A stretch of 64,000 nucleotides of DNA. Origin: Rhodospirillales bacterium (GTDB taxonomy: Bacteria > Pseudomonadota > Alphaproteobacteria > Rhodospirillales > Casp-alpha2). The DNA lies in assembly GCA_017640505.1 (NCBI GenBank), contig JAEPQO010000002.1:186001-250000 (forward strand), read 5' to 3'. Under the pieces are notes generated by a model. That model was not told where the DNA came from. It ran no database searches and saw only the letters and a program-made list of their open reading frames with translations. Both the position numbers and the translations under genes were made by a program. Shown here in pieces: positions 1 to 64,000 of this stretch. Every line of letters starts with the position of its first letter. The stretch's first letter is position 1.

Positions 1-557
1 TCGTCGCAGATGAGCGTCGTCAGCTTCTTGTCTTCTTCGTCAGCGCCCTGCTCCAGCAACTGCGCGGCACCGCGGATCCCGGAAAGCGGGTTCTTGACCT
101 CGTGCGCCAGCATCGCCGCCATGGCGGTCACCGAACGCGCCGCGCCCATGTGGTTGAGCTGGTGATTGATCTTTTCGGCGATGGAGCGGAGCTGGATCAC
201 GATCGCGACCGCATCCGGTTCCTCGGGGATGCATGATACCTGCACGTCGACCGCGTGCGAGCCGATGCGCGGACTTTCCAGCGTGACATCGTATTCTGCG
301 ACGACGCTGCGGAAACGCCGTGCCTGATTGACGAGGGCCAGGATCGGGCTGTCGGCGGGCATCAGCGCATCGAGCGATTGTCCCTGCAGATATGTCGCGC
401 TGCCCCGGAAAAGCTGCTCCGCCGCCTGGTTGATGCGACGGATCACATTGTCGCCGTCGACGACGACGACGGTGCTGGCGAGCGAATTCAGGACGGCTTC
501 CGCGTCGACGCCGGCGCGCGATGATTTGTCGGCGAGTGCGGTGGTGTTCTCGGCCAT
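1..557 (-). CDS. ntrB: Nitrogen regulation sensor histidine kinase NtrB, C-terminus cut by window edge
   Basis: Cytoplasmic two-component kinase/phosphatase that signals nitrogen status to NtrC. I read 185 codons from the ATG at 557 to the window edge. A PAS-like domain fills roughly residues 20-125. The dimerisation/phosphotransfer helix follows, with the H-box LAHEVKNPLSGI and the phospho-accepting His at residue 152. The ATPase domain lies outside the window. The gene starts 2 bp after dusB on the same strand, the usual dusB-ntrB-ntrC order of alphaproteobacteria, so ntrC is expected just beyond the left edge. Confidence 0.93.
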   Translation of the reverse strand, partial: MAENTTALADKSSRAGVDAEAVLNSLASTVVVVDGDNVIRRINQAAEQLFRGSATYLQGQSLDALMPADSPILALVNQARRFRSVVAEYDVTLESPRIGSHAVDVQVSCIPEEPDAVAIVIQLRSIAEKINHQLNHMGAARSVTAMAAMLAHEVKNPLSGIRGAAQLLEQGADEEDKKLTTLICD

Positions 558-559
558 AT

Positions 560-1585
560 TTACGCCGCGAGCTGGTCGAGGTTGGCGTTGTAGAAGTCCC
601 GGATCAGGGCCTTCACGGCGTCGGGGTCGGTCATCTGATTGACCTGAGAACGAAAATCAGATGAATCACGTAACCCCTTGGAATACCATCCGATATGCTT
701 GCGCGCGATGCGAATGCCGGCGTGGACGCCATAGTGTTCCAGGATGTCTTCGTAGTGTGTCAGCACGGTTTCCATCTGATCTTCCAAAGACGGGTCCGGC
801 AGTTCGCCGCCCTCGCTCAGGAAGTGCTGAACCTGCGCCGGAAACCACGGCCGTCCATAGGTGCCGCGCCCGATCAACACGCCATCGGCGCCGGACTGCG
901 CGAGTGCTTCTTTCGCGTCTTCCAGTGTGTTGATGTCGCCGTTCGCGAACACCGGCAGGCTGACGGCTTCCTTGACGTTGCGGATGAAACGCCAGTCCGC
1001 GTGCCCCTTGTAGAACTGGCAGCGTGTACGGCCATGCACGGCGAGCGCCTGGATGCCGCTTTCCTCGGCGATGCGGGCGAGTTCAGGTGCGTTGCGGGAA
1101 ACGTCGTCCCAGCCCGTCCGCATCTTCAGCGTGACCGGAATCTTGACCGCCTTGACGGTCGCTTCGAGCAACTTGCCAGCGTGCACCAGATCGCGCATCA
1201 GCGCGGACCCGGCGTCGCCGTTGGTCACCTTCTTGACCGGGCAGCCCATGTTGATGTCGATCAGCGCCGCGCCGCGGTCTTCGTTCAGGCGCGCGGCCTC
1301 GGCCATGACATCGGGTTCGCAGCCCGCCAACTGCACCGACATGGGGTGTTCCTCGGCACAGTGCGTTGCCATTTTCATGGTCTTTTTGGCGGCATAGACC
1401 ATGGCCTTGGAGGCGATCATCTCGGACACCACCAGACCCACGCCCCAGCGTTTCACGAGCCGTCGGAACGGCATGTCGGTCACGCCGGACATGGGCGCCA
1501 AAACGACCTGTCCGTCCAGCTGCACCGGACCGATGCTAATCGGTTTCAAATTCGACAATGTTGCACCCCTCCAAGAGTTGCACAC
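560..1585 (-). CDS. dusB: tRNA-dihydrouridine synthase DusB (NifR3)
   Basis: Flavoenzyme that reduces specific uridines in the tRNA D-loop to dihydrouridine using NADPH. The FMN-binding TIM barrel opens with [15 protein letters not shown] (about residues 28-42), and the catalytic Cys lies in NMGCPVKKV (Cys115). Length (341 aa) fits the family. The first ATG gives an unusual N-terminus; a TTG at codon 10 ([10 protein letters not shown]) would give a more typical one, so the start is uncertain. It heads the dusB-ntrB unit, as in nifR3-ntrBC operons. Confidence 0.95.
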
Positions 1586-1632
1586 AAATTAGGCATATCC
1601 GGCCAAAATGCAATGATTTTTAGGTGCTTAAA

Positions 1633-2430
1633 TCAGCCCAGGAGGACGTCGGTGACGAACTTCACGCCGGGATAGCCAAGAGTGAGCATCAGGTAGGCTA
1701 AAAGCACGACACGCGCGGCTTTGCGGCCCCGCAGGCCATATTTCGCCTGGGCGAAAAGCAGCAGTCCGATGACGGCGAACGCGGCCAGGGTGAAGATGGT
1801 CTTGTGATCGGGGGTTAAAAGCGCGCCGCCGGCGATCGCATTGAGCACGACACCGCTGACCAGACCGAGACCGAGCACGATCTCGCCGACCAGCAGGAAG
1901 CGCAGCACAAGTCGGTCGCAATCCGTGATCGACGGCAGCACGCCGCCGAGTGTCGGCCGGTCCTTGCGTTTCAGCGCACGTTCCTGGAGGAACGCCGCCC
2001 ACGCGGCAACGGCGGCAAGCGTGGCCAGCCCGTACGTGGTGACGGCAAACGCGATATGCAGCACCAGAAGGCCGGTCGTTGCGCCCGATACAGGTTCGTT
2101 CGGCGCGTGCTGCCAGGCAAAACCGAGGACGGCGAGGACCAGCATGTAACCGCTCAGAAGCGGGGCCAGGCGCCACACGCTCCTGACCAGCACCGAGAAG
2201 ACCAGGAACAGGGCCATGGTGGCGGCGATGGTCACCCAGATCGAGGTCGAGAAGTCGGCCTGCCATGCGTCCTGCGAGCGCACGGCGACGGCACTCGCGG
2301 GGCCGATGCAGGCGAGCGCGCAGACGGTCCAGAACGCGGTATTGCGCGCGAAATGGGTCCGCCACGTCAAAGCGACGGCGGGAACCAGTGAGGCAATCGC
2401 GGTAAGTCCGAACAGCAACCCTGTCTGCAT
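1633..2430 (-). CDS. CcsA/HemX-like cytochrome c assembly membrane protein
   Basis: Integral membrane protein of 265 aa with about eight hydrophobic segments, matching the cytochrome c assembly family (CcsA/HemX/YpjD-like). Relatives help deliver or handle haem, but the tryptophan-rich WWD signature of true CcsA/CcmF is not evident, so I assign the family and not a defined step. The ATG at 2430 (MQTGLLFG) puts the first membrane helix at the N-terminus; an earlier in-frame ATG at 2454 is possible. It lies between dusB and the divergent ispDF. Confidence 0.72.
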   Translation of the reverse strand: MQTGLLFGLTAIASLVPAVALTWRTHFARNTAFWTVCALACIGPASAVAVRSQDAWQADFSTSIWVTIAATMALFLVFSVLVRSVWRLAPLLSGYMLVLAVLGFAWQHAPNEPVSGATTGLLVLHIAFAVTTYGLATLAAVAAWAAFLQERALKRKDRPTLGGVLPSITDCDRLVLRFLLVGEIVLGLGLVSGVVLNAIAGGALLTPDHKTIFTLAAFAVIGLLLFAQAKYGLRGRKAARVVLLAYLMLTLGYPGVKFVTDVLLG

Positions 2431-2580
2431 GCTGCACCATCGCGCCCTGCCCACGTTTTGGCAAGGGGTATGAGAGGGCCGGACAGCCGGGCTTATCGGG
2501 GGTTATCGCTTGGCAATGGCGTTGGCGACGGGTAAAGCTCTACCCCCGAAATTGAACGCCAAACCGAAGGAGCGCACCCG

Positions 2581-3753
2581 ATGCCGGGTACCGCGGTGAT
2601 CATCGTTGCAGCCGGTCGCGGCCACAGGTTCGGCGCGGAAATGCCGAAACAGTTCCTGCGCGCCGGGGGCGCCCCCTTGATCCGCCATGCGGTCGCGGCA
2701 TTCATCTCGCATGCATCCGTTGACGTCGTGCTGCCCGTCATTCATCCGGACGACGCGGAGATCGTCGCCGAGGCGCTGGACGGGCTCGACGTCATGGCGC
2801 CGGTTGCCGGCGGCGCGGCGCGCCAGGACTCTGTCCGCAACGGCCTCGAGGCGCTGGCGAGCATGGCCCCCGACATTGTTCTCGTGCATGACGCCGCACG
2901 TCCCCTCGTCGCCCACGACATGATTGACCGGGTGCTGGAAGGGCTTGGCGCGCACCCGGGTGTCATCCCTGCCCTTCAGGTCGTCGACACGTTGAAGCGC
3001 GCGGATGCCGCGGGCGTGATCGCCGATACGGTATCGCGCGACGGGCTGTGGCGTGCGCAGACCCCGCAGGGCTTCCGTTACGACGCGCTGCTTCAGGCAC
3101 ACCGCGCGGCCGCGGGACAGGAACTGACCGATGATGCCGCCGTGATGGAAGCGGCAGGTCATAAGGTCGGCGTTGTCGCCGGCGACGATGCGAACCTGAA
3201 GGTAACGACCCCGGAAGATCTCGGGAAAGTGGAGAGGATGATGGCGGACAGCACCGGAAAAGCAGGCCACGGCGGGATCAGGGTCGGCAACGGTTTCGAC
3301 GTGCACAAGCTCGGACCGGGCGATCATGTTACGCTTTGCGGCATCGACATCGCACATGATCAGGGACTGATCGGTCATTCCGATGCGGACGTGGCGCTGC
3401 ATGCGCTGTGCGACGCCATATTCGGTGCGCTCGGCGACGGCGACATCGGCAGTCATTTTCCGCCGAGCGACGAACAGTGGCGCGGTGCACCGTCCGACCG
3501 GTTTCTGGCCTACGCGTGCGCGCGGATGCGCGACCGCGGTTTCGAACTCGGCAACGCCGACATCACGATTATCTGTGAGCGGCCGAAAATCGGCCCGCAC
3601 CGCGACGCTATGCGCGCAAGAATAGCGGAAGTGGCATCAACTGAACTTTCGCGTGTTTCCGTCAAGGCGACCACCACCGAGAAACTCGGGTTTACTGGGC
3701 GTGGCGAAGGTATTGCCGCCCAGGCGAGCGTGCTGCTGGTTTCGGAAAATTGA
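2581..3753 (+). CDS. ispDF: Bifunctional IspD/IspF of the MEP isoprenoid pathway
   Basis: The fused enzyme carries CDP-ME synthesis (IspD, about residues 1-225) and MEcPP synthesis (IspF, about 233-390), two non-consecutive MEP steps. IspD shows the nucleotide-binding start [13 protein letters not shown], with Lys23 in PKQF, and VHDAARPLV. IspF shows the metal ligands in GFDVHKL (Asp240, His242) and IGHSDADV. The fusion is common in alphaproteobacteria. The gene is monocistronic here, divergent from the CcsA-like gene, and followed by the receiver-like gene. Confidence 0.96.
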
Positions 3754-3857
3754 TCACTCTGGTCCGTTGACCCGCACGCGTGATCGGTTACATTTTCATG
3801 CTTTAGGGGTGGGGAGGCAGCCGGACGGCCAATAGCCCTCCGTGGAATGCGCGTCGC

Positions 3858-4781
3858 ATGAATCAGAAACATACCTTCAATCAGGTAGATGTGTTGTTGA
3901 TCGACACCGATCTCAATGCGCGTCAGGGCGTGCGGACCATTCTTTCCAACAACGGCTTTTCCAACGTGACGCTCGGTACCGACCTCGCCAAGGTGCGCGA
4001 TGCCGTGAGCACGCGGATGCCGGACCTGCTGCTGTGCGGCACGGAATTCCCGGACGGAAAAATTACCGACCTGTTGCGCGATATCCGCATGAACAAGATC
4101 GGCAACAACCCTTTCATGCCGATCATTATCCTACTGTCGGAACCGACGCCGGATCTGGTCAAGGGGATCATGGGGGCCGGCGCCGATGACGTGGTGATGA
4201 AGCCGGTTTCGACCAAGGCCCTGCTCGACCGTATCCATACGCAGATTCACCGCCGCAAGCCTTACATCGTACAGGAAGAATATCTCGGACCGGCGCGCAA
4301 GGGCGACGACGTGACGCGTGCCATTGATCCGCCGAACCCGTTGCACGCCAAGGCGACCGGTGGACAGGTCAACTTTCACGAAATTGAACGCGCGATCGAC
4401 AATGCACTGATCGAAGTCCGCGACCGCAAGCTGGAAAACGCCGGCCCCGAGATCGCCGCGATGGTCGGGCGGATCGTGCCGATGCTCGACAACAAGCCGA
4501 AGGTCACCGAGGTTGCGCTTGGCGGTCTGCACATGCTGATCGACATGAACGGCGATCTGATCAGCCGTCTCGCCGGGACCAAATACGATCATGTCTCGGA
4601 ACTGTGCAAGGCGATGGTGACCGTGTCGCAACGCTTGTGTGACAGCACCGGCGGGCCGCCGGATCAGACCCAGGTCAAGCTTCTGAAGCCGTTGTCCCAG
4701 GCCATTCAGGCGGGCTTCGCGGGCGGTATCAACAATGCTGAGACGGCGCGCATGATCGTCGAGCGCATCGGCGTCAAATAA
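3858..4781 (+). CDS. Receiver-domain protein lacking the phospho-acceptor aspartate
   Basis: The N-terminal ~125 residues follow a CheY-like receiver fold: acidic residues at the end of beta-1 (DVLLIDTD, Asp16/Asp18) and the conserved Lys in VMKPVS (Lys115). The position normally occupied by the phosphorylated Asp is Gly61 in LLLCGTEFPDG, four residues before the conserved Pro, so phosphorylation there is not expected. The C-terminal ~180 residues are mostly helical and I do not recognise them. It could act as a constitutive or protein-binding pseudo-receiver. No kinase gene adjoins it. Confidence 0.75.
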   Translation: MNQKHTFNQVDVLLIDTDLNARQGVRTILSNNGFSNVTLGTDLAKVRDAVSTRMPDLLLCGTEFPDGKITDLLRDIRMNKIGNNPFMPIIILLSEPTPDLVKGIMGAGADDVVMKPVSTKALLDRIHTQIHRRKPYIVQEEYLGPARKGDDVTRAIDPPNPLHAKATGGQVNFHEIERAIDNALIEVRDRKLENAGPEIAAMVGRIVPMLDNKPKVTEVALGGLHMLIDMNGDLISRLAGTKYDHVSELCKAMVTVSQRLCDSTGGPPDQTQVKLLKPLSQAIQAGFAGGINNAETARMIVERIGVK

Positions 4782-4799
4782 TATCTGCCGGGGGTCTTT

Positions 4800-5132
4800 T
4801 TAGCCCTCCTCCGTGCCGGTGGTCTCCGCTGCAATCCAGTCGATGAACTGCTGGTTGCCACCGACGATCGGAATGGCTACGACGCACGGGCAGTCGTAGG
4901 AATGTTCCATCTTCACGAGATCGCTGGCGGCATCGACTAGCTCGCGTTCGGTTTTGGCGATCAGTAGTGCCTCGCCGTCTTCCTGTACCGCGCCTTCCCA
5001 GCGGAAAATCGACGTCAGGCCGTCGATGACATTCGCGCACGCGGCGAGGTTTTCGTCGACCAGCGCGCGGCCGATGGCGATGCCTTCCTCGCGGTTCGGG
5101 ACCGTTATGTACAGAATGACCGGATCCGCCAT
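4800..5132 (-). CDS. cutA: Divalent-cation tolerance protein CutA
   Basis: Small (110 aa) trimeric ferredoxin-like protein linked to copper/divalent-metal tolerance; its biochemical role is still unsettled. Family features are the beta-strand ILYITVPNREEGIAIGRALV, the segment LAACANVI, WEGAVQEDGEALLIAKT and the C-terminal CVVAIPIVGGNQQFIDWI. I start at the ATG at 5132 because AAGGAG lies just upstream; the frame stays open further upstream but without family similarity. It converges on the receiver-like gene. Confidence 0.93.
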   Translation of the reverse strand: MADPVILYITVPNREEGIAIGRALVDENLAACANVIDGLTSIFRWEGAVQEDGEALLIAKTERELVDAASDLVKMEHSYDCPCVVAIPIVGGNQQFIDWIAAETTGTEEG

Positions 5133-5247
5133 TTCAATCTCCTTCGCCAATCTCGTTCTTTGACGCGCGGGCAAAGTAACGTACCATGAACGTCTGACCA
5201 AGTAATGACGGCAGGAAACAACGCCGCACTTGGCGGGAGGTGGAGAA

Positions 5248-5562
5248 ATGAGCAACGCGGATGGCGGCGCGGTGCCGTCGCTCAGTGCCGAGACCGGCAA
5301 CGAGGGCAAACGGACGCCGCAGCCCAACGATACACAACTCCGCTGGTTGCAGCGCGGGCTGGAACAGCCGGGCGGCAAGCTGCCCCTGTTCGACCGCATC
5401 GGCCAGAAGGTTAGCGAACAGACGGTCCGCAGCTGCATTCGTCACGGTTGGGCAGAGCCCTGGTTCAACAACCCGATCAAACCCGACTGGCTGGTATGCC
5501 GCTTGACGGAAAGCGGGCGCGACATCGCTGCGGCGTCGCCGACGGTGGCGGACGACGACTGA
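5248..5562 (+). CDS. Small conserved hypothetical protein (possible winged-helix fold)
   Basis: A 104-aa protein I cannot assign. The ATG at 5248 is preceded by a near-perfect GGAGGTGGAG ribosome-binding site, so it is probably real. The central part (about residues 35-90: WLQRGLEQPGGKLPLFD, then TVRSCIRHGWAEPWF and WLVCRLTESGR) looks like a short helix-turn-helix/wing arrangement, only suggestive of a DNA-binding fold. The ends are low-complexity and acidic. It sits 21 bp upstream of the [2Fe-2S] protein and may be cotranscribed with it. Confidence 0.6.
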   Translation: MSNADGGAVPSLSAETGNEGKRTPQPNDTQLRWLQRGLEQPGGKLPLFDRIGQKVSEQTVRSCIRHGWAEPWFNNPIKPDWLVCRLTESGRDIAAASPTVADDD

Positions 5563-5583
5563 TCGGCCGCGGTACAGATTGAC

Positions 5584-5925
5584 ATGAACCAGCAGGATCC
5601 GGCCCCGCCGGTAATCAAATCGGTGCTGATCTGCATCAACAGGCGGTATCACGCCGATCAGCCGTCATGCGCGCAGCGTGGCTCGCTCGCACTGGCGGAT
5701 GCGTTGGAGGACGGCGTGCGCGAGCGCAAAATCGACGTCGAGGTCGAGCGCATCAAGTGCCTCGGCCAGTGTACCAAGGGGCCGACGGTCCGTTTCGCGC
5801 CGGGCGGCCGTTTCAGCTTGGGGACGTCGATCGACGACGTGCCGGACTTGCTGGACGAACTGGAAAGCCTTTGTGGCGTGCGCGACGACGATGACGGACC
5901 GCCGCTTCACCTTCTCGGTTCCTAA
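5584..5925 (+). CDS. Thioredoxin-like [2Fe-2S] ferredoxin domain protein
   Basis: A 113-aa protein with the cysteine spacing of thioredoxin-like [2Fe-2S] proteins (COG3411-type): Cys in VLICINRR and PSCAQRGS, then KCLGQC followed by KGPTVRFAPGG. These proteins carry an electron-transfer cluster; their partners vary and none is visible here. The acidic tail (RDDDDGPP) is unusual but not diagnostic. It probably shares a transcript with the preceding small gene. Confidence 0.8.
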   Translation: MNQQDPAPPVIKSVLICINRRYHADQPSCAQRGSLALADALEDGVRERKIDVEVERIKCLGQCTKGPTVRFAPGGRFSLGTSIDDVPDLLDELESLCGVRDDDDGPPLHLLGS

Positions 5926-6236
5926 AATTTGAAGCATTTTTTCGGAAAATTGGCTGCACTGTGACACACGTCACAGGCGATGCGGGAAACGCCTGCCATA
6001 GTTTCTCTCGTAAGGATGGATTTCTTCACAGAATCCTCCCTTCCCTCAAGAGCACAAACTTTGGCCGGGTCTTCGGATCCGGCCATTCTCTTTTGTCGGC
6101 AATGCGACCGGCGAATGGATTTCACCCGCTCGTGGTGAAGCTTTTATTAAGAGCTTTTCTTCATCATCCGTAGAACGCGATTCGCCGATGCCATGCGGCG
6201 AACAAATGTTGAATAAAAGTACGGAAAATCAGTTAG
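5926..6236. other. 311-bp intergenic region with operator-like and hairpin elements
   Basis: The only stretch over 300 bp without a gene. It holds a perfect TGTGA-N6-TCACA palindrome (5960-5975) and a GGCCGG/CCGGCC inverted repeat (6063-6084) followed by a T-rich run that could be a terminator or attenuator. Its 3' part is AT-rich and leads into the PAS_5 gene. I see no convincing small open frame in it. Confidence 0.6.
5960..5975. promoter_or_regulatory. Perfect CRP/FNR-superfamily-like palindrome
   Basis: TGTGACACACGTCACA fits the E. coli CRP consensus half-sites TGTGA and TCACA with a 6-bp spacer exactly. It lies 262 bp before the PAS_5 gene and 34 bp after the [2Fe-2S] gene. Alphaproteobacterial CRP-type regulators vary in specificity, so the actual binder is unknown. 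Confidence 0.5.
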
Positions 6237-6788
6237 ATGAAGATTCTATCAGCGAGCAAGAACTGCAAACTCATAGATCCGGAAACGCCGATTTCACCGG
6301 CGTTCCGCGAATGCGTCGATGTCTGGTACGACCTTCGGGACGGCGCCGAGCAGCCGGTCTGGCGGATCGATCATCTGATGATGTTTCCGCCGCCGCTGGT
6401 GCCCTATGCCAATGTTACACGCTGGGAACCGGCCATAAGCGATCATCGTTTCATATTCTGGGGCAGCGGCCGCACGGACATGATGAACTTCAATTACACG
6501 TCGCGTCCGCTGAAAGAGCTTCAGCCGGCGGTTTATGCCGATCTCGTTCGTTCGGAGCTGGTTGAGGTTCTTGCCGCCGGTGTGCCCATGAAGTCGACCG
6601 CCAAGGTGCGGCTCAGCGATGGGACGACGACCAAGGTGGACAAGGTCCGACTGCCGTTCCGCGATGGCGAGGGCGAATTGACGACGGTCCTGTCGTTCGA
6701 CGACGTAGAGCAGTTCCTGAAGCGCTACTACCTGTCCTGGGCCCGCCCGATGAGCGGGGAGCGGCAAAACGAAAAGGTTGAGGGCTAA
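6237..6788 (+). CDS. PAS_5-family single-domain protein
   Basis: A 183-aa protein of the PAS_5 family (alphaproteobacterial PAS-fold proteins with no output domain). It begins with a segment around PAFRECVDVWYDLR, continues with MMFPPPLVPYANVTRWEP and FIFWGSGRTDMMNFNYTSRPL, and ends with strands around DKVRLPFRDGEGELTTVLSF. The function is unknown; related proteins may sense a ligand or act as partners. The CRP-like palindrome upstream is the only regulatory hint. It is followed closely by the opposed tRNA-Pro. Confidence 0.78.
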   Translation: MKILSASKNCKLIDPETPISPAFRECVDVWYDLRDGAEQPVWRIDHLMMFPPPLVPYANVTRWEPAISDHRFIFWGSGRTDMMNFNYTSRPLKELQPAVYADLVRSELVEVLAAGVPMKSTAKVRLSDGTTTKVDKVRLPFRDGEGELTTVLSFDDVEQFLKRYYLSWARPMSGERQNEKVEG

Positions 6789-6797
6789 AGGAAGAAG

Positions 6798-6874
6798 TGG
6801 TCGGGAAGACAGGATTCGAACCTGCGACCCCTGCGCCCCCAGCACAGTGCTCTACCAGGCTGAGCTACTTCCCG
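6798..6874 (-). tRNA. tRNA-Pro (anticodon GGG)
   Basis: A 77-nt cloverleaf with encoded CCA. Acceptor strands CGGGAAG and CTTCCCG pair fully, the discriminator is A, the anticodon stem CTGTG/CGCAG encloses loop CTGGGGG (anticodon GGG), and the T-arm contains GGTTCGAATCC. A promoter-like sequence lies upstream (6919-6947). Confidence 0.97.
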
Positions 6875-6918
6875 ACCGGTGCGCGCCGCCTGTTCGTCAG
6901 GGGAACGACGCCCGGCGG

Positions 6919-6947
6919 AATATAGTCGTCACGTCCCGGTGGTACAA
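6919..6947 (-). promoter_or_regulatory. Candidate sigma-70 promoter for tRNA-Pro
   Basis: On the minus strand, TTGTAC and TATATT are separated by exactly 17 bp, giving a leader of about 40 nt before the tRNA. It sits in the gap after the MerR gene, which would otherwise read through into the tRNA. Confidence 0.5.
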
Positions 6948-6988
6948 CAAAAAGAGATGGATTAACGGCCGTTCGCGAGGGCGCAGGG

Positions 6989-7474
6989 TTACGATGCGCT
7001 TTGCGCCAGCTGATCGCGCAGGCCCTTGAGGTCGTTGACGATTTCGACGAGCTCCTCACGTACCGACCTGTCGGCCAGCGCCGACGAATTATCCGATACC
7101 GGCTGCGTTGCCGGGGCAATGTCCTGTTCGGTGGCGGACGTCCCCTCGCCCAGCGGGATCTTGGCTTCGTCTTCGTTGACGAAGTTGCGCACGCTGCCGC
7201 TCTGGCGCAGCAGTTTCTGGACACCCTTGATGGTGTAGCCGTCGACGTAGAGCAGATCCCGGATGCGCCGCAGAAGCTGGAGGTCGTCCGGCCGGTAATA
7301 GCGCCGTCCGCCGCCGCGTTTCATCGGTTTGACCTGCGGGAACTTGGTTTCCCAAAAGCGAAGGACATGCTGCGGCAGATCAAGCTCCGCCGCCACCTCG
7401 CTGATGGTGCGAAAGGCGCTGGCTGATTTTTCCGCCTTGTCCGCAGCGCGGTCGTCTGGCGAGCTATCGCTCAT
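6989..7474 (-). CDS. MerR-family transcriptional regulator (IHF-linked)
   Basis: A 161-aa DNA-binding protein. The MerR helix-turn-helix and wing occupy about residues 22-90 ([20 protein letters not shown], then [15 protein letters not shown] and [10 protein letters not shown]). The C-terminus is acidic and lacks the metal-binding cysteines of mercury/copper sensors. This MerR type is regularly found next to ihfA in alphaproteobacteria; its target is unknown to me. It ends the rpmF-plsX-fabH-ihfA run, 11 bp after ihfA. Confidence 0.88.
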
Positions 7475-7485
7475 CGGAGACCTTC

Positions 7486-7806
7486 TTAAATATCGGGAAC
7501 TTCGCTTGGTTTACGAATTTCGTTGATGCGGCTTTTGAGAACCTGCGAGGGCCGGAATACCAGCACCTTGCGCGGCAGGATCGGAACCTCTTCTCCGGTC
7601 TTCGGATTGCGGCCGATCCGTTGGCCTTTTTCACGAACCGAGAAACTGCCGAACGACGACACCTTCACGGTTTCACCCTTGATCAGCGCATCGGCCATAT
7701 ATTCCAGAACGCTTTCCAAAAGGTCGGCGGACTCGTTGCGGGATAACCCGATTTCTTGATAGACGGCTTCGCCCAGATCAGCTCGCGTTACGGTCTTGCC
7801 CGTCAT
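7486..7806 (-). CDS. ihfA: Integration host factor alpha subunit
   Basis: DNA-bending nucleoid protein acting as a heterodimer with IhfB. The 106-aa protein has the HU/IHF fold with the DNA-arm signature [20 protein letters not shown]. The N-terminal [18 protein letters not shown] and [20 protein letters not shown] are typical of IhfA. It follows fabH after 183 bp and precedes the MerR gene. Confidence 0.96.
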
Positions 7807-7989
7807 AGCAACGCAGCCTCCCCCTTGTTGTCATTTCCGAAAGGGTATCCTTGACCGGGAAATCCGTCAATATCAAAGGGATGGCGGATTTTATCGGTTA
7901 GTGGTGTGGTGGCATCCAGGACACAATAAATTGCGTGGGATTCCATATCCCAATGGTCGCGGCGGGAAAAAAAATTGAGAAGTGGCCGG

Positions 7990-8991
7990 TTACCAGCGAA
8001 CCAGACCGGCGCCCCAGGTCAAACCGCCGCCCATCGCCTCCAGGAGAACCAGGTCGCCGCGCTGAATTCGACCGTCCTTGACGGCGGTGTCGAGCGCCAG
8101 CGGGATCGATGCCGCCGACGTGTTGGCGTGCTTTTCGACCGTCAGAACCACATGGTCCTCGCTCATGCCGAGCTTCTTGGCCGTGGAATCGATGATGCGC
8201 TTGTTGGCCTGATGCGGCACCAGCCAGTCGATATCGCTGCGCTCGAGGCCGTTTGCTTCCAGCGCCTCGTCGACGATCGACGCCAGGTTGGTCACGGCGT
8301 GGCGGAACACTTCGCGGCCGTTCATGCGCACGTGGCCGACCGTCTGCGTCGTCGACGGCCCGCCGTCGACATATAGAATGTCGTAGTTGGAACCGTCGGA
8401 ATGAATATGTGTCGACAGCACGCCGCGGCCCGAATTGTGGCCCTTGCCGTTGCCGCCGGACGATTCCGTTTCCTCGTCCGAGGCACGCATCACGATGGCG
8501 CCCGCGCCGTCACCAAAGAGAACGCAGGTCGAGCGGTCGTTCCAGTCGAGAATACGGGAGAAAGTTTCGGCGCCGATAAGCAGCGCCGTTTTTGCCTGTC
8601 CGCATTTGATGAAGTTGTCTGCGACGGCAAGCCCATAGACGAAACCCGAGCAGACGGCCTGCACGTCGAACGCGGCGCCGTTGGACATGCCGAGGTGGTG
8701 TTGCACCTTGGCGGCTGTCGACGGAAAGGTGTTGTCCGGTGTCGTCGTCGCGCAGATCACGAGGTCGAGTTCGTCGGCCTCTACGCCGGCATGTTCCAGG
8801 GCCCGCTTCGCGGCGTGTACGGCGAGATCGGACGTAAACTCCCCTTCCGCCGCGATATACCGCTGGCCGATGCCGCTTCTGGAGCGGATCCATTCGTCGG
8901 ATGTATCCACTGTTTTGGCGAGTTCATCGTTTGTGACGCAGCGTTCCGGCAGATAAGAGCCGCAGCCGAGAATTTCCGAACGTATTTTCAT
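7990..8991 (-). CDS. fabH: Beta-ketoacyl-ACP synthase III FabH
   Basis: Starts fatty-acid synthesis by condensing an acyl-CoA primer with malonyl-ACP. The catalytic triad is visible: Cys114 in AVCSGF, His in PHQANKR, Asn in KHANTSAAS. The ATG at 8991 ([15 protein letters not shown]) fits the family start; the frame is open further upstream but overlaps plsX. Length 333 aa is typical, although residues around 215-230 ([14 protein letters not shown]) form a polar insert. The start codon follows the plsX stop by 1 bp, so the two are translationally linked. Confidence 0.97.
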
Positions 8992-8992
8992 A

Positions 8993-10075
8993 TTAACTTG
9001 CAGCTGCCTTGGACTGTTCGACATCATCCGTCCCGTCGCCGATCTTGGCGTTGTCGCGGTCTTCGAGAAGCTGCGCGCAGTCTTCCTTGATGCCTTCGTT
9101 GAAATTGTTACGGACCAGATTGACGGCGACGCCGATGGCATTGGCAAACCCGATGCCGTCCGTACCGCCGTGGCTCTTGACGCAGATACCGTTGAGGCCG
9201 ACGAACATGGCGCCGTTATAAAGGCGGGGATCGAACTTCTTCTTGAACTGAAGCAGTGCCGGACGCGCGATCAGGGCGCCGAGCTTGCCGAACAGCGACG
9301 ACGTCAGGGCGCTCTTCAGGAAATGCCCGAACATGGACGCCATGCCTTCGGCGGTCTTCAGTGCGACGTTGCCCGTAAAGCCGTCTGTGACGATGACGTC
9401 GACGGTGCCCTTGGCGATATCGTCTCCCTCGACGAAGCCGTGGAAACGGATCGGCAGGTTGGTCTGCTGCAGCAGTTCTGCCGCGCCTCGGACCGCCTGG
9501 TTGCCCTTCATGTCTTCGGCACCGACGTTGAGAATGCCGACCTTCGGATGCTCACAGCCCAGCACGTTGCGTGCGAAAACCTCGCCCATCACCGCAAACT
9601 GCAGAAGGTTGTCGGCGTCGCATTCGATATTCGCGCCGAGGTCCAGCATCACGGTCTCTTTGCGCATCGTCGGGAAATAAGTCGCGATCGCCGGGCGGTC
9701 GATACCGGGAAGAGTCTTGAGGACGAACTTCGCCATTGCCATCAGGGCGCCGGTGTTGCCCGCCGAGACAACGGCGTCTGCTTCGCCATCGCCGACCGCG
9801 TTGATGGCAAGGCGCATGCTGGACTGGCGTCCGGCGCGCAGCGCAACTGCGGGTTTGTCGCCACTGCCGATGACATCGGGGGCATGGCGCACGTCAGACG
9901 CCGCCAGCGCAGCCGGGTAGCCTTGCAGCATCTCGGTCAGCCGCGCCTCGTCGCCATACAGCAGAAACCGCAAGTTCGGATTCTGCCTTGCGGCTGCGTC
10001 AACGCCATCGATGACCATCTCGGGGGCGTTGTCGCCCCCCATGGCATCGATTGATAGGGTCAAACGTGTGGTCAA
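8993..10075 (-). CDS. plsX: Phosphate acyltransferase PlsX
   Basis: Peripheral-membrane enzyme converting acyl-ACP to acyl-phosphate for the PlsY step of phospholipid synthesis. Typical features are the N-terminal [18 protein letters not shown], the [15 protein letters not shown] segment, MLDLGAN and [13 protein letters not shown]. The 360-aa length is normal, with an acidic tail. The cluster order rpmF-plsX-fabH is the widely conserved lipid-initiation arrangement. Confidence 0.97.
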
Positions 10076-10153
10076 TGCCTCGTCCCGATTGCGGAAGCCC
10101 GATACATTCTCAGTTCCGCATCATACGGGCCATAGAGCCCGCTTAAAAGGGAG

Positions 10154-10339
10154 TTAGGCCAGCTCTTCGACGGCGGCAACTTCGCGGCCGTTGTACGAAC
10201 CGCAAGACTGGCAAACATGGTGCGGACGCGTGAACTCACCGCAGTTGGCGCATTCGACGAGGTTGGACGTATCAAGCGCGTGATGCGCACGACGCATGTT
10301 GCGCTTCGATTTCGAAACCTTCTTCTTTGGAACGGCCAT
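10154..10339 (-). CDS. rpmF: 50S ribosomal protein L32
   Basis: A 61-aa zinc-ribbon ribosomal protein. The N-terminus [20 protein letters not shown] is the L32 signature, and the paired cysteines CANCGEF and CQSCGSY form the zinc ribbon. The ATG at 10339 follows GAGGAATTTAG. First gene of the rpmF-plsX-fabH cluster; a promoter candidate and a UTR hairpin lie just upstream. Confidence 0.97.
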
Positions 10340-10382
10340 CTCTAAATTCCTCTTTGTCTGCTCGTTTCCGAACGAGCGCGCT

Positions 10383-10411
10383 TTATTAGAGGATTTGGGG
10401 CTTCGCTGCAA
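10383..10411 (-). promoter_or_regulatory. Candidate promoter for the rpmF-plsX-fabH cluster
   Basis: Minus-strand TTGCAG and TAATAA are spaced by 17 bp, about 45 bp before rpmF. Between them and the start codon lies a 7-bp hairpin, GCTCGTT/AACGAGC (10360-10377), in the presumed leader. Confidence 0.4.
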
Positions 10412-10460
10412 GACGTGAGACACAATTATCTGCGCAATTTCCAAATCCAGGTATTTCCCC

Positions 10461-11015
10461 CTAATCCTTTGATTCCATTTTATCTTTTAAGGAAGATAGT
10501 ACGGAAAACGGGTTCTCGGGCTTATTATCGTCCGAATTCTCGTCCGAAGGCGCCTCGAAAACCGCCCCGGGCGCGCGCGGATAGGCCGGAATATTGAGCG
10601 CGAGTTCCTCGACCGCGTGTTCGCCGACATCGATTTTGCCGTCGATGATCGGATCGGGCTCCTCGATTTCGGGATCGGTCAGTTCTTCGTCGTCCGTGGT
10701 GTTCAGGCCGGCCATCGGATCGGCGTCTTCTGCGAACGTGCGGTCGATATCGAACGCGATCGTCGTTGTCAGCGGATCGCCGGTGACGACGCACGTTTGC
10801 ACGATTTCAGCGCGAATCGGTCCGTGCAGGGAAATCTGCCGGCCCATCTCGGGGTGCAGTTTCAGTGTGCCTTCGAGTCGGTTCAGCGCGACGAGGCCGA
10901 GGCGCCCGGCAATCGCCTCGCGCTCGGACGGGGTCGGGTCGAGTTCGACATTGCGCCCCTTGGGCGGCAGGCCGTCGACCCTGAATGGCCGCGAGAATTC
11001 CAGGTCTCCGGTCAT
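10461..11015 (-). CDS. DUF177 (YceD-family) protein
   Basis: A 184-aa acidic protein of the DUF177/YceD family, which in many bacteria is encoded next to rpmF and is linked to 23S rRNA accumulation. Visible family features are the N-terminal [12 protein letters not shown], the central [15 protein letters not shown], and the acidic stretch before [17 protein letters not shown]. It overlaps the bc1-chaperone gene by 4 bp (ATGA). The exact molecular role is not settled. Confidence 0.88.
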
Positions 11016-11569
11016 GCGACCCCCTTTCCGTCCGCATCGATCGCGGCGAAGCGGATTTCGCCCGCCAGCAATGTTTCCGCGGCCAGAGCTGCGAGCGCCG
11101 CATCTTCACGCCGTATGTGCCGGGCGAGACATTCAACGCTGCCAGTGGCCGGTTCCGTTCCCCGGTACGGGTAACGCGAGAGCGCATCTTGCAGGGCCTG
11201 TTCACCCGGCGCGGCAAGCGCGTCCTCATATGCTCTGATGCGGCCGTAAAAGCTCTCCGCCAGCTTCTTGACCTTCTTGCCGACACTGATGTCGCCGACG
11301 CCAAGTTCGCGCAGGTTGGAATCGATGTCGTCAAACATCACGTCGAAATAGGCCTGTGCGACGTCCTTTGCACTGGCTTCCGACTTCAGCCGCCGCAGCA
11401 CCAGGAAAGCCATCAGCGCCAGCATCTCGAAACGCCCCTCGGGGGAATCCGGTACGGACATGCCGGTATAAAATGCAGGCCGGCGCGCGGCCTGTATCGT
11501 TTCCGCATAGAGTGAGCGCGCGATTTCGGTTTCCGGCTTCTGTCCGAACAGCGACTTGAGCGAAAACAT
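11012..11569 (-). CDS. Ubiquinol-cytochrome c chaperone (CBP3 family)
   Basis: A 185-aa member of the CBP3/UQCC family that helps assemble the cytochrome bc1 complex. Characteristic segments are ARSLYAETIQAARRPAFYTG and the helical EGRFEMLALMAFLVLRRL. I take the ATG at 11569 (MFSLKSLFG); upstream codons in frame resemble no family. It is a soluble helical protein with no signal peptide. It is divergent from bamE and overlaps the DUF177 gene, a pairing common in alphaproteobacteria. Confidence 0.9.
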   Translation of the reverse strand: MFSLKSLFGQKPETEIARSLYAETIQAARRPAFYTGMSVPDSPEGRFEMLALMAFLVLRRLKSEASAKDVAQAYFDVMFDDIDSNLRELGVGDISVGKKVKKLAESFYGRIRAYEDALAAPGEQALQDALSRYPYRGTEPATGSVECLARHIRREDAALAALAAETLLAGEIRFAAIDADGKGVA

Positions 11570-11686
11570 GGGGCGCGCGATCCTTCCGGTCCATTGACAT
11601 TGGTCGATGCTGGCGGCACTGTCCCATTTGTCCGGCGCCGCCCGCGTAAGCCGCCATGCGGCGCCTTTACGGGAGCATGATGTAGG

Positions 11687-12154
11687 ATGCGAAGCCCCTT
11701 GAGAACAAGGTCTTTTATCGCCGCCGCCGCTATTGTCGGCATGGCCAGTCTGAGCGCCTGTTCGCCGCATGTCGCACAACGCGGCGCCATGCCGGACATC
11801 GACGCCATCGCCGCGATTACGCCGAACAAGTCCACCAAGAATGAGGTCGAGCGCGCGCTCGGATCACCGTCCACGATCAACATGTATGGTGAAGAAACCT
11901 GGATGTATGTCGGTGAAACCACGGAGACGGTGGCGTTCCTTGAAAGCGAAGTCAACGAGCGCAGCGTCGTGCTGGTGACCTTCAACAAGGACGGTGTCGT
12001 CACGGACGTCAGTTCGCATGGCCTGGCAGAATCCCGGAACATCCAGCCGGTCGAACGCAAGACGCCGACCGTAGGCAAGAAGGTCACCGTGATCGAGCAG
12101 TTGATGGGGAACCTGAACCGCTTCGGCAAGATCGGCGAAACGAACAGCGAGTAA
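11687..12154 (+). CDS. bamE: Outer-membrane assembly lipoprotein BamE (SmpA/OmlA)
   Basis: A 155-aa lipoprotein of the beta-barrel assembly machinery. The N-terminal signal peptide ends in a lipobox (SLSAC, Cys at about residue 25), so it should be anchored to the inner face of the outer membrane. The SmpA/OmlA fold follows: ITPNKSTKNEVERALGSPS, then DETWMYVGE-like strands. It is divergent from the bc1-chaperone gene and converges on hppA with a shared hairpin between them. Confidence 0.92.
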   Translation: MRSPLRTRSFIAAAAIVGMASLSACSPHVAQRGAMPDIDAIAAITPNKSTKNEVERALGSPSTINMYGEETWMYVGETTETVAFLESEVNERSVVLVTFNKDGVVTDVSSHGLAESRNIQPVERKTPTVGKKVTVIEQLMGNLNRFGKIGETNSE

Positions 12155-12182
12155 CTCTCGGCCCGCCAATGAGGCAAAAGAA

Positions 12183-12210
12183 AAAGGCCCCGGCTTGCAC
12201 CGGGGCCTTT
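12183..12210 (-). terminator. Rho-independent terminator shared by hppA and bamE
   Basis: An 11-bp perfect stem AAAGGCCCCGG/CCGGGGCCTTT with a 6-nt loop. Read on the minus strand it is followed by a long T-rich run, making it a strong terminator for hppA. On the plus strand the tail is weaker but it may also stop bamE transcripts. Confidence 0.85.
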
Positions 12211-12230
12211 GTCGTTTCGGTCGCTTCCGC

Positions 12231-14327
12231 TTAGGCGAGGATCGCCAGCAGCAGGATCGCGACGATATTGATGATCTTGATCATCGGGTTGACGGCCGGA
12301 CCGGCGGTGTCCTTGTACGGGTCACCGACCGTGTCACCGGTCACAGCGGCGTGGTGGGCGTCGGAGCCCTTACCGCCGTGGTTGCCGTCTTCGATGTACT
12401 TCTTGGCGTTGTCCCATGCGCCACCGCCGGCGGTCATGGACAGCGCCACGAACAGGCCGGTGACGATGGTGCCGAGCAGCATCGCGCCGAGCGCCGAGAA
12501 CGCGGACGCCTGATCGGCCACCGCATAGACGACGAAGTACATCACGAACGGCGCCAGCAACGGCAGCAGCGACGGCAGGATCATTTCCTTGATCGCGGCT
12601 TTCGTCAGCAGGTCGACGCACTTGCCGTATTCAGGCTTCGTGGTGCCTTCCATGATGCCCGGCAGTTCCTTGAACTGACGGCGCACCTCGACGACGACGG
12701 CAGCGCCGGCGCGGCCGACCGCCATCATGCCCATGGCGCCGAACAGGTACGGCAGCATGCCGCCCAGGAACAGGCCGATCACGACGTACGGATCCTGGAG
12801 GCGGAACGTGACGTCCACATCCGGGAAGTAGTACTTGAGGTCGTAGGTGAACGCCGCGAACAGCACCAGCGCGGCAAGACCGGCGGAGCCGATGGCGTAA
12901 CCCTTGGTAACGGCCTTCGTCGTGTTGCCGACCGCGTCGAGGGCATCGGTGGTGTTACGGACGTCTTCGGGCAGGTCCGCCATCTCGGCGATGCCGCCCG
13001 CGTTGTCCGTCACCGGGCCGAAGGCGTCGAGCGCGACGACCATCCCGGCCAGTGCCAGCATGGTGGTTGCCGCGATGGAGATGCCGAACAGACCGGCATA
13101 CAGGTACGACACGATGATACCCGCTGAGATCACGATCACCGGCAGTGCCGTCGCTTCCATGGAAACGGCGATACCCTGGATGATGTTCGTGGCGTGGCCG
13201 GTTTCGGAAGCCGCGGCCACCGACTTCACCGGACGGTATTCGGTACCGGTGTAGTATTCGGTGATCCAGACGATCAGGCCGGTAACGACGAGACCGACGA
13301 CGGCGCAGACGAACAGGTCCGTACCGGTGACGGTGACGCCGTTGCTCATGGTGAACTCGCTGCCCCAGCCGATCAGGTACGAAACCGTACCGCCGATGAG
13401 GATCGCCGAGATCACTGCTGACGCGATGAAGCCCTTGTAGAGCGCACCCATGATCGACTTGGACGGGCCCAGCTTGACGAACCACGTCGCGATCACGGAA
13501 CCGATGATGCAGACGCCGCCGATAACCAGCGGGAAGACCATCATCTGTTCCTGCGCGGCACCGGTGAAGAAGATCGCACCGAGCAGCATGGTGGCGACAA
13601 CGGTCACCGCATAGGTTTCGAAGAGGTCGGCAGCCATGCCGGCGCAGTCACCGACGTTGTCGCCGACGTTATCGGCGATCACGCCCGCGTTGCGCGGATC
13701 GTCTTCCGGAATCCCGGCTTCGATCTTACCGACGAGGTCGGAACCGACGTCCGCACCCTTGGTGAAGATACCGCCGCCGAGACGGGCGAAGATGGAAATC
13801 AGCGAGGCACCAAAACCGAGTGCGATCAGCGCTTCGAGGATGTGGCGCATTTGCGCCGCGTCGTTCGGGTCGTACATGCCGCGAAGCACGACGTAGTATC
13901 CGGCAACGCCAAGCAGTGCGAGGCCGACCACCAGCATGCCGGTGATGGCACCGGACTTGAACGCGATGTCGAGACCGCCTTCAAGGCCCTTGGAACGTGC
14001 GGCTTCCGTGGTGCGGACGTTGGCGCGGACCGACACGTTCATGCCGATGTAGCCGGCGACACCCGAAAGGATCGCACCGATGAAGAAGCCGATCGCGACC
14101 GGCACGCCGAGAAACAGGCCGAGCAGAACGCCGACCACGACGCCGACACCGGCGATCGTCATGTACTGGCGGTTCAGATAAGCCGCCGCGCCTTCCTGAA
14201 TGGCGCCTGCAATCTCCTGCATGCGCTCATTGCCGGCGGGCGCCGAAAGAACTGAGCGGACCGCGTAAGCGCCGTAAACCAGGGCCAACGCACCGCAAAC
14301 GAGAACCAAAACGTAAATGGAAGACAT
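12231..14327 (-). CDS. hppA: K+-insensitive membrane proton-pumping pyrophosphatase
   Basis: Integral membrane enzyme that couples pyrophosphate hydrolysis to proton export. The 698-aa protein is almost wholly hydrophobic, with the PPi-site block [20 protein letters not shown] and the conserved [20 protein letters not shown] Lys follows GNTT ([20 protein letters not shown]), which marks the K+-independent subclass. I start at the ATG at 14327 because GGGGAGGGG lies immediately upstream; an ATG 18 bp earlier lacks such a site. Confidence 0.96.
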
Positions 14328-14536
14328 CCCCTCCCCCTCATACATAAAGCACCGAACGTGGGCGAACCGACACCATGCCGGGAACCCGCAAAACTACCGG
14401 CTCAAACTTGGAGAAAAAGCCACCGGTGCAAAAAGCGCGGCGAAAATGCCAGAACGCTCAGGATAAAGCAACATGCGGTTTTCGCTGTGTGAAATGGGAA
14501 AAAATTGACAGATTTCAATGCGATCCAGCAAAGCCT

Positions 14537-15001
14537 TTACTGTTGCGGTGTGTCCAGCAAAGACTGGATCAGGACGCCTTGCACGACTCCTTTTTCGCCG
14601 GCCACCCGGTCGGCCACAAGCTGCAGGCGCTGCTTCAGGGTCGGCAGGTCGATGCGGCCCAATTCGCTTATCATGCGGGGCACGAACGCGTGCAGATCCT
14701 TCAGGAATGCATCCTTGTACTGTGGCAGCATCCTCTTGATTTTAATGATATTTTGGTTGCCGGAGGTCTCGATTTTGACCTCGAGTTGAATGGTCGTGGC
14801 GATGGCGCCGCCCTGCACGACATTGACCAGCAACGGTTCCATATCGACGAACAGTGCTTCCGGTGCCTCTATTCTCTTCTCCGCCATCTCGACGGCCATC
14901 TCGGGTTTTTGGAACGGGCCGAGGCCGAACCACTTCATTGCACCGATGGTCGCGCCCGCGACAAGGAGCACCAACGCAAAGATCAAGAACAATCGTTTCA
15001 T
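14537..15001 (-). CDS. FliL-like single-pass membrane protein
   Basis: A 154-aa protein with one N-terminal membrane helix (about residues 3-24) and a periplasmic domain of FliL character: FVDMEPLLVNVVQGGAIAT, then a long strand and the helical FLKDLHAFVPRMISELGRID. FliL associates with the flagellar basal body or acts as a stomatin-like scaffold. No flagellar gene is nearby, so a flagellar role is not established. It lies between thiL and hppA on the same strand. Confidence 0.65.
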   Translation of the reverse strand: MKRLFLIFALVLLVAGATIGAMKWFGLGPFQKPEMAVEMAEKRIEAPEALFVDMEPLLVNVVQGGAIATTIQLEVKIETSGNQNIIKIKRMLPQYKDAFLKDLHAFVPRMISELGRIDLPTLKQRLQLVADRVAGEKGVVQGVLIQSLLDTPQQ

Positions 15002-15086
15002 GCCGGTTCGTCCCGAGTGAGGATGGATTTAAGCCAAATGCACATGCGGTGATTCGCACCAACTTACAGGCGCGCGCGGTCCCGCA

Positions 15087-16046
15087 TCAAGTCCCGGTGA
15101 AATGATTGAAACCGCCGTGCGCGAACGTCATGGGTTCACCGTCGAAACCGGTGACGGTGACGCCGCCGCTCCCCGCGGCGACCTCGCCGATCGCGGTCAG
15201 CGGCACATCGGCCGCCGGCAGGTCGCCGTGCGCCGTAAAAGCCAGTTCATAGTCGTCACCACCCGTGAGGATGGTGTCGATCAGCACCGGGTCGCTATCG
15301 ATCGCCGAACGTGCGGCATCGGATAGCGGGACGCAGCGGGCGTCGATCCGGAGCGCGGTGCCCGACGCCGAGCAGATATGCCCGAGATCCTGCACGAGCC
15401 CGTCGGAGATATCGATGCATGCCGTGGCACGCCCAACGAGCGCGCGTCCGGCGTCGACACGCGGTTGCGGGCGGCGAAAGCGCTCCGAGAGGAACGACAC
15501 GTGCGCCTTGGAAAGGTCCGGTAACTCGCCTTTGGCAGCCCTGAGGCCGAGTGCACCGTCACCGATGGTCCCCGTGACGTAGACAGTGTCGCCGGGCTTG
15601 GCGCCGCCGCGCGTCAGGGCACGTCCGTCCTCGACCTCTCCGATTGCCGTCAGCGAAAACGTCATCGGACCGGTTGTCACCACCGTGTCACCGCCCAGCA
15701 GCGGAAACTTGAAGGCGTCGACCCATTCACCGAGACCGGCGGCAAACTGTTCGATAAACCTGGCGTCGGTTCCCTTTTTCCACGCCGCCGCGAGCGTAAA
15801 TCCGACGGGGGCCGCGCCCATTGCCGCGAGGTCGGAGAGATTGCTGCCACAAAGCCTGTGCGCGATGTTGGCCGGGGTTTCGTCTTCCAGAAAATGCACG
15901 CCCTGAACAATGGCATCGGTGGTAATGACGTGTGCAAAGCCGGCCCGCGACGGTATTGCCGCGGCATCGTCCGTCAATCCGAACGAAGCAACGTCGCCGC
16001 GGGTCAAAGGCGCGAAGTAGCGATGAATGACGTCGAATTCATCCAT
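15087..16046 (-). CDS. thiL: Thiamine-monophosphate kinase ThiL
   Basis: Phosphorylates thiamine monophosphate to the active pyrophosphate cofactor. The 319-aa protein has AIR-synthase-like halves: FGLTDDAAAI and HVITTDAIVQGVHFL near the start, the metal/nucleotide loop LCGSNLSDLAAMGA, LLGGDTV, DISDGLVQDLGHIC and TGGDDYELAF. It follows nusB by 11 bp in the rib-nusB-thiL run, the conserved order in this class. Confidence 0.96.
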   Translation of the reverse strand: MDEFDVIHRYFAPLTRGDVASFGLTDDAAAIPSRAGFAHVITTDAIVQGVHFLEDETPANIAHRLCGSNLSDLAAMGAAPVGFTLAAAWKKGTDARFIEQFAAGLGEWVDAFKFPLLGGDTVVTTGPMTFSLTAIGEVEDGRALTRGGAKPGDTVYVTGTIGDGALGLRAAKGELPDLSKAHVSFLSERFRRPQPRVDAGRALVGRATACIDISDGLVQDLGHICSASGTALRIDARCVPLSDAARSAIDSDPVLIDTILTGGDDYELAFTAHGDLPAADVPLTAIGEVAAGSGGVTVTGFDGEPMTFAHGGFNHFTGT

Positions 16047-16057
16047 CGACGGCGGAC

Positions 16058-16561
16058 CTAGTCCTGGCCGGCCAGCGGTTCACCGGCCGGCGCGAACTCG
16101 TCGCGCCTTATCTGCCGGGCCACTGTATTCAGAATGCCGGCAATCAGTTTCACCTGTTGGCCGTCTTCGTCAAAAAAGGCGTCGGCGACCGAGGTATAGG
16201 CACCGATCACCGTCTTTGCGGGTACGCTGCGCCGTTCCAGCAGTTCGTAAACCGCGGTGCGCAGGATCGCCTGCATGACCTTTTCCATGTCATCCAGTTC
16301 ACGTTCGCCGCGCATGGCGGGAAGCAATGCCGCCTCGATATCTGCACCGTGTGTCGCGGTGCCGTTGACCAGTTCTTTCAGCAGTTCCGGCTTGGGGCGC
16401 GCCATTTCTTCGCGAACGTCTTCGTCCGCCGCCTTCCAGCGTTCGGCCGTGAACGACGCCAGGACGTCGTCGACGGGCGCGTCGATCATGTCGAGCTCGT
16501 AGATCGCCTGAACGGCCGCAAGCCGTGTCGCCGCGGGCCGCGGGTCGTAGGCTTTAGCCAT
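16058..16561 (-). CDS. nusB: Transcription antitermination factor NusB
   Basis: Helical RNA-binding protein that joins NusE on boxA RNA during rRNA antitermination. The 167-aa sequence shows the family features AATRLAAVQAIYELDM, RTAVYELLERRSVPAKTVIG, YTSVADAFFD and KLIAGILNTVARQIR. The start overlaps the ribH stop by 8 bp, so translation is probably coupled. Confidence 0.96.
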   Translation of the reverse strand: MAKAYDPRPAATRLAAVQAIYELDMIDAPVDDVLASFTAERWKAADEDVREEMARPKPELLKELVNGTATHGADIEAALLPAMRGERELDDMEKVMQAILRTAVYELLERRSVPAKTVIGAYTSVADAFFDEDGQQVKLIAGILNTVARQIRRDEFAPAGEPLAGQD

Positions 16562-17030
16562 CTTCTCGTCCCCGGAAATGACGTCTCAGTTCGATCATGC
16601 GGAGAACCGCCTGTGCCGCCTCGGCCCCCTTGTTTTTCTGATCGGGATCGGCGCGGACTTCCGCCTGCTTCATGTTCTCGCAAGTCAGGATCGCGAAGCC
16701 GAGCGGAAACAGATGACTGGTCGTGATATCCATCAGGGCGCGGCTCGCTTCCCGGCAGATGTGATCGTAATGATCGGTTTCGCCCCGGATCACACAGCCC
16801 ATGGCCATGATCCCGGCATACTTGTGATGCGGATCCTTGAGCCCGGCCTGGATCGCCATTTCGCACGCCGCCGGCACTTCGAACACGCCGGTTACCGGCA
16901 ATCGTTCGATTTCGTAGCCGGCTTCGGCAAACACGGGCTCGGCGCCGCGCACCATATCGTCGGCGATTTTCTCATAGTATCGGGCCTCGATCACGAGGAT
17001 CGTTTTTTCATTCGCATGTTGGGTCGGCAT
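16554..17030 (-). CDS. ribH: 6,7-dimethyl-8-ribityllumazine synthase RibH
   Basis: Penultimate riboflavin step: condenses the pyrimidinedione with 3,4-dihydroxy-2-butanone 4-phosphate. Visible are the N-terminal ILVIEARYYEKIADDMVRGA, VTGVFEVPAACEMAI, and MGCVIRGETDHYDHICREAS, which holds the catalytic His region. 158 aa fits the icosahedral or pentameric enzymes. It follows the DHBP synthase by 2 bp. Confidence 0.97.
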   Translation of the reverse strand: MPTQHANEKTILVIEARYYEKIADDMVRGAEPVFAEAGYEIERLPVTGVFEVPAACEMAIQAGLKDPHHKYAGIMAMGCVIRGETDHYDHICREASRALMDITTSHLFPLGFAILTCENMKQAEVRADPDQKNKGAEAAQAVLRMIELRRHFRGREDG

Positions 17031-17032
17031 GT

Positions 17033-18208
17033 CTATTCCCCGGCAGGCGGGATCGCGCGCTGTTCGACAACATTCAGGTCGTAGCCGTCGATCCCGACGA
17101 TGGTGCGCTTGGTATTCGACAGCAAAATCAGATCCTGAAGCCCGAGGTCGAGGAGGATCTGCGCGCCGACACCATAGTCGCGGAGCTCTTTTTGTCCTTC
17201 AGCCGGTTCTCCCAATCGCGCGCGTACACGGTCGGACAGCGAACGCGGATAAGGTTCCCGGATCAGCACGACGGCCCCCCTGCCCTCGTCTTCAATCATG
17301 CGCATGGCCTGCTGCAGCTCACCGCTCTTGCCGCTCTGCGTATCGCCGAGCACATCGTCGAGCACGTTAAGCGCATGCATCCGCACCATGACGGGTGCGT
17401 CGCCGGAAATGTCGCCTTTGACCAGTGCGATATGCTCCGCGTACGCGACCTTGTTGACGTAGACGCACATCTTCCAGTCGCCGCCGAAGCGGCTGGTGAA
17501 GTCGATCTCTGCCGTTCGTTCGACGACGCGATCGTTTCTGAGGCGATAGGCGATCAGGTCGGCGATGGTGCCGATCTTGAGACCGTGGTACTGCGCGAAC
17601 GTCACCAGATCGGGCAATCGCGACATGGTGCCGTCCTCGTTCATGATCTCGCAGATCACGCCGGACGGGTTGAGTCCCGCAAGCCGGGAGAGGTCGACCG
17701 CGGCTTCGGTGTGTCCGGCGCGGACCAGTGAACCGCCGTCGCGCGCTTCGAGCGGAAATACATGTCCCGGCGAGGCAATGTCTCCCGCGCCCTTGGTAGG
17801 GTCGATGGCGACGGCGATGGTGCGTGCGCGGTCGGATGCCGAAATCCCCGTGGTGACGCCCTCGCGCGCCTCGATCGAAACCGTAAACGCGGTCTGATGA
17901 CGCGACCCGTTGCGCCGGGACATGGCCGGCAGTTCGAGTTCCTGCACGCGTTCGGAGGTGAGTGCGAGACAGATCAGGCCGCGGCCGAATTTGGCCATGA
18001 AATTGATGACGTCGGGCGTCGCCATTTGCGCCGGAATGACCAGGTCACCCTCGTTTTCCCGCTCCTCGTCGTCGACCATGATGAACATGCGGCCGTTGCG
18101 CGCGTCCTCGATGATGTCCTCGATCGGCGACAGGAAATTATCCGGATCGGCGGTGGCGCGGGCCACCTGCTGCTTCGAGACGACCGATGGATTTCTGTTG
18201 GCTGACAC
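17033..18208 (-). CDS. ribB: DHBP synthase with degenerate GTP cyclohydrolase II-like domain (RibBX type)
   Basis: Residues about 25-225 are a full 3,4-dihydroxy-2-butanone 4-phosphate synthase ([17 protein letters not shown], the GHTEAAVDL motif, [11 protein letters not shown]). Residues about 230-391 align with GTP cyclohydrolase II, but the stretch that should carry the three zinc Cys reads [20 protein letters not shown] and has none. The C-half is therefore predicted inactive, as described for the proteobacterial RibBX variant. The organism needs another RibA. The gene sits between ribE and ribH in the riboflavin run. Confidence 0.92.
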
Positions 18209-18212
18209 GGGG

Positions 18213-18803
18213 TTATCCCTTTACGTCGTTGAGACGGGCAACATAGCGCGCGAGCACGTCTATTTCCAGATTTACACGATCCCCGGCCTGCAATTTGCCA
18301 AGCGTCGTTTCGGTCTGCGTGTGCGGGATGATATTGACGGAAAACGCCGTGCCCGTGACGCCGTTGACCGTTAGCGATACGCCGTCGACCGTGACCGAGC
18401 CCTTTTCGGCGATGAATTTGGCAACGCTCTCCGGTGCCTCGAAGTCGATCTTGAGCGATCCGCCGACAGGACTTACCGCACGGACCTCGCCGACACCGTC
18501 GACATGTCCGGTGACGATATGGCCACCGAGTTCGTCGCCGACCTTGAGTGCCCGTTCGAGGTTGAGCGGCGTGCCTTCCCGCCAGGCACCTGCGGTGGTT
18601 TTGTCGAGCGTTTCCTGCGAGGCCTCGACCGCGAACCAGCCGTCGTCCTTTTCGATGACGGTCAGGCACGCGCCGGAACATGCAATCGACGCGCCGATCG
18701 CGACCGTCGCCATATCGTAGTTGGTGGCGATGTCGAAGCGGGTGTCGCTGCCTTGCGTGACGGCTTTGACGGCGCCGATATCGGTAATGATGCCGGTGAA
18801 CAT
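18213..18803 (-). CDS. ribE: Riboflavin synthase alpha chain
   Basis: Final riboflavin step, dismutating two lumazines. Two homologous barrels are visible: MFTGIITDIG to about residue 90 and GGHIVTGHVDGVGEV to about 190, with SIACSGACLTVIE and VTVDGVSLTVN as the paired active-site strands. 196 aa is the usual length. It precedes the DHBP synthase by 4 bp and follows ribD by 6 bp. Confidence 0.97.
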   Translation of the reverse strand: MFTGIITDIGAVKAVTQGSDTRFDIATNYDMATVAIGASIACSGACLTVIEKDDGWFAVEASQETLDKTTAGAWREGTPLNLERALKVGDELGGHIVTGHVDGVGEVRAVSPVGGSLKIDFEAPESVAKFIAEKGSVTVDGVSLTVNGVTGTAFSVNIIPHTQTETTLGKLQAGDRVNLEIDVLARYVARLNDVKG

Positions 18804-18809
18804 GAACGC

Positions 18810-19970
18810 TTAATCCTCGTTTCCAAGGCGGAGGTAGCGCTCCAGCACGTCCCCATCAAGGTCTATTGTCGATAGATGGCGGAATTTCGGCGCATTTTCC
18901 GGGGCATTCACGGCCATCGGCGCAATTGCCGGCATGCCGTCGCCGCCCATGGCCATCGGTGCGCGGAACCAGGCGATTTCATCGATCAGGCTGGCATCCA
19001 TGAACGACGCCGTCAGCGCGCTGCCCGCTTCCAGCATGACGCGCGTAATGCCGCGGCCGGCAAGCGCGGACAGGATCATATCCGGCGAGATACGGCCCCC
19101 CGTTACCGGCGGCAGGTCAATAATCGTGGCGCCCGCCCCCTTTAACAGGGCAGCGCGCTTGGGATCGGCACCTTCACTCGCCAGCAGCCACAGGGGCGCC
19201 GTTTCCAGGGTATCGAACAGCTTGGCTGCGATGTCGATTTCAAGCCGCGGGTCGACGACAACGCGAACCGGCGAGCGGCCCTGCATCCCGGGCAAGCGGC
19301 AGGTCAGCTCCGGGTCGTCCTCGCGCACCGTGCCGATCCCGGTCAGGATGACATCGTTTTCGGCCCTGAGCAGATGCCCGCGGGCGCGGGCTTCCGGGCC
19401 GGTGATCCACTGGCTCTTGCCGTTGCGCGACGCGATCGCGCCATCCATCGTCGTCGCGGTCTTCATGGTGACCCACGGCCGTCCGTGACGGGCCGCGGTA
19501 AAGAACCCGGCGTTGAGCAGGCTCGCCTCGTCCGCCAGCAATCCGGCGCGGACGTTCAACCCCGCCTCTTTCAGACGTTCGAGACCGGTCCCTGAAACCC
19601 GTGGATCGGGATCCTCGACAGCGGCGGTCACGGCAACGACGCCGGCCGCGATCAGGGCTTCGGTGCAGGGACCTGTTTCGCCGTGGTGATTACAGGGCTC
19701 GAGTGTGACATAGGCATGCGCACCCTTGGCCAGCGCACCGGCCTGGGCAATGGCCTCCGTCTCGGCATGCGGCCGCCCGCCCGGTTGCGTCCACCCGGCA
19801 CCGACAATGCGGCCAAACGTGGACGTTCCGAGATCCGCACGGACAAGAATGCACCCCACGGCAGGGTTGGGCGCGACACGGCCCAGCCCGCGCCTGGCCA
19901 GCGAGAGTGCCGCGCGCATGCGCGCGCGGTCTGCCGGCGTAAAATTGGAGTTAGTCGGCGTTTCCGTCAC
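18810..19970 (-). CDS. ribD: Bifunctional riboflavin deaminase/reductase RibD
   Basis: Catalyses the deaminase and reductase steps after GTP cyclohydrolase II. The N-terminal cytidine-deaminase-like domain shows the zinc site [11 protein letters not shown] and [13 protein letters not shown]; the C-terminal reductase begins near [20 protein letters not shown] (about residue 160). The 386-aa length is standard. The start overlaps the nrdR end by 20 bp, and the gene leads the ribD-ribE-ribB-ribH-nusB-thiL string. Confidence 0.96.
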
Positions 19971-20412
19971 CTATTTGTTCAACAAAGTCCTCGAAGTCCT
20001 TGGCTTCGCGGAAATTTTTGTAAACGGATGCGAACCGGACATAGGCCACCTGATCGAGTTCCCGAAGGTTCTCCATGACCATTTCGCCGACCACTTTAGT
20101 GGGGATTTCGGACTCGCCCAAGGTTTCGAGACGGCGCTGGATGGAATTGACGATGCGGTCGACGCGATCCTCCGGCACCGGCCGTTTGCGAAGCGCGATC
20201 GACAGTGAGCGCGCCAGCTTGTCGCGGTCGAACGGCGACTTTTCACCGTCTTTCTTGACGACCACCAGTTCGCGGAGTTGCACCCGCTCGAACGTCGTCC
20301 AGCGCGCGCCGCAGGCCGGGCAGAAGCGTCTGCGCCGGATCGCCGCGTTGTCGTCAGTCGGGCGCGAGTCCTTGACCTGAGAGTCGTCATTTCCACAAAA
20401 CGGGCACCGCAT
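19951..20412 (-). CDS. nrdR: Transcriptional repressor NrdR
   Basis: Repressor of ribonucleotide reductase genes. It has an N-terminal zinc ribbon ([17 protein letters not shown] and [12 protein letters not shown]) and an ATP-cone domain ([20 protein letters not shown] and following). 153 aa is typical. It lies between glyA and ribD, the standard alphaproteobacterial order. Confidence 0.97.
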
Positions 20413-20440
20413 CGTCTAATCCCCCTTAATGGCCGCCCCC

Positions 20441-21754
20441 TCAGGCGTCCGGATAAATCGGAAAGCGCTGGCAAAGCGCCTTCACTTCCTCACGAGCCGC
20501 CTTCTCGGCGGCGGAATTGTCACCATTCGACTTGGCGAGTGCTTCGAGCACGTCGCTGATCATGTTGCCGACCTTACGGAATTCCTCGGGGCCGAAGCCG
20601 CGCGTGGTTGCGGCAGGCGTGCCGAGGCGGATGCCAGACGTCACCATCGGCTTCTCAGGGTCGAACGGAATACCGTTCTTGTTGCAGGTCATGCCGGCGT
20701 GCTCGAGGCTGACCTCGGCGGCGTTGCCCTTCACGTCCTTGGGCCGCAGATCGACCAGCATCAGATGCGTGTCGGTCCCGCCCGAGACGATATCGAAGCC
20801 GCGTTCCTTCAGCGTCGCCGCCAGGATCTTGGCGTTTTCGGCGACGGCCTTGGAATACTCGACGAACTCCGGCGTCAGCGCCTCGCCGAAGGCGACCGCC
20901 TTGGCGGCGATCACGTGCATCAGCGGGCCGCCCTGCAGCCCCGGGAACACGGCGGAATTGATCTTTTTACCGATGTCTTCGTTGTTCGACAGGATCATGC
21001 CGCCGCGCGGGCCGCGCAGCGTCTTGTGCGTGGTCGTCGTCACGATATCGGCGATCGGCAGCGGCGACGGATGCACGCCGGCCGCAACAAGGCCGGCGAA
21101 GTGCGCCATGTCGACCATCAGGTAGGCGCCGACGCTGTCGGCGATCTCGCGGAACCGCTGGAAATCCAGCGTACGCGGATAGGCCGAGCCGCCGCAGACG
21201 ATCAGCTTCGGTTTGTGCTCCTTGGCCAGCTGTTCGACCTGGTCGAAATCGACAAGGTGATCGTCCGGCCGTACGCCGTACTGGATCGCATTGAACCATT
21301 TGCCCGATTGCGCCGGCGGCGCGCCGTGCGTCAGGTGACCACCGGCGGCCAGCGACATGCCGAGGATGGTGTCGCCCGGCTGCAGCAGCGCCATGAAGAC
21401 CGCGCCGTTGGCCTGTGCGCCGGAATGTGGCTGCACGTTGATAAACGAGCAGTCGAACAGCTTCTTGGCGCGCTCGATGGCGAGGCTCTCGGCGACGTCG
21501 ACAAACTCGCAGCCCCCGTAGTAGCGGCGCCCCGGGTAGCCCTCGGCATATTTGTTGGTCATGATGCCGCCCTGGGCTTCCATGACGGCACGGGAAACAA
21601 TGTTTTCGGACGCGATCAGTTCGATCTGGTCCTGCTGGCGCGCCAGTTCGTCGGTGATCGAGCCATAAAGCTCCGGATCACGTTCGCTGAGAGGCTGATT
21701 GAAGAAATTCTCGTAGTAATCGTTGGGATAGGACACGGCTGCGTTGCTGGACAT
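20441..21754 (-). CDS. glyA: Serine hydroxymethyltransferase GlyA
   Basis: PLP enzyme interconverting serine and glycine with transfer of a one-carbon unit to tetrahydrofolate. The PLP lysine lies in [16 protein letters not shown]; other conserved parts are [29 protein letters not shown] and [18 protein letters not shown]. 437 aa is normal. It lies 28 bp upstream of nrdR and 24 bp after rpiB. Confidence 0.97.
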
Positions 21755-21778
21755 AATCGTCTCGGTTCCTTGAATAAA

Positions 21779-22225
21779 TCAGGTTTGCGGGGTGGCAAGC
21801 TTGTCGACGCGCCTGGCGTGACGTCCGCCTTCGAATTCAGTTTCTAAAAATACTTTCATAGCGTCGCGCGCGATTTCGGAACCGACCAATCGTTCTCCGA
21901 AACAGACCACGTTCGCGTCGTTGTGCTGCCGCGCCAGCTTTGCCGTCAGCGAATTGGTGACGGGCGCGGCGCGCACGGCGGGATTTCGGTTGGCGGCGAT
22001 GGAAATGCCAATGCCCGAACCGCAGACGAGAACGCCCTTTTCCGCCCTGCCGTCGGCAATCGCCTCCGCAACGGCAAAGCCGAAATCCGGGTAGTCGACA
22101 CTGTCCGGGGCGTTTGTACCGAGATCCAGCACGTCGTACCCCGCCGCTTCGAGGTCCGACTTCAGCAGGGATTTCAGATTTAAACCGGCGTGATCGCAGC
22201 CAATTGCTATGGTCTGTCCAGCCAT
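21779..22225 (-). CDS. rpiB: Ribose-5-phosphate isomerase B
   Basis: Interconverts ribose-5-phosphate and ribulose-5-phosphate. The 148-aa RpiB fold shows IAIGCDHAGLNLKSLL at the start, VDYPDFGFAVAEAIADG, and the active-site loop VLVCGSGIGISIAANR with its Cys. I use the ATG at 22225 (MAGQTIAIG) in place of the earlier in-frame ATG. It leads rpiB-glyA-nrdR, a common grouping in this class. Confidence 0.94.
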   Translation of the reverse strand: MAGQTIAIGCDHAGLNLKSLLKSDLEAAGYDVLDLGTNAPDSVDYPDFGFAVAEAIADGRAEKGVLVCGSGIGISIAANRNPAVRAAPVTNSLTAKLARQHNDANVVCFGERLVGSEIARDAMKVFLETEFEGGRHARRVDKLATPQT

Positions 22226-22380
22226 CGTTACGCCATTCCCGATCCGGTTAAGAACGCCCACCCCGAAACATCCGACCGGACGTCCACGAGAAGTTAGCGG
22301 TACATACCATATCTAGCGCGCGCGTGCCAACAGGCTGCTACGTTTCGGGTCGTGGTTTTTTTAGAACCAGCTGGGGCGGT

Positions 22381-22950
22381 TCAGACGAAGATATCGGTGC
22401 GCCGGGGAAAAGCATTCAGCGCCTCGTGGATGCGGTGCGCCTGGCGGACTTCGTTAGAATTCTGCGGATAGTAACGCTGCGTGTATTCGACCCGATCCGA
22501 CCATTGCCGGATATAGTCACGCGGGCGGTCGGGTTGGGGCTTCTCGCCCGTCAGGGCGCCGATGGTGCGCGCAAAATCCGGGTGCAGGTCGGGCTGGAAC
22601 GCAAGCGCCTCGTAATCCTCGAACGAGATGACGCCGGCGGCGTAGAGGTTCTGGCTGTAGTCCTGCATTTCGCGGGGTGTCATGTACCGTACGTCGGGCA
22701 CGCGCGGGCCGCCGGCCGGCGGTGCAAGCTGTTCCACCTTGCGCGCGATCAGCGCGTCGTGAACCCCTTCCGTGCGTGGCGGCGCATCGATATCGCGTCC
22801 GGTGCCGTCCCGGTACGCGACGAGCGCCCGGCTCTCGTTGTGCCGGGCGATGTCGCTACCTTTGTCCTGTCCGTCCGCGCCGTCGCGCAGCGGTGGGCCG
22901 ACATCGAGCCGGCGGAGGTCAAGCGTTGCGGGCGGTTGATCAATCCGCAT
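22381..22950 (-). CDS. Hypothetical protein, polar and probably soluble
   Basis: A 189-aa protein I do not recognise. The N-terminal ~90 residues are charged and low in hydrophobics, suggesting disorder. The C-terminal part (about 95-180) is better ordered, with RYMTPREMQDYSQNLYAAGV, SFEDYEALAFQPDLHPDF and a Tyr/Arg-rich end. It stands alone between rpiB and eipB with no evident operon. The long continuous frame and codon use like its neighbours favour a real gene. Confidence 0.6.
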   Translation of the reverse strand: MRIDQPPATLDLRRLDVGPPLRDGADGQDKGSDIARHNESRALVAYRDGTGRDIDAPPRTEGVHDALIARKVEQLAPPAGGPRVPDVRYMTPREMQDYSQNLYAAGVISFEDYEALAFQPDLHPDFARTIGALTGEKPQPDRPRDYIRQWSDRVEYTQRYYPQNSNEVRQAHRIHEALNAFPRRTDIFV

Positions 22951-23061
22951 AAAAAAATGCTCCCATCTGTGTCAATCAGGGAGCAAAGGACGTGCCAGTA
23001 AACGAGGTCTTGGAAATCAATGGTTTATCAAAAGTTAACGGCTTTCCCGGGCGTTCATGAC

Positions 23062-23078
23062 CCGGCAAATTTTGCCGG
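23062..23078. promoter_or_regulatory. Inverted repeat upstream of eipB
   Basis: CCGGCAAA and TTTGCCGG are separated by one base. It lies about 130 bp before eipB, near the opposite-strand hypothetical gene's upstream region, so it could be an operator or a small hairpin. No T-run follows. Confidence 0.3.
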
Positions 23079-23207
23079 TCCGGAAGGAATTGCAGCGTTT
23101 ATCCTCGCGGACATGTGATGCGCGTCATTGGACAGTACCCGACAAAGCGCAGTAAGATTCCCGGAAACGCGCGGCAGAATATGCGCCGCCCGAAGGGAAG
23201 CCGTCAT

Positions 23208-24119
23208 ATGGCCGATAGATCGGCGGAAATCCGCCACATACCGATCGTACTGGGTGCCGCCGCGATGGTCCTGGGACTGGCCGCCTCGCCGGATGCAGAT
23301 GCGGCCGCGGTCCTCAAACCCGACACCAGCTTTGCGTCGCACCGCGCGCTTTACGAGATGACGCTGCGCTCGACCGAGCACGGATCAAGCGTCGCCGACG
23401 CCACCGGCACGATGTATTACCGTTTCGAGGCGCTTTGCGGCGGCTGGGAAGTGGAGTCACGCGTCGCCCTGCAGCTGCATTACGGTAACGTCGGCGCGAC
23501 GGAGGTTATCGAGACGACGTGGACCTTCACCAGCTTCGAGAGCTACGACGGAACGGAACTGACCTACGCCGTCGATCACAAGCGTGACGGCATGATCCAG
23601 GAAGCGTTCGCCGGCGAGGCCGGCAAGGACAGCGAAGGTGGCGGTGCGTCCTTCGACGACGAGCTGATGACGTCCGTGGCACTGCCGTCCGAAACCCTGT
23701 TCCCGGCGGAGCATCTGCGGATGATGCTGGATCATGCAAAGCGCGCCAAGGGACCGTTCCGCCAGGTGGTGTTTGACGGTGCAAGCACAAGTAACCCGTA
23801 TTCGGTTAATGCTTTCGTAATCGGCCCCGTTCGCGGCCAGCACGCACTGGCCGCCAACGATGCAGCGAGCGATGCAGCCAACGGCGGCGGCGCCATGCTT
23901 GTCGGCGCCTGGCCCGCCTCCGTCCGTCCGATGCAGACGTACCGGATCCGCATGGCCTACTTCCCGGTGACGGGTGCCAATACGGTACCCGAATTCGAGA
24001 TCGAGGTGGACTACCGCGAGGACGGTATCGCCGAACGCATGATCCAGGATTTCGGTGACTTCGCCCTTGATCTCACGCCGAGCAAGCTGGAATTGCTGCC
24101 CGTCGCCGAGTGCGAGTGA
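23208..24119 (+). CDS. eipB: Cell-envelope integrity protein EipB family (DUF1849)
   Basis: Periplasmic beta-rich protein; Brucella EipB is needed for envelope integrity. A signal peptide (IPIVLGAAAMVLGLAASPDADA) precedes the mature part, which starts near FASHRALYEMTL and contains GTMYYRFEALCGGWEVESR. One Cys there and one at the C-terminal AECE could form the disulfide known in this family. I chose the ATG at 23208 because GAAGGGAAG precedes it; an ATG at 23181 is possible. It converges on the alcohol dehydrogenase gene with 3 bp between stops. Confidence 0.85.
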   Translation: MADRSAEIRHIPIVLGAAAMVLGLAASPDADAAAVLKPDTSFASHRALYEMTLRSTEHGSSVADATGTMYYRFEALCGGWEVESRVALQLHYGNVGATEVIETTWTFTSFESYDGTELTYAVDHKRDGMIQEAFAGEAGKDSEGGGASFDDELMTSVALPSETLFPAEHLRMMLDHAKRAKGPFRQVVFDGASTSNPYSVNAFVIGPVRGQHALAANDAASDAANGGGAMLVGAWPASVRPMQTYRIRMAYFPVTGANTVPEFEIEVDYREDGIAERMIQDFGDFALDLTPSKLELLPVAECE

Positions 24120-24122
24120 CCC

Positions 24123-25259
24123 TTATCCGTGCGGTTTCAGGATCTGCCGGATCGCCGTGCCGGCGGCCAGGTTCTCGAACCCTTCGTTGATGCCCTCCAG
24201 CCCCAGTTCGCCGGTGCGCAGCTTGTCGACCGGCAGTTTGCCGTTGCGGTAATAATCGACGAAGCGCGGCATGTCCTCGGGCGGTGAGCACGAGCCCATG
24301 TAACAGCCCTGAATACGGAACTCCTTGGCCGTCAGCATGTAGGGCTGAAGCTCGAACACCGCGTCCGCCGGTGTCAGGCCGGCAACGGTGACCGTGCCGC
24401 CGGCGCGGAGCGACGCGTATGCCGCCTCCATGCCCTTGATGGTTCCGGATAGTTCGATGGCGTGCACCACGCCGCCGCCGGTGAGGTCCTTGATCTTCTC
24501 CGCCGTCCGTTCCGTCCCCTCCCCGGCGTTGACCGCGAAGTGCGCGCCGAGCGTCTTGGCCAGCGCCATTTTCTCTTCGTTCAGATCGACCGCGACGATG
24601 GGCTCCGCGCCCGCCAGCGCAGCCCCCATGACGGCGGAAAGCCCGACCCCGCCGAGGCCGAACACCGCGACCGGCTCGCCCGGTTTCGCCTTGGCCGTGT
24701 TGGTGACCGCGCCGACGCCGGTGATGACCGCGCAACCGAACAGCGCCGCATCCTCGAACGTGATGTCTTCAGGCAGTTTGACGACGGACGAGCGGTCGAC
24801 CACGGCGTACTCCGCGAAGCATGAAATGCCGGCGGCATGGCTGATCGGTTTGCCGTTGACGCTGAGGCGCTTGCCGCCGCCGACCAGTTCGCCCTTCATC
24901 TTGCTGTCGAAGCTGGCGCCGCAGAGGTGCGGTCGGCCGTGCGTGCACTCGTAGCATTCGCCGCAGCTCATGACGAAGACCATGACCACGTGATCGCCTT
25001 CCTTCAGGTCGGTGACGCCGGGGCCGACCTCGCGGACGATGCCCGCCGCCTCGTGGCCGAGGACGGCCGGAATGGGCCGGGGACGGATGCCTTCGATGGT
25101 CGACATGTCGGAATGGCAAAGACCCGCGGCGCGGATTTCGACCAGCACTTCGTGCTGTTTCGGGCCGTCGAGATCGATGGTCTCGATCACCAGCGGGTTG
25201 GATTGCGTGTAGGGTCTCGGCAGTCCCTGTTCATAGAGCACGGCGCCCTGCATTTTCAT
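24123..25259 (-). CDS. Zinc-dependent alcohol dehydrogenase
   Basis: A 378-aa medium-chain dehydrogenase. It shows the catalytic-zinc segment [10 protein letters not shown] and [12 protein letters not shown], four structural-zinc cysteines in [15 protein letters not shown], and the NAD(P) loop [13 protein letters not shown]. The substrate cannot be read from the sequence; class III/aryl-alcohol-like relatives act on varied alcohols. It is followed on the same strand by nothing close and preceded by the DUF6898 gene. Confidence 0.87.
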
Positions 25260-25292
25260 GAGCTTCTTCCCTTCTTCGTTTTTCGGACGGGA

Positions 25293-25517
25293 TCAAACGA
25301 CGATGGAACCGTCGCCCCGTTCATTGTGGTTCTTGGCGATGACGTACTTGAGCTTGCGCATGGCGGCTTCTTTCAGGGCCGCTTCGCCGACGGCCGGGTC
25401 CCCGACCATGGTGATTTCCGTGTTGGTGCGGGGATCGATGGCGACGACGCGCATGTAGCTCCCCACACGGTGGAATTCGAACAGCACCTCGCGCAGATAG
25501 ACGTCTTCGGGCTTCAT
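25293..25517 (-). CDS. Small DUF6898-type protein
   Basis: A 74-aa protein beginning VYLREVLFEFHRVGSYMRV and containing VGDPAVGEAALKEAAMRKL. It resembles the small alphaproteobacterial DUF6898 family, which has no known function. It lies 33 bp upstream of the alcohol dehydrogenase gene and probably shares its transcript. A palindromic repeat separates it from icmF. Confidence 0.6.
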   Translation of the reverse strand: MKPEDVYLREVLFEFHRVGSYMRVVAIDPRTNTEITMVGDPAVGEAALKEAAMRKLKYVIAKNHNERGDGSIVV

Positions 25518-25567
25518 ACGCCCAAGTATATGGGGATTTCAGGGGATGAAAACATCATCGTCAAACA

Positions 25568-25676
25568 CCCCCTCACCTAGCCTCTCCCTCTTGTAGGGGG
25601 AGAGGGATGAGCAGAGTGAATTCGAAATCCGTGAGTCTCTCTCCCCCATGAATGGAGGAGAGAACAAGTGAGGGGG
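25568..25676. repeat. Intergenic palindromic repeat, copy 1
   Basis: Bounded by CCCCCTCAC (25568-25576) and its exact complement GTGAGGGGG (25668-25676). It holds two inner hairpins, CCTCTCCCTC/GGGGGAGAGG and TCTCTCCCCCAT/ATGGAGGAGAGA, each with one mismatch. A second copy in the same orientation lies at 31215-31325. Confidence 0.8.
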
Positions 25677-25720
25677 ATGGATCCTGAATTAAGTTCAGGA
25701 TGGCGCGGCCCTTGGCCCCG

Positions 25721-28700
25721 TCACATATTCCGGCGGTATTTGCCACCGGCTTCGAACAGCGCGTCGGTGATCTGGCCGAGCGAGCAGACGCGCACCGCGT
25801 CCATCAGCACGGCGAACACGTTCTCGTCGTTGGTGGCCGCGTGCTGGAGCCGCTTGATCATGTCGGCGCCCGCCTTCTCGTTCCGGGTCTGGAAGTCGCG
25901 GAGCCGCGTGATCTGACTCTGCTTCTCTTCCTCGGTCGAGCGGCGCAGTTCGATTTCCTTGTCTTCCGGCGGGTTCGGATTGCGGTAGGTGTTGACGCCG
26001 ATGATCGGCAGCTCGCCGGTGTGCTTGAGCGTTTCGTAGTGAATGCTCTCTTCCTGGATCTTGCCGCGCTGGTAGCCGGTTTCCATGGCGCCCAGCACGC
26101 CGCCGCGCTCGGTGATCCTATCAAACTCCATCAGCACCGCTTCCTCGACCAGGTCGGTCAGCTCGTCGATGACGAACGAGCCCTGGTTCGGGTTCTCGTT
26201 CTTGGCCAGGCCCCATTCCTTGTTGATGATCATCTGGATGGCGATGGCACGGCGCAGGCTTTCCTCGGTCGGCGTCGTGATCGCCTCGTCGTAGGCGTTG
26301 GTGTGCAACGAGTTGCAGTTGTCGTAGACCGCGATCAGCGCCTGCAACGTGGTGCGGATGTCGTTGAAGTCCATTTCCTGCGCGTGCAGCGAGCGGCCCG
26401 ACGTCTGGATGTGGTATTTGAGCTTTTGCGAGCGTTCGTTGGCGCCGTACTTGAAGCGCATGGCGGTCGCCCAGATGCGGCGCGCGACGCGGCCCATGAC
26501 GGAATATTCGGGGTCCATCCCGTTGGAGAAGAAGAACGAGAGGTTCGGCGCGAAGTCGTCGATGTCCATCCCGCGCGCGAGGTAGGCTTCGACGAACGTG
26601 AAGCCGTTGGCGAGCGTGAAGGCAAGCTGGCTGATCGGGTTCGCGCCCGCTTCGGCGATGTGATAGCCGGAGATCGAGACGGAATAGAAATTCCTGACCT
26701 TGTGGTGCACGAAGTACGACTGGATGTCGGCCATCATCTTGAGCGCGAACTCGGTCGAGAAGATGCAGGTGTTCTGGCCCTGGTCCTCTTTCAGGATGTC
26801 GGCCTGCACGGTGCCGCGCACGGTGGAGAGCGTCCAGTCGCGGATCTTCTCGATTTCCTCATCCGTTGGCGCGCGGCCGTTGTCATCGGCGAACTTGGCG
26901 ACCTGCTGGTCGATGGCGGTGTTCATGAACATCGCCAGGATCGTCGGCGCCGGGCCGTTGATGGTCATGGAAACGGACGTCGAGGGCGCGCACAGGTCGA
27001 AGCCGTCATAGAGCGCCTTCATGTCGTCGAGCGTCGCGATGGACACGCCCGAGTTGCCGACCTTGCCGTAAATGTCGGGGCGCTCGGCCGGATCGAAACC
27101 GTAAAGCGTCACACTGTCGAACGCGGTCGAGAGCCGCTTGGCCTCAGAGTCCTTGGAGAGGAACTTGAAGCGCGCGTTGGTGCGGAACGGATCGCCCTCG
27201 CCCGCGAACATGCGGGTCGGGTCCTCGCCCTCGCGCTTAAACGCGAACACGCCCGCCGTGTAGGGGAAGCTGCCGGGCAGGTTTTCCTTGAGGAGGAACT
27301 TCAGCAGTTCGCCCTCGTCCTCGTACTTGGGCAGCGCGACGCGCGAAATCGGATTGCCGGAAAGCGTCGTCCGCGTCAGGCCGTAGCGCACTTCCCGGTC
27401 GCGGATCTTCACCACGTACTCGTCGCCGGAATAGCTCTCGACGACGGTCGGCCAGATCTCGATCAGCTTTTTGGCGCGCGGGTCGATGGCCTCGTCGCGC
27501 TCGGATAATAGTTTTTCCAGATCGTCGGTGGATGTGCCGCCGGCTTCCTCGAGCATGCGTTTCGTCTCGCGCAGCTGCTGGCGCTCGCGCGCGATCTTCG
27601 ACTGTTCGCCGATGGTCTTGTGATAGTCGCGGACGGTTTCCGAAATCTCGGAGAGATACCGCGCACGCTCCGGCGGGACGATGGTCTGGCCGGGTTCCGA
27701 TACCTTGGTCGTCACCGGCTCGATGATGCACGGCGGCGCGTTGAAACCCTTGTCGGCGAAGACGCCTAACAGTTCCTGGTAAAGCGCGGTCACGCCCGGA
27801 TCAGCGAACTTGGAGGCCATGCAGCCGAACACCGGCATGTCCTCGGGCGACGTGCCGAAGGCTTCGCGGTTGCGCTGCACCTGCTTCCTGACATCGCGGA
27901 CGGCGTCGAGCGCACCCTTGCGGTCCATCTTGTTGATGGCGACGCAGTCGGCGTAATCGAGCATGTCGATTTTCTCGAGCTGGCTCTGCGCGCCGAACTC
28001 CGGCGTCATGACATAAAGCGACACGTCGACCAGGTCGACGATGGCCGCATCGCCCTGCCCGATCCCCGGCGTCTCGACAATGACCATGTCGAAGCCGGCG
28101 GCCTTGGCGGCGGTGATGATGTCCGGCAGATATTCGGGTACTTCGGTCTTGGAGCCGCGCGTGGCGACGGAACGGAAATAGACGTTCGGCGCATCGATGG
28201 CGTTCATGCGGATGCGGTCGCCCAGCAGCGCGCCCTTGGTCTTGCGGCGCGTCGGGTCGATGGCGATGACGGCGATGTTGGGCTCGTCCGAATAGAGCCG
28301 GAAGCGGCGGATCAGTTCGTCGGTTAGCGACGACTTGCCGGCACCACCCGTGCCGGTAATGCCGAGCACCGGGGTTTTGTCCTGCTTGGCGGCGAGGTCC
28401 CGGAGTTTCGTCAGGTCGCCTTCCGGCAGCTTGCCCTTTTCGATTGCGGAAATGACGCGCGCCAGGTCCTTGTGATCGGCCTTGGCGAGGTTGCCGAGCG
28501 CTTTCGGCAGGTTGTCCGTCGGATCGAAGTCGGAAACCTCGATCATATGCTGTATCATGCCCTGCAGGCCCATCTGGTGACCGTCTTCCGGCGAGAAGAT
28601 GCGCGTCACGCCGTAATCGTGCAGGTCCTTGATTTCGGCCGGCACGATGACGCCGCCGCCGCCACCGAAAATTTTGATGTCGGGGCGGCCCGCTTCCTTC

Positions 28701-29005
28701 AGCAGATCGACCATGTACTTGAAGTATTCGACATGCCCGCCCTGGTAGGACGACAGCGCGATGCCCTGCGCGTCTTCCTGGATAGCGGCGTCGACGACCT
28801 CGGCGACGGAACGGTTGTGGCCGAGGTGGATGACCTCGGCGCCGCCCGATTGCAGGATGCGGCGCATGATGTTGATCGAGGCGTCGTGGCCGTCGAACAG
28901 GCTCGCCGCGGTCACGAAACGGACCGGGTTGGCGGGCGTGTAGGTCTTGTTCGGGGCCGTGCCTTCGGCCTTGCGCTCGGCGGTCTGCTTGCCGTCGTCT
29001 GGCAT
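25721..29005 (-). CDS. icmF: Fused isobutyryl-CoA mutase IcmF (B12-dependent)
   Basis: A 1094-aa fusion catalysing the adenosylcobalamin-dependent rearrangement of isobutyryl-CoA and n-butyryl-CoA (some homologues use related acyl-CoAs). Order: B12-binding domain ([13 protein letters not shown], cobalt-ligand His40), GTPase chaperone domain with P-loop [12 protein letters not shown] (about 216-226), and the substrate TIM barrel to the C-terminus. The G-domain in the middle separates IcmF from methylmalonyl-CoA mutase. Start at 29005 is supported by GGGAGA. A perfect 16-bp palindrome lies about 85 bp upstream. Confidence 0.95.
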
Positions 29006-29089
29006 GATGATCTCTCCCAAGGTATGCCGTCGGATTGTAGCGGAAAGCCGGCCACGGTTCGAGAACTGCCGCGTTCGCCTAACCTTCCC

Positions 29090-29105
29090 TTTACGTTAAC
29101 GTAAA
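29090..29105. promoter_or_regulatory. Perfect 16-bp palindrome upstream of icmF
   Basis: TTTACGTTAACGTAAA is fully self-complementary and lies between divergent icmF and the methyltransferase/ATP-grasp gene, about 85 bp before icmF. It resembles motifs I recall for LiuR-type MerR regulators of branched-chain amino-acid and acyl-CoA catabolism, which would fit an isobutyryl-CoA enzyme. The regulator is not in the window. Confidence 0.55.
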
Positions 29106-29290
29106 CTTATCACGTGCCGTGTTTCCGGTCAAAGGGTCTGTCGCTGCATCCCGGTTAAAACCATCCAAAAACGCACCGCACCCATGCAAAAAAATTCAAT
29201 TGATTTTTTTCACGAATGGGCGCAATAGCGCAGTTGAAACGGCGACCGAAAACCCCGGTGAAGCCGTTGATCTTTCTACTGGAAAACCGA

Positions 29291-31198
29291 ATGAACACTG
29301 CTGCTCCGGCACGTGGTAAACGCCCCCAGGTGGGCGCGCGCCTTGGCCCCATTTCAGATCTTGAAGCCCACCTGCCCGAAGACTGGTGGAGCACCCTTTT
29401 CGACGGCCTTTATCTGCTGACCGACGGCGACGTCGTCGAGAACGCGGAGAACACCCGTGCCGAGATCGATGCGGTCATCGCCGCCACCGGGATCCGTCCG
29501 GGCGACGCGATCACCGACCTTTGCTGCGGCCAGGGCCGTCACGTCATCGAGATGGCTGCGCGGGGCTATGGCAGCCTGACCGGGATCGATCGCTCGCGCT
29601 ACCTGATCCGCCTCGCCCGCCGCCGTTCCCAACAGGCCGGTCTTGGAGACAAGGCTGTGTTCCGCGAAGGCGATGCCCGTGCGCCCCGCCTTGCCGAGGC
29701 GAGCCAGGACGCGATCCTGATCATGGGCAACGCGTTCGGTTACTTCTCGTCCGACCAGGACGACCAGCGCGTGCTGAAATCGTGCGCCAAGGCGCTGCGC
29801 TCCGGCGGCACGCTCCTGCTCGACATCACCGACGGTGAGTGGATCAGGTCCCACTTCGAGGCGCGGTCCTGGGAGTGGATCGACAAGCACCACTTCGTCT
29901 GCCGCGAACGGGCGCTGTCGTCCGACCGCGACCGGCTGATCTCGCGCGAAGTGATCTGCAACGACGAAAAAGGCGTGATCGCCGACCAGTTCTACGCCGA
30001 ACGCCTGTACAGCTTCGAGCGTATTTCGGAGAGCCTGCGTGAAGCCGGCTTCCGCGACATCGCGCGCCACGAAACCGTCGAGACCAAGTCCGACCGCAAT
30101 CAGGACCTCGGCATGATGGCGCAGCGCATGCTGCTGACCGCCGAGGCGCCGCGCCGCGAACGGCCCGTCAAACGCGGCCAGAAGACCGTCGACGTCACGG
30201 TCGTGATGGGCGATCCGCGCCTGCCCGATACGGTCAAACGCAACGGCCAGTTCAACCAGGAAGACTTCGACACCATCAACGAACTGAAGGACGCGCTCAG
30301 CGATACCGAGGGTTTCCGCTTCACATACCTGGACAATCACAAGTCCATGGAGCGCGACCTGCAGGTCTGTGAAAGCCAGCTCGTGTTCAACCTGTGCGAC
30401 GAGGGCTACCGCAACGACGCGTTCAAGGAACTGCATGTGCCGGCGCTTCTGGAGATGTATGACCTGCCCTACACCGGGGCCGGACCGGGCTGCCTCGCCA
30501 TGAGTTACGACAAGGCGCTGGTGCGTGCCGTCGCGCAGTCGATCGACATTCCGGTGCCGCTGGAAACGTTCATCCGGCCGGGCGACCAGTCGGCGACGTT
30601 GCCGGCCGTATTCCCGGCGATGCTAAAACCGAACTTCGGCGATTCAAGCATCGGCATCACCAAGGATGCGGTCGTCAACGACAAGATGGCGCTGTTCGAT
30701 TACCTGGAAAAACTCCAGGTCGAATTTCCGGACAAACCGCTTTTGGTGCAGGAATACTTGACCGGCAACGAGTACAGCGTCGGCGTCATCGGCAACCCGA
30801 AGCAGGGTCTGCGCGCCCTGCCGGTGCTTGAGGTCGACTATTCCAACCTCGACCCGAAACTGCCGAAGATCCTCGGTTACGAGTCCAAGTGGCTGCCCGA
30901 CAGCCCGTACTGGACGCAGATTCAATACAGGCAGGCGACCATGGACGAAGCGCAGGAGCAGGAAATTGTCGGCTATGCCTTCAAGCTGTTCGAGCGCCTC
31001 GGCTGCCGCGACTACGGCCGTTTCGACTTCCGTGCGTCCGCCGACGGCACGATCAAACTGCTGGAAGCGAACCCGAACCCGGGCTGGTGCTGGGACGGCA
31101 AGTTCAACCTGATGGCCGGTTTTGAGGGGAATTCCTACACGCAGCTATTGCAGCGCATCCTCAACGCGGCGTGCGAGCGGTACGTGATCCAGCGGTAA
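29291..31198 (+). CDS. Methyltransferase / D-Ala-D-Ala ligase-like ATP-grasp fusion
   Basis: A 635-aa protein joining two enzymes. Residues about 30-285 form a class I SAM methyltransferase (motif I ITDLCCGQGRHVIEMAARGY, then LTGIDRS). From about residue 295 a D-alanine ligase-like ATP-grasp follows: VVMGDPRLPDTVK, MLKPNFGDSSIGI, VQEYLTGNEYSVGVI and LLEANPNPGWCWDG. Such a pair would activate a carboxylate, ligate an amine and methylate a related group, but substrates are unknown. ATG 29291 is preferred (weak RBS); an upstream ATG at 29216 is possible. It is divergent from icmF. Confidence 0.85.
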   Translation: MNTAAPARGKRPQVGARLGPISDLEAHLPEDWWSTLFDGLYLLTDGDVVENAENTRAEIDAVIAATGIRPGDAITDLCCGQGRHVIEMAARGYGSLTGIDRSRYLIRLARRRSQQAGLGDKAVFREGDARAPRLAEASQDAILIMGNAFGYFSSDQDDQRVLKSCAKALRSGGTLLLDITDGEWIRSHFEARSWEWIDKHHFVCRERALSSDRDRLISREVICNDEKGVIADQFYAERLYSFERISESLREAGFRDIARHETVETKSDRNQDLGMMAQRMLLTAEAPRRERPVKRGQKTVDVTVVMGDPRLPDTVKRNGQFNQEDFDTINELKDALSDTEGFRFTYLDNHKSMERDLQVCESQLVFNLCDEGYRNDAFKELHVPALLEMYDLPYTGAGPGCLAMSYDKALVRAVAQSIDIPVPLETFIRPGDQSATLPAVFPAMLKPNFGDSSIGITKDAVVNDKMALFDYLEKLQVEFPDKPLLVQEYLTGNEYSVGVIGNPKQGLRALPVLEVDYSNLDPKLPKILGYESKWLPDSPYWTQIQYRQATMDEAQEQEIVGYAFKLFERLGCRDYGRFDFRASADGTIKLLEANPNPGWCWDGKFNLMAGFEGNSYTQLLQRILNAACERYVIQR

Positions 31199-31214
31199 GG
31201 CTAGCTATCAAGGG

Positions 31215-31325
31215 TACCCCCACACCAAACCTCACCCCCCCCAAGGGGGAGAGGGATAAGTTAAGCGCGATGGTGATCCGTGAGTCTCTCTCCCCCATTC
31301 ATGGGGGAGAGAACAAGTGAGGGGG
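31215..31325. repeat. Intergenic palindromic repeat, copy 2
   Basis: Same element and orientation as copy 1: the shared right half runs from GTGAGTCTCTCTCCCCCAT to AGAGAACAAGTGAGGGGG. The left half has diverged (CCCCCCCC/GGGGGAGAGG). It ends exactly at the stop codon of the low-GC membrane gene. Confidence 0.78.
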
Positions 31326-31889
31326 CTAATCCGCGACTGCGTTTTGCTGCTTGTTACTGGTGCGGTATTTTCGGACGATCAACGAGACGACAGCAAGGTT
31401 CACCAAAAACAAAAACGGGACAATGAACAGAAGCTCTTCTCGCTTATCAGGGGCGACGAAGTACAGCCAGATACCTCCGCCGATCAAGAGGAGCATAAAC
31501 AGTTCCGTGAAAATGAGAGTTCGCCACCCAAAAAGTGTGGCCGTTTTGTTTTTGAACTCGCGTTCCGAGACTTCGTTGTAAACGATAGTCAGGTTTCTGG
31601 TTAGCTGTTTGATAACGATGCGATGAGCAATGCCGATTAAGCCTGCAAGAAGAAAGGCTGGTATCAGAATCAGATAGCCGATCTCCCAATATTTACCGGA
31701 TACTGCAAGCATCATCGGTAATATCAGGAACACATACGTCCATCCGTAGGTTTTCCGCAGATTTGTGGCTGTTTTCTCAGAATCTATTTCGTAGCCTTTA
31801 CCTCTGAGAGCGCCGTTCGGAAAAAACAATAGTTTCCCGTCGGAGCCATTCTCGAATTTTGAATCGATAAGCTTCGCGTAATTCAACAT
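31326..31889 (-). CDS. Low-GC hypothetical membrane protein
   Basis: A 187-aa protein with four hydrophobic segments (near 51-68, 71-92, 122-146 and 155-173). The N-terminus ends with MLNYAKLIDSKFENGSDGK. I find no family. Two hand-counted 60-bp samples gave 43% and 48% G+C, against 62% in a neighbouring sample, so it may have been acquired. The repeat copy 2 touches its stop codon. It lies just downstream of era, which is read in the same direction. Confidence 0.6.
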   Translation of the reverse strand: MLNYAKLIDSKFENGSDGKLLFFPNGALRGKGYEIDSEKTATNLRKTYGWTYVFLILPMMLAVSGKYWEIGYLILIPAFLLAGLIGIAHRIVIKQLTRNLTIVYNEVSEREFKNKTATLFGWRTLIFTELFMLLLIGGGIWLYFVAPDKREELLFIVPFLFLVNLAVVSLIVRKYRTSNKQQNAVAD

Positions 31890-31976
31890 TGAGGCTCGAA
31901 ATCCAGATCGATTGTGAGGCTATGAAAGTATCACAAAACTGTGCCGAAAGTTGTGGCGCAGGATCGGACGACGAGA

Positions 31977-32900
31977 TCACGCGTTGAAGTCGAGGCCCCA
32001 GTCGCGGTAGCGCTCGGGGTCGTCGCCCCATTTCTCGCGCACTTTCACGAACAGGAAAAGGTGCACGCGGCACTCGAACATGTCTTCGAGTTCCTTGCGG
32101 GACGCGGCGCCGATTTCCTTGATGCGCGAGCCTTTCTTGCCCAGCACGATGGCCTTCTGGCTGTCCCGTTCGACGAAGATGACCTGCTCGATCTTGATCG
32201 AGCCGTCGTCCTGCTGGGTCCAGGTCTCCGTCTCCACGGTCGCCGCATACGGCAGTTCCTGGTGAAGCTGCAGATAGAGCTTTTCGCGTGTTACCTCGGC
32301 GGCCAAAAGGCGCGACGGCATATCCGAAATCTGGTCTTCCGGGAACAGCCACGGCCCGGGCGTCATATGCTCGGCGCAGAACGCAACGAGGTCGTCGACG
32401 CCGTCGCCGGTCAGTGCCGAGATCATGAAGGTATCGGAAAAGAGATCGAGATCGTTCAGTTCCTGTGCGAGGGTCAGGAGCTTCCCCTTCTCTGCCGCGT
32501 CGACCTTGTTGAGCACCAGGATGGGCGCTGCCGCTTTGGGTCTTTCTTCCTTGCGCTGCTTGAGGCCGTCGACGATCGAGCGCGTATTGCTGTCGAGGCC
32601 CTTCGCCGCGTCGATCATCAGCAGGATCACGTCGGCGTCACCGGCGGAACCCCAGGCGCTCGCGACCATGGCGCGGTCGAGCCGGCGGCGCGGCTGAAAG
32701 ATACCGGGTGTGTCGACGAACAGGATCTGTGCGCCATCCTTGATGAGGATGCCCAGAACGCGCGTGCGTGTCGTCTGCACCTTGGGTGAGACGATGGAGA
32801 CCTTGGCGCCGACCGCCCGGTTGACGAACGTCGACTTGCCGGCATTGGGCGCGCCCAGCACGGCAACGAACCCGGCGCTGGTTTGAGCGGCATCGTTCAT
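31977..32900 (-). CDS. era: GTPase Era
   Basis: Ribosome-assembly GTPase acting on the 30S subunit and 16S rRNA 3' end. The 307-aa protein has the P-loop GAPNAGKST, the DTPG motif (FVDTPGIFQ), LNKVD, and a C-terminal KH domain (AIVLGKKGSRIKEIGAASRK). The ATG at 32900 overlaps the rnc stop (ATGA). Third gene of lepB-rnc-era. Confidence 0.96.
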   Translation of the reverse strand: MNDAAQTSAGFVAVLGAPNAGKSTFVNRAVGAKVSIVSPKVQTTRTRVLGILIKDGAQILFVDTPGIFQPRRRLDRAMVASAWGSAGDADVILLMIDAAKGLDSNTRSIVDGLKQRKEERPKAAAPILVLNKVDAAEKGKLLTLAQELNDLDLFSDTFMISALTGDGVDDLVAFCAEHMTPGPWLFPEDQISDMPSRLLAAEVTREKLYLQLHQELPYAATVETETWTQQDDGSIKIEQVIFVERDSQKAIVLGKKGSRIKEIGAASRKELEDMFECRVHLFLFVKVREKWGDDPERYRDWGLDFNA

Positions 32901-33580
32901 TTCTCGTCCTTCTCGATGTGGGCCAGCATGGCCTCGGCGGCGGATTGTTCGGCGGCGCGCTTGTTGGCGCCCTCGCCGGTCGCCTTCGGCCGGCTCGGCA
33001 CCGCGACCTCGACCGTGAACACCGGCTGGTGATCCGGACCTTCGCGGCCGACGGTACGATAACTTGGCAGGCCGAGGCCCCGGCCCTGCGCCCATTCCTG
33101 AAGCGTCGTCTTCGGGTCCTTCGGCGGGCGCCGGTTTTCCCGCATCATTTCGGTCCAGTGTGCATGGATGAACGCGCGTGCCGCATCCAGCCCGCCATCG
33201 CGATAGATCGCGCAGATAACAGCCTCTGTCGCGTCTGCCAGCACGCCCGGGTTCTCGCGCCCGCCGGTCAGGTGTTCCCCGTTGGAAAGCTTCAGGTGAT
33301 CGGCCACGCCGATGGCATCGGCGACACTTGCCAGCGCGTCACGCTGTGCCAGCGCGGTGAAGCGGTAACTGATCTCACCCTCTTCCTCGTCCGGGTGGGC
33401 TTCGAGCAGCATCTCGGCGAGCACGAGGCCCAGCACGCGGTCGCCGAGGAACTCCATCCGTTCGTTGGATTTCAGGCGCTGCGACGTGGCGCTCGAATGA
33501 ACGAGCGCATGTTCGAGCAGGCCAATGTCCGTAAAGGTGTAGCCGATGGCGGCTTGCAGCTCGTCGAGGCCGCCGTTCAT
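32897..33580 (-). CDS. rnc: Ribonuclease III
   Basis: Double-strand-specific endonuclease for rRNA and mRNA processing. The 227-aa protein has the catalytic signature NERMEFLGDRVLGLVLAE with metal-binding acidic residues, a second catalytic region ADATEAVICAIYRDGG, and a C-terminal dsRNA-binding domain (TTLQEWAQGRGLGLPSY and following). I use the ATG at 33580, which overlaps the lepB stop by 4 bp; a longer frame exists but would overlap lepB. Confidence 0.96.
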   Translation of the reverse strand: MNGGLDELQAAIGYTFTDIGLLEHALVHSSATSQRLKSNERMEFLGDRVLGLVLAEMLLEAHPDEEEGEISYRFTALAQRDALASVADAIGVADHLKLSNGEHLTGGRENPGVLADATEAVICAIYRDGGLDAARAFIHAHWTEMMRENRRPPKDPKTTLQEWAQGRGLGLPSYRTVGREGPDHQPVFTVEVAVPSRPKATGEGANKRAAEQSAAEAMLAHIEKDEK

Positions 33581-34290
33581 TCGATGCCCGTGAAGAAGCG
33601 TGACGGGCGCAGCTTGTCGAGCCACGTCCAGATCTTCCACGCCGATCCATCGATGGAGAAGAACAGGAACTCGGCGCGGCCGACGAAGTTTTCCTTCGGC
33701 ACGAAGCCGACGCCGGGGAACCGCGAGTCGTTCGAGTTATCGCGATTGTCGCCCATCATGAAATAATGCCCGTCCGGCACGGTATAGACCTGCGTATTGT
33801 CGCTGCCCGGGTTGTTGTCGCGTTCCTCGACGATCAGGTGTTCCTTCCCGTTCGGCAGTGTTTCGATGTATTGCGTGATGCGGGAAAACTGACCGGGTGC
33901 GGCCTCGAAGATGTGATCGTCGATCTTCCTGCGCTCCACGGCCTGGCCATTGATATGCAGAATGCCGCCTTTGACCTGGATGCGGTCCCCCGGCAGGCCG
34001 ATGACGCGCTTGATGAAGTCCGTCGAATTGTCGCGCGGCAGCTTGAACACGGCGACATCGCCGCGCTCGGGCTCGGTGAAAAGGATGCGATCTGTCGGGA
34101 TCAGCGGCAGGCCGAACGGTAGCGAATAGCGGCTGTAACCGTAGGCGTACTTGGAAACGAACAGGTAATCGCCGACCAGCAGCGTCGGCACCATGGACCC
34201 CGACGGGATCGAGAACGGCTCGAACGCCGCTACCCGGATGGAAAGCGCGATCAGCACCGCATAGATGACCGTGCGAAGGGTCTCTTTCAT
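33577..34290 (-). CDS. lepB: Signal peptidase I
   Basis: Membrane-anchored protease that removes signal peptides from exported proteins. One N-terminal membrane helix (TVIYAVLIALSIRVAAF) leads to the catalytic Ser32 in IPSGSMVPTL and Lys94 in DFIKRVIGLPGD; the later MGDNRDNSNDSR motif is also typical. 237 aa fits the compact alphaproteobacterial form. First gene of lepB-rnc-era, with a promoter candidate about 70 bp upstream. Confidence 0.96.
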   Translation of the reverse strand: MKETLRTVIYAVLIALSIRVAAFEPFSIPSGSMVPTLLVGDYLFVSKYAYGYSRYSLPFGLPLIPTDRILFTEPERGDVAVFKLPRDNSTDFIKRVIGLPGDRIQVKGGILHINGQAVERRKIDDHIFEAAPGQFSRITQYIETLPNGKEHLIVEERDNNPGSDNTQVYTVPDGHYFMMGDNRDNSNDSRFPGVGFVPKENFVGRAEFLFFSIDGSAWKIWTWLDKLRPSRFFTGIE

Positions 34291-34356
34291 TCGTCGCTCC
34301 CCAAGGGTTTAGCGGCTGTTGACGGTCCTAGGCGGATGGACCGCCATAGGGGCGCG

Positions 34357-34385
34357 ATATGGCCAGCCGAACCCCCGGCTGTCAA
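34357..34385 (-). promoter_or_regulatory. Candidate promoter for lepB-rnc-era
   Basis: Minus-strand consensus TTGACA followed after 17 bp by CCATAT, about 67 bp before lepB. The -35 is perfect; the -10 is weak. Confidence 0.42.
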
Positions 34386-34409
34386 GGGTGAGAGCCGGAT
34401 TTGGGCGCT

Positions 34410-35033
34410 CTACGCACCCAGCCACTGATCGACGGCAGGCTCGAGATTTTCCCACGGCCGGAAGCCGATGGTCAGCGCGACCGGGGTCTCGCCCTCCGCG
34501 ACGCCGACGAGTGTCGGAAATCCGGTGATTTGCGAGCGTTGCGCATAGTAGAAATCGGCGAGCGTTTCCTGCTTGGTGTTCTCGTCGGCAAACGCGATTT
34601 CGAACTCGCCGATCGGCACGCCGACGTCGTTCGCCAGCTCGGCCAGCACGGCAGGATCGGTAGTATCCTTGTTTTCCGCGTAAAACGCCTTGTGCAGGCG
34701 CGCCAGCATGGCCGGCGCCAGTTCGGGCGCGATGCGGCGCACGGCGACGACGGCACGGCATGCGGGTTCGGTGTCGTAGGTAAAGTCCGACCGCTCGAAG
34801 AACTTGAAGTCGAAGGGCTGGCCGGAGGCTTCGGCGACGTGATCCCAGTGATCGCGGACAAACGCCTTGTCCTTGTCGGTCATGGTATGGTCCGTGAACG
34901 GCCTGAGCCCGCCGACGAAGATCTGCAGATCGGCTTTGTCACCGATCTTTTCCCTGAGTTTCTCCATTACAGGCGAGAAACCCCAGCACCACGAGCACAT
35001 GGGATCGGCGAAGTAGAGTAATTTTCGGTCCAT
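34410..35033 (-). CDS. DsbA-family thioredoxin-fold oxidoreductase
   Basis: A 207-aa DsbA-like protein. The redox site is DPMCSWCWGFSP (about residues 10-21), followed by a helical insertion (about 60-140) and the cis-Pro region ITGFPTLVG. It resembles FrnE/HCCA-isomerase-like cytoplasmic DsbA relatives, with no signal peptide. I start at the ATG at 35033, preceded by AAGGAG. It is divergent from hemB. Confidence 0.82.
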   Translation of the reverse strand: MDRKLLYFADPMCSWCWGFSPVMEKLREKIGDKADLQIFVGGLRPFTDHTMTDKDKAFVRDHWDHVAEASGQPFDFKFFERSDFTYDTEPACRAVVAVRRIAPELAPAMLARLHKAFYAENKDTTDPAVLAELANDVGVPIGEFEIAFADENTKQETLADFYYAQRSQITGFPTLVGVAEGETPVALTIGFRPWENLEPAVDQWLGA

Positions 35034-35146
35034 CTTATGGCTCCTTTCCCCCAACATAGGGATCGTCCTGGACGCATGAAACCCTTGCCCTTGGGCGGTT
35101 CGATCTGGAAACTACGCCCGATTGCCGCCAAGGAGACCAATTCGAG

Positions 35147-36139
35147 ATGCCGAACCCGCGATTTCCCGCGACCCGTATGCGCCGCAACCGCCGCACACCG
35201 TGGCTGCGCGAGCTTGTGCGCGAAAACGTTTTGACCCCTGCCGATCTGATCTGGCCGGTGTTCGTGATCGAGGGCGCGGGCGAAAGTGAACAGGTCGCTT
35301 CGATGCCCGGTGTCGAACGCCTTTCCTGCGATCTGCTGGCGGCGGCGGCGAAGGATGCGCGCGGCCTCGGCATTCCGATGATCGCGATTTTCCCGTTCGT
35401 CGACCCGTCCTTGAAAACGCCGGATGCCAAGGAAGCCTGGAACCCGGACAATTTGGTCTGCCGTGCCGTCAAGGCAATCAAGGACGCGGTACCGGACATC
35501 GGCGTGATGTGCGATGTGGCGCTGGATCCGTTCAATTCGGACGGTCATGACGGCATCGTCAAAGGCGACGTGATCCTCAACGATGAAACCGTCGAATGCC
35601 TCGTTAAACAGAGCATCTGCCAGGCCGAGGCCGGCTGCGACGTGATCGCGCCCAGTGACATGATGGACGGCCGCATTGCCGCGATCCGCGCCGGACTCGA
35701 CGAGAGTAATCTGCAGGACGTGGCGATCATGTCCTACGCGGCCAAATACGCGTCGGGTTTCTATGGTCCGTTCCGCGACGCGGTCGGCTCAGGCGGCGCG
35801 CTCAAGGGCGACAAGAAGACCTACCAGATGGACCCCGGCAACACCGACGAGGCGCTGCGCGAGGTCGAAATGGACATCGACGAAGGTGCCGACATGGTCA
35901 TGGTCAAGCCGGGCCTGCCCTACCTCGACATCGTGCGCCGCGTGAAGGATGCCTTCGGCATGCCGACGTTTGCCTATAACGTTTCCGGCGAATACGCGAT
36001 GCTGCGCGGTGCCGGTGATGCCGGCTGGCTGCACTACGACACCGTGATGATGGAAATGCTGCTGGGCTTCAAACGCGCCGGCGCCGACGGGGTTCTCACC
36101 TATCACGCCATCGACGCGGCGAAGATCCTGAACGGCTAG
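35147..36139 (+). CDS. hemB: Delta-aminolevulinic acid dehydratase (porphobilinogen synthase)
   Basis: Condenses two aminolevulinate molecules to porphobilinogen for haem and cobalamin. The 330-aa protein shows the active-site lysines in SYAAKYASGFYGPF and MVMVKPGLPYLD. The metal-binding stretch reads CDVALDPFNSDGHDG, with Asp replacing the Cys triad of zinc enzymes, which points to the Mg-dependent subclass. It is divergent from the DsbA-like gene and not obviously in an operon. Confidence 0.95.
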   Translation: MPNPRFPATRMRRNRRTPWLRELVRENVLTPADLIWPVFVIEGAGESEQVASMPGVERLSCDLLAAAAKDARGLGIPMIAIFPFVDPSLKTPDAKEAWNPDNLVCRAVKAIKDAVPDIGVMCDVALDPFNSDGHDGIVKGDVILNDETVECLVKQSICQAEAGCDVIAPSDMMDGRIAAIRAGLDESNLQDVAIMSYAAKYASGFYGPFRDAVGSGGALKGDKKTYQMDPGNTDEALREVEMDIDEGADMVMVKPGLPYLDIVRRVKDAFGMPTFAYNVSGEYAMLRGAGDAGWLHYDTVMMEMLLGFKRAGADGVLTYHAIDAAKILNG

Positions 36140-36276
36140 TTTCATTTTTGGCCGGTTTGGAGGGCATTTTGGCAAGCGTGCCGCGAATTCACATGTTATG
36201 TGCTTCACCGGTAAATTGACACTTTACCCGGTTTCATGACGTTCTAACGCCAACATTCATTATCGGGGGAACCCGC

Positions 36277-37521
36277 GTGTCCGCATCTGCCCGCCTTTTT
36301 ACCCCGATTCTGATTTCGGGCTGCATCATCGTGATGACGAGCTTCGCGCTCCGCGCGAGTTTCGGCCTGTTCCAGATTCCGATCGCCGAAGAATTCAACT
36401 GGCTGCGCTCGGAGTTCTCCATGGCGATCGCGATCCAGAACCTGGCCTGGGGCATCGGGCAGCCGATTTTCGCCGCGCTTGCGGAAAAGTTCGGGAACCG
36501 GAAAGCGGTCTTCCTTGGCGCTGTCGTCTACGCGCTGGGTCTCGTGCTTTCCAGCGCCGCCGTCACGCCGGAAGCGCACCAGTTCCTCGAGGTTCTCGTC
36601 GGTTTCGGGATCGCCGGGACCGGCTTCGGGATCATCCTCGGTGTTGTCGGGCGCGCGACATCGGAACAGCACCGCTCGCTCTCGCTCGGTATCATTACGG
36701 CGGCCGGCTCGGCCGGTCAGATCGTCGGCCCACCGTTCGCCAATATCCTGCTGCAGCAAATGCCCTGGCAGTCTGTGTTCGTGGTGTTCGCTGCGGTCAT
36801 CCTGCTGGCGATGTTCGCCCTGCCGTTCCTGCGCGCCGACGAGGCACCTGCCTCGGCGGCGGAGCTTGAGCAGTCCATGGGCAAAGTCGTTACCGGTGCG
36901 CTCCGTGATCCGAACTTCGCGATGATCTTTGCCGGGTTCTTCTCGTGCGGCTTCCAGCTGGCATTCGTGACCGCGCACTTCCCGGCCTTCATCACCGAGG
37001 TCTGCGCCGCGATACCGCCGGACAGCCTGATCCGCGCGATCGGCGTCAATTCGACGACGGGCCTGGGTGCATTCTCATTGGCGCTGATCGGTTTCATGAA
37101 CATCGTCGGCACCATTACCGCAGGTGCACTAGGCAAGAATTTCTCCAAGAAATACCTGCTGTCGCTGATCTACCTCGGACGGACGATTGCCGCCGCGGCG
37201 TTCATCATGGTGCCGATGACGCCAACCACGGTGGTGCTCTTCTCGATGGCGATGGGCGGACTATGGCTGGCGACGGTGCCGCTGACGTCGGGCCTCGTGG
37301 CGCAGATTTACGGCCTCAGGTTCATGGGGACGCTCTACGGGATCGTCTTTCTGTCGCACCAGCTGGGGTCGTTCCTCGGCGTGTGGCTGGGCGGGGTGAT
37401 GTACGACCTTTACGGTTCGTACGATCTGGTCTGGTGGGTCGGTGTCGGCGCCGGTGCATTCTCGGCGATTATCCACCTGCCGGTGAAGGAATCCCCACGC
37501 GCCCTGCCCGTCCCGGCGTAA
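36277..37521 (+). CDS. Major facilitator superfamily transporter
   Basis: A 414-aa integral membrane protein with about 12 hydrophobic segments in two halves. It resembles monocarboxylate/oxalate-formate antiporter-like MFS members: ALRASFGLFQIPIAEEFNW near the start and GTLYGIVFLSHQLGSFLGVW in the second half. GTG at 36277 is used because GGGGGA lies just upstream. Its stop is immediately followed by that of the opposed hydrolase. A role in carboxylate uptake for the adjacent CoA transferase is plausible but unproven. Confidence 0.83.
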   Translation: MSASARLFTPILISGCIIVMTSFALRASFGLFQIPIAEEFNWLRSEFSMAIAIQNLAWGIGQPIFAALAEKFGNRKAVFLGAVVYALGLVLSSAAVTPEAHQFLEVLVGFGIAGTGFGIILGVVGRATSEQHRSLSLGIITAAGSAGQIVGPPFANILLQQMPWQSVFVVFAAVILLAMFALPFLRADEAPASAAELEQSMGKVVTGALRDPNFAMIFAGFFSCGFQLAFVTAHFPAFITEVCAAIPPDSLIRAIGVNSTTGLGAFSLALIGFMNIVGTITAGALGKNFSKKYLLSLIYLGRTIAAAAFIMVPMTPTTVVLFSMAMGGLWLATVPLTSGLVAQIYGLRFMGTLYGIVFLSHQLGSFLGVWLGGVMYDLYGSYDLVWWVGVGAGAFSAIIHLPVKESPRALPVPA

Positions 37522-38379
37522 TCAGCCGTTCAGCCAGTCCTGGACGATCCGGATCTGCTCCGGGTCCATCAGCGCCGGCGCGTGACCGCAATTCGGGATC
37601 GTGACGACATCCGCTCTGGGACCGCGTTTTGACATCTGATCCGCGGTTTCCGCGCTCAGCAGATCAGAGCTTTCGCCCCTGAGCACCAGCACCGGACACT
37701 CGATCTTGTCCCAGACGGCCCAGAGATCGACGTCCTCGATCGGGCCGGAGCAGAACACGCTTGCGATGTTCGGATCGTAGTGCAGACGGCAGCCGCCCTC
37801 GCCGTTGGACACGGACGACGTGGTTGCCAGGTGCTTCCACTGTTCGTCGGTCAGGTTGCCGAACGGGGCGTGCACTTCGCGCAGATACGCCTCGACCGCG
37901 TCCACGTCCTGGAACGATGGCGCAGCACCGACGTAATGGCAGATGCGGACCAGCGCTTCCTTGGCAATCAGCGGCCCGATGTCGTTGACGACGAGCTTGC
38001 GGATCGGCGTGCCCGGCGTCGCCGCCAGCAGCATCCCGATGATGCCGCCCATCGACGTGCCGATCCAGTCGACGCGCTCGGCACCGATGTGCGCCATCAG
38101 TCCGGCCATGTCGTTCAGATAGTTCGGGTACGTATAGTGCGCCGGATCGTTCAGCCAGTCGCTCGCGCCCCGGCCGGCCACATCCGGGCAGACCACGCGA
38201 CCGTCCGCCGACAGCGCATCGGCAATGACGTCAAAATCGCGGCCGGATCGCGTCAGGCCATGCACGCAGATCGTCGCCTTGCGGCCCGCCTGTTCGCCCC
38301 AATCGGTGAATGAAATGCGGTGAAAGCCGCCCGGTCCGAGCGCGAGAAAGCTTCCGGCGCGTGACGGTTGCGGGATCAT
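37522..38379 (-). CDS. Alpha/beta-fold hydrolase
   Basis: A 285-aa hydrolase with nucleophile elbow GTSMGG (Ser), early VHGLTRSGRDF oxyanion region and C-terminal His in NCGHAPALMDPEQ. An acid around ECPVLVLRGESSDLL completes the likely triad. Substrate unknown. It lies 2 bp downstream of the CoA-transferase gene on the same strand, so the two are likely cotranscribed; it may act on esters or CoA-linked products of that pathway. Confidence 0.83.
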   Translation of the reverse strand: MIPQPSRAGSFLALGPGGFHRISFTDWGEQAGRKATICVHGLTRSGRDFDVIADALSADGRVVCPDVAGRGASDWLNDPAHYTYPNYLNDMAGLMAHIGAERVDWIGTSMGGIIGMLLAATPGTPIRKLVVNDIGPLIAKEALVRICHYVGAAPSFQDVDAVEAYLREVHAPFGNLTDEQWKHLATTSSVSNGEGGCRLHYDPNIASVFCSGPIEDVDLWAVWDKIECPVLVLRGESSDLLSAETADQMSKRGPRADVVTIPNCGHAPALMDPEQIRIVQDWLNG

Positions 38380-38381
38380 GG

Positions 38382-39596
38382 TCAGATGATCCCGTCTTCG
38401 CGCAGCTTGGCGAGTTCGTCGGCATCCATGCCGAGGACTTCGCTCAGCACGTCGTCCGTGTGCTCGCCGATGGTCGGCGGTGCCAGCCGCGCCGTCGTCG
38501 GCGTCCCGGACATCTTGATCGGGCTGTTGATCAGCGGCACCTTGGCGCCGGTCGCCGGTTGATCCATCTCGATCTTCATGTTGCGCGCCAGCACGTGTTC
38601 GTTGGCGAACACCTGGTCCAGTTTCCAGATCGGGCCGCAGCTGACCGAATTTGCCTCCAGTTCCTTGAGCCAGAAATCCATCGGTTTGGCGGCGATCTTT
38701 TCACGCAGGATCGGGATCAGCTTGTCCCGGTTCTTGAGCCGCATGCCGTTGGTCGCGTACTCGGGGTCCTCGGCAAGTTCCTCGCATTCGGCGACCTTGC
38801 AGAAACGCTGGAACTGGCCGTCGTTGCCGACCGCGAGGATGATCGCACCGTCTGAGGTCTCGAATGCCTGATACGGCACGATGTTCGGATGCGCGTTACC
38901 GAGGCGTTTCGGGTTTTCGCCCGTCGCCAGGTAGTTCATCCCCATGATGGTCGAGAACGCGACCATGACGTCGAGCATGCCGATGTCGATGTGCTGCCCC
39001 TCGCCCGTCACTTCACGGTGACGCAATGCGGCGTTGATCGAAACGGCGGCATACATGCCGGCCATCAGGTCGGCGACCGGCACGGCGGCCTTCATCGGTT
39101 CGCCGTCGGGCTCGCCCGTCAGGCTCATGAACCCGCTCATGCCCTGGATCAGGACGTCATAGCCGGGCCGCTTCGCATACGGACCGGAGTTGCCGAAACC
39201 GGTGATCGAGCAATAGATCAGGCCCGGGAATTCGTCCTTCAGGTCATCGTAGCCGAGGCCGTACTTGGCAAGGCCGCCGGTCTTGAAGTTCTCGACCAGG
39301 ACGTGCGAGGTGCCGATCAGTTTTTTTGCCAGCGCCTGCCCCTCGGGCTTGGAGATATCCAGTGTGACGGAGCGCTTGTTGCGGTTGGCAGCGCAGAAAT
39401 AGGCGGCTTCCGACGTGTCTTCGCCGTCGGCGCCCTTGATATACGGCGGCGCGAACTTGCGCGTGTCGTCACCGGCGCCGGCGCGCTCGATCTTGATGAC
39501 GTCGGCGCCGAGATCGCCAAGCATTTGCGTGCAGCTCGGACCCGCGAGAATACGGGTGAGGTCGAAAACGCGGATACCTTCCAACGGTCCGGGCAT
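38382..39596 (-). CDS. Class III (CaiB/Frc-type) CoA transferase
   Basis: Transfers CoA between carboxylic acids through an aspartyl-CoA intermediate. The 404-aa protein starts PLEGIRVFDLTRILAGPSCT and shows GLGYDDLKDEFPGLIYCSIT, GYDVLIQGMSG and the catalytic Asp in VPVADLMAGMYAA. The start is the ATG at 39596; an upstream in-frame start lacks similarity. It forms a two-gene unit with the hydrolase and faces the MFS gene, suggesting an uptake-and-activation module for a small carboxylate. Confidence 0.88.
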   Translation of the reverse strand: MPGPLEGIRVFDLTRILAGPSCTQMLGDLGADVIKIERAGAGDDTRKFAPPYIKGADGEDTSEAAYFCAANRNKRSVTLDISKPEGQALAKKLIGTSHVLVENFKTGGLAKYGLGYDDLKDEFPGLIYCSITGFGNSGPYAKRPGYDVLIQGMSGFMSLTGEPDGEPMKAAVPVADLMAGMYAAVSINAALRHREVTGEGQHIDIGMLDVMVAFSTIMGMNYLATGENPKRLGNAHPNIVPYQAFETSDGAIILAVGNDGQFQRFCKVAECEELAEDPEYATNGMRLKNRDKLIPILREKIAAKPMDFWLKELEANSVSCGPIWKLDQVFANEHVLARNMKIEMDQPATGAKVPLINSPIKMSGTPTTARLAPPTIGEHTDDVLSEVLGMDADELAKLREDGII

Positions 39597-39678
39597 TGAT
39601 GGTAACTCCCTAAGTGTTTTTATTCGTGGTCCGTTCTTAGCATGCAGGGTCCGGCGATCAAGACTCTGGCATACCAAG

Positions 39679-40389
39679 CTATCCGCGGAAACGCTCGGCT
39701 AAACGCCGCCGGGCCGCAGGTAAATCGGCATCGCGATGTTGAAATACATGGTTTTCCAGAAAATACCCGGTCAGTTGCAGGCCGCCCGCGATATCGGCGT
39801 CGGCATTGCTGTCGAGCAGAAACGCGGGCAACGGCAAAAGTCGTTCCTTGTAAGGCCCGGCGGCGGCGGTCGAGACCGCCCTGCCCGTGCGTGGTGATAC
39901 GTATGTCAGATCGTCCGTCGTACCTGTCGCCGCGCAATGCGCCAGATCGAGCCCGAAGCCAAGTTCCGCCAGCAGGCCGATTTCCCATTTCACGTAGATC
40001 ACGGGCCAGACCGTATCGTCGCCAAGCGAGGTCAGGAGGACTTCGAGCCCGTCGAGCACCGCCGGATGCGCCTGGCGTTCCGGCAATGCGGCTTCGATCA
40101 GTGCACAGGCCGACGTCAGCGCGGCAAGCTTGCGCGCGTCACTGAGCGCCATTGCTGCATAAGCCGTGACAGGCTCCACCGTGTAGGTGCCGAGGTGCTC
40201 CGGCAGGCGCGCGTGCCAGCGGGCCTGCACCTTGTTGCCGGGCTGCAGGATGCCGCTCATGCGTTTGCCGCCGCCGCCGCGCACGAGGCCGGCATGGCGG
40301 CCGTGCGTCCGCGTCAGCACGTTGACGATCGCCGACGTCTCGCCGTGTTTGCGGACACTGAGAATGATGCCGTTGTCCTGCCAGTCCAT
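39679..40389 (-). CDS. recO: DNA repair protein RecO
   Basis: Recombination mediator that loads RecA with RecR. The 236-aa protein has the N-terminal OB-fold (MDWQDNGIILSVRKHGETSA, VNVLTRTHGRHAGLVRGG) and a helical C-terminal part containing LAELGFGLDLAHCAATG. Alphaproteobacterial RecO is usually just downstream of era; here about 6.8 kb of other genes separate them. Confidence 0.94.
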   Translation of the reverse strand: MDWQDNGIILSVRKHGETSAIVNVLTRTHGRHAGLVRGGGGKRMSGILQPGNKVQARWHARLPEHLGTYTVEPVTAYAAMALSDARKLAALTSACALIEAALPERQAHPAVLDGLEVLLTSLGDDTVWPVIYVKWEIGLLAELGFGLDLAHCAATGTTDDLTYVSPRTGRAVSTAAAGPYKERLLPLPAFLLDSNADADIAGGLQLTGYFLENHVFQHRDADLPAARRRLAERFRG

Positions 40390-40525
40390 AGGCGGAGTTT
40401 ATGATGTGGCCGGGTGGATGACGATACCCATTGGTCACTGCCCTGCGCGTGATTTGTCACACCGACAATTTAACCGTTGAAGCTTTGCCGCGCGGGCCAC
40501 AGATTGCCCGGAGAGGAGACCCATC

Positions 40526-41650
40526 ATGAGCGACGACAGTTTCAAGGATCCCGCCACCATTGCCGCCTCTATGGTCGGTATTTCCGATATGGACACCGGC
40601 GACGTGGCGCCGCACGTCAAGCCGGCGACGACCTACAAGTACGGTCAGGGCTATGTCTATTACCGCGACAAGGGGCCGGGCATGGAAGACACCGAAGAAG
40701 TGCTGAATCGGCTCGAGGGCGGCGACGGCGCCATGGTGTTCGCGTCAGGTATGGCGGCGGCGACGTCCCTGCTGATGTCGCTCGGTCCCGGTGCGCACGT
40801 CATCGCCCCCGAAACTATGTACTGGTTCCTGAGGAACTGGATGCTTAAGGATGCGCCCGATTTCGGGCTCACGGTCTCGCTCTATCCGAACGGTGACCTG
40901 GACGCCATGAAAGCGGCGATCCGGCCCGGTGAGACCAAGGCCGTCTGGGCCGAAACGCCGGCCAACCCCGATTGGTCGATTACCGATATCGCGGGGGCGG
41001 CGGAGATTGCCCATGCGGCCGGCGCAAAGCTGTTCATCGATTCGACAGTGGCGCCGCCTGTCGTGACGCGGCCGCTCGAGTTGGGTGCCGATGTGGTCAT
41101 GCATTCCGCGACCAAATACCTGAACGGGCATTCGGACGTGCTGGCCGGTGCGCTGATTACGCGAGAAAAGGACGATCTTTGGGCAAAGGTCCACCACGCC
41201 CGGGCGAGCATGGGCCCAACCCTCGGCGCGTTCGAGAGCTGGTTACTGCTGCGCGGTCTGCGTACGCTCGATGTCCGCATGCAGCGCCATTCCGAAAACG
41301 CGATGCGCGTTGCAGAGGCGATGCTCGGCAACCCCGCGGTCTCGCACGTGCTCTATCCGGGGCTTCCGGATCATCCCGGGCATGCGGTCGCGGCGAAACA
41401 GATGACGGGCTTCAGCGGCATGATGTCGATCCGCCTTTCGGGCGGCCCGGAAGCGGCCGCACGTGCCGTCGAACGCACCAAACTATTCCGCAATGCGACC
41501 TCGCTCGGCGGGACGGAAAGTCTGATCGAGCATCGCGGCCCGGTCGAAGGTCCGGAAAGTCCGACGCCGCAGGATCTGCTGAGACTGTCCGTCGGGCTGG
41601 AAAATGCACGTGATCTGATCGACGATCTGGAACAGGCTCTGGGTCAGTAA
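40526..41650 (+). CDS. Cystathionine gamma-synthase-family PLP enzyme
   Basis: A 374-aa Cys/Met-metabolism PLP enzyme. PLP lysine is Lys197 in VVMHSATKYLNGHSD; other family motifs are YYRDKGPGMEDTEE, LEGGDGAMVFASGMAA and GGTESLIEHRG. The usual N-terminal sequence is atypical, and the reaction (gamma-synthase, beta- or gamma-lyase) cannot be read from the sequence alone. GGAGAGGAGACC precedes the ATG. A cupin gene follows after 22 bp and may be cotranscribed. Confidence 0.82.
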   Translation: MSDDSFKDPATIAASMVGISDMDTGDVAPHVKPATTYKYGQGYVYYRDKGPGMEDTEEVLNRLEGGDGAMVFASGMAAATSLLMSLGPGAHVIAPETMYWFLRNWMLKDAPDFGLTVSLYPNGDLDAMKAAIRPGETKAVWAETPANPDWSITDIAGAAEIAHAAGAKLFIDSTVAPPVVTRPLELGADVVMHSATKYLNGHSDVLAGALITREKDDLWAKVHHARASMGPTLGAFESWLLLRGLRTLDVRMQRHSENAMRVAEAMLGNPAVSHVLYPGLPDHPGHAVAAKQMTGFSGMMSIRLSGGPEAAARAVERTKLFRNATSLGGTESLIEHRGPVEGPESPTPQDLLRLSVGLENARDLIDDLEQALGQ

Positions 41651-41672
41651 TCGTTTGCGAAAGGAAATCTCG

Positions 41673-42083
41673 ATGCGCGTCCCTTGTCTTCTTCCGGTCT
41701 TGTTTGCCCTTGCGCTCGTTGGTGTTCCGACATCAGTGACTGCTGCCGACGCTCCGACGACGCCGAAAGGTGTCAGCAGCGCGGTCACGGGGACGGTCCC
41801 GTTGGGCGGCATGTTCCAAAGCTCGGACGGGCTGCAAATGCGTGCCCGTGAAGTGACGATCGAGCCGGGCGGCTGGATTCCGGTCCATACGCACAAGAGC
41901 CGGCCGGAAATGGTTTACCTGCTGGAAGGCGAAGTCACCGATCACGTTGTCAGCGAGGGCCGCAAGGCCCGCGGCACCGCCGGCATGACGATGACCGTGC
42001 AGGAGGGCGTCACGCACTGGATCGAGAACACCGGTGGTGTCACTGTCCGTGCAATCGTCGTTGATATCATACCCGTGAAATGA
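41673..42083 (+). CDS. Exported cupin-domain protein
   Basis: A 136-aa protein with a signal peptide (LLPVLFALALVGVPTSVTAADA) and one cupin domain: WIPVHTHKSRPEMVYLLEGEV supplies the His/Glu metal ligands and VTHWIENTGG the second motif. It is therefore a probable periplasmic metal-binding cupin of unknown substrate. I use the ATG at 41673 (AAGGA upstream). It follows the PLP enzyme gene closely. Confidence 0.78.
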   Translation: MRVPCLLPVLFALALVGVPTSVTAADAPTTPKGVSSAVTGTVPLGGMFQSSDGLQMRAREVTIEPGGWIPVHTHKSRPEMVYLLEGEVTDHVVSEGRKARGTAGMTMTVQEGVTHWIENTGGVTVRAIVVDIIPVK

Positions 42084-42198
42084 CGCCGTAAACCGGGTCG
42101 CGTCCGGGTGTGCGGGCATTGTTATAAATCAATGCGATGGGCCAGTGCTTGGCGCTATTATCACCAGACAGTAGAACTGTTTGTGGAACCGGCAGAAA

Positions 42199-43845
42199 AT
42201 GGCCGACCGGCAAGACGACGCGCCTGAAAAACCGCAGCGGCATGGCGATGACGGCGAGCACCGGCATGCCGACGACGTTGCCCGGCAGGTTGCCGACGAT
42301 CTGGGGCCGCTCGCGGAGCCAGCCACGCCCTCGCTTTCCCCATCGGTCGAGCAAACGCATCTTGCCGACGACACGCCGCCCGAGGACGAGGACCTCATTT
42401 ACAGCGCGGTACACCAGGGCGCCTACCTGACCGACGAGGAGATCATGTCGGACATGCCGAACGAGCCCGCAGCGCCCGCGGATGCATCGTTCGACATGCG
42501 CCGCCCGGAGACGGAAGAACCGGCATCGCACGCGCTCCCGCCAAGATCGGAACTTTCCGCCGATGTTGATGATTACGCGGAAGGTATCGCACGCGAGACG
42601 GAATACGGGCGTTTCGAACTGACCGGCAGCGACGAGGAAACCGCGGAAGACGGGGAAGAAACGCCGCCATTCGAGGGGGCACGCGAAGCTGTTGCCACTG
42701 AAACGGGATTAGCCGTTGGTTCGGCATTTGATGATCGAGCTGCCGCGCAGGAGGCGCCCGAAAAAGCGAGTAGCCCCACGGACGTAACCGAGCCGACCGG
42801 GGCAACCCAGCCGACCTACCCAACTGCGCCGACCACACCTACGACGCCGACAACACCGACAACGCCAACCACGCCCACGACACCGACAACGCCAACCACG
42901 CCGACCACACCGACAACGCCTACCTACCCGACCGCGCCGACGACACCGACGGCGCCGACGGAACCAGCAACGCCCACGCAACCCCCGGACCTTCCTGAAG
43001 TCACGGGCAGTGACGGTGACGACAATGTTCAGGGTACGAAGGATTCCGAAGCCATCGTCGGTATGGATGGCGATGACCGGCTGAATGCGAAAGGCGGTGA
43101 TGACTGGATGGACGGTGGCGCCGGAGCAGACCAACTGACCGGCGGTTCGGGGAATGATGTCCTGATCGGTGGCGAAGGTAATGACGACCTAGATGGAAAA
43201 GGCGGTAACGACGAGCTTTACGGGGATGCCGGCGACGACGTTTTGCAGGGCGGTACGGGTGACGACCTGATGTACGGCGGTGACGGCAATGACGACATCT
43301 CGGGCGACGGCGGTAACGACCGGATCTGGGGCGGTGCCGGTGCGGATACCATTTCCGGCGGCACGGGGATGGATGAAATCATGGGCGGTGCCGGTGACGA
43401 TCAAATTTCCGGTGACGGTGACAACGATGCGATGTGGGGCGGCGACGGCGCCGATACCATCGATGGAGGTGCCGGTGATGACCTGTTCTACGGCGAGGCC
43501 GGCAACGACGTGATGACCGGGGGCGGCGGCGACGATGTTTTCTACGGCGGCGCCGGCGACGATATCGCGTCGGGCGATGCCGGGAACGACCTGTTCGTCT
43601 TCGGCTATGACAGTGGCAGTGACCACTTCGCCGGCGGTTCGGGATGGGCCGACACGATCCAGCTTGAAGGAATCGACGTCGGCCCCGATGACGGCGTGTG
43701 GACGCTGGAAGTCGATGGCGATGTAGGATGGGAAGAAGTGGATATGGGGCTGGTCTTCGAGGAAAGCGCCAGCGGACGCATCGAACTTGCCGACGGCTCG
43801 GAACTGACGTTCGAAGACGTCGATGAAATTTCCTGGGGTGGTTAG
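42199..43845 (+). CDS. RTX-repeat calcium-binding protein with Pro-Thr linker
   Basis: A 548-aa acidic protein with three parts. An N-terminal ~200 residues are charged, without signal peptide. A Pro-Thr linker (about 202-261; see the repeat entry) follows. Then come about 20 RTX nonapeptides (GGxGxDxxx, e.g. GGSGNDVLIGGEGNDDL), which form calcium-bound beta-rolls, and a short C-terminal domain ending [13 protein letters not shown]. Such proteins are usually exported by type I secretion through a C-terminal signal, but no secretion genes adjoin it. ATG 42199 is my choice; TTG 42181 is possible. Its stop overlaps the opposed cupin's. Confidence 0.85.
   Translation: MADRQDDAPEKPQRHGDDGEHRHADDVARQVADDLGPLAEPATPSLSPSVEQTHLADDTPPEDEDLIYSAVHQGAYLTDEEIMSDMPNEPAAPADASFDMRRPETEEPASHALPPRSELSADVDDYAEGIARETEYGRFELTGSDEETAEDGEETPPFEGAREAVATETGLAVGSAFDDRAAAQEAPEKASSPTDVTEPTGATQPTYPTAPTTPTTPTTPTTPTTPTTPTTPTTPTTPTTPTYPTAPTTPTAPTEPATPTQPPDLPEVTGSDGDDNVQGTKDSEAIVGMDGDDRLNAKGGDDWMDGGAGADQLTGGSGNDVLIGGEGNDDLDGKGGNDELYGDAGDDVLQGGTGDDLMYGGDGNDDISGDGGNDRIWGGAGADTISGGTGMDEIMGGAGDDQISGDGDNDAMWGGDGADTIDGGAGDDLFYGEAGNDVMTGGGGDDVFYGGAGDDIASGDAGNDLFVFGYDSGSDHFAGGSGWADTIQLEGIDVGPDDGVWTLEVDGDVGWEEVDMGLVFEESASGRIELADGSELTFEDVDEISWGG
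42802..42981 (+). repeat. Tandem Thr-Pro coding repeat inside the RTX gene
   Basis: About 180 bp of imperfect 9-bp units coding for Pro-Thr-Thr or close variants, with flanking PTYPTAPTTP-type variants. Such direct repeats can change length by slippage, so linker length may vary between strains. Confidence 0.85.
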
Positions 43846-44228
43846 CCAGGCGGGTAGTACAGGAATTCCAGCATCACGCAGCCATCGGTCGTGAAAAACG
43901 GGCCGTGCGATACGTGCGGCGGGCGGACGGCATAGGTCCCGGGTTGGAGCGTCTGCGTCTCGTTTCCGGGCGTGCCGATACTGAGCGTGCCGGAAAAGAT
44001 GAACACCTCTTCGCACCAGTCGTGAACCGATAGACCGGGTGAAACCGTGCCCTCTGCCCAGCGCGTGATCCGCGTGACGGCCCCCGACGCATTCTCGAAA
44101 CGTCCCGAAAGGACTTTCGTCTCGATACCCTCGAACCCCTCGACCGCTTCCCAGCCGTCTTCTTCCAGCGCGTTGAAAAATTCGCGGTGCTGCTTGGGGA
44201 ACGACCCGAAGTCCCCGGTGTTCGTCAT
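43842..44228 (-). CDS. Cupin-domain protein next to acpS
   Basis: A 128-aa cupin. It has the [16 protein letters not shown] region (metal-ligand segment) and [15 protein letters not shown]. The ATG at 44228 overlaps the acpS stop (ATGA), so it is translationally coupled to acpS. No signal peptide. Substrate unknown; a sensor or anti-sigma-like cupin is one alternative. Its stop codon overlaps that of the converging RTX gene (TTAG). Confidence 0.78.
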
Positions 44229-44626
44229 CTCGACGGATCCGCGGAAATGATCACCATGGCGTGCGCCATCGGGTATTCGTCGGTCTGTGAAACATCGACC
44301 TTGGCCGTCATCCCTGGCGGCGTGAGCTTGTCGAGGCGCGCCTTGGCGCCCCCTGTCAGCTGCATGACCGGCTGCCCGGTCGGCAGGTTCTGTACGACCA
44401 TGTCGCGCCAGAAAACGCCCTGGCGGAAGCCGGTACCGAGTGCCTTTGAGCAGGCTTCCTTGGCGGCAAAACTTTGCGCGAAGCTCGATGCCGGGTTCTG
44501 TCGGCGCATGGCCTTCTTGATTTCGTAGTCGTCGAAGAGACGTGCGATGAAACGGTCGCCGAAACGTTCCAGCGTTTTCTCGATCCGCCGGATGTCGCAG
44601 AGATCGGTGCCGATGCCGATAATCAC
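44225..44626 (-). CDS. acpS: Holo-[acyl-carrier-protein] synthase
   Basis: Transfers 4'-phosphopantetheine from CoA to acyl-carrier protein. The 133-aa protein has [20 protein letters not shown] with the metal-binding Asp, and [16 protein letters not shown] with the second acidic ligand. It overlaps pdxJ by 4 bp and the cupin by 4 bp. PdxJ-AcpS is a conserved pair. Confidence 0.95.
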
Positions 44627-45378
44627 GCCGAGCGTTCACCCCGCACTTCGGCGCGGGCCTTGTCCATCAGGGAGCGCATGCGGCGGATGGCGCTGTCGAG
44701 GCCGGAGAAGATCGCCTCGCCAATCAGGAAGTGGCCGATGTTGAGCTCCACCACATTGGGGATCGCCGCAACGGGACCGACGGTGTCGAAGGTCAGACCG
44801 TGCCCGGCATGGCATTCCAGCCCGAAATCGTCGGTCGAGGCAGCAGCTTCGATGATACGCTTCAGTTCCGTCGCGCGGTCTTCGCCAGACAGGTCGCAAT
44901 AGCGGCCCGTATGCAGCTCGACGATGTCTGCGCCGAGCTTGGCGCACGCTTCGAGCTGTTTCGGGTCGGGTTCGACGAACAGCGAGACGCGGATCCCCTT
45001 CTCCTTGAGCGCACCGACGACCGGCTCCAGCGTCTTGAAGCCGCCGGCAACATCAAGGCCGCCTTCGGTCGTCCGTTCCTCGCGCTTTTCAGGGACGATG
45101 CAGGCCGCGTTCGGCTTATGGCGAAGCGCGATGGCCAGCATTTCATCGGTTGCCGCCATCTCAAGGTTGAGCGGCAGGACGATGGCGTCCATCAGACGTT
45201 CGATGTCGCCGTCGGAGATGTGTCTGCGGTCCTCGCGCAGATGCGCGGTGATACCGTCGGCCCCGGCCTTCTCCGCCAGCTTGGCGGCATGGACGGGATC
45301 CGGATGGATGCCGCCGCGGGCGTTCCGGATGGTGGCCACGTGGTCAATATTGACGCCGAGACGAAGTGCGTTGCTCAT
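44623..45378 (-). CDS. pdxJ: Pyridoxine 5'-phosphate synthase PdxJ
   Basis: Closes the pyridoxine ring in vitamin B6 synthesis. The 251-aa TIM barrel has [29 protein letters not shown], and [11 protein letters not shown] start at the ATG at 45378; the open frame runs farther upstream but matches the antisense of the DUF2062 gene. It overlaps the DUF2062 gene by 4 bp upstream and acpS by 4 bp downstream. Confidence 0.96.
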
Positions 45379-45995
45379 GCCGCCTCTCCGTGTTTCTGCG
45401 GTAGGCCGTCGACCAATTCGACGGCGCGCGCCTGACGGCGCGCCTGTGCGGCTATTTTGTAGCGTTCGATCACTGGTTTCAGCAAAAGGAAAAACGTTAC
45501 CCACACAATTACCGACGTCGGGATGGCGGATGCCAGCATAGGCGTGAGGACCGGCATGGCGTGTTCGCCGATATAGCCCCAATCGCCGCGCAGTGTCGCT
45601 TCGGTGATGGTACCGAAGAGCGCGGAGAAATCCATCGCTTCCGCATCGACGCCCTTTTGTCCGAAGCCCATGGCGACGCCGGACTTGTAGAGCCAGATCC
45701 AGATGAACGGGAACGTCCACGGGTTGCCGACGACGGTGCCGATGATGGCGGCGACGATACTGCAGCGCGACAGCCAGGCGCCGAAGGCGGAAAGGAGGAT
45801 GTGTAGTCCGATGAATGGAGTGAACGACATCGCCGCGCCCCAGGCGAAGCCGCCGGCGATGGCATAGCCTGAGCCCGGCAGACGGCCGATGCGGAAAAGC
45901 AGGTATCTCAGCGAACGGCGCCAACCCATTTCCGGCCACACGCTGGCGATGGCCTTTCTATGTACGGGTATGGGTGTGCGGCGCCTGAATAACAT
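45375..45995 (-). CDS. DUF2062 membrane protein
   Basis: A 206-aa protein of the DUF2062 family with three or four hydrophobic segments: SGYAIAGGFAWGAAMSFTPF, LLSAFGAWLSRCSIVAAIIG, the VGNPWTFPFIWIWLY motif, and a late helix with WVTFFLLLKPVIERY. No function is established. It begins a DUF2062-pdxJ-acpS-cupin operon with 4-bp overlaps, a common arrangement in alphaproteobacteria. Confidence 0.85.
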   Translation of the reverse strand: MLFRRRTPIPVHRKAIASVWPEMGWRRSLRYLLFRIGRLPGSGYAIAGGFAWGAAMSFTPFIGLHILLSAFGAWLSRCSIVAAIIGTVVGNPWTFPFIWIWLYKSGVAMGFGQKGVDAEAMDFSALFGTITEATLRGDWGYIGEHAMPVLTPMLASAIPTSVIVWVTFFLLLKPVIERYKIAAQARRQARAVELVDGLPQKHGEAA

Positions 45996-46046
45996 AACAA
46001 AACCGTAGCGATTGCCGCGGACCTTGGAAAGAAACGTTTTAGTGAA

Positions 46047-46739
46047 CTAGCGACGGAGCGTGAGGGTATCGCCCTCGACCGAGAACGATGTCAGCCGCTC
46101 AAGGAAGCTCATGCCGAGAAGAGAGCCGCCGAGGCCGTCGTTCATAACGGCAGCGCGCACGTCCGTAACAACGAGGTTGCCAATGGCAAGGCGTGCGATC
46201 CGCACCGGTGCGCCGAAGGCCGTGCCGTTTGCCGTCTCGAACCGTTGCGAGAATTTGAGTTCGTCCGGGCGTAGCCCCGCACGCTCTGCATCGTCGCGGG
46301 TTAGCACGACGACGCTGGCGCCGGTATCGACGAGGAACTGCACACGTGCGCCGTTGACTTCAGCCGAGACGTTGAAATGGCCGTCGCTGCCGCGCCTCAG
46401 GGTGATCTCCCCCGCCCCGCTGTCAATCGCGCGAGACGGTACAAGCGCCCCGGCCAGCCTGGAGCCGATGGCGGCAAAATCGTCCTTGAGTGTATACCCG
46501 GTGACAAGAACTAGGCCGATCATCACCCAGATGAACGTGGCCTTCAGCGCGCCTTTCAGGTTGAGCCGTGGTGACAGCACAAGCCCGGCCCCGATCAGCA
46601 CCATCAGGGCGAACGCCCGCACCAGGTTAGCCTGGTCGATATCGCTTTCGAGCGAGCCCGGAAACATGTCGGCCAGAAACCAGATCAACGCAGCGATGCC
46701 GACACACCCGACCAGCAAAATGAGAACGCGCGGACTCAT
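46047..46739 (-). CDS. Membrane-anchored retropepsin-like aspartic protease (TIGR02281 type)
   Basis: A 230-aa protein with three N-terminal hydrophobic helices (about 4-23, 40-57, 68-83) then a single-chain retropepsin-like domain with FLVDTGASVVVLTRDDAERAG; DTGAS carries the catalytic Asp. Clan AA domains of this family work as dimers, and substrates are unknown. The start codon adjoins the stop of the Sel1-repeat gene, so the two are cotranscribed. Confidence 0.85.
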   Translation of the reverse strand: MSPRVLILLVGCVGIAALIWFLADMFPGSLESDIDQANLVRAFALMVLIGAGLVLSPRLNLKGALKATFIWVMIGLVLVTGYTLKDDFAAIGSRLAGALVPSRAIDSGAGEITLRRGSDGHFNVSAEVNGARVQFLVDTGASVVVLTRDDAERAGLRPDELKFSQRFETANGTAFGAPVRIARLAIGNLVVTDVRAAVMNDGLGGSLLGMSFLERLTSFSVEGDTLTLRR

Positions 46740-47945
46740 CTATTGGCTGACCCCAAGCTGTTTCAGTACGTCGGCTGCCTTGTCGATCCCGTCTGCGGCG
46801 GCTTTTTCCATCCACTTGGTACCTTCGGCCGGATTGCGCGGCACGCCGTCGCCGTTGAGCAGCATGGCCCCGAAGATATAGGCGGCCTCCGGCACACCGC
46901 TTTCTGCGGACGCTTTCGCCCATTGCGCCGCGATTGCCTTGTCGGCAGCGACACCATCTCCCTGAAAATACATGCGCGACAGTTCGTACTGTGCCTGACC
47001 ATGTCCCGCTTCGGCGGCCTTCTCGAACCAGCCGCGCGCGGTGCTTGAATTGGCGTCAACGCCGATCCCGCGGCCGTAAATCAGTCCAAGTTGAAACAGG
47101 TCTTCCGGATTGGTGCTCTGCGAGAGCTGTGCAAGCTTCTGGCGCGTGACTTTCGCCTGTGCCTGCTTGGCCTTTGATACGGCGCTGCCGGCGACCCCGC
47201 TTTTGCGAAGTGCGTCGATATAGACAAGGTAGTCCTTGAGGATCGCCGGCACGTCCGGGTTAAGCCTGTCCCATGCTGTCAACGCGGCGCGGTTGTTCTT
47301 GCGTTGCCAGCTTTTGAACTCGGCGCACCAATGCCCCTCAAGCGTCTTACGGAACCGGACCATGTCCCTCGCTGACTTGTCGAAGCCAAGGTCCTGATAG
47401 GCCTTTTCCTGAAATAGATACGCTTCGCACTCCAGGTCCACTTCGCGAACGTTTTCCAGGTGGCCGCGCAAATGCTGCGTGCCGTGCCCCGTCAGTTCGT
47501 GCGCGAGCACGGGCGCCAGGTCGCGCGGTTTCCATTTGCCGCCGAAGCGCCCGACCACGGTCAGGAAGTCCTTCGTCCTGCCGTCGGCCTGGTAGAAGTC
47601 CGGCAGGAAAGCGGCGATGGTGATTTTCGTAAATTCGTGCGCTGGAAACGCCGGATCGTAGACGATGATGACATTACCCGCGGCCTTCAGCTTTTCGATC
47701 GCCTGGGCGTTATAGGCGGAACCGTCATAGAGGATGTCGAGCGCTGCCTTGACCGCTGCCGTTCCGGCCTCAGGCGGCGCGATATCAATGTCGTAGACTT
47801 TCCCCTCGGGCGCGTGCTTGCCGACGATCTGCACGCCCTTGTGCATGAACTGGACGGTGTCGTCCTGTGCCCGGCCAAGGCCCGATGTGAGCACGGCAAC
47901 AGCAAAAATGGCGGCAAAGCCGAAGACGCGGGCGCGGAACTTCAT
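46740..47945 (-). CDS. Exported Sel1-repeat protein with an HExxxH motif
   Basis: A 401-aa protein with a signal peptide (about 1-26). The N-terminal domain contains LAHELTGHGTQHL (residues 148-160), an HExxxH-like cluster near other His, and Glu/Asp residues in REVDLECEAYLF, a possible metal-peptidase arrangement; a standard HExxH is absent. Three Sel1 repeats follow (about 280-390, e.g. LFQLGLIYGRGIGVDANS), a protein-interaction solenoid. It is encoded between a phytase-like gene (4-bp overlap) and the aspartic protease. Confidence 0.7.
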   Translation of the reverse strand: MKFRARVFGFAAIFAVAVLTSGLGRAQDDTVQFMHKGVQIVGKHAPEGKVYDIDIAPPEAGTAAVKAALDILYDGSAYNAQAIEKLKAAGNVIIVYDPAFPAHEFTKITIAAFLPDFYQADGRTKDFLTVVGRFGGKWKPRDLAPVLAHELTGHGTQHLRGHLENVREVDLECEAYLFQEKAYQDLGFDKSARDMVRFRKTLEGHWCAEFKSWQRKNNRAALTAWDRLNPDVPAILKDYLVYIDALRKSGVAGSAVSKAKQAQAKVTRQKLAQLSQSTNPEDLFQLGLIYGRGIGVDANSSTARGWFEKAAEAGHGQAQYELSRMYFQGDGVAADKAIAAQWAKASAESGVPEAAYIFGAMLLNGDGVPRNPAEGTKWMEKAAADGIDKAADVLKQLGVSQ

Positions 47946-48913
47946 TGGCCTGGCAATTCGAACATCATCAGAAGCGTGCGCTGTTCGCCCCGGTTGAAGT
48001 TGTCGTCCGAGATAAGATACAGGTGCGTCGATCCGCCCTGCCCGGCAAGCGCCTCGATCCCTTCGAAATTGTCGATATTCATCGGCGGTGCAAAGCCGGC
48101 AAGCAAGGTCCCGGAGATCGTCGCACCCGGCTGGATGTCGGCGACCGCGATCCGCATGATCCGGATCCGCACACCTGCGCGCGGGGTGAAATAACGTTCC
48201 AGCACCACGACATCGCCATCCGGCAGGGTTGCCGCGCCGGTCGGCCGGAAACCGTCCGACGCCTGGTACGTCAGCACATCCCACCCGTTGCGGCTGGAGA
48301 CCCAGCCGACCCGGACCGGTTCGTCCGGCGATCCTTCCGAGATCGCCAGCAGTCGACCGTCTTGCAACAGGGTCAGCGCCTCGATCCCGTCGTTGCCGGG
48401 CATTGATGCAAGCTCATCGGGTGGCCGCAGCACCCGCGGTACGGTGGATCCCGGGTCGTACCGCCAGAGGCGATGATCGCGTTCAAACGCGACAATGATC
48501 TCACCTTCGACGCCAGGGCTCATGGCTTCGGCGTCCGTCCAGCGTTTGCCCCTGAGGGGCGTGCCGTCGAGATCCGAGAGCGTACCGAGATCCGCCTTGT
48601 CGATGCCGCTGAGATTCCCGTCCGCGTCGTAGGTCAATTCCGCCGAGAATGAAACGGCTGCATCGGAAACACTGACCATGCGCCGTCCATCGGCGCTGAG
48701 CCCAAGGCCTGAAAATCCGCCGAAGCGCGGATCGCGCGACACCAGGTGCAGTCCGCCGCGATAATTCAAGACGCCCACCGACGTTTCACCGGGGCGACTA
48801 TCGACCAGTGGAATTGGCGTCACCTCGATATCGACCGGCTCCGCGCCGGCAAGCAACGGCATGACCGCCAATGCCAGTGTCAGCAATGCTGTACGTAGGC
48901 ATTTCATGTGCAT
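47942..48913 (-). CDS. Exported esterase-like/phytase-family beta-propeller protein
   Basis: A 323-aa protein with a signal peptide (ALLTLALAVMPLLAGAEP) and a repeated-strand propeller. It fits the esterase-like activity of phytase family: GGFSGLGLSADGRRMVSVSD, EAMSPGVEGEIIVAFERDHR, GNDGIEALTLLQDGRLLAIS and NFEGIEALA. Substrate unknown. An internal ATG at 48907 could also start it. It heads the operon with the Sel1 protein and the aspartic protease and is divergent from the metallophosphoesterase gene. Confidence 0.75.
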   Translation of the reverse strand: MHMKCLRTALLTLALAVMPLLAGAEPVDIEVTPIPLVDSRPGETSVGVLNYRGGLHLVSRDPRFGGFSGLGLSADGRRMVSVSDAAVSFSAELTYDADGNLSGIDKADLGTLSDLDGTPLRGKRWTDAEAMSPGVEGEIIVAFERDHRLWRYDPGSTVPRVLRPPDELASMPGNDGIEALTLLQDGRLLAISEGSPDEPVRVGWVSSRNGWDVLTYQASDGFRPTGAATLPDGDVVVLERYFTPRAGVRIRIMRIAVADIQPGATISGTLLAGFAPPMNIDNFEGIEALAGQGGSTHLYLISDDNFNRGEQRTLLMMFELPGQ

Positions 48914-49012
48914 GTTCTAACATGGTGCTTCCCGGCCAGAAAGAAATCCTGCTCGGGTGAATTTTTATTTGCGGGGCGTGACGCCCGTGATTTTTTGGCT
49001 AACATCGCGTCC

Positions 49013-49819
49013 ATGAAGTTCATTCATCTCACCGATCCGCACGTGACCGCAACCGGCGAGCTTTTCAATCTTGATGTCGATGCCCGGCTTCGTGCCGCGG
49101 TGCAGTCGATCAACAGCCGGCATGCGGACGCGGAACTCGTCATGATTACGGGCGACATTACCCACTGGGGCGAGCCGGAAGCCTATCGCCGAGTTTGCGA
49201 GGCGCTCGGCGCATTGACCATGCCCTGGTATCCACTGATCGGGAACCACGATGTGCGGGACGCGTTCCTTGCCGGGCTGCCGAACGTGACGGCGGATGAT
49301 GCGGGCAAGGTGAGCTTCAGGCTCGATACGTCGGCAGGTCCGTTCCTTGCCCTCGACACCTTGACCGACGGTACCCATGCGGGGCAGATCGACGAACGAC
49401 AGCTTGCCTGGTTGGACGACGAACTCGCCGCTGTGGAAAGCGCCTTTCTGTTCATGCACCACCCGCCCGTCCGCAGCGGGATCAACGGCATGGACCGGAT
49501 CCCGCTTTTGAACCCGGATGATCTGGCCGCTGTACTCGACCGACACCCGGGCAAGGTGCGGCACATTTTTTTCGGGCACATGCATCGCGCATTTCACGGC
49601 AGCTGGCGCGGCATTCCCTTTTCCACGGTCAAAGCAACGGCGCACCAGGTGGCTCCGCTGATCGATGGCGAATCACCTCTTACCACAAGCTGCGAATTGC
49701 CGGCCTACGCGGTGGTGTTGGTCGGCGATGCGCATGTGCTGGTGCACGATATATCGTACATGGAAGAAGAAACGGAATTCACCTACGACCGGGACAGTGG
49801 TCGAACGGCGGCCGATTGA
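49013..49819 (+). CDS. Metallophosphoesterase of the cAMP phosphodiesterase (CpdA/Icc) class
   Basis: A 268-aa calcineurin-like phosphoesterase. Metal ligands are visible in order: FIHLTDPHV (Asp/His), VMITGDITHWGEP, LIGNHDVR, FMHHPPV and IFFGHMHRAFHG. The type resembles class III cyclic-nucleotide phosphodiesterases, but GDITHWG departs from the usual GDLTDxG, so substrate is open. I use the ATG at 49013; an upstream in-frame ATG at 48908 overlaps the divergent gene. A nucleotide cyclase lies 7 kb away, which makes a cAMP role worth testing. Confidence 0.8.
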   Translation: MKFIHLTDPHVTATGELFNLDVDARLRAAVQSINSRHADAELVMITGDITHWGEPEAYRRVCEALGALTMPWYPLIGNHDVRDAFLAGLPNVTADDAGKVSFRLDTSAGPFLALDTLTDGTHAGQIDERQLAWLDDELAAVESAFLFMHHPPVRSGINGMDRIPLLNPDDLAAVLDRHPGKVRHIFFGHMHRAFHGSWRGIPFSTVKATAHQVAPLIDGESPLTTSCELPAYAVVLVGDAHVLVHDISYMEEETEFTYDRDSGRTAAD

Positions 49820-49895
49820 TTCCTGCCGCGTCACCAAACCTTCATGACACACTTACGCGTGAATGTGTTAGCCGGACGTGATTGCAATAACCGGG

Positions 49896-50177
49896 ATGAC
49901 CATCATGGGCTGGTTACTGACCATCGTGCTGGCGATGCCGTTGACGACAGACGACGTCGAGTTCCGCATGTGGTTTTCGAAGGAAAGCTATTGCACCTTC
50001 GCGATCGAGAAGTTTTCCGAGAAACCGTTCATGCAGCGGTTGCCGGACGGCAACGAAGCACCGGGTATGCTGAAAAGCGCGACGTGCCGGGAACTCGGTA
50101 AGGACGAGAAAGCCATGGTGCCGGACCATCTTGTCTGGAAAGTGAATCCACTCGGCGGGCTGTTCGACCGGAATTGA
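49896..50177 (+). CDS. Small hypothetical protein with N-terminal hydrophobic segment
   Basis: A 93-aa protein beginning with a short hydrophobic stretch (MGWLLTIVLAM) and continuing polar with two cysteines (SYCTFAIEKFS and ATCREL). It may be exported or membrane-anchored. Start is uncertain: GTG 49878, ATG 49896 or ATG 49905. It lies between the phosphoesterase and AtuA genes and I do not recognise it. Confidence 0.45.
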   Translation: MTIMGWLLTIVLAMPLTTDDVEFRMWFSKESYCTFAIEKFSEKPFMQRLPDGNEAPGMLKSATCRELGKDEKAMVPDHLVWKVNPLGGLFDRN

Positions 50178-50270
50178 GCCTCCGCAGCGAAACTTGTCAT
50201 CGGCCCGTATCCGCCTCAGGATTGGGAGAAAGCGGCAACAAGCCGCAGACAAGATGACAAGGGAAGACAC

Positions 50271-51659
50271 ATGCCACCCATCAGATTGATGGCGACGACG
50301 GGTATTCTCGGCTACGGCTTTACCGAGGAAGCCTTCAACGCGGGCGTCGCCATGAAACCGGACCTGATTGCCTGCGATGCCGGATCGACGGACCCGGGGC
50401 CTCATTACCTCGGAAGCGGCACCGCCTTCGTTTCGCGCGCTGCGGTAAAGCGCGATCTGGGGCTGATGGTGGCGGCTGGTGCGGCGCATGGTATTCCTGT
50501 CATGATCGGGACGGCCGGTGGCAGCGGGTCCGATGTGCATGTCGACTGGGTGCTCGACATCCTGCGGGAAATCTGTGCGGAGAACGACCTGGCTCCGAAA
50601 ATTGCCGTCATTCGCACCGAACAATCGAAAGACCGGCTGCACGAGAAACTTGCGGCGGGAAAGATCGCACCGCTGGGGCCGATCGGCGAGCTTACGGGTG
50701 CCGACATCGACGATGCGGTTCGCGTCGTTGCGATGATGGGGCCGGAAGCCTATCAAGAGGCGCTCGCCGATGGTGCCGATGTGGTCATCGCCGGTCGTGG
50801 GACCGATGCGGCGCTGTTTGCGGCCCTGCCCCTCATGCGGGGCGCCGATCCCGGCCTTTCGTGGCATCTGGCCAAGATTATCGAGTGCGGTGCCCAGGTG
50901 GTCGAACCGCGCGAAGGACAGGATTGCGTTATCGGCACGATTTACGACGATCACTTCACCGTTGAACCGGGCCATCCAGACCGCCGCTGCACGGTGACGC
51001 GTGTTTCTGCGCACACGCTCTATGAAAACCCCGAGCCATTCCGGCTGAAGGAACCGGACGGTACGCTGGTCACGGACCGATGCGACTTCGAGCAGATCGA
51101 GGAACGCGTCGTGAAAGTGTCGGGTAGCCGCTACGAGCCTTCAGACACGTATACGGTGAAACTTGAAGGCGCGCGACAGGTCGGATTCCGTACCGTGTTT
51201 ATCGCCGGTATTCGTGACCCGATCCTGATTGCCGGAATTGACGACTTCGTCCGGTCCTGCCGCGAACGTATCCAGCGCGACGTGGCTGCTCTTGGGATCG
51301 CACCCGGTGACTTCACCCTCTCGGTTCATCTATACGGCAAGAATGCGGTAATGGGCGAACTGGAGCCTCAGGCAGATGCACCGGTCCATGAACTGGGCCT
51401 GCTGCTGGATGTACTGGGCCGGACCGAGGACATCAGCCGTGCCGTGCTGGCGAAATCCCGTTACGCATTTCTGCACACGGACTTTCCGGGGCGGATGTGC
51501 ATCTCGGGTAACCTGGCGATACCGTTTTCGCCGTCCGACATGCACGTCGGTCCGGTCTATGAGTTCAACATCTGGCATGTGATGGCGTGCGACGATCCGA
51601 TGGAATGCGTGCGCATGGAATGGATCGAACCCGAGGAGGCTCGCACATGGCGAAACTGA
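50271..51659 (+). CDS. AtuA-family protein (DUF1446)
   Basis: A 462-aa member of the acyclic terpene utilisation AtuA/DUF1446 family. It starts IRLMATTGILGYGFTEEAFN and shows DLIACDAGSTDPGPHYLGSG, GTAGGSGSDVHVDW and DVVIAGRGTDAALFAALP. Members occur near acyl-CoA carboxylases and in terpene or acid catabolism, but the exact reaction is not established. It overlaps the DUF4387 gene by 13 bp; both parts occur fused or adjacent in other bacteria. Confidence 0.82.
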   Translation: MPPIRLMATTGILGYGFTEEAFNAGVAMKPDLIACDAGSTDPGPHYLGSGTAFVSRAAVKRDLGLMVAAGAAHGIPVMIGTAGGSGSDVHVDWVLDILREICAENDLAPKIAVIRTEQSKDRLHEKLAAGKIAPLGPIGELTGADIDDAVRVVAMMGPEAYQEALADGADVVIAGRGTDAALFAALPLMRGADPGLSWHLAKIIECGAQVVEPREGQDCVIGTIYDDHFTVEPGHPDRRCTVTRVSAHTLYENPEPFRLKEPDGTLVTDRCDFEQIEERVVKVSGSRYEPSDTYTVKLEGARQVGFRTVFIAGIRDPILIAGIDDFVRSCRERIQRDVAALGIAPGDFTLSVHLYGKNAVMGELEPQADAPVHELGLLLDVLGRTEDISRAVLAKSRYAFLHTDFPGRMCISGNLAIPFSPSDMHVGPVYEFNIWHVMACDDPMECVRMEWIEPEEARTWRN

Positions 51660-51958
51660 TGGATATTGCCCGGGTTGTTCGCGGCAAGAATGCGGGCGCG
51701 CTGCAACTGACCCTCGACGTGATGTTCGACGACGAGGACACCTACCGCCGGGTGCGTGACTCGGGCGTGCTGTCGCCTCGCACGATTGCGCCGCTTTACG
51801 GTGTTACCGATAATGAAGTTGCCATCATTCCGTTCGATGTGGCCAAGGCGATCAAGATCACGGTCCCCAGGCGGGTGCGTTCCGGCTCGCCCGGCGATAC
51901 GGATGTCTACGGCGCGCAGCAGCATGTGCCGCTGATGCAGATCGATCTCCCCGAATGA
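51647..51958 (+). CDS. DUF4387 protein, partner of the AtuA-family protein
   Basis: A 103-aa protein, LMDIARVVRGKNAGALQLTL onward, of the small domain that follows AtuA-type proteins. Its start at 51647 has GAGGAGG upstream, inside the end of the AtuA gene, so translation is coupled. It probably forms a complex or single functional unit with its neighbour. Function unknown. Confidence 0.75.
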   Translation: MAKLMDIARVVRGKNAGALQLTLDVMFDDEDTYRRVRDSGVLSPRTIAPLYGVTDNEVAIIPFDVAKAIKITVPRRVRSGSPGDTDVYGAQQHVPLMQIDLPE

Positions 51959-51977
51959 ATTCAAACAGGCACGAGAA

Positions 51978-52892
51978 ATGAGCATTCCCTACCCGTTTCA
52001 CGACCGCCAGAGTCCCGCAGGCGACGAGGTCTTTTTCGACCACGTGGCCTGGATGGTGCCCGATATGGACGCCGCGTCGGCGCAGTTCGAGAAACTCGGG
52101 TTCGTGCTGACACCCTATTCCGTGCACGGCAACCGCGACCCGGAAACCGGCAATCGCATTCCGCAGGGAACCGCCAATCGCCTCGCCATGCTCGATACCG
52201 CATATATCGAGCTGCTTTGCGAAGCGGGTGACGTGGAAGCGCCGGTGGTCGACGACCTGCGGGCGCGCCTCGACCGTTATATGGGGGTGCATCTGCTGGC
52301 ATTTTCCCATGCCGATGCGGACACGTCCTATGGGCGGATTGAGGGTGACGGCTTTCGGTTGCAGCCGATGGTACATCTGCGGCGCGACGTCGAGGCCGCC
52401 GACGGGGCGGACGCCGAGGTTCAGTTCAGCGTCATCCGTGCCGCGTTCGACGAGATCCCCGAGGGCCGCATTCAGGTGCTGACCCATCATACGCCAGATC
52501 TGATGTGGCAGGACCGCTACCTCGCTCGTGCCAATGGCCTGACGGCGATGGTCGATGCGGTGATCTGCGTCGAGGCGCCCGCGGCGTCTGCCGAGCGTAT
52601 GGCGACATTTCTTGCCAAATCCACAAAGGTCGTTGATGACGACGAGGTCTTGGTCGTGACGGACCGCGGCGGTCTTCGTTTCGTCACGCCGTCCCGGCTG
52701 GCGGACATCGTGCCCGGATTTCAGCCCCCGTCACTGCCGTGCACGGCGGCCATCGGTTTCATGTCAGGCGATATCGAGAAGACGCAGGCGTATTTCCTCG
52801 ATGCCGGGGTCATGCTTGTCGACACCGGGCCGGCGCTGATGGTCATGCCGGAAGACGTGCTCGGCACGGCGATGCTGATTTACAAGGAATAG
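51978..52892 (+). CDS. VOC-superfamily (glyoxalase-like) protein
   Basis: A 304-aa protein with two glyoxalase/bleomycin-resistance-like modules, the first beginning EVFFDHVAWMVPDMDAASAQ with a likely metal His and the second after about residue 160. Members include dioxygenases, isomerases and epimerases; the reaction is not readable. It lies 19 bp after DUF4387 in the AtuA operon and may process an intermediate of that pathway. It converges on cobT. Confidence 0.75.
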   Translation: MSIPYPFHDRQSPAGDEVFFDHVAWMVPDMDAASAQFEKLGFVLTPYSVHGNRDPETGNRIPQGTANRLAMLDTAYIELLCEAGDVEAPVVDDLRARLDRYMGVHLLAFSHADADTSYGRIEGDGFRLQPMVHLRRDVEAADGADAEVQFSVIRAAFDEIPEGRIQVLTHHTPDLMWQDRYLARANGLTAMVDAVICVEAPAASAERMATFLAKSTKVVDDDEVLVVTDRGGLRFVTPSRLADIVPGFQPPSLPCTAAIGFMSGDIEKTQAYFLDAGVMLVDTGPALMVMPEDVLGTAMLIYKE

Positions 52893-52902
52893 ATTAGAGG
52901 AA

Positions 52903-54759
52903 TTAGCGCGTGCCGGTGCGACGCGACTGCCTTGGATCGGCCGCATTTTCGTCGAACAGTTCGGCGAGGCGCGCCATCATGGTGCCGCCGAGTTCTTCCG
53001 CATCGACAATGGTGACGGCGCGGCGATAGTACCGCGTCACGTCGTGACCGATACCGATGGCGGTCAGTTCCACCTCGGACTTGGTCTCGATGTAATGAAT
53101 CACCTCGCGCAGGTGGCGTTCGAGGTAGTTGCCCGGGTTCGCCGACAGCGTTGCATCATCGACCGGCGCACCGTCCGAGATGACCATGAGGATGCGGCGC
53201 TGTTCCGGACGCCCAAGCAGACGGTTGTGCGCCCACATGAGCGCTTCGCCGTCGATGTTTTCCTTCAACAGCCCTTCGCGCAGCATCAGGCCGAGGCTCG
53301 GGCGCGCGCGGCGCCACGGCATGTCGGCGGACTTGTAGACGATGTGACGCAGATCGTTGAGGCGGCCCGGGTTCTTGGGTTTGCCGTTCTCGACCCACTT
53401 CTCACGCGAGGTGCCACCCTTCCACGACCGGGTCGTGAAACCGAGAATTTCAACCTTAACGCCGCAGCGTTCCAACGTGCGGGCGAGAATGTCGGCACTC
53501 ATCGCGGCGACGGTAATCGGCCGGCCACGCATGGAACCGGAATTGTCGATCAGCAGCGTGACGACGGTATCGCGGAACTCGGTGTCGGATTCCATCTTGA
53601 ACGACAGCGGTGCAACCGGATCGATGACGACGCGCGACAGGCGCCCGGCGTCGAGCACGCCCTCTTCGAGATCGAATTCCCAGGACCGGGTCTGTTGCGC
53701 CAGCAGCCGACGCTGAAGCCGGTTGGCCAGCTTGCCGACAACGCCCTGCAGATGCGACAGCTGCTGGTCGAGTTGATGACGCAGGCGGGTCAGCTCTTCC
53801 GGGTCGCAAAGCTCACCCGCGTCGGTGACTTCGTCGAATTCGGTGGTGTACGCCTTGTAGGGCTGGTTATCGCCGGTATCGTTGCGGCGCCAGTCGGGAT
53901 CGTATTCGCTCGGGCCGGCGGGTTCTTCCTCGCCCTCGCCCGGGTTCATGTCGTCTTCCATGAATTCCGGATCGAAATCCATGCCCTCGGCGGAATCGCT
54001 GTCTTCCGACTCGCCCGCCATGGAACCGTCCGCGTCCATGTCGGCGTCGGACTGTTCGGCGTCCTGGTTACCCTGTTCGTTGTCATCGGATTCGGACTGT
54101 TCGTCTTCCTCCGGCAGATCGTCGGGAGGCTCGTCGCGCAATAGATCGAGCGACTTCAGCATGTGATTGACGGCCTTCGAGAACGCATCCTGATCGGCGG
54201 CGGATTTGATCAGCTCATCGAGGTCGCCGGAAATCTTCTTTTCGATGTCCTTGCGGTAGAGGTTCACGAACTCCTTGGCCGAGTCCGGCAGTTCGCGCCC
54301 CGACAGGTGCTCGCGCACCAGGAGACCGACGACTTCCGGCAGCAGCGCGTCGTCGCGTTCCTTGATCCCGGCGTAGCCCTTGGCCCGGCAGCGTTCTTCC
54401 AAAAGCGCCTGCAGGTTGTCGCCGGCGCCGGCAAGACGCTGCGTGCCGAGGGCTTCGCAGCGAACCTGCTCGACCGCTTCATAGACGCGACGGGCGTCGG
54501 CGCCATCCGGCATGTTGGCCTGATGGGTTTCCGCATCGTGGTGGCGGAGCCTGAGCGACAACGCATCCGACATGCCGCGGAAGCGCGACATGGCTTCCGG
54601 GCTCATGTTGGCCTGCGGCGTCGGCAGATGTGCTGTTTCGGCGGTCAGCCCGGGCGTGCTCTGGCCGTACTGGACCTCGAGGTCCTTGGCATGACCCATC
54701 GCGCGCAGCGTCGATGCGGTTACGCGTTTCCAGAGCTCTGCCGGGTGTTCGTTACCCAA
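52903..54759 (-). CDS. cobT: Cobaltochelatase subunit CobT
   Basis: Cobalt-insertion complex subunit of aerobic B12 synthesis. The 618-aa protein has a strongly acidic middle (about 215-290) and a C-terminal VWA domain with the MIDAS loop [14 protein letters not shown] (DxSxS). It works with CobS (AAA) and the large CobN chelatase. It is 24 bp downstream of cobS on the same strand. Confidence 0.95.
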
Positions 54760-54783
54760 TGTCCGTCCTTCTTCGGCCGGGAA

Positions 54784-55797
54784 TTACTGCAGGACCGCGT
54801 TGGCGGCGGATTCCGGCAGTTCCTCGCCCATGGCGCGTTGGTAGTACTCGGCCACCACCGGGCGTTCCAGCTCGTCGCACTTGTTGAGGAACGTGACGCG
54901 GAAGGCATATCCCAGGTCCTTGAAGATCTCGGCGTTCTGCGCCCACGTGATCACCGTACGCGGCGACATGACGGTCGAAATGTCGCCGTTCATGAAGCCG
55001 GCGCGCGTCATGTCCGCAAGCTCGACCATGGCGGCAAGCTGCTCCTTGCCTTCCTTGGTGTTGTAGGATTCACACTTGGCGAGCGCGATATCCACTTCGG
55101 CATCGTGCGGCAGGTAGTTCAGCGTGGCGACGATGTTCCAGCGGTCCATCTGACCCTGGTTGATCTGCTGCGTGCCGTGATAAAGGCCCGTCGTGTCGCC
55201 GAGGCCGATGGTGTTGGTCGTCGAGAACAGGCGGAAATACTTGTGCGGCCGCATGACGCGGTTCTGGTCGAGAAGCGTCAGCTTGCCCTCGACTTCGAGC
55301 ACGCGTTGGATCACGAACATCACGTCCGGGCGGCCGGCATCGTATTCATCGAACACGACGGCCGTCGGGTTCTGCAGCGCCCACGGCAGGATGCCTTCGC
55401 GGAATTCGGTCACCTGCTTGCCGTCCTTGAGCACGATGGCGTCCTTGCCGACGAGATCGATACGGGAAATGTGGCTGTCCAAGTTGATCCGGATGCACGG
55501 CCAGTTGAGACGCGCCGCCACCTGTTCGATGTGTGTCGACTTACCGGTGCCGTGATAACCCTGGATCATGACGCGGCGGTTGTAGGCAAAACCCGCCAGG
55601 ATCGCCATTGTCGTGTCGCGGTCGAAACGGTACGCATCGTCGATGTCCGGCACGTGCGGATCGGCTTCGGAGAAAGCCGGTACTTCCATGTCGCTGTCGA
55701 TGCCGAACACCTGGCGCACCGAAAGTTTGATATCCGGTTCCTGCATCAGAAGCGGCTGGGATTGATGGGTAGAGGTCATACGCGCGTTCCCGTTCAT
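54784..55797 (-). CDS. cobS: Cobaltochelatase AAA+ subunit CobS
   Basis: AAA+ motor of the aerobic cobaltochelatase. The 337-aa protein has Walker [15 protein letters not shown], Walker B region [13 protein letters not shown] and [12 protein letters not shown]. The start may be ATG 55797 or ATG 55779. CobS-CobT order is conserved in alphaproteobacteria and supplies the B12 that enzymes such as IcmF require. Confidence 0.95.
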
Positions 55798-55968
55798 CTG
55801 ACCGGCCGCCCGAAGCGTACCGGCGTTAATGTCTCATCGTCATCCATATAGGGATTCTGTTCGGTTGGTGTTAGGGGCAATCCCCAGGTGCGTCAAGGAT
55901 TTGTGCCGTTTTCCGGCGCTTTTAAGACGTGTTTTCTTGTTACTGAGACAATTGCGGGGGGAACGGTA

Positions 55969-56565
55969 TCAGACCACGAGGAACTGCCTGAGCGTTTCGT
56001 ATGCGTTGCGGACTTCCTTGAATTTTTCCTCCGCCGCCTTGGTGCCGCCGTTGGCGTCGGGGTGGTGCTTTTTAACAAGCTCCTTGTAACGGCTTTTCAG
56101 ATCGTTGGCGCTGACCGGCAACTGCAGTCCGAAAACGGCCAACGCGGCGCGCGTCGGCGCATCGGCCTGTGGCTGTGACGAGGTCGCCGTCGTCTCGTCG
56201 AACAGGCCGAAGTCGTCGATGAAATAGTTGGGATCGAAACCGAACGGCCCGGTGCCGGGTTTCGGCCCCTTCCCCGTCGGTGCGTCCCGGTCGCCAATCG
56301 GCCACGACGGCCGGTTCCAGACCGTATCGTGGCGTAACGACGCCTCGACCTCGTCGTCGGACATTCCTTCGAAGTAGTTCCAGCGGCTGTTGTACTGGCG
56401 GATATGTTCCAGGCAGAACCATCGGTACTCGCGCAACTGTTCGCGCGACCGCGGCGCTTTGTGGTCGGCTTTCATCTGGCAATCCGGCCATTCGCACAGG
56501 CGAATATCCTCCGCGACATCGTCGCGCATGTCCAAGGAGGGATGAATACGTTTGCGTCTGGCCAT
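55969..56565 (-). CDS. C-terminal J-domain protein
   Basis: A 198-aa protein with a C-terminal J-domain (about 130-198): [20 protein letters not shown] and the HPD motif in [10 protein letters not shown]. The N-terminal part holds Cys/His residues ([15 protein letters not shown] and [11 protein letters not shown]) that may bind a metal. J-domains stimulate DnaK ATPase. It lies upstream of cobS on the same strand, the usual alphaproteobacterial context. Confidence 0.85.
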
Positions 56566-56718
56566 GGCCGATAATGTGCGCCTTTCCCGGAAAGATACAA
56601 GCTTGACAGGAACGTTTTTGATGCCGTGACAGATGTCGGTGCGGCGTCTAGGATTTGACCCGGGTCAGGAGTGCGCAACGCAAGCGTGGACGCCCCTGAG
56701 GGAGCACGCGGGGAATAC

Positions 56719-58611
56719 ATGACGGAGCAGAATTCCAACGGCGGCGACGCGGACGGGGCAGTTGATGCCGACCGCTACGACGCGCTGTTCGGGCGCATCC
56801 CGCTGACGACCGAAACGTCGCAGCCCCTGCAATCCGAAGAACCTAAAAAAGGATTTTGGCTCGAACTCGCCGAGAACGAGGGCTATGAGCGGCTGAATCT
56901 TGCAGCAACTTATCTGGCCGTGTTCTTCGCACCGATCGCCGCCTTTCTCGAAATGCTGGGCGGCACCACCGAGCTTTACTGGTCGATGGAGGCCGCGCGC
57001 TGGGTCGAGGCCTTGATGGGCATCTTCTTCATGTTCGATATCTGCGTCGGCGCGCTGGCGTACGGCATGAAGTATTTCAAGACGCCGGCCGCGTGGATCA
57101 ACATCCTCGCCGTCGGCGCGACCGGTGCGTCGTTCCTGGCCGGTGACGTCGGCATCGCCAACCCGCGGGTGCTGCGAATCCTTCGGACCGTTCGTGCCGT
57201 CGCCAAGGTCGGGCTGGTACAGAAGGTCGGCACCCGGGAAACCGTGCTCGGTGCCGAAATGCTATCGTCGATGGGCCGCGACGATGCGTGGTATGCCGTC
57301 GGCATTCTGTTGCTGATCAGCATGCTGGGCGATTTCTCGATTGGCCATTACCAGCATTTCTCCGATCCGATTCTCGAGGTGATCATCTATGCCGGGATGG
57401 TCTTCGCCGTCAGGTGGAAGGCCGAGCGCAACGTCGAGCGCGTCGGCAAGGTGTTCATGGACCGCCTGCACGAGGCCAATCAGGTCATCCTCGCCAAGAT
57501 GCGGGAAATTCCCGGGCTGGAGGATGCGGATACGATCATCCAGCGCCGCGCTGAGGAAGCCGAGAGCGAGGGCCGGCATCTCAACGAGATCGATACCCTG
57601 ATCGAAGCGATCAGCATGATCATTTCGAACCTGCGGCGCTTCATCAGCCGCCGTGCTTTCCTCGAAGCCAAGGGGGAACGGGTGATCCCTACCCGCTCGC
57701 CGGTGGCACTGATGTTCACCGACGTGGCTGGGTTTCAGGCGATGACGCACGAGCTGGAAAAGGACATCCTGCCGGTGCTGAAGACGTACCTGGGCGAGAT
57801 GAACCGCGGCGTTACCCGGCATGGCGGTGATATCGACAAGTTCCTGGGCGAAGGCATCTTCGCCTACTTCCACAACAACGAAGACCCGCGCACCAGCGCC
57901 AACGCCGCCTTCGACGCGGCGGTCGAGATGCACAAACTCTCGGAAGCGCTCGAGGTTGCCGGTGGCGTGTGGGAGGAATTCCTCAAGGGCCGGAACGATT
58001 GGGAAGGCCGGCGCAATTTCAACACGCGTTTCGGCCTGCACTGGGGCCTCGTCGTGGCGGGCCCCGTCGGTGACGACGACCGCGCCGATTCGACACTGAT
58101 CGGCGACAACGTGACACTGGCGTCGCGCCTCGAGAGCCTGAACGAGGTCTACGGCACGCAGATTCTCGTCAGTTCGGCGTTCCACGAATGTCTGAGCGCG
58201 GATCGCCGCGTGCTGTGCCGCCGCGTTGACCGGGTGGTGTTCGCGGGCCACGAAGAGCCGGTCGACCTATATACCGTCGATATCAGCCAGCCTCCGGTCG
58301 GCTTCCTGCTGGCATTCGAAAAAGGCGTGAATGCCTATCTGGACGGGGATTGGGGTGTGGCGCGCGGTGAACTCCTTTTGGCGCGGGAAGCACTTCAGGA
58401 AATGGACGAAGACCCTGATCCTGCGACGGAAACCCTGATCAAGCGCATCGAGGATATCAATTCGTTCTGGCAAAAAGCGGTATCCCACCTGCGCGAGCGG
58501 GTCCCGGAAGACGTCACCGAGGACACCGCGAACGCCCTCGCCGACCGGCTTTCCGGAGATACCTGGCTGCCGCCGCACGAATGGCGCGGTGCCTGGCGCA
58601 TCATGGATTGA
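56719..58611 (+). CDS. Membrane nucleotide cyclase with voltage-sensor-like domain
   Basis: A 630-aa protein. About residues 62-165 form four helices like a voltage-sensor unit: S2-like FFMFDICVGALAYG has an acid at the charge-transfer position, and the fourth helix has R150, R153, R156 and R159, then K163 (RVLRILRTVRAVAK). Two more hydrophobic segments follow (about 190-205, 216-233), then a coiled linker and a class III cyclase domain (about 325-520): LMFTDVAGF (Asp335), DKFLGEGIFAYF (Glu378 in the second metal-Asp slot) and GDNVTLASRLES (Thr466 in the usual Asn slot). No pore filter seen. ATP versus GTP use is uncertain. Start at 56719 has GGGGA upstream. Confidence 0.8.
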   Translation: MTEQNSNGGDADGAVDADRYDALFGRIPLTTETSQPLQSEEPKKGFWLELAENEGYERLNLAATYLAVFFAPIAAFLEMLGGTTELYWSMEAARWVEALMGIFFMFDICVGALAYGMKYFKTPAAWINILAVGATGASFLAGDVGIANPRVLRILRTVRAVAKVGLVQKVGTRETVLGAEMLSSMGRDDAWYAVGILLLISMLGDFSIGHYQHFSDPILEVIIYAGMVFAVRWKAERNVERVGKVFMDRLHEANQVILAKMREIPGLEDADTIIQRRAEEAESEGRHLNEIDTLIEAISMIISNLRRFISRRAFLEAKGERVIPTRSPVALMFTDVAGFQAMTHELEKDILPVLKTYLGEMNRGVTRHGGDIDKFLGEGIFAYFHNNEDPRTSANAAFDAAVEMHKLSEALEVAGGVWEEFLKGRNDWEGRRNFNTRFGLHWGLVVAGPVGDDDRADSTLIGDNVTLASRLESLNEVYGTQILVSSAFHECLSADRRVLCRRVDRVVFAGHEEPVDLYTVDISQPPVGFLLAFEKGVNAYLDGDWGVARGELLLAREALQEMDEDPDPATETLIKRIEDINSFWQKAVSHLRERVPEDVTEDTANALADRLSGDTWLPPHEWRGAWRIMD

Positions 58612-58784
58612 AGGTGAGACCGCAAAAAAGGCCGGATTTCGCCCATTTAAACCTGCACGGAATGCTTGACGGCATCGGGTGAAGCCCCTAAAAGACCGTC
58701 CATCGGATCGTGCTCGCGCGCGGTCCCAAGTTTTTTGTACGTATTTAGCGCGGCGCCAGGCGCCCGAGATTGAGGACCGAGACA

Positions 58785-59081
58785 ATGTCCAAAACCTGTG
58801 AACTGACCGGTCGCACCGTTCAAACCGGCAACAACGTGAGCCACGCGATGAACAAGACGCGTCGCCGGTTCCTGCCGAACCTGCAGACCACGTCGCTGTG
58901 GTCGGAAGCACTGGGCGAAAACGTCCGTTTCCGCGTCACCGCCTACGGCCTGCGCACGGTTGAGCACAACGGTGGCCTCGACGCCTACCTGATGAAAACC
59001 GGCGAAGACAAGCTGAGCACCAACGCCGCTCGCGTCAAACGCCGCATCAAGCAGGCGCTCGCCAAGGAAGCTGCCGCTTAA
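58785..59081 (+). CDS. rpmB: 50S ribosomal protein L28
   Basis: A 98-aa ribosomal protein. Typical features: [20 protein letters not shown], then the basic [10 protein letters not shown] and a lysine-rich C-terminus. The single N-terminal Cys lacks the zinc-ribbon partners, so it is a zinc-free form. ATG 58785 follows GAGGACCGAGACA. A terminator lies just downstream. Confidence 0.97.
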
Positions 59082-59109
59082 GCACCGGTTTTAAAGAACC
59101 TGATGGAAG

Positions 59110-59136
59110 AGGCCCGCTGTCATGGCGGGCCTTTTT
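59110..59136 (+). terminator. Rho-independent terminator of rpmB
   Basis: Perfect 8-bp stem AGGCCCGC/GCGGGCCT with a 7-nt loop and then TTTT. It sits 28 bp after rpmB and just before the stop of the converging transporter gene. Confidence 0.85.
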
Positions 59137-59138
59137 CG

Positions 59139-60677
59139 TTATGGAGGCGCGGTCTCATCGTCCTCTTTATTCCCGCCCCCTTTTCGTTTCCGTGTCCGAA
59201 GCAAAAGGTTGAACGGAAATTCGGCGACAACGCGTAACCCCGCAATCGACGATATGTTTCGGATGGTGCGCCTGGCGTCCGTAAAGACCTCGGTGATAAC
59301 CGCGCGCTGGTCGATTTCGCCCTCCTCGCGGACCATCGCCAAGCGGTGCAGTGAATACAGCCCGATCAACGCCGCCATGACGAAATAGAAGTCCCAGTGC
59401 TCGAGGCGGATCGTCTCGATGGTGACGTCATGGTCGCCGGTGTTCCAGCGGAACAGGATCGAAAACTTCTGGTGTGCGAAGAAATCGGCGCAGAGGCCGC
59501 CGATGACCGGCGCGATACCGGCGGAGAGCGAACTGACCAAGCTGTTGGTCGCGAGATAGGATGTCGAGTTCCCGCGCGGCGCCAGTTTCATGGCGATATT
59601 GGTGGTAGCGATGCTGACCCCTGCCGTGGCGACGCCCGTCAGCACGTGTACGCTGGCCAGTATGGCGAGGACCGCCCAGCGGACGTCGGTCGCGGTGGTG
59701 AATATCCACGCGAACGTGCAGGCGATAAAGAGCGGTGCCGTGACCACCAACACGGCTTTGTTGGACATCCGGTCGGCAATGCGGCCGAACGACCGAAGCA
59801 CGATGATATTGGCGATCTGCGAACACATGGCGAGCACTGTGACGGGAAACAGATCAAGCCCCAGCCGTGTCAGCATGTGCACCGTGAAAAACGGTGCCGC
59901 CAGATTGGCGGCAAAGTTCCAAGCGGCCAAAAAGAACATCAGCTTGCGGAAGTTCTCGTCGCGGAACGGCTCGGAAAGCCGGTGCCGGAGGTCGAGTGGC
60001 CCGGTGTCCGCCGGCATGCAGGGTTCCGACATGCGCGTCATGCAGTAGATGCCGATAAATCCGGCGACCATGGCGATGCCGAAGATGGCCGCATAGGCGT
60101 ATTTGATGTCCAGGCCCGACCATCCCGTCCAGCTGTCGATGAAGGCGGATGCAGCGATACTCGCCACCATGCCGATGGCAGTCATGTACATGAGCCGCCG
60201 GCCCATCAGGCGGCCGCGTTCCTTTTCGTCGATCAGGTCCCTGATCCATGCGTTCCAGCTGCATCCGACGATGGCGCCCATGCCGTAGCGGAGGCAGATC
60301 GCGATGAAAAGGACGGGCAGTGACAGCACCGGGTCGCCGATCAATGCGGCGACAGGTAGACCGAGCAACGCCATTCGCCCGACAAGGCCGGAAACGACAC
60401 AGATCAGGCGGCGGTTGCGGATTCGCTCGACGAGAACAATACCGAGCAACTGACCGAGGCTGGCCAGGGACGGCACGGCGGCAATCAGGCCGATGAATGC
60501 GTTGGAGGCTCCCAGGTGCAGCGCGAACGCCGTCATGAAGGTACCGATTGCCAGTATCTCCATAACTTGCGCGGCGATCCCGTTGCCGAGCAGCCAGCGT
60601 TTGGTCTCGGCGTAGTCTGCCTCGCCGACCGTGTCGGACGGCCGCAGGTCGAAATGAAATTTATTCAGTATTGCCAA
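59139..60677 (-). CDS. Major facilitator superfamily transporter
   Basis: A 512-aa protein with about 12 membrane helices. The N-terminal third has LGNGIAAQVMEILAIGTFMT and the second half has RSFGRIADRMSNKAVLVV. It resembles drug/metabolite MFS members without clear substrate. The polar C-terminus includes a charged tail. It is monocistronic, between rpmB and enolase. Confidence 0.82.
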   Translation of the reverse strand: MAILNKFHFDLRPSDTVGEADYAETKRWLLGNGIAAQVMEILAIGTFMTAFALHLGASNAFIGLIAAVPSLASLGQLLGIVLVERIRNRRLICVVSGLVGRMALLGLPVAALIGDPVLSLPVLFIAICLRYGMGAIVGCSWNAWIRDLIDEKERGRLMGRRLMYMTAIGMVASIAASAFIDSWTGWSGLDIKYAYAAIFGIAMVAGFIGIYCMTRMSEPCMPADTGPLDLRHRLSEPFRDENFRKLMFFLAAWNFAANLAAPFFTVHMLTRLGLDLFPVTVLAMCSQIANIIVLRSFGRIADRMSNKAVLVVTAPLFIACTFAWIFTTATDVRWAVLAILASVHVLTGVATAGVSIATTNIAMKLAPRGNSTSYLATNSLVSSLSAGIAPVIGGLCADFFAHQKFSILFRWNTGDHDVTIETIRLEHWDFYFVMAALIGLYSLHRLAMVREEGEIDQRAVITEVFTDARRTIRNISSIAGLRVVAEFPFNLLLRTRKRKGGGNKEDDETAPP

Positions 60678-60802
60678 AGCTTTAAGCCAAGATTGTTCGA
60701 TGGCGACGAAGAAGAGATGTTAACATTACGCGTCTGTAAGGCAAACGGGATGAGGCCGCCCCTACTCTTTTGTTGTCGCCCAGAACTTGGTTCAGGGCCC
60801 AT

Positions 60803-60828
60803 GAAAAAGCCCCGGGCATGCCGGGGCT
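60803..60828 (-). terminator. Rho-independent terminator of eno
   Basis: Perfect 8-bp stem AGCCCCGG/CCGGGGCT with a 5-nt loop, followed on the minus strand by TTTTT, about 60 bp after eno. Confidence 0.85.
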
Positions 60829-60884
60829 CTTCTTATTCGCATGGGTTCCCAAATCAAGATTGGGAAGACGGCATTTCCACCGCC

Positions 60885-62189
<1,305 letters not shown>

Positions 62190-62304
62190 TTACACGTAGA
62201 AATCGGAAGTTCCCCGGCGGAGACCGCTCAGGGCGCCTATCTGATACCAACCCCCCGTCCCGTGATCAATCAATCATTCGATGAACTTTTGGCGGAAGCC
62301 CGCG

Positions 62305-64000
62305 CTATTTGCCGGGCGGCGCATCCGCATCAAGTACCCTGCGAACCTCGAGTGCCACGTTGCGATTGCTGTACGGTTTGCGCAGCAACGGATATTTGGC
62401 GCCCGCTTTGCGGTTATTGATCGATGTCTTGCCGGTGTAGCCCGAGGTCAACAGCACGCGCAGGTGCGGATGGTGCTTCAGCGCGGTATCCGCCAGTTCA
62501 TAGCCGTTCATGCCGGGCATGATGACGTCCGAGAGCAGAAGATCGACCTTCCTGTCGTTTTCCAGAATCTCGAGGGCGGACGCGCCGTCCATCACTGCGG
62601 TCGTGGTATAACCGAGGTCGTCGAGAATTGTCTTGGCAACCTCGGCCAAGTCTGGCTCATCGTCGACGATCAGAATGGACTCGGTGCCGCCGCGGACTTC
62701 CTGATCCTCTCCTGCGATATAATTGCTGACCTCGGTTGCCAGTTCTGATTGACGGGCAAATGGCAGATATATCTTGATGGTCGTGCCGATATTCGGCTCG
62801 GTATAGATCGAGATCGCCCCCTCGGAGCGTTTGACGAAACCGTATACCATCGACATTCCCAGTCCCGTTCCCTTGCCTTCCTTCTTTGTCGTAAAGAACG
62901 GATCGAACACGTGGTTCAGCACGTCCTCCGACATGCCGGTCCCATTGTCGGATACGGCGACTTCCAGATAGTCCCCTGTGGGTAGTTGTTGCGCTGTCGG
63001 ATTGGAATGTTCGTCGATCCTCGAGATTTTGGTTTCTATCGTCAGCACACCGCCTTCGGGCATCGCGTCTCGTGCGTTTATGACGAGGTTGATCAGGGCG
63101 TCTTCAAAGTCGCTTCTGTTGATGTTGACCGGCACCAGGACGTTGCCGAGCAGAAGTTCGATTTCCACCCCCGACGTAATCGAGCGCTGAATCAGTTCGC
63201 GTAGGTCTTCGATGACCTGATTGACGTCGATGATTTCAGTCGATTCCGCTTTTTGTCTGGAGAAATTCAGGAGCCGTCCGGTCAACGCCGCCCCGCGTTC
63301 CGCCGCCTTGATCGAGCGTTCGATGCGCTGGAGGTTCTTGTCGTTTGCGTCGAGCTTGCTCTGTACGAGATCTAGGTTGCCGATGATGATGCCAAGAAGG
63401 TTGTTGAAGTCGTGAGCGATGCCGCCGGTCAACTGGCCGATCGCCTCCATCTTCTGCGCCCGCCGAAGTTGCTGTTCGAGCGCCTTTGCGTCGGAAAGAT
63501 CGTTGATGGAACCGACGAAATGCCGTTCGCCGCGCAAGGTCATTTCGCCGACACCCAGGTGCATCGGAAATTCATGCCCGTTCTTGCGCAAGCCTGTGAC
63601 TTCGCGGCCGATGCCGATAACGGCCGGCTTGCCGCCATTTATGTAGTTCCGGATATAGTCGTCATGGCCGCTTCGGTCGGGCTCCGGCATAAGCATCGAC
63701 ACGTTCATGCCGACGACCTCGTCCGCCTTGTAGCCGAAGACCTTTTCGGCATGTGGGTTGAAGGATTCGATCCGGCCCCGTTCGTCGATGACGATGACGG
63801 CCATGGTAATCGACTCGAAAGCGAAGCGCAGGCGTTCCTCGGCCTCCTCGATCCGGCGTTTGTCCTCGACCAGATCGGTAATATCGCGGCCGGTCCCCTG
63901 GTAACCGAGAAACTCTCCCGAATCATCGAACACCGGCAGGCCCGTGACCGACAGGGTACGGACTTCGCCGCTCAGGACTGCCCGATAGGTGAAGTTTTCG
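62305..64000 (-). CDS. Hybrid PAS sensor histidine kinase, N-terminus cut by window edge
   Basis: The frame is open to the right edge; I read a first PAS domain tail (ENFTYRAVLSGEVRTLS, FLGYQGTGRDITDL), a second PAS (FESITMAVIVIDERGRIESF), then the H-box IAHDFNNLLGI, the ATPase domain (VSDNGTGMSEDVLNHVFDPF, GTGLGMSMVYG) and a C-terminal receiver with acceptor Asp in DLLLSDVIMPGMNGYEL. The receiver is therefore intact, unlike that of the pseudo-receiver gene. Signal sensed and output regulator are unknown. Confidence 0.88.
   Translation of the reverse strand, partial: ENFTYRAVLSGEVRTLSVTGLPVFDDSGEFLGYQGTGRDITDLVEDKRRIEEAEERLRFAFESITMAVIVIDERGRIESFNPHAEKVFGYKADEVVGMNVSMLMPEPDRSGHDDYIRNYINGGKPAVIGIGREVTGLRKNGHEFPMHLGVGEMTLRGERHFVGSINDLSDAKALEQQLRRAQKMEAIGQLTGGIAHDFNNLLGIIIGNLDLVQSKLDANDKNLQRIERSIKAAERGAALTGRLLNFSRQKAESTEIIDVNQVIEDLRELIQRSITSGVEIELLLGNVLVPVNINRSDFEDALINLVINARDAMPEGGVLTIETKISRIDEHSNPTAQQLPTGDYLEVAVSDNGTGMSEDVLNHVFDPFFTTKKEGKGTGLGMSMVYGFVKRSEGAISIYTEPNIGTTIKIYLPFARQSELATEVSNYIAGEDQEVRGGTESILIVDDEPDLAEVAKTILDDLGYTTTAVMDGASALEILENDRKVDLLLSDVIMPGMNGYELADTALKHHPHLRVLLTSGYTGKTSINNRKAGAKYPLLRKPYSNRNVALEVRRVLDADAPPGK

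Follow-up and report, generated by a model that had tools for sequence, protein, structure and literature searches.

Electrical signalling in bacteria is known mainly through ion channels. Fusions of an adenylyl cyclase with a K+ channel have reportedly been described from Paramecium, Tetrahymena and Plasmodium by Schultz in 1992 and Weber in 2004. In the excerpts of the literature consulted here, fusions of a voltage-sensor domain (VSD) or channel with a cyclase are described from alveolates (PMC3283738, PMC5746546, PMC10651576), and the Paramecium cyclase reportedly responds to hyperpolarisation (PMC3283738, PMC10651576, PMC12414865, PMC5746546). The original prediction for the locus studied here assigned voltage-coupled cyclases to ciliates; VSD-cyclases are also known from apicomplexans and oomycetes (PMC3283738 and PMC5746546 among the sources). 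Two papers from 2025, both cautiously worded, place such cyclases in protists only; according to one of them, dual-function channel cyclases appear to be restricted to protozoans (PMC12414865). No bacterial VSD-cyclase is named in the titles and abstract openings returned by our searches of open-licence PMC papers, and the word ‘cyclase’ does not occur in an article on voltage-controlled enzymes (PMC3440755). Within the literature surveyed, in the parts available, VSD-cyclases are reported only from alveolates and stramenopiles.

Here we analyse a gene in a 64,000-nt stretch of DNA (the window) from a Rhodospirillales bacterium (contig JAEPQO010000002.1; own genome, G000). The coding frame runs from an ATG start at 56719 to 58608, with the stop extending to 58611 and without internal stop, and its product consists, in order, of a VSD, an S5-S6 hairpin, a helical linker, a class III cyclase domain and a C-terminal extension (Table 1). 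The arrangement that characterizes the alveolate and stramenopile VSD-cyclases, a VSD followed by a class III cyclase in one chain, is present. Judging from these sequence features, we think the chances somewhat better than even that the protein is a pore-less, voltage-sensing class III cyclase in which membrane potential would set cAMP synthesis.

Table 1. Features of the VSD-cyclase gene and its neighbours, in window coordinates.
Feature	Position	Strand	Basis
Whole gene, 630 aa	56719..58611	+	open reading frame; also open in full-length orthologs G001, G003, G004, G005
S1, residues ~58-80	56890..56958	+	hydropathy
Pfam Ion_trans match, residues 91-179	56989..57255	+	27.4 bits, cut-off 25
S2, residues ~92-118, bears E97, F104, D107	56992..57072	+	hydropathy, alignment
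S3, residues ~123-141, Asn128 where Asp is usual	57085..57141	+	hydropathy, alignment
S4, residues 148-168, R150 R153 R156 R159 K163	57160..57222	+	hydropathy, shuffles, codon comparison
S4-S5 linker, residues 169-187	57223..57279	+	inferred from place between S4 and S5
S5, residues ~188-209	57280..57345	+	hydropathy
S6, residues ~215-235, without pore loop before it	57361..57423	+	hydropathy
Helical linker, residues 237-324, strongly conserved	57427..57690	+	no Pfam family at E 0.01
Class III cyclase domain, residues 325-522: D335, K374, E378, T459, T466, R470	57691..58284	+	Pfam, alignment
C-terminal extension, residues 523-630	58285..58608	+	no Pfam family at E 0.01
DnaJ-domain protein, divergent neighbour	55969..56565	-	PF00226, synteny
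Ribosomal protein L28 (rpmB), neighbour	58785..59081	+	TIGR00009, synteny

Four helices had originally been proposed ahead of the cyclase; hydropathy instead gives six membrane segments, five of them hydrophobic (58-86, 92-120, 122-147, 189-212 and 213-235) and one the amphipathic S4 (~148-168). Lysines and arginines number 2, 4 and 6 in the loops expected inside and 0, 0 and 0 in those expected outside, which fits a six-pass topology that would leave the cyclase inside; the stretch before S1 (45-57), with no K/R and four D/E, is of no help in this respect. The pore loop of voltage-gated channels is missing between S5 and S6, as only about nine residues join the two helices, too few for a pore. 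Likewise, the Ion_trans match covers positions 33-121 of the 241 in the profile, that is S2 to just past S4, and the pore part is absent.

Relationship to channel voltage sensors was assessed with profiles. Ion_trans scores above the Pfam cut-off of 25 in all five full-length genus copies (27.4-28.3 bits); a distant protein from genome G442 scores 19.9 bits, under the cut-off, and the piece from genome G010 was scanned without the relevant region. The window gene was not among the hits when the own genome was searched in six frames with PF00520. In the PDB, the single sequence matched sodium channels weakly (E 0.05 and above). A six-row profile of the transmembrane (TM) part matched 13 sequences with E no higher than 10; every one is a sodium channel or a NaChBac chimera, and the best has E 0.005. 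A seven-row profile to which G442 had been added matched 42 within the same limit, all voltage-gated cation channels (best E 6.5e-4). These 42 entries bear the name sodium channel, NaChBac/BH1501 or ‘Ion transport protein’, the last of which we take to be NavMs and NavAb/CavAb. Matches run from S2 to about the end of S4, and S1 is hardly covered, the longest matches (four bacterial entries) beginning at residue 74.

When the TM profile was aligned by hhalign with a profile of four bacterial channels, the probability was 88.9 (89.6-91.7 in a second comparison). A plain six-helix cyclase anchor from the own genome, represented by three sequences, gave 0.2, and a single MFS transporter sequence gave 0.1. 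The channel profile combined three own-genome channels with L040, and since L040 came from a search with the VSD-cyclase family the comparison is partly circular. In Pfam, Ion_trans was not found at E 1 in the six-helix cyclase (L057) or the dCache-type cyclase (L054) of the own genome. The voltage-sensor-like domain of the original prediction is thus backed by the Ion_trans match, the PDB profile matches and conservation, and the profile search proposed as a check on it, in which a plain membrane anchor should have found no channel sensor, did find such matches. The sequence evidence supports assignment of the N-terminal module as a putative VSD of the voltage-gated cation-channel type. Chance similarity was considered and rejected, given the rarity of the S4 run in shuffled sequences, the PDB profile matches and the low hhalign controls.

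The individual residues proposed for the sensor and the catalytic site (R150, R153, R156, R159, K163, D107, E378 and T466) all lie where they had been placed. In a VSD, S4 carries four or more basic residues spaced three apart, and R150, R153, R156 and R159 provide them; K163 stands four, not three, residues after R159 and is Arg in G442. When the whole protein was shuffled 20,000 times, 57 shuffles contained a run of four R/K spaced three apart and separated by hydrophobic residues; shuffling residues 45-320 as often gave 53. Among the 289 stop-to-stop frames in the window that reach 100 aa, the frame of the cyclase gene is the one that contains such a run. In S2, the charge-transfer site has its aromatic residue, F104, and its acid, D107, both kept in G442 together with E97, and the spacing of E97, F104 and D107 matches that of Shaker E283, F290 and E293. 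The S3 acid of the site is absent: all six rows covering the position have Asn128 in place of the usual Asp, a departure from strong voltage sensors that had been anticipated. The distance from D107 to N128 is 21 residues, the same as from E to D in the own-genome channel L043; in SLC9C1 the charge-transfer centre Glu746-Asp767 is likewise spaced by 21, according to an excerpt of PMC10620092.

The G442 protein, 43% identical over the TM and linker part, offers a distant comparison. S4 is the best-kept segment (13/21), with S1 at 16/28 and the cyclase at 95/198, and all nine sensor positions selected for comparison are identical, among them the S2 residues and every one of the four arginines of S4. 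Because these nine positions were picked with knowledge of the family, the hypergeometric value of 3e-4 is illustrative only. The S1 acid E78 is not kept.

Selection was measured within the genus. From the N-terminus on, the dN/dS ranges over three pairs were 0.38-0.55 (residues 1-44), 0.040-0.055 (S1-S4), 0.058-0.079 (S5-S6), 0.048-0.069 (linker), 0.069-0.084 (cyclase) and 0.14-0.16 (C-terminus). The 21 codons of S4 show no non-synonymous difference in any of the three pairs. By the same measure the linker is about as conserved as the VSD, which counts against the voltage-sensing reading. Similarity of the TM helices versus the catalytic domain was 0.91 versus 0.88 (G001) and 0.93 versus 0.87 (G003). 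This relation is equal or reversed in three control cyclases with TM segments: 0.73 versus 0.82 and 0.50 versus 0.76 for one of 726 aa, 0.93 versus 0.93 and 0.80 versus 0.88 for one of 450 aa of the six-helix type, and 0.62 versus 0.96 (one pair) for one of 1338 aa. A fourth control cyclase had no TM segment, and control orthologs were paired by size and similarity, not reciprocally. A mere membrane anchor would not be expected to have TM helices better kept than its cyclase.

As predicted, a cyclase domain follows the membrane helices: the Guanylate_cyc match scores 56.4 bits against a cut-off of 21.9. Catalysis in class III cyclases involves two metal-binding Asp, a Lys, a substrate residue, a transition-state Asn and an Arg. 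Alignment to chains 1wc0 and 3r5g finds D335, K374, T459 and R470 in place, with Glu378 at the second metal Asp and Thr466 at the transition-state Asn. An altered substrate choice had been suggested; however, K374 and T459 each have an identical counterpart in the adenylate cyclase chain 1wc0, so that substrate choice looks unaltered, and the suggestion was rejected. Lys together with Thr is the class IIIb adenylyl pattern.

Glu378 is found in all five intact genus copies and Asp in G010 and G442. Thr466 is found in three of the five (G000, G001, G005), and Asn in G003, G004, G010 and G442. All six canonical catalytic residues are present in G010 and G442. The own genome has 12 Guanylate_cyc matches, of which eight, the window gene included, were aligned, while the four others failed to align and were left out of the count; the seven other aligned cyclases all carry Asp and Asn. 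Since the relatives and these own-genome cyclases retain Asp and Asn, Glu378 and Thr466 are probably late changes inside the genus on a canonical enzyme, rather than a family trait. They may lower activity.

Among the genomes sampled, the gene is narrowly distributed. Matches were obtained in six of eight genus genomes (G000, G001, G003-G006), with none in G002 (58% complete) or G007. Another genus of the same family (G010) also matches, bringing the total for the order to 7 of 317 genomes. In the class sample, 3 of 385 genomes match, namely the own genome, G442, where the match is a genuine relative, and G623, where it is a plain channel; a second class-level search of 385 genomes returned two (G442 and G623), seemingly from the same sample, and adds little. 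The G623 match (21.8 bits) was rejected as a VSD-cyclase, being a 311-aa plain channel frame. The phylum sample gave 1 match in 398 genomes, the own genome alone, and searches centred on the family and order of G442 covered one genome, G442 itself. Within these samples the fusion is rare, with occurrences in a single genus, a second genus of its family and one distant genome. A contig search with a single sequence, of small reach, found two close relatives in MAGs (JAGLED010000021.1 and JAEPMA010000005.1). No relative turned up in viral contigs with the TM, full or channel profile, with one channel or with the cyclase domain, and a search of plasmids with the TM and linker part gave no match.

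In G000, G001, G003, G004, G005 and G006 the gene lies between a DnaJ-domain gene, itself beside cobS and cobT, and rpmB; G010 has the same neighbours on two contigs, both breaking inside the gene. In G007 (L121, G007:C100:3000-12000, ~1089-3938) 166 bases separate the ends of the DnaJ and rpmB matches, and no cyclase lies between them. About 1.8 kb separates the cobS and DnaJ matches in G007, compared with ~170-320 bases in the relatives. The G006 copy (L006/L052, G006:C33) is interrupted by in-frame stops as well as a frame break, and the first of its S4 arginines is replaced by Trp; either decay or an assembly or sequencing error would account for this. The broken copy and the absence from the usual place in G007 suggest that the gene is dispensable. 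In a tree of 39 cyclase-domain rows, a branch with support 100/97 has all seven VSD rows on one side, and the tree program warned of long branches meeting near this group. Recent foreign origin was rejected, as GC (0.621) and GC3 (0.79) match those of neighbouring genes.

In the mechanism we propose, a change in potential would move the S4 arginines past the Phe/Asp site of S2, and this movement would be transmitted by the S4-S5 linker and the S5-S6 hairpin to the long linker helix and on to the cyclase domains. The catalytic domains of class III cyclases pair as a dimer, and their pairing here would set cAMP output. The signal could feed a large cyclic-nucleotide network, the own genome having 18 cNMP-binding matches. 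The comparisons show VSD homology by profile, the lack of a pore loop, retention of the sensor residues and a canonical catalytic set in two relatives; from these we infer the fold, voltage-driven movement of S4, its coupling to catalysis and continued activity of the window copy with its Glu378 and Thr466. Activation could come from depolarisation or from hyperpolarisation.

Other proteins of the same genome touch on these functions. At G000:C8:180931-183305 (L058), two cNMP-binding matches lie near a 571-aa class III cyclase frame that aligns with Asp at the Lys position. A second membrane class III cyclase of 450 aa, with Leu aligned at the Lys position, is encoded at L057:1528-2877 on the minus strand (G000:C4, ~276,000), and Pfam finds in it no known sensor family at E 1, apart from a chance-level match. 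Three Ion_trans channels (L043, L044 and L045), two sodium-channel-like and one with a potassium-type filter as read by eye, indicate that the bacterium has several voltage-sensor proteins.

Other readings have to be weighed against a voltage-sensing cyclase. The bundle might derive from a VSD and keep its fold while sensing a proton, lipid, ligand, temperature or tension, and regulate the cyclase through that stimulus. The Asn at the S3 position, the marginal Ion_trans score and the different sensors of other bacterial cyclases, such as the dCache of L054, lend this some weight, but the distant G442 protein retains the S2 residues together with all four arginines of S4, and no non-synonymous S4 change is seen in three pairs; we consider this reading unlikely. 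We also find it rather improbable that the sensor is intact and the cyclase of the window species weak or dead through Glu378 and Thr466, the protein serving as a pseudoenzyme or as partner of another cyclase. Both canonical residues are kept in G010, in G442 and in every aligned own-genome cyclase (7 of the 11 others), which speaks for it. On the other hand, cyclase dN/dS is low (0.069-0.084), and both changes are common to several species, which argues against random decay. Glu is moreover a known metal ligand in the related GGDEF fold.

Very little probability attaches to the two remaining readings. One is a plain six-helix anchor whose likeness to a voltage sensor is accidental. Many class III cyclases have six-helix anchors with no known sensor, and AlphaFold yielded no fold (mean pLDDT 36.7 for the full length and 38.6 for the TM part) from an alignment in which the window protein was joined by L041 and L042, relatives with 86% identity. 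Yet the profiles match voltage-gated cation channels only, and the six-helix cyclase of the own genome shows neither Ion_trans at E 1 nor an hhalign probability above 0.2. The other is a domain that conducts ions, as a proton-channel-like VSD or a residual channel, with the cyclase regulated by or alongside the current. Against the precedent of the Paramecium adenylyl cyclase, itself reported as an ion channel in an excerpt of PMC12414865, stand the S5-S6 loop of about nine residues and the Pfam and PDB profile matches, which stop at about the end of S4.

If the voltage-sensing reading is correct, membrane potential would be turned straight into a second messenger in bacteria, by a switch akin to voltage-sensing phosphatases and ciliate cyclases. 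A pore-less bacterial version would offer a simple system for the question of how a VSD drives an enzyme, and possibly a voltage-to-cAMP tool. We give an even chance to the broader proposal, drawn from the sequence comparisons, that this is a bacterial enzyme directly gated by a VSD: a pore-less, potential-controlled adenylyl cyclase and the counterpart, possibly source or sister, of the alveolate and stramenopile VSD-cyclases.

Comparison with known systems places the protein among several partial likenesses. The six-helix cyclase L057 shares the plan of six or so membrane segments followed by a cyclase, without the VSD signature. The bacterial voltage-gated channels L043 and L044 share the S2-S3 spacing, the S4 arginines and an hhalign probability of ~90, but have a pore, no enzyme and an S3 Asp where the window protein has Asn. 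In SLC9C1, as described in the excerpt available, a VSD also controls a non-channel protein; this system is from animals, has another effector and keeps the S3 Asp. The Paramecium, Tetrahymena and Plasmodium fusions likewise join a VSD to an adenylyl cyclase (PMC3283738, PMC10651576, PMC12414865, PMC5746546); in the passages at hand they have a channel part with a GXG motif, unlike the window protein with no pore loop, and the Paramecium fusion has a reported conductance, unlike the pore-less bacterial protein. The eukaryotic VSD-cyclase PPTG_13136, likened here by its published description in part, has a longer gap between domains (Ion_trans 81-265, cyclase 518-756), and like the window protein it combines an N-terminal Ion_trans, an S4 motif and a C-terminal Guanylate_cyc domain with no homology in the pore helix.
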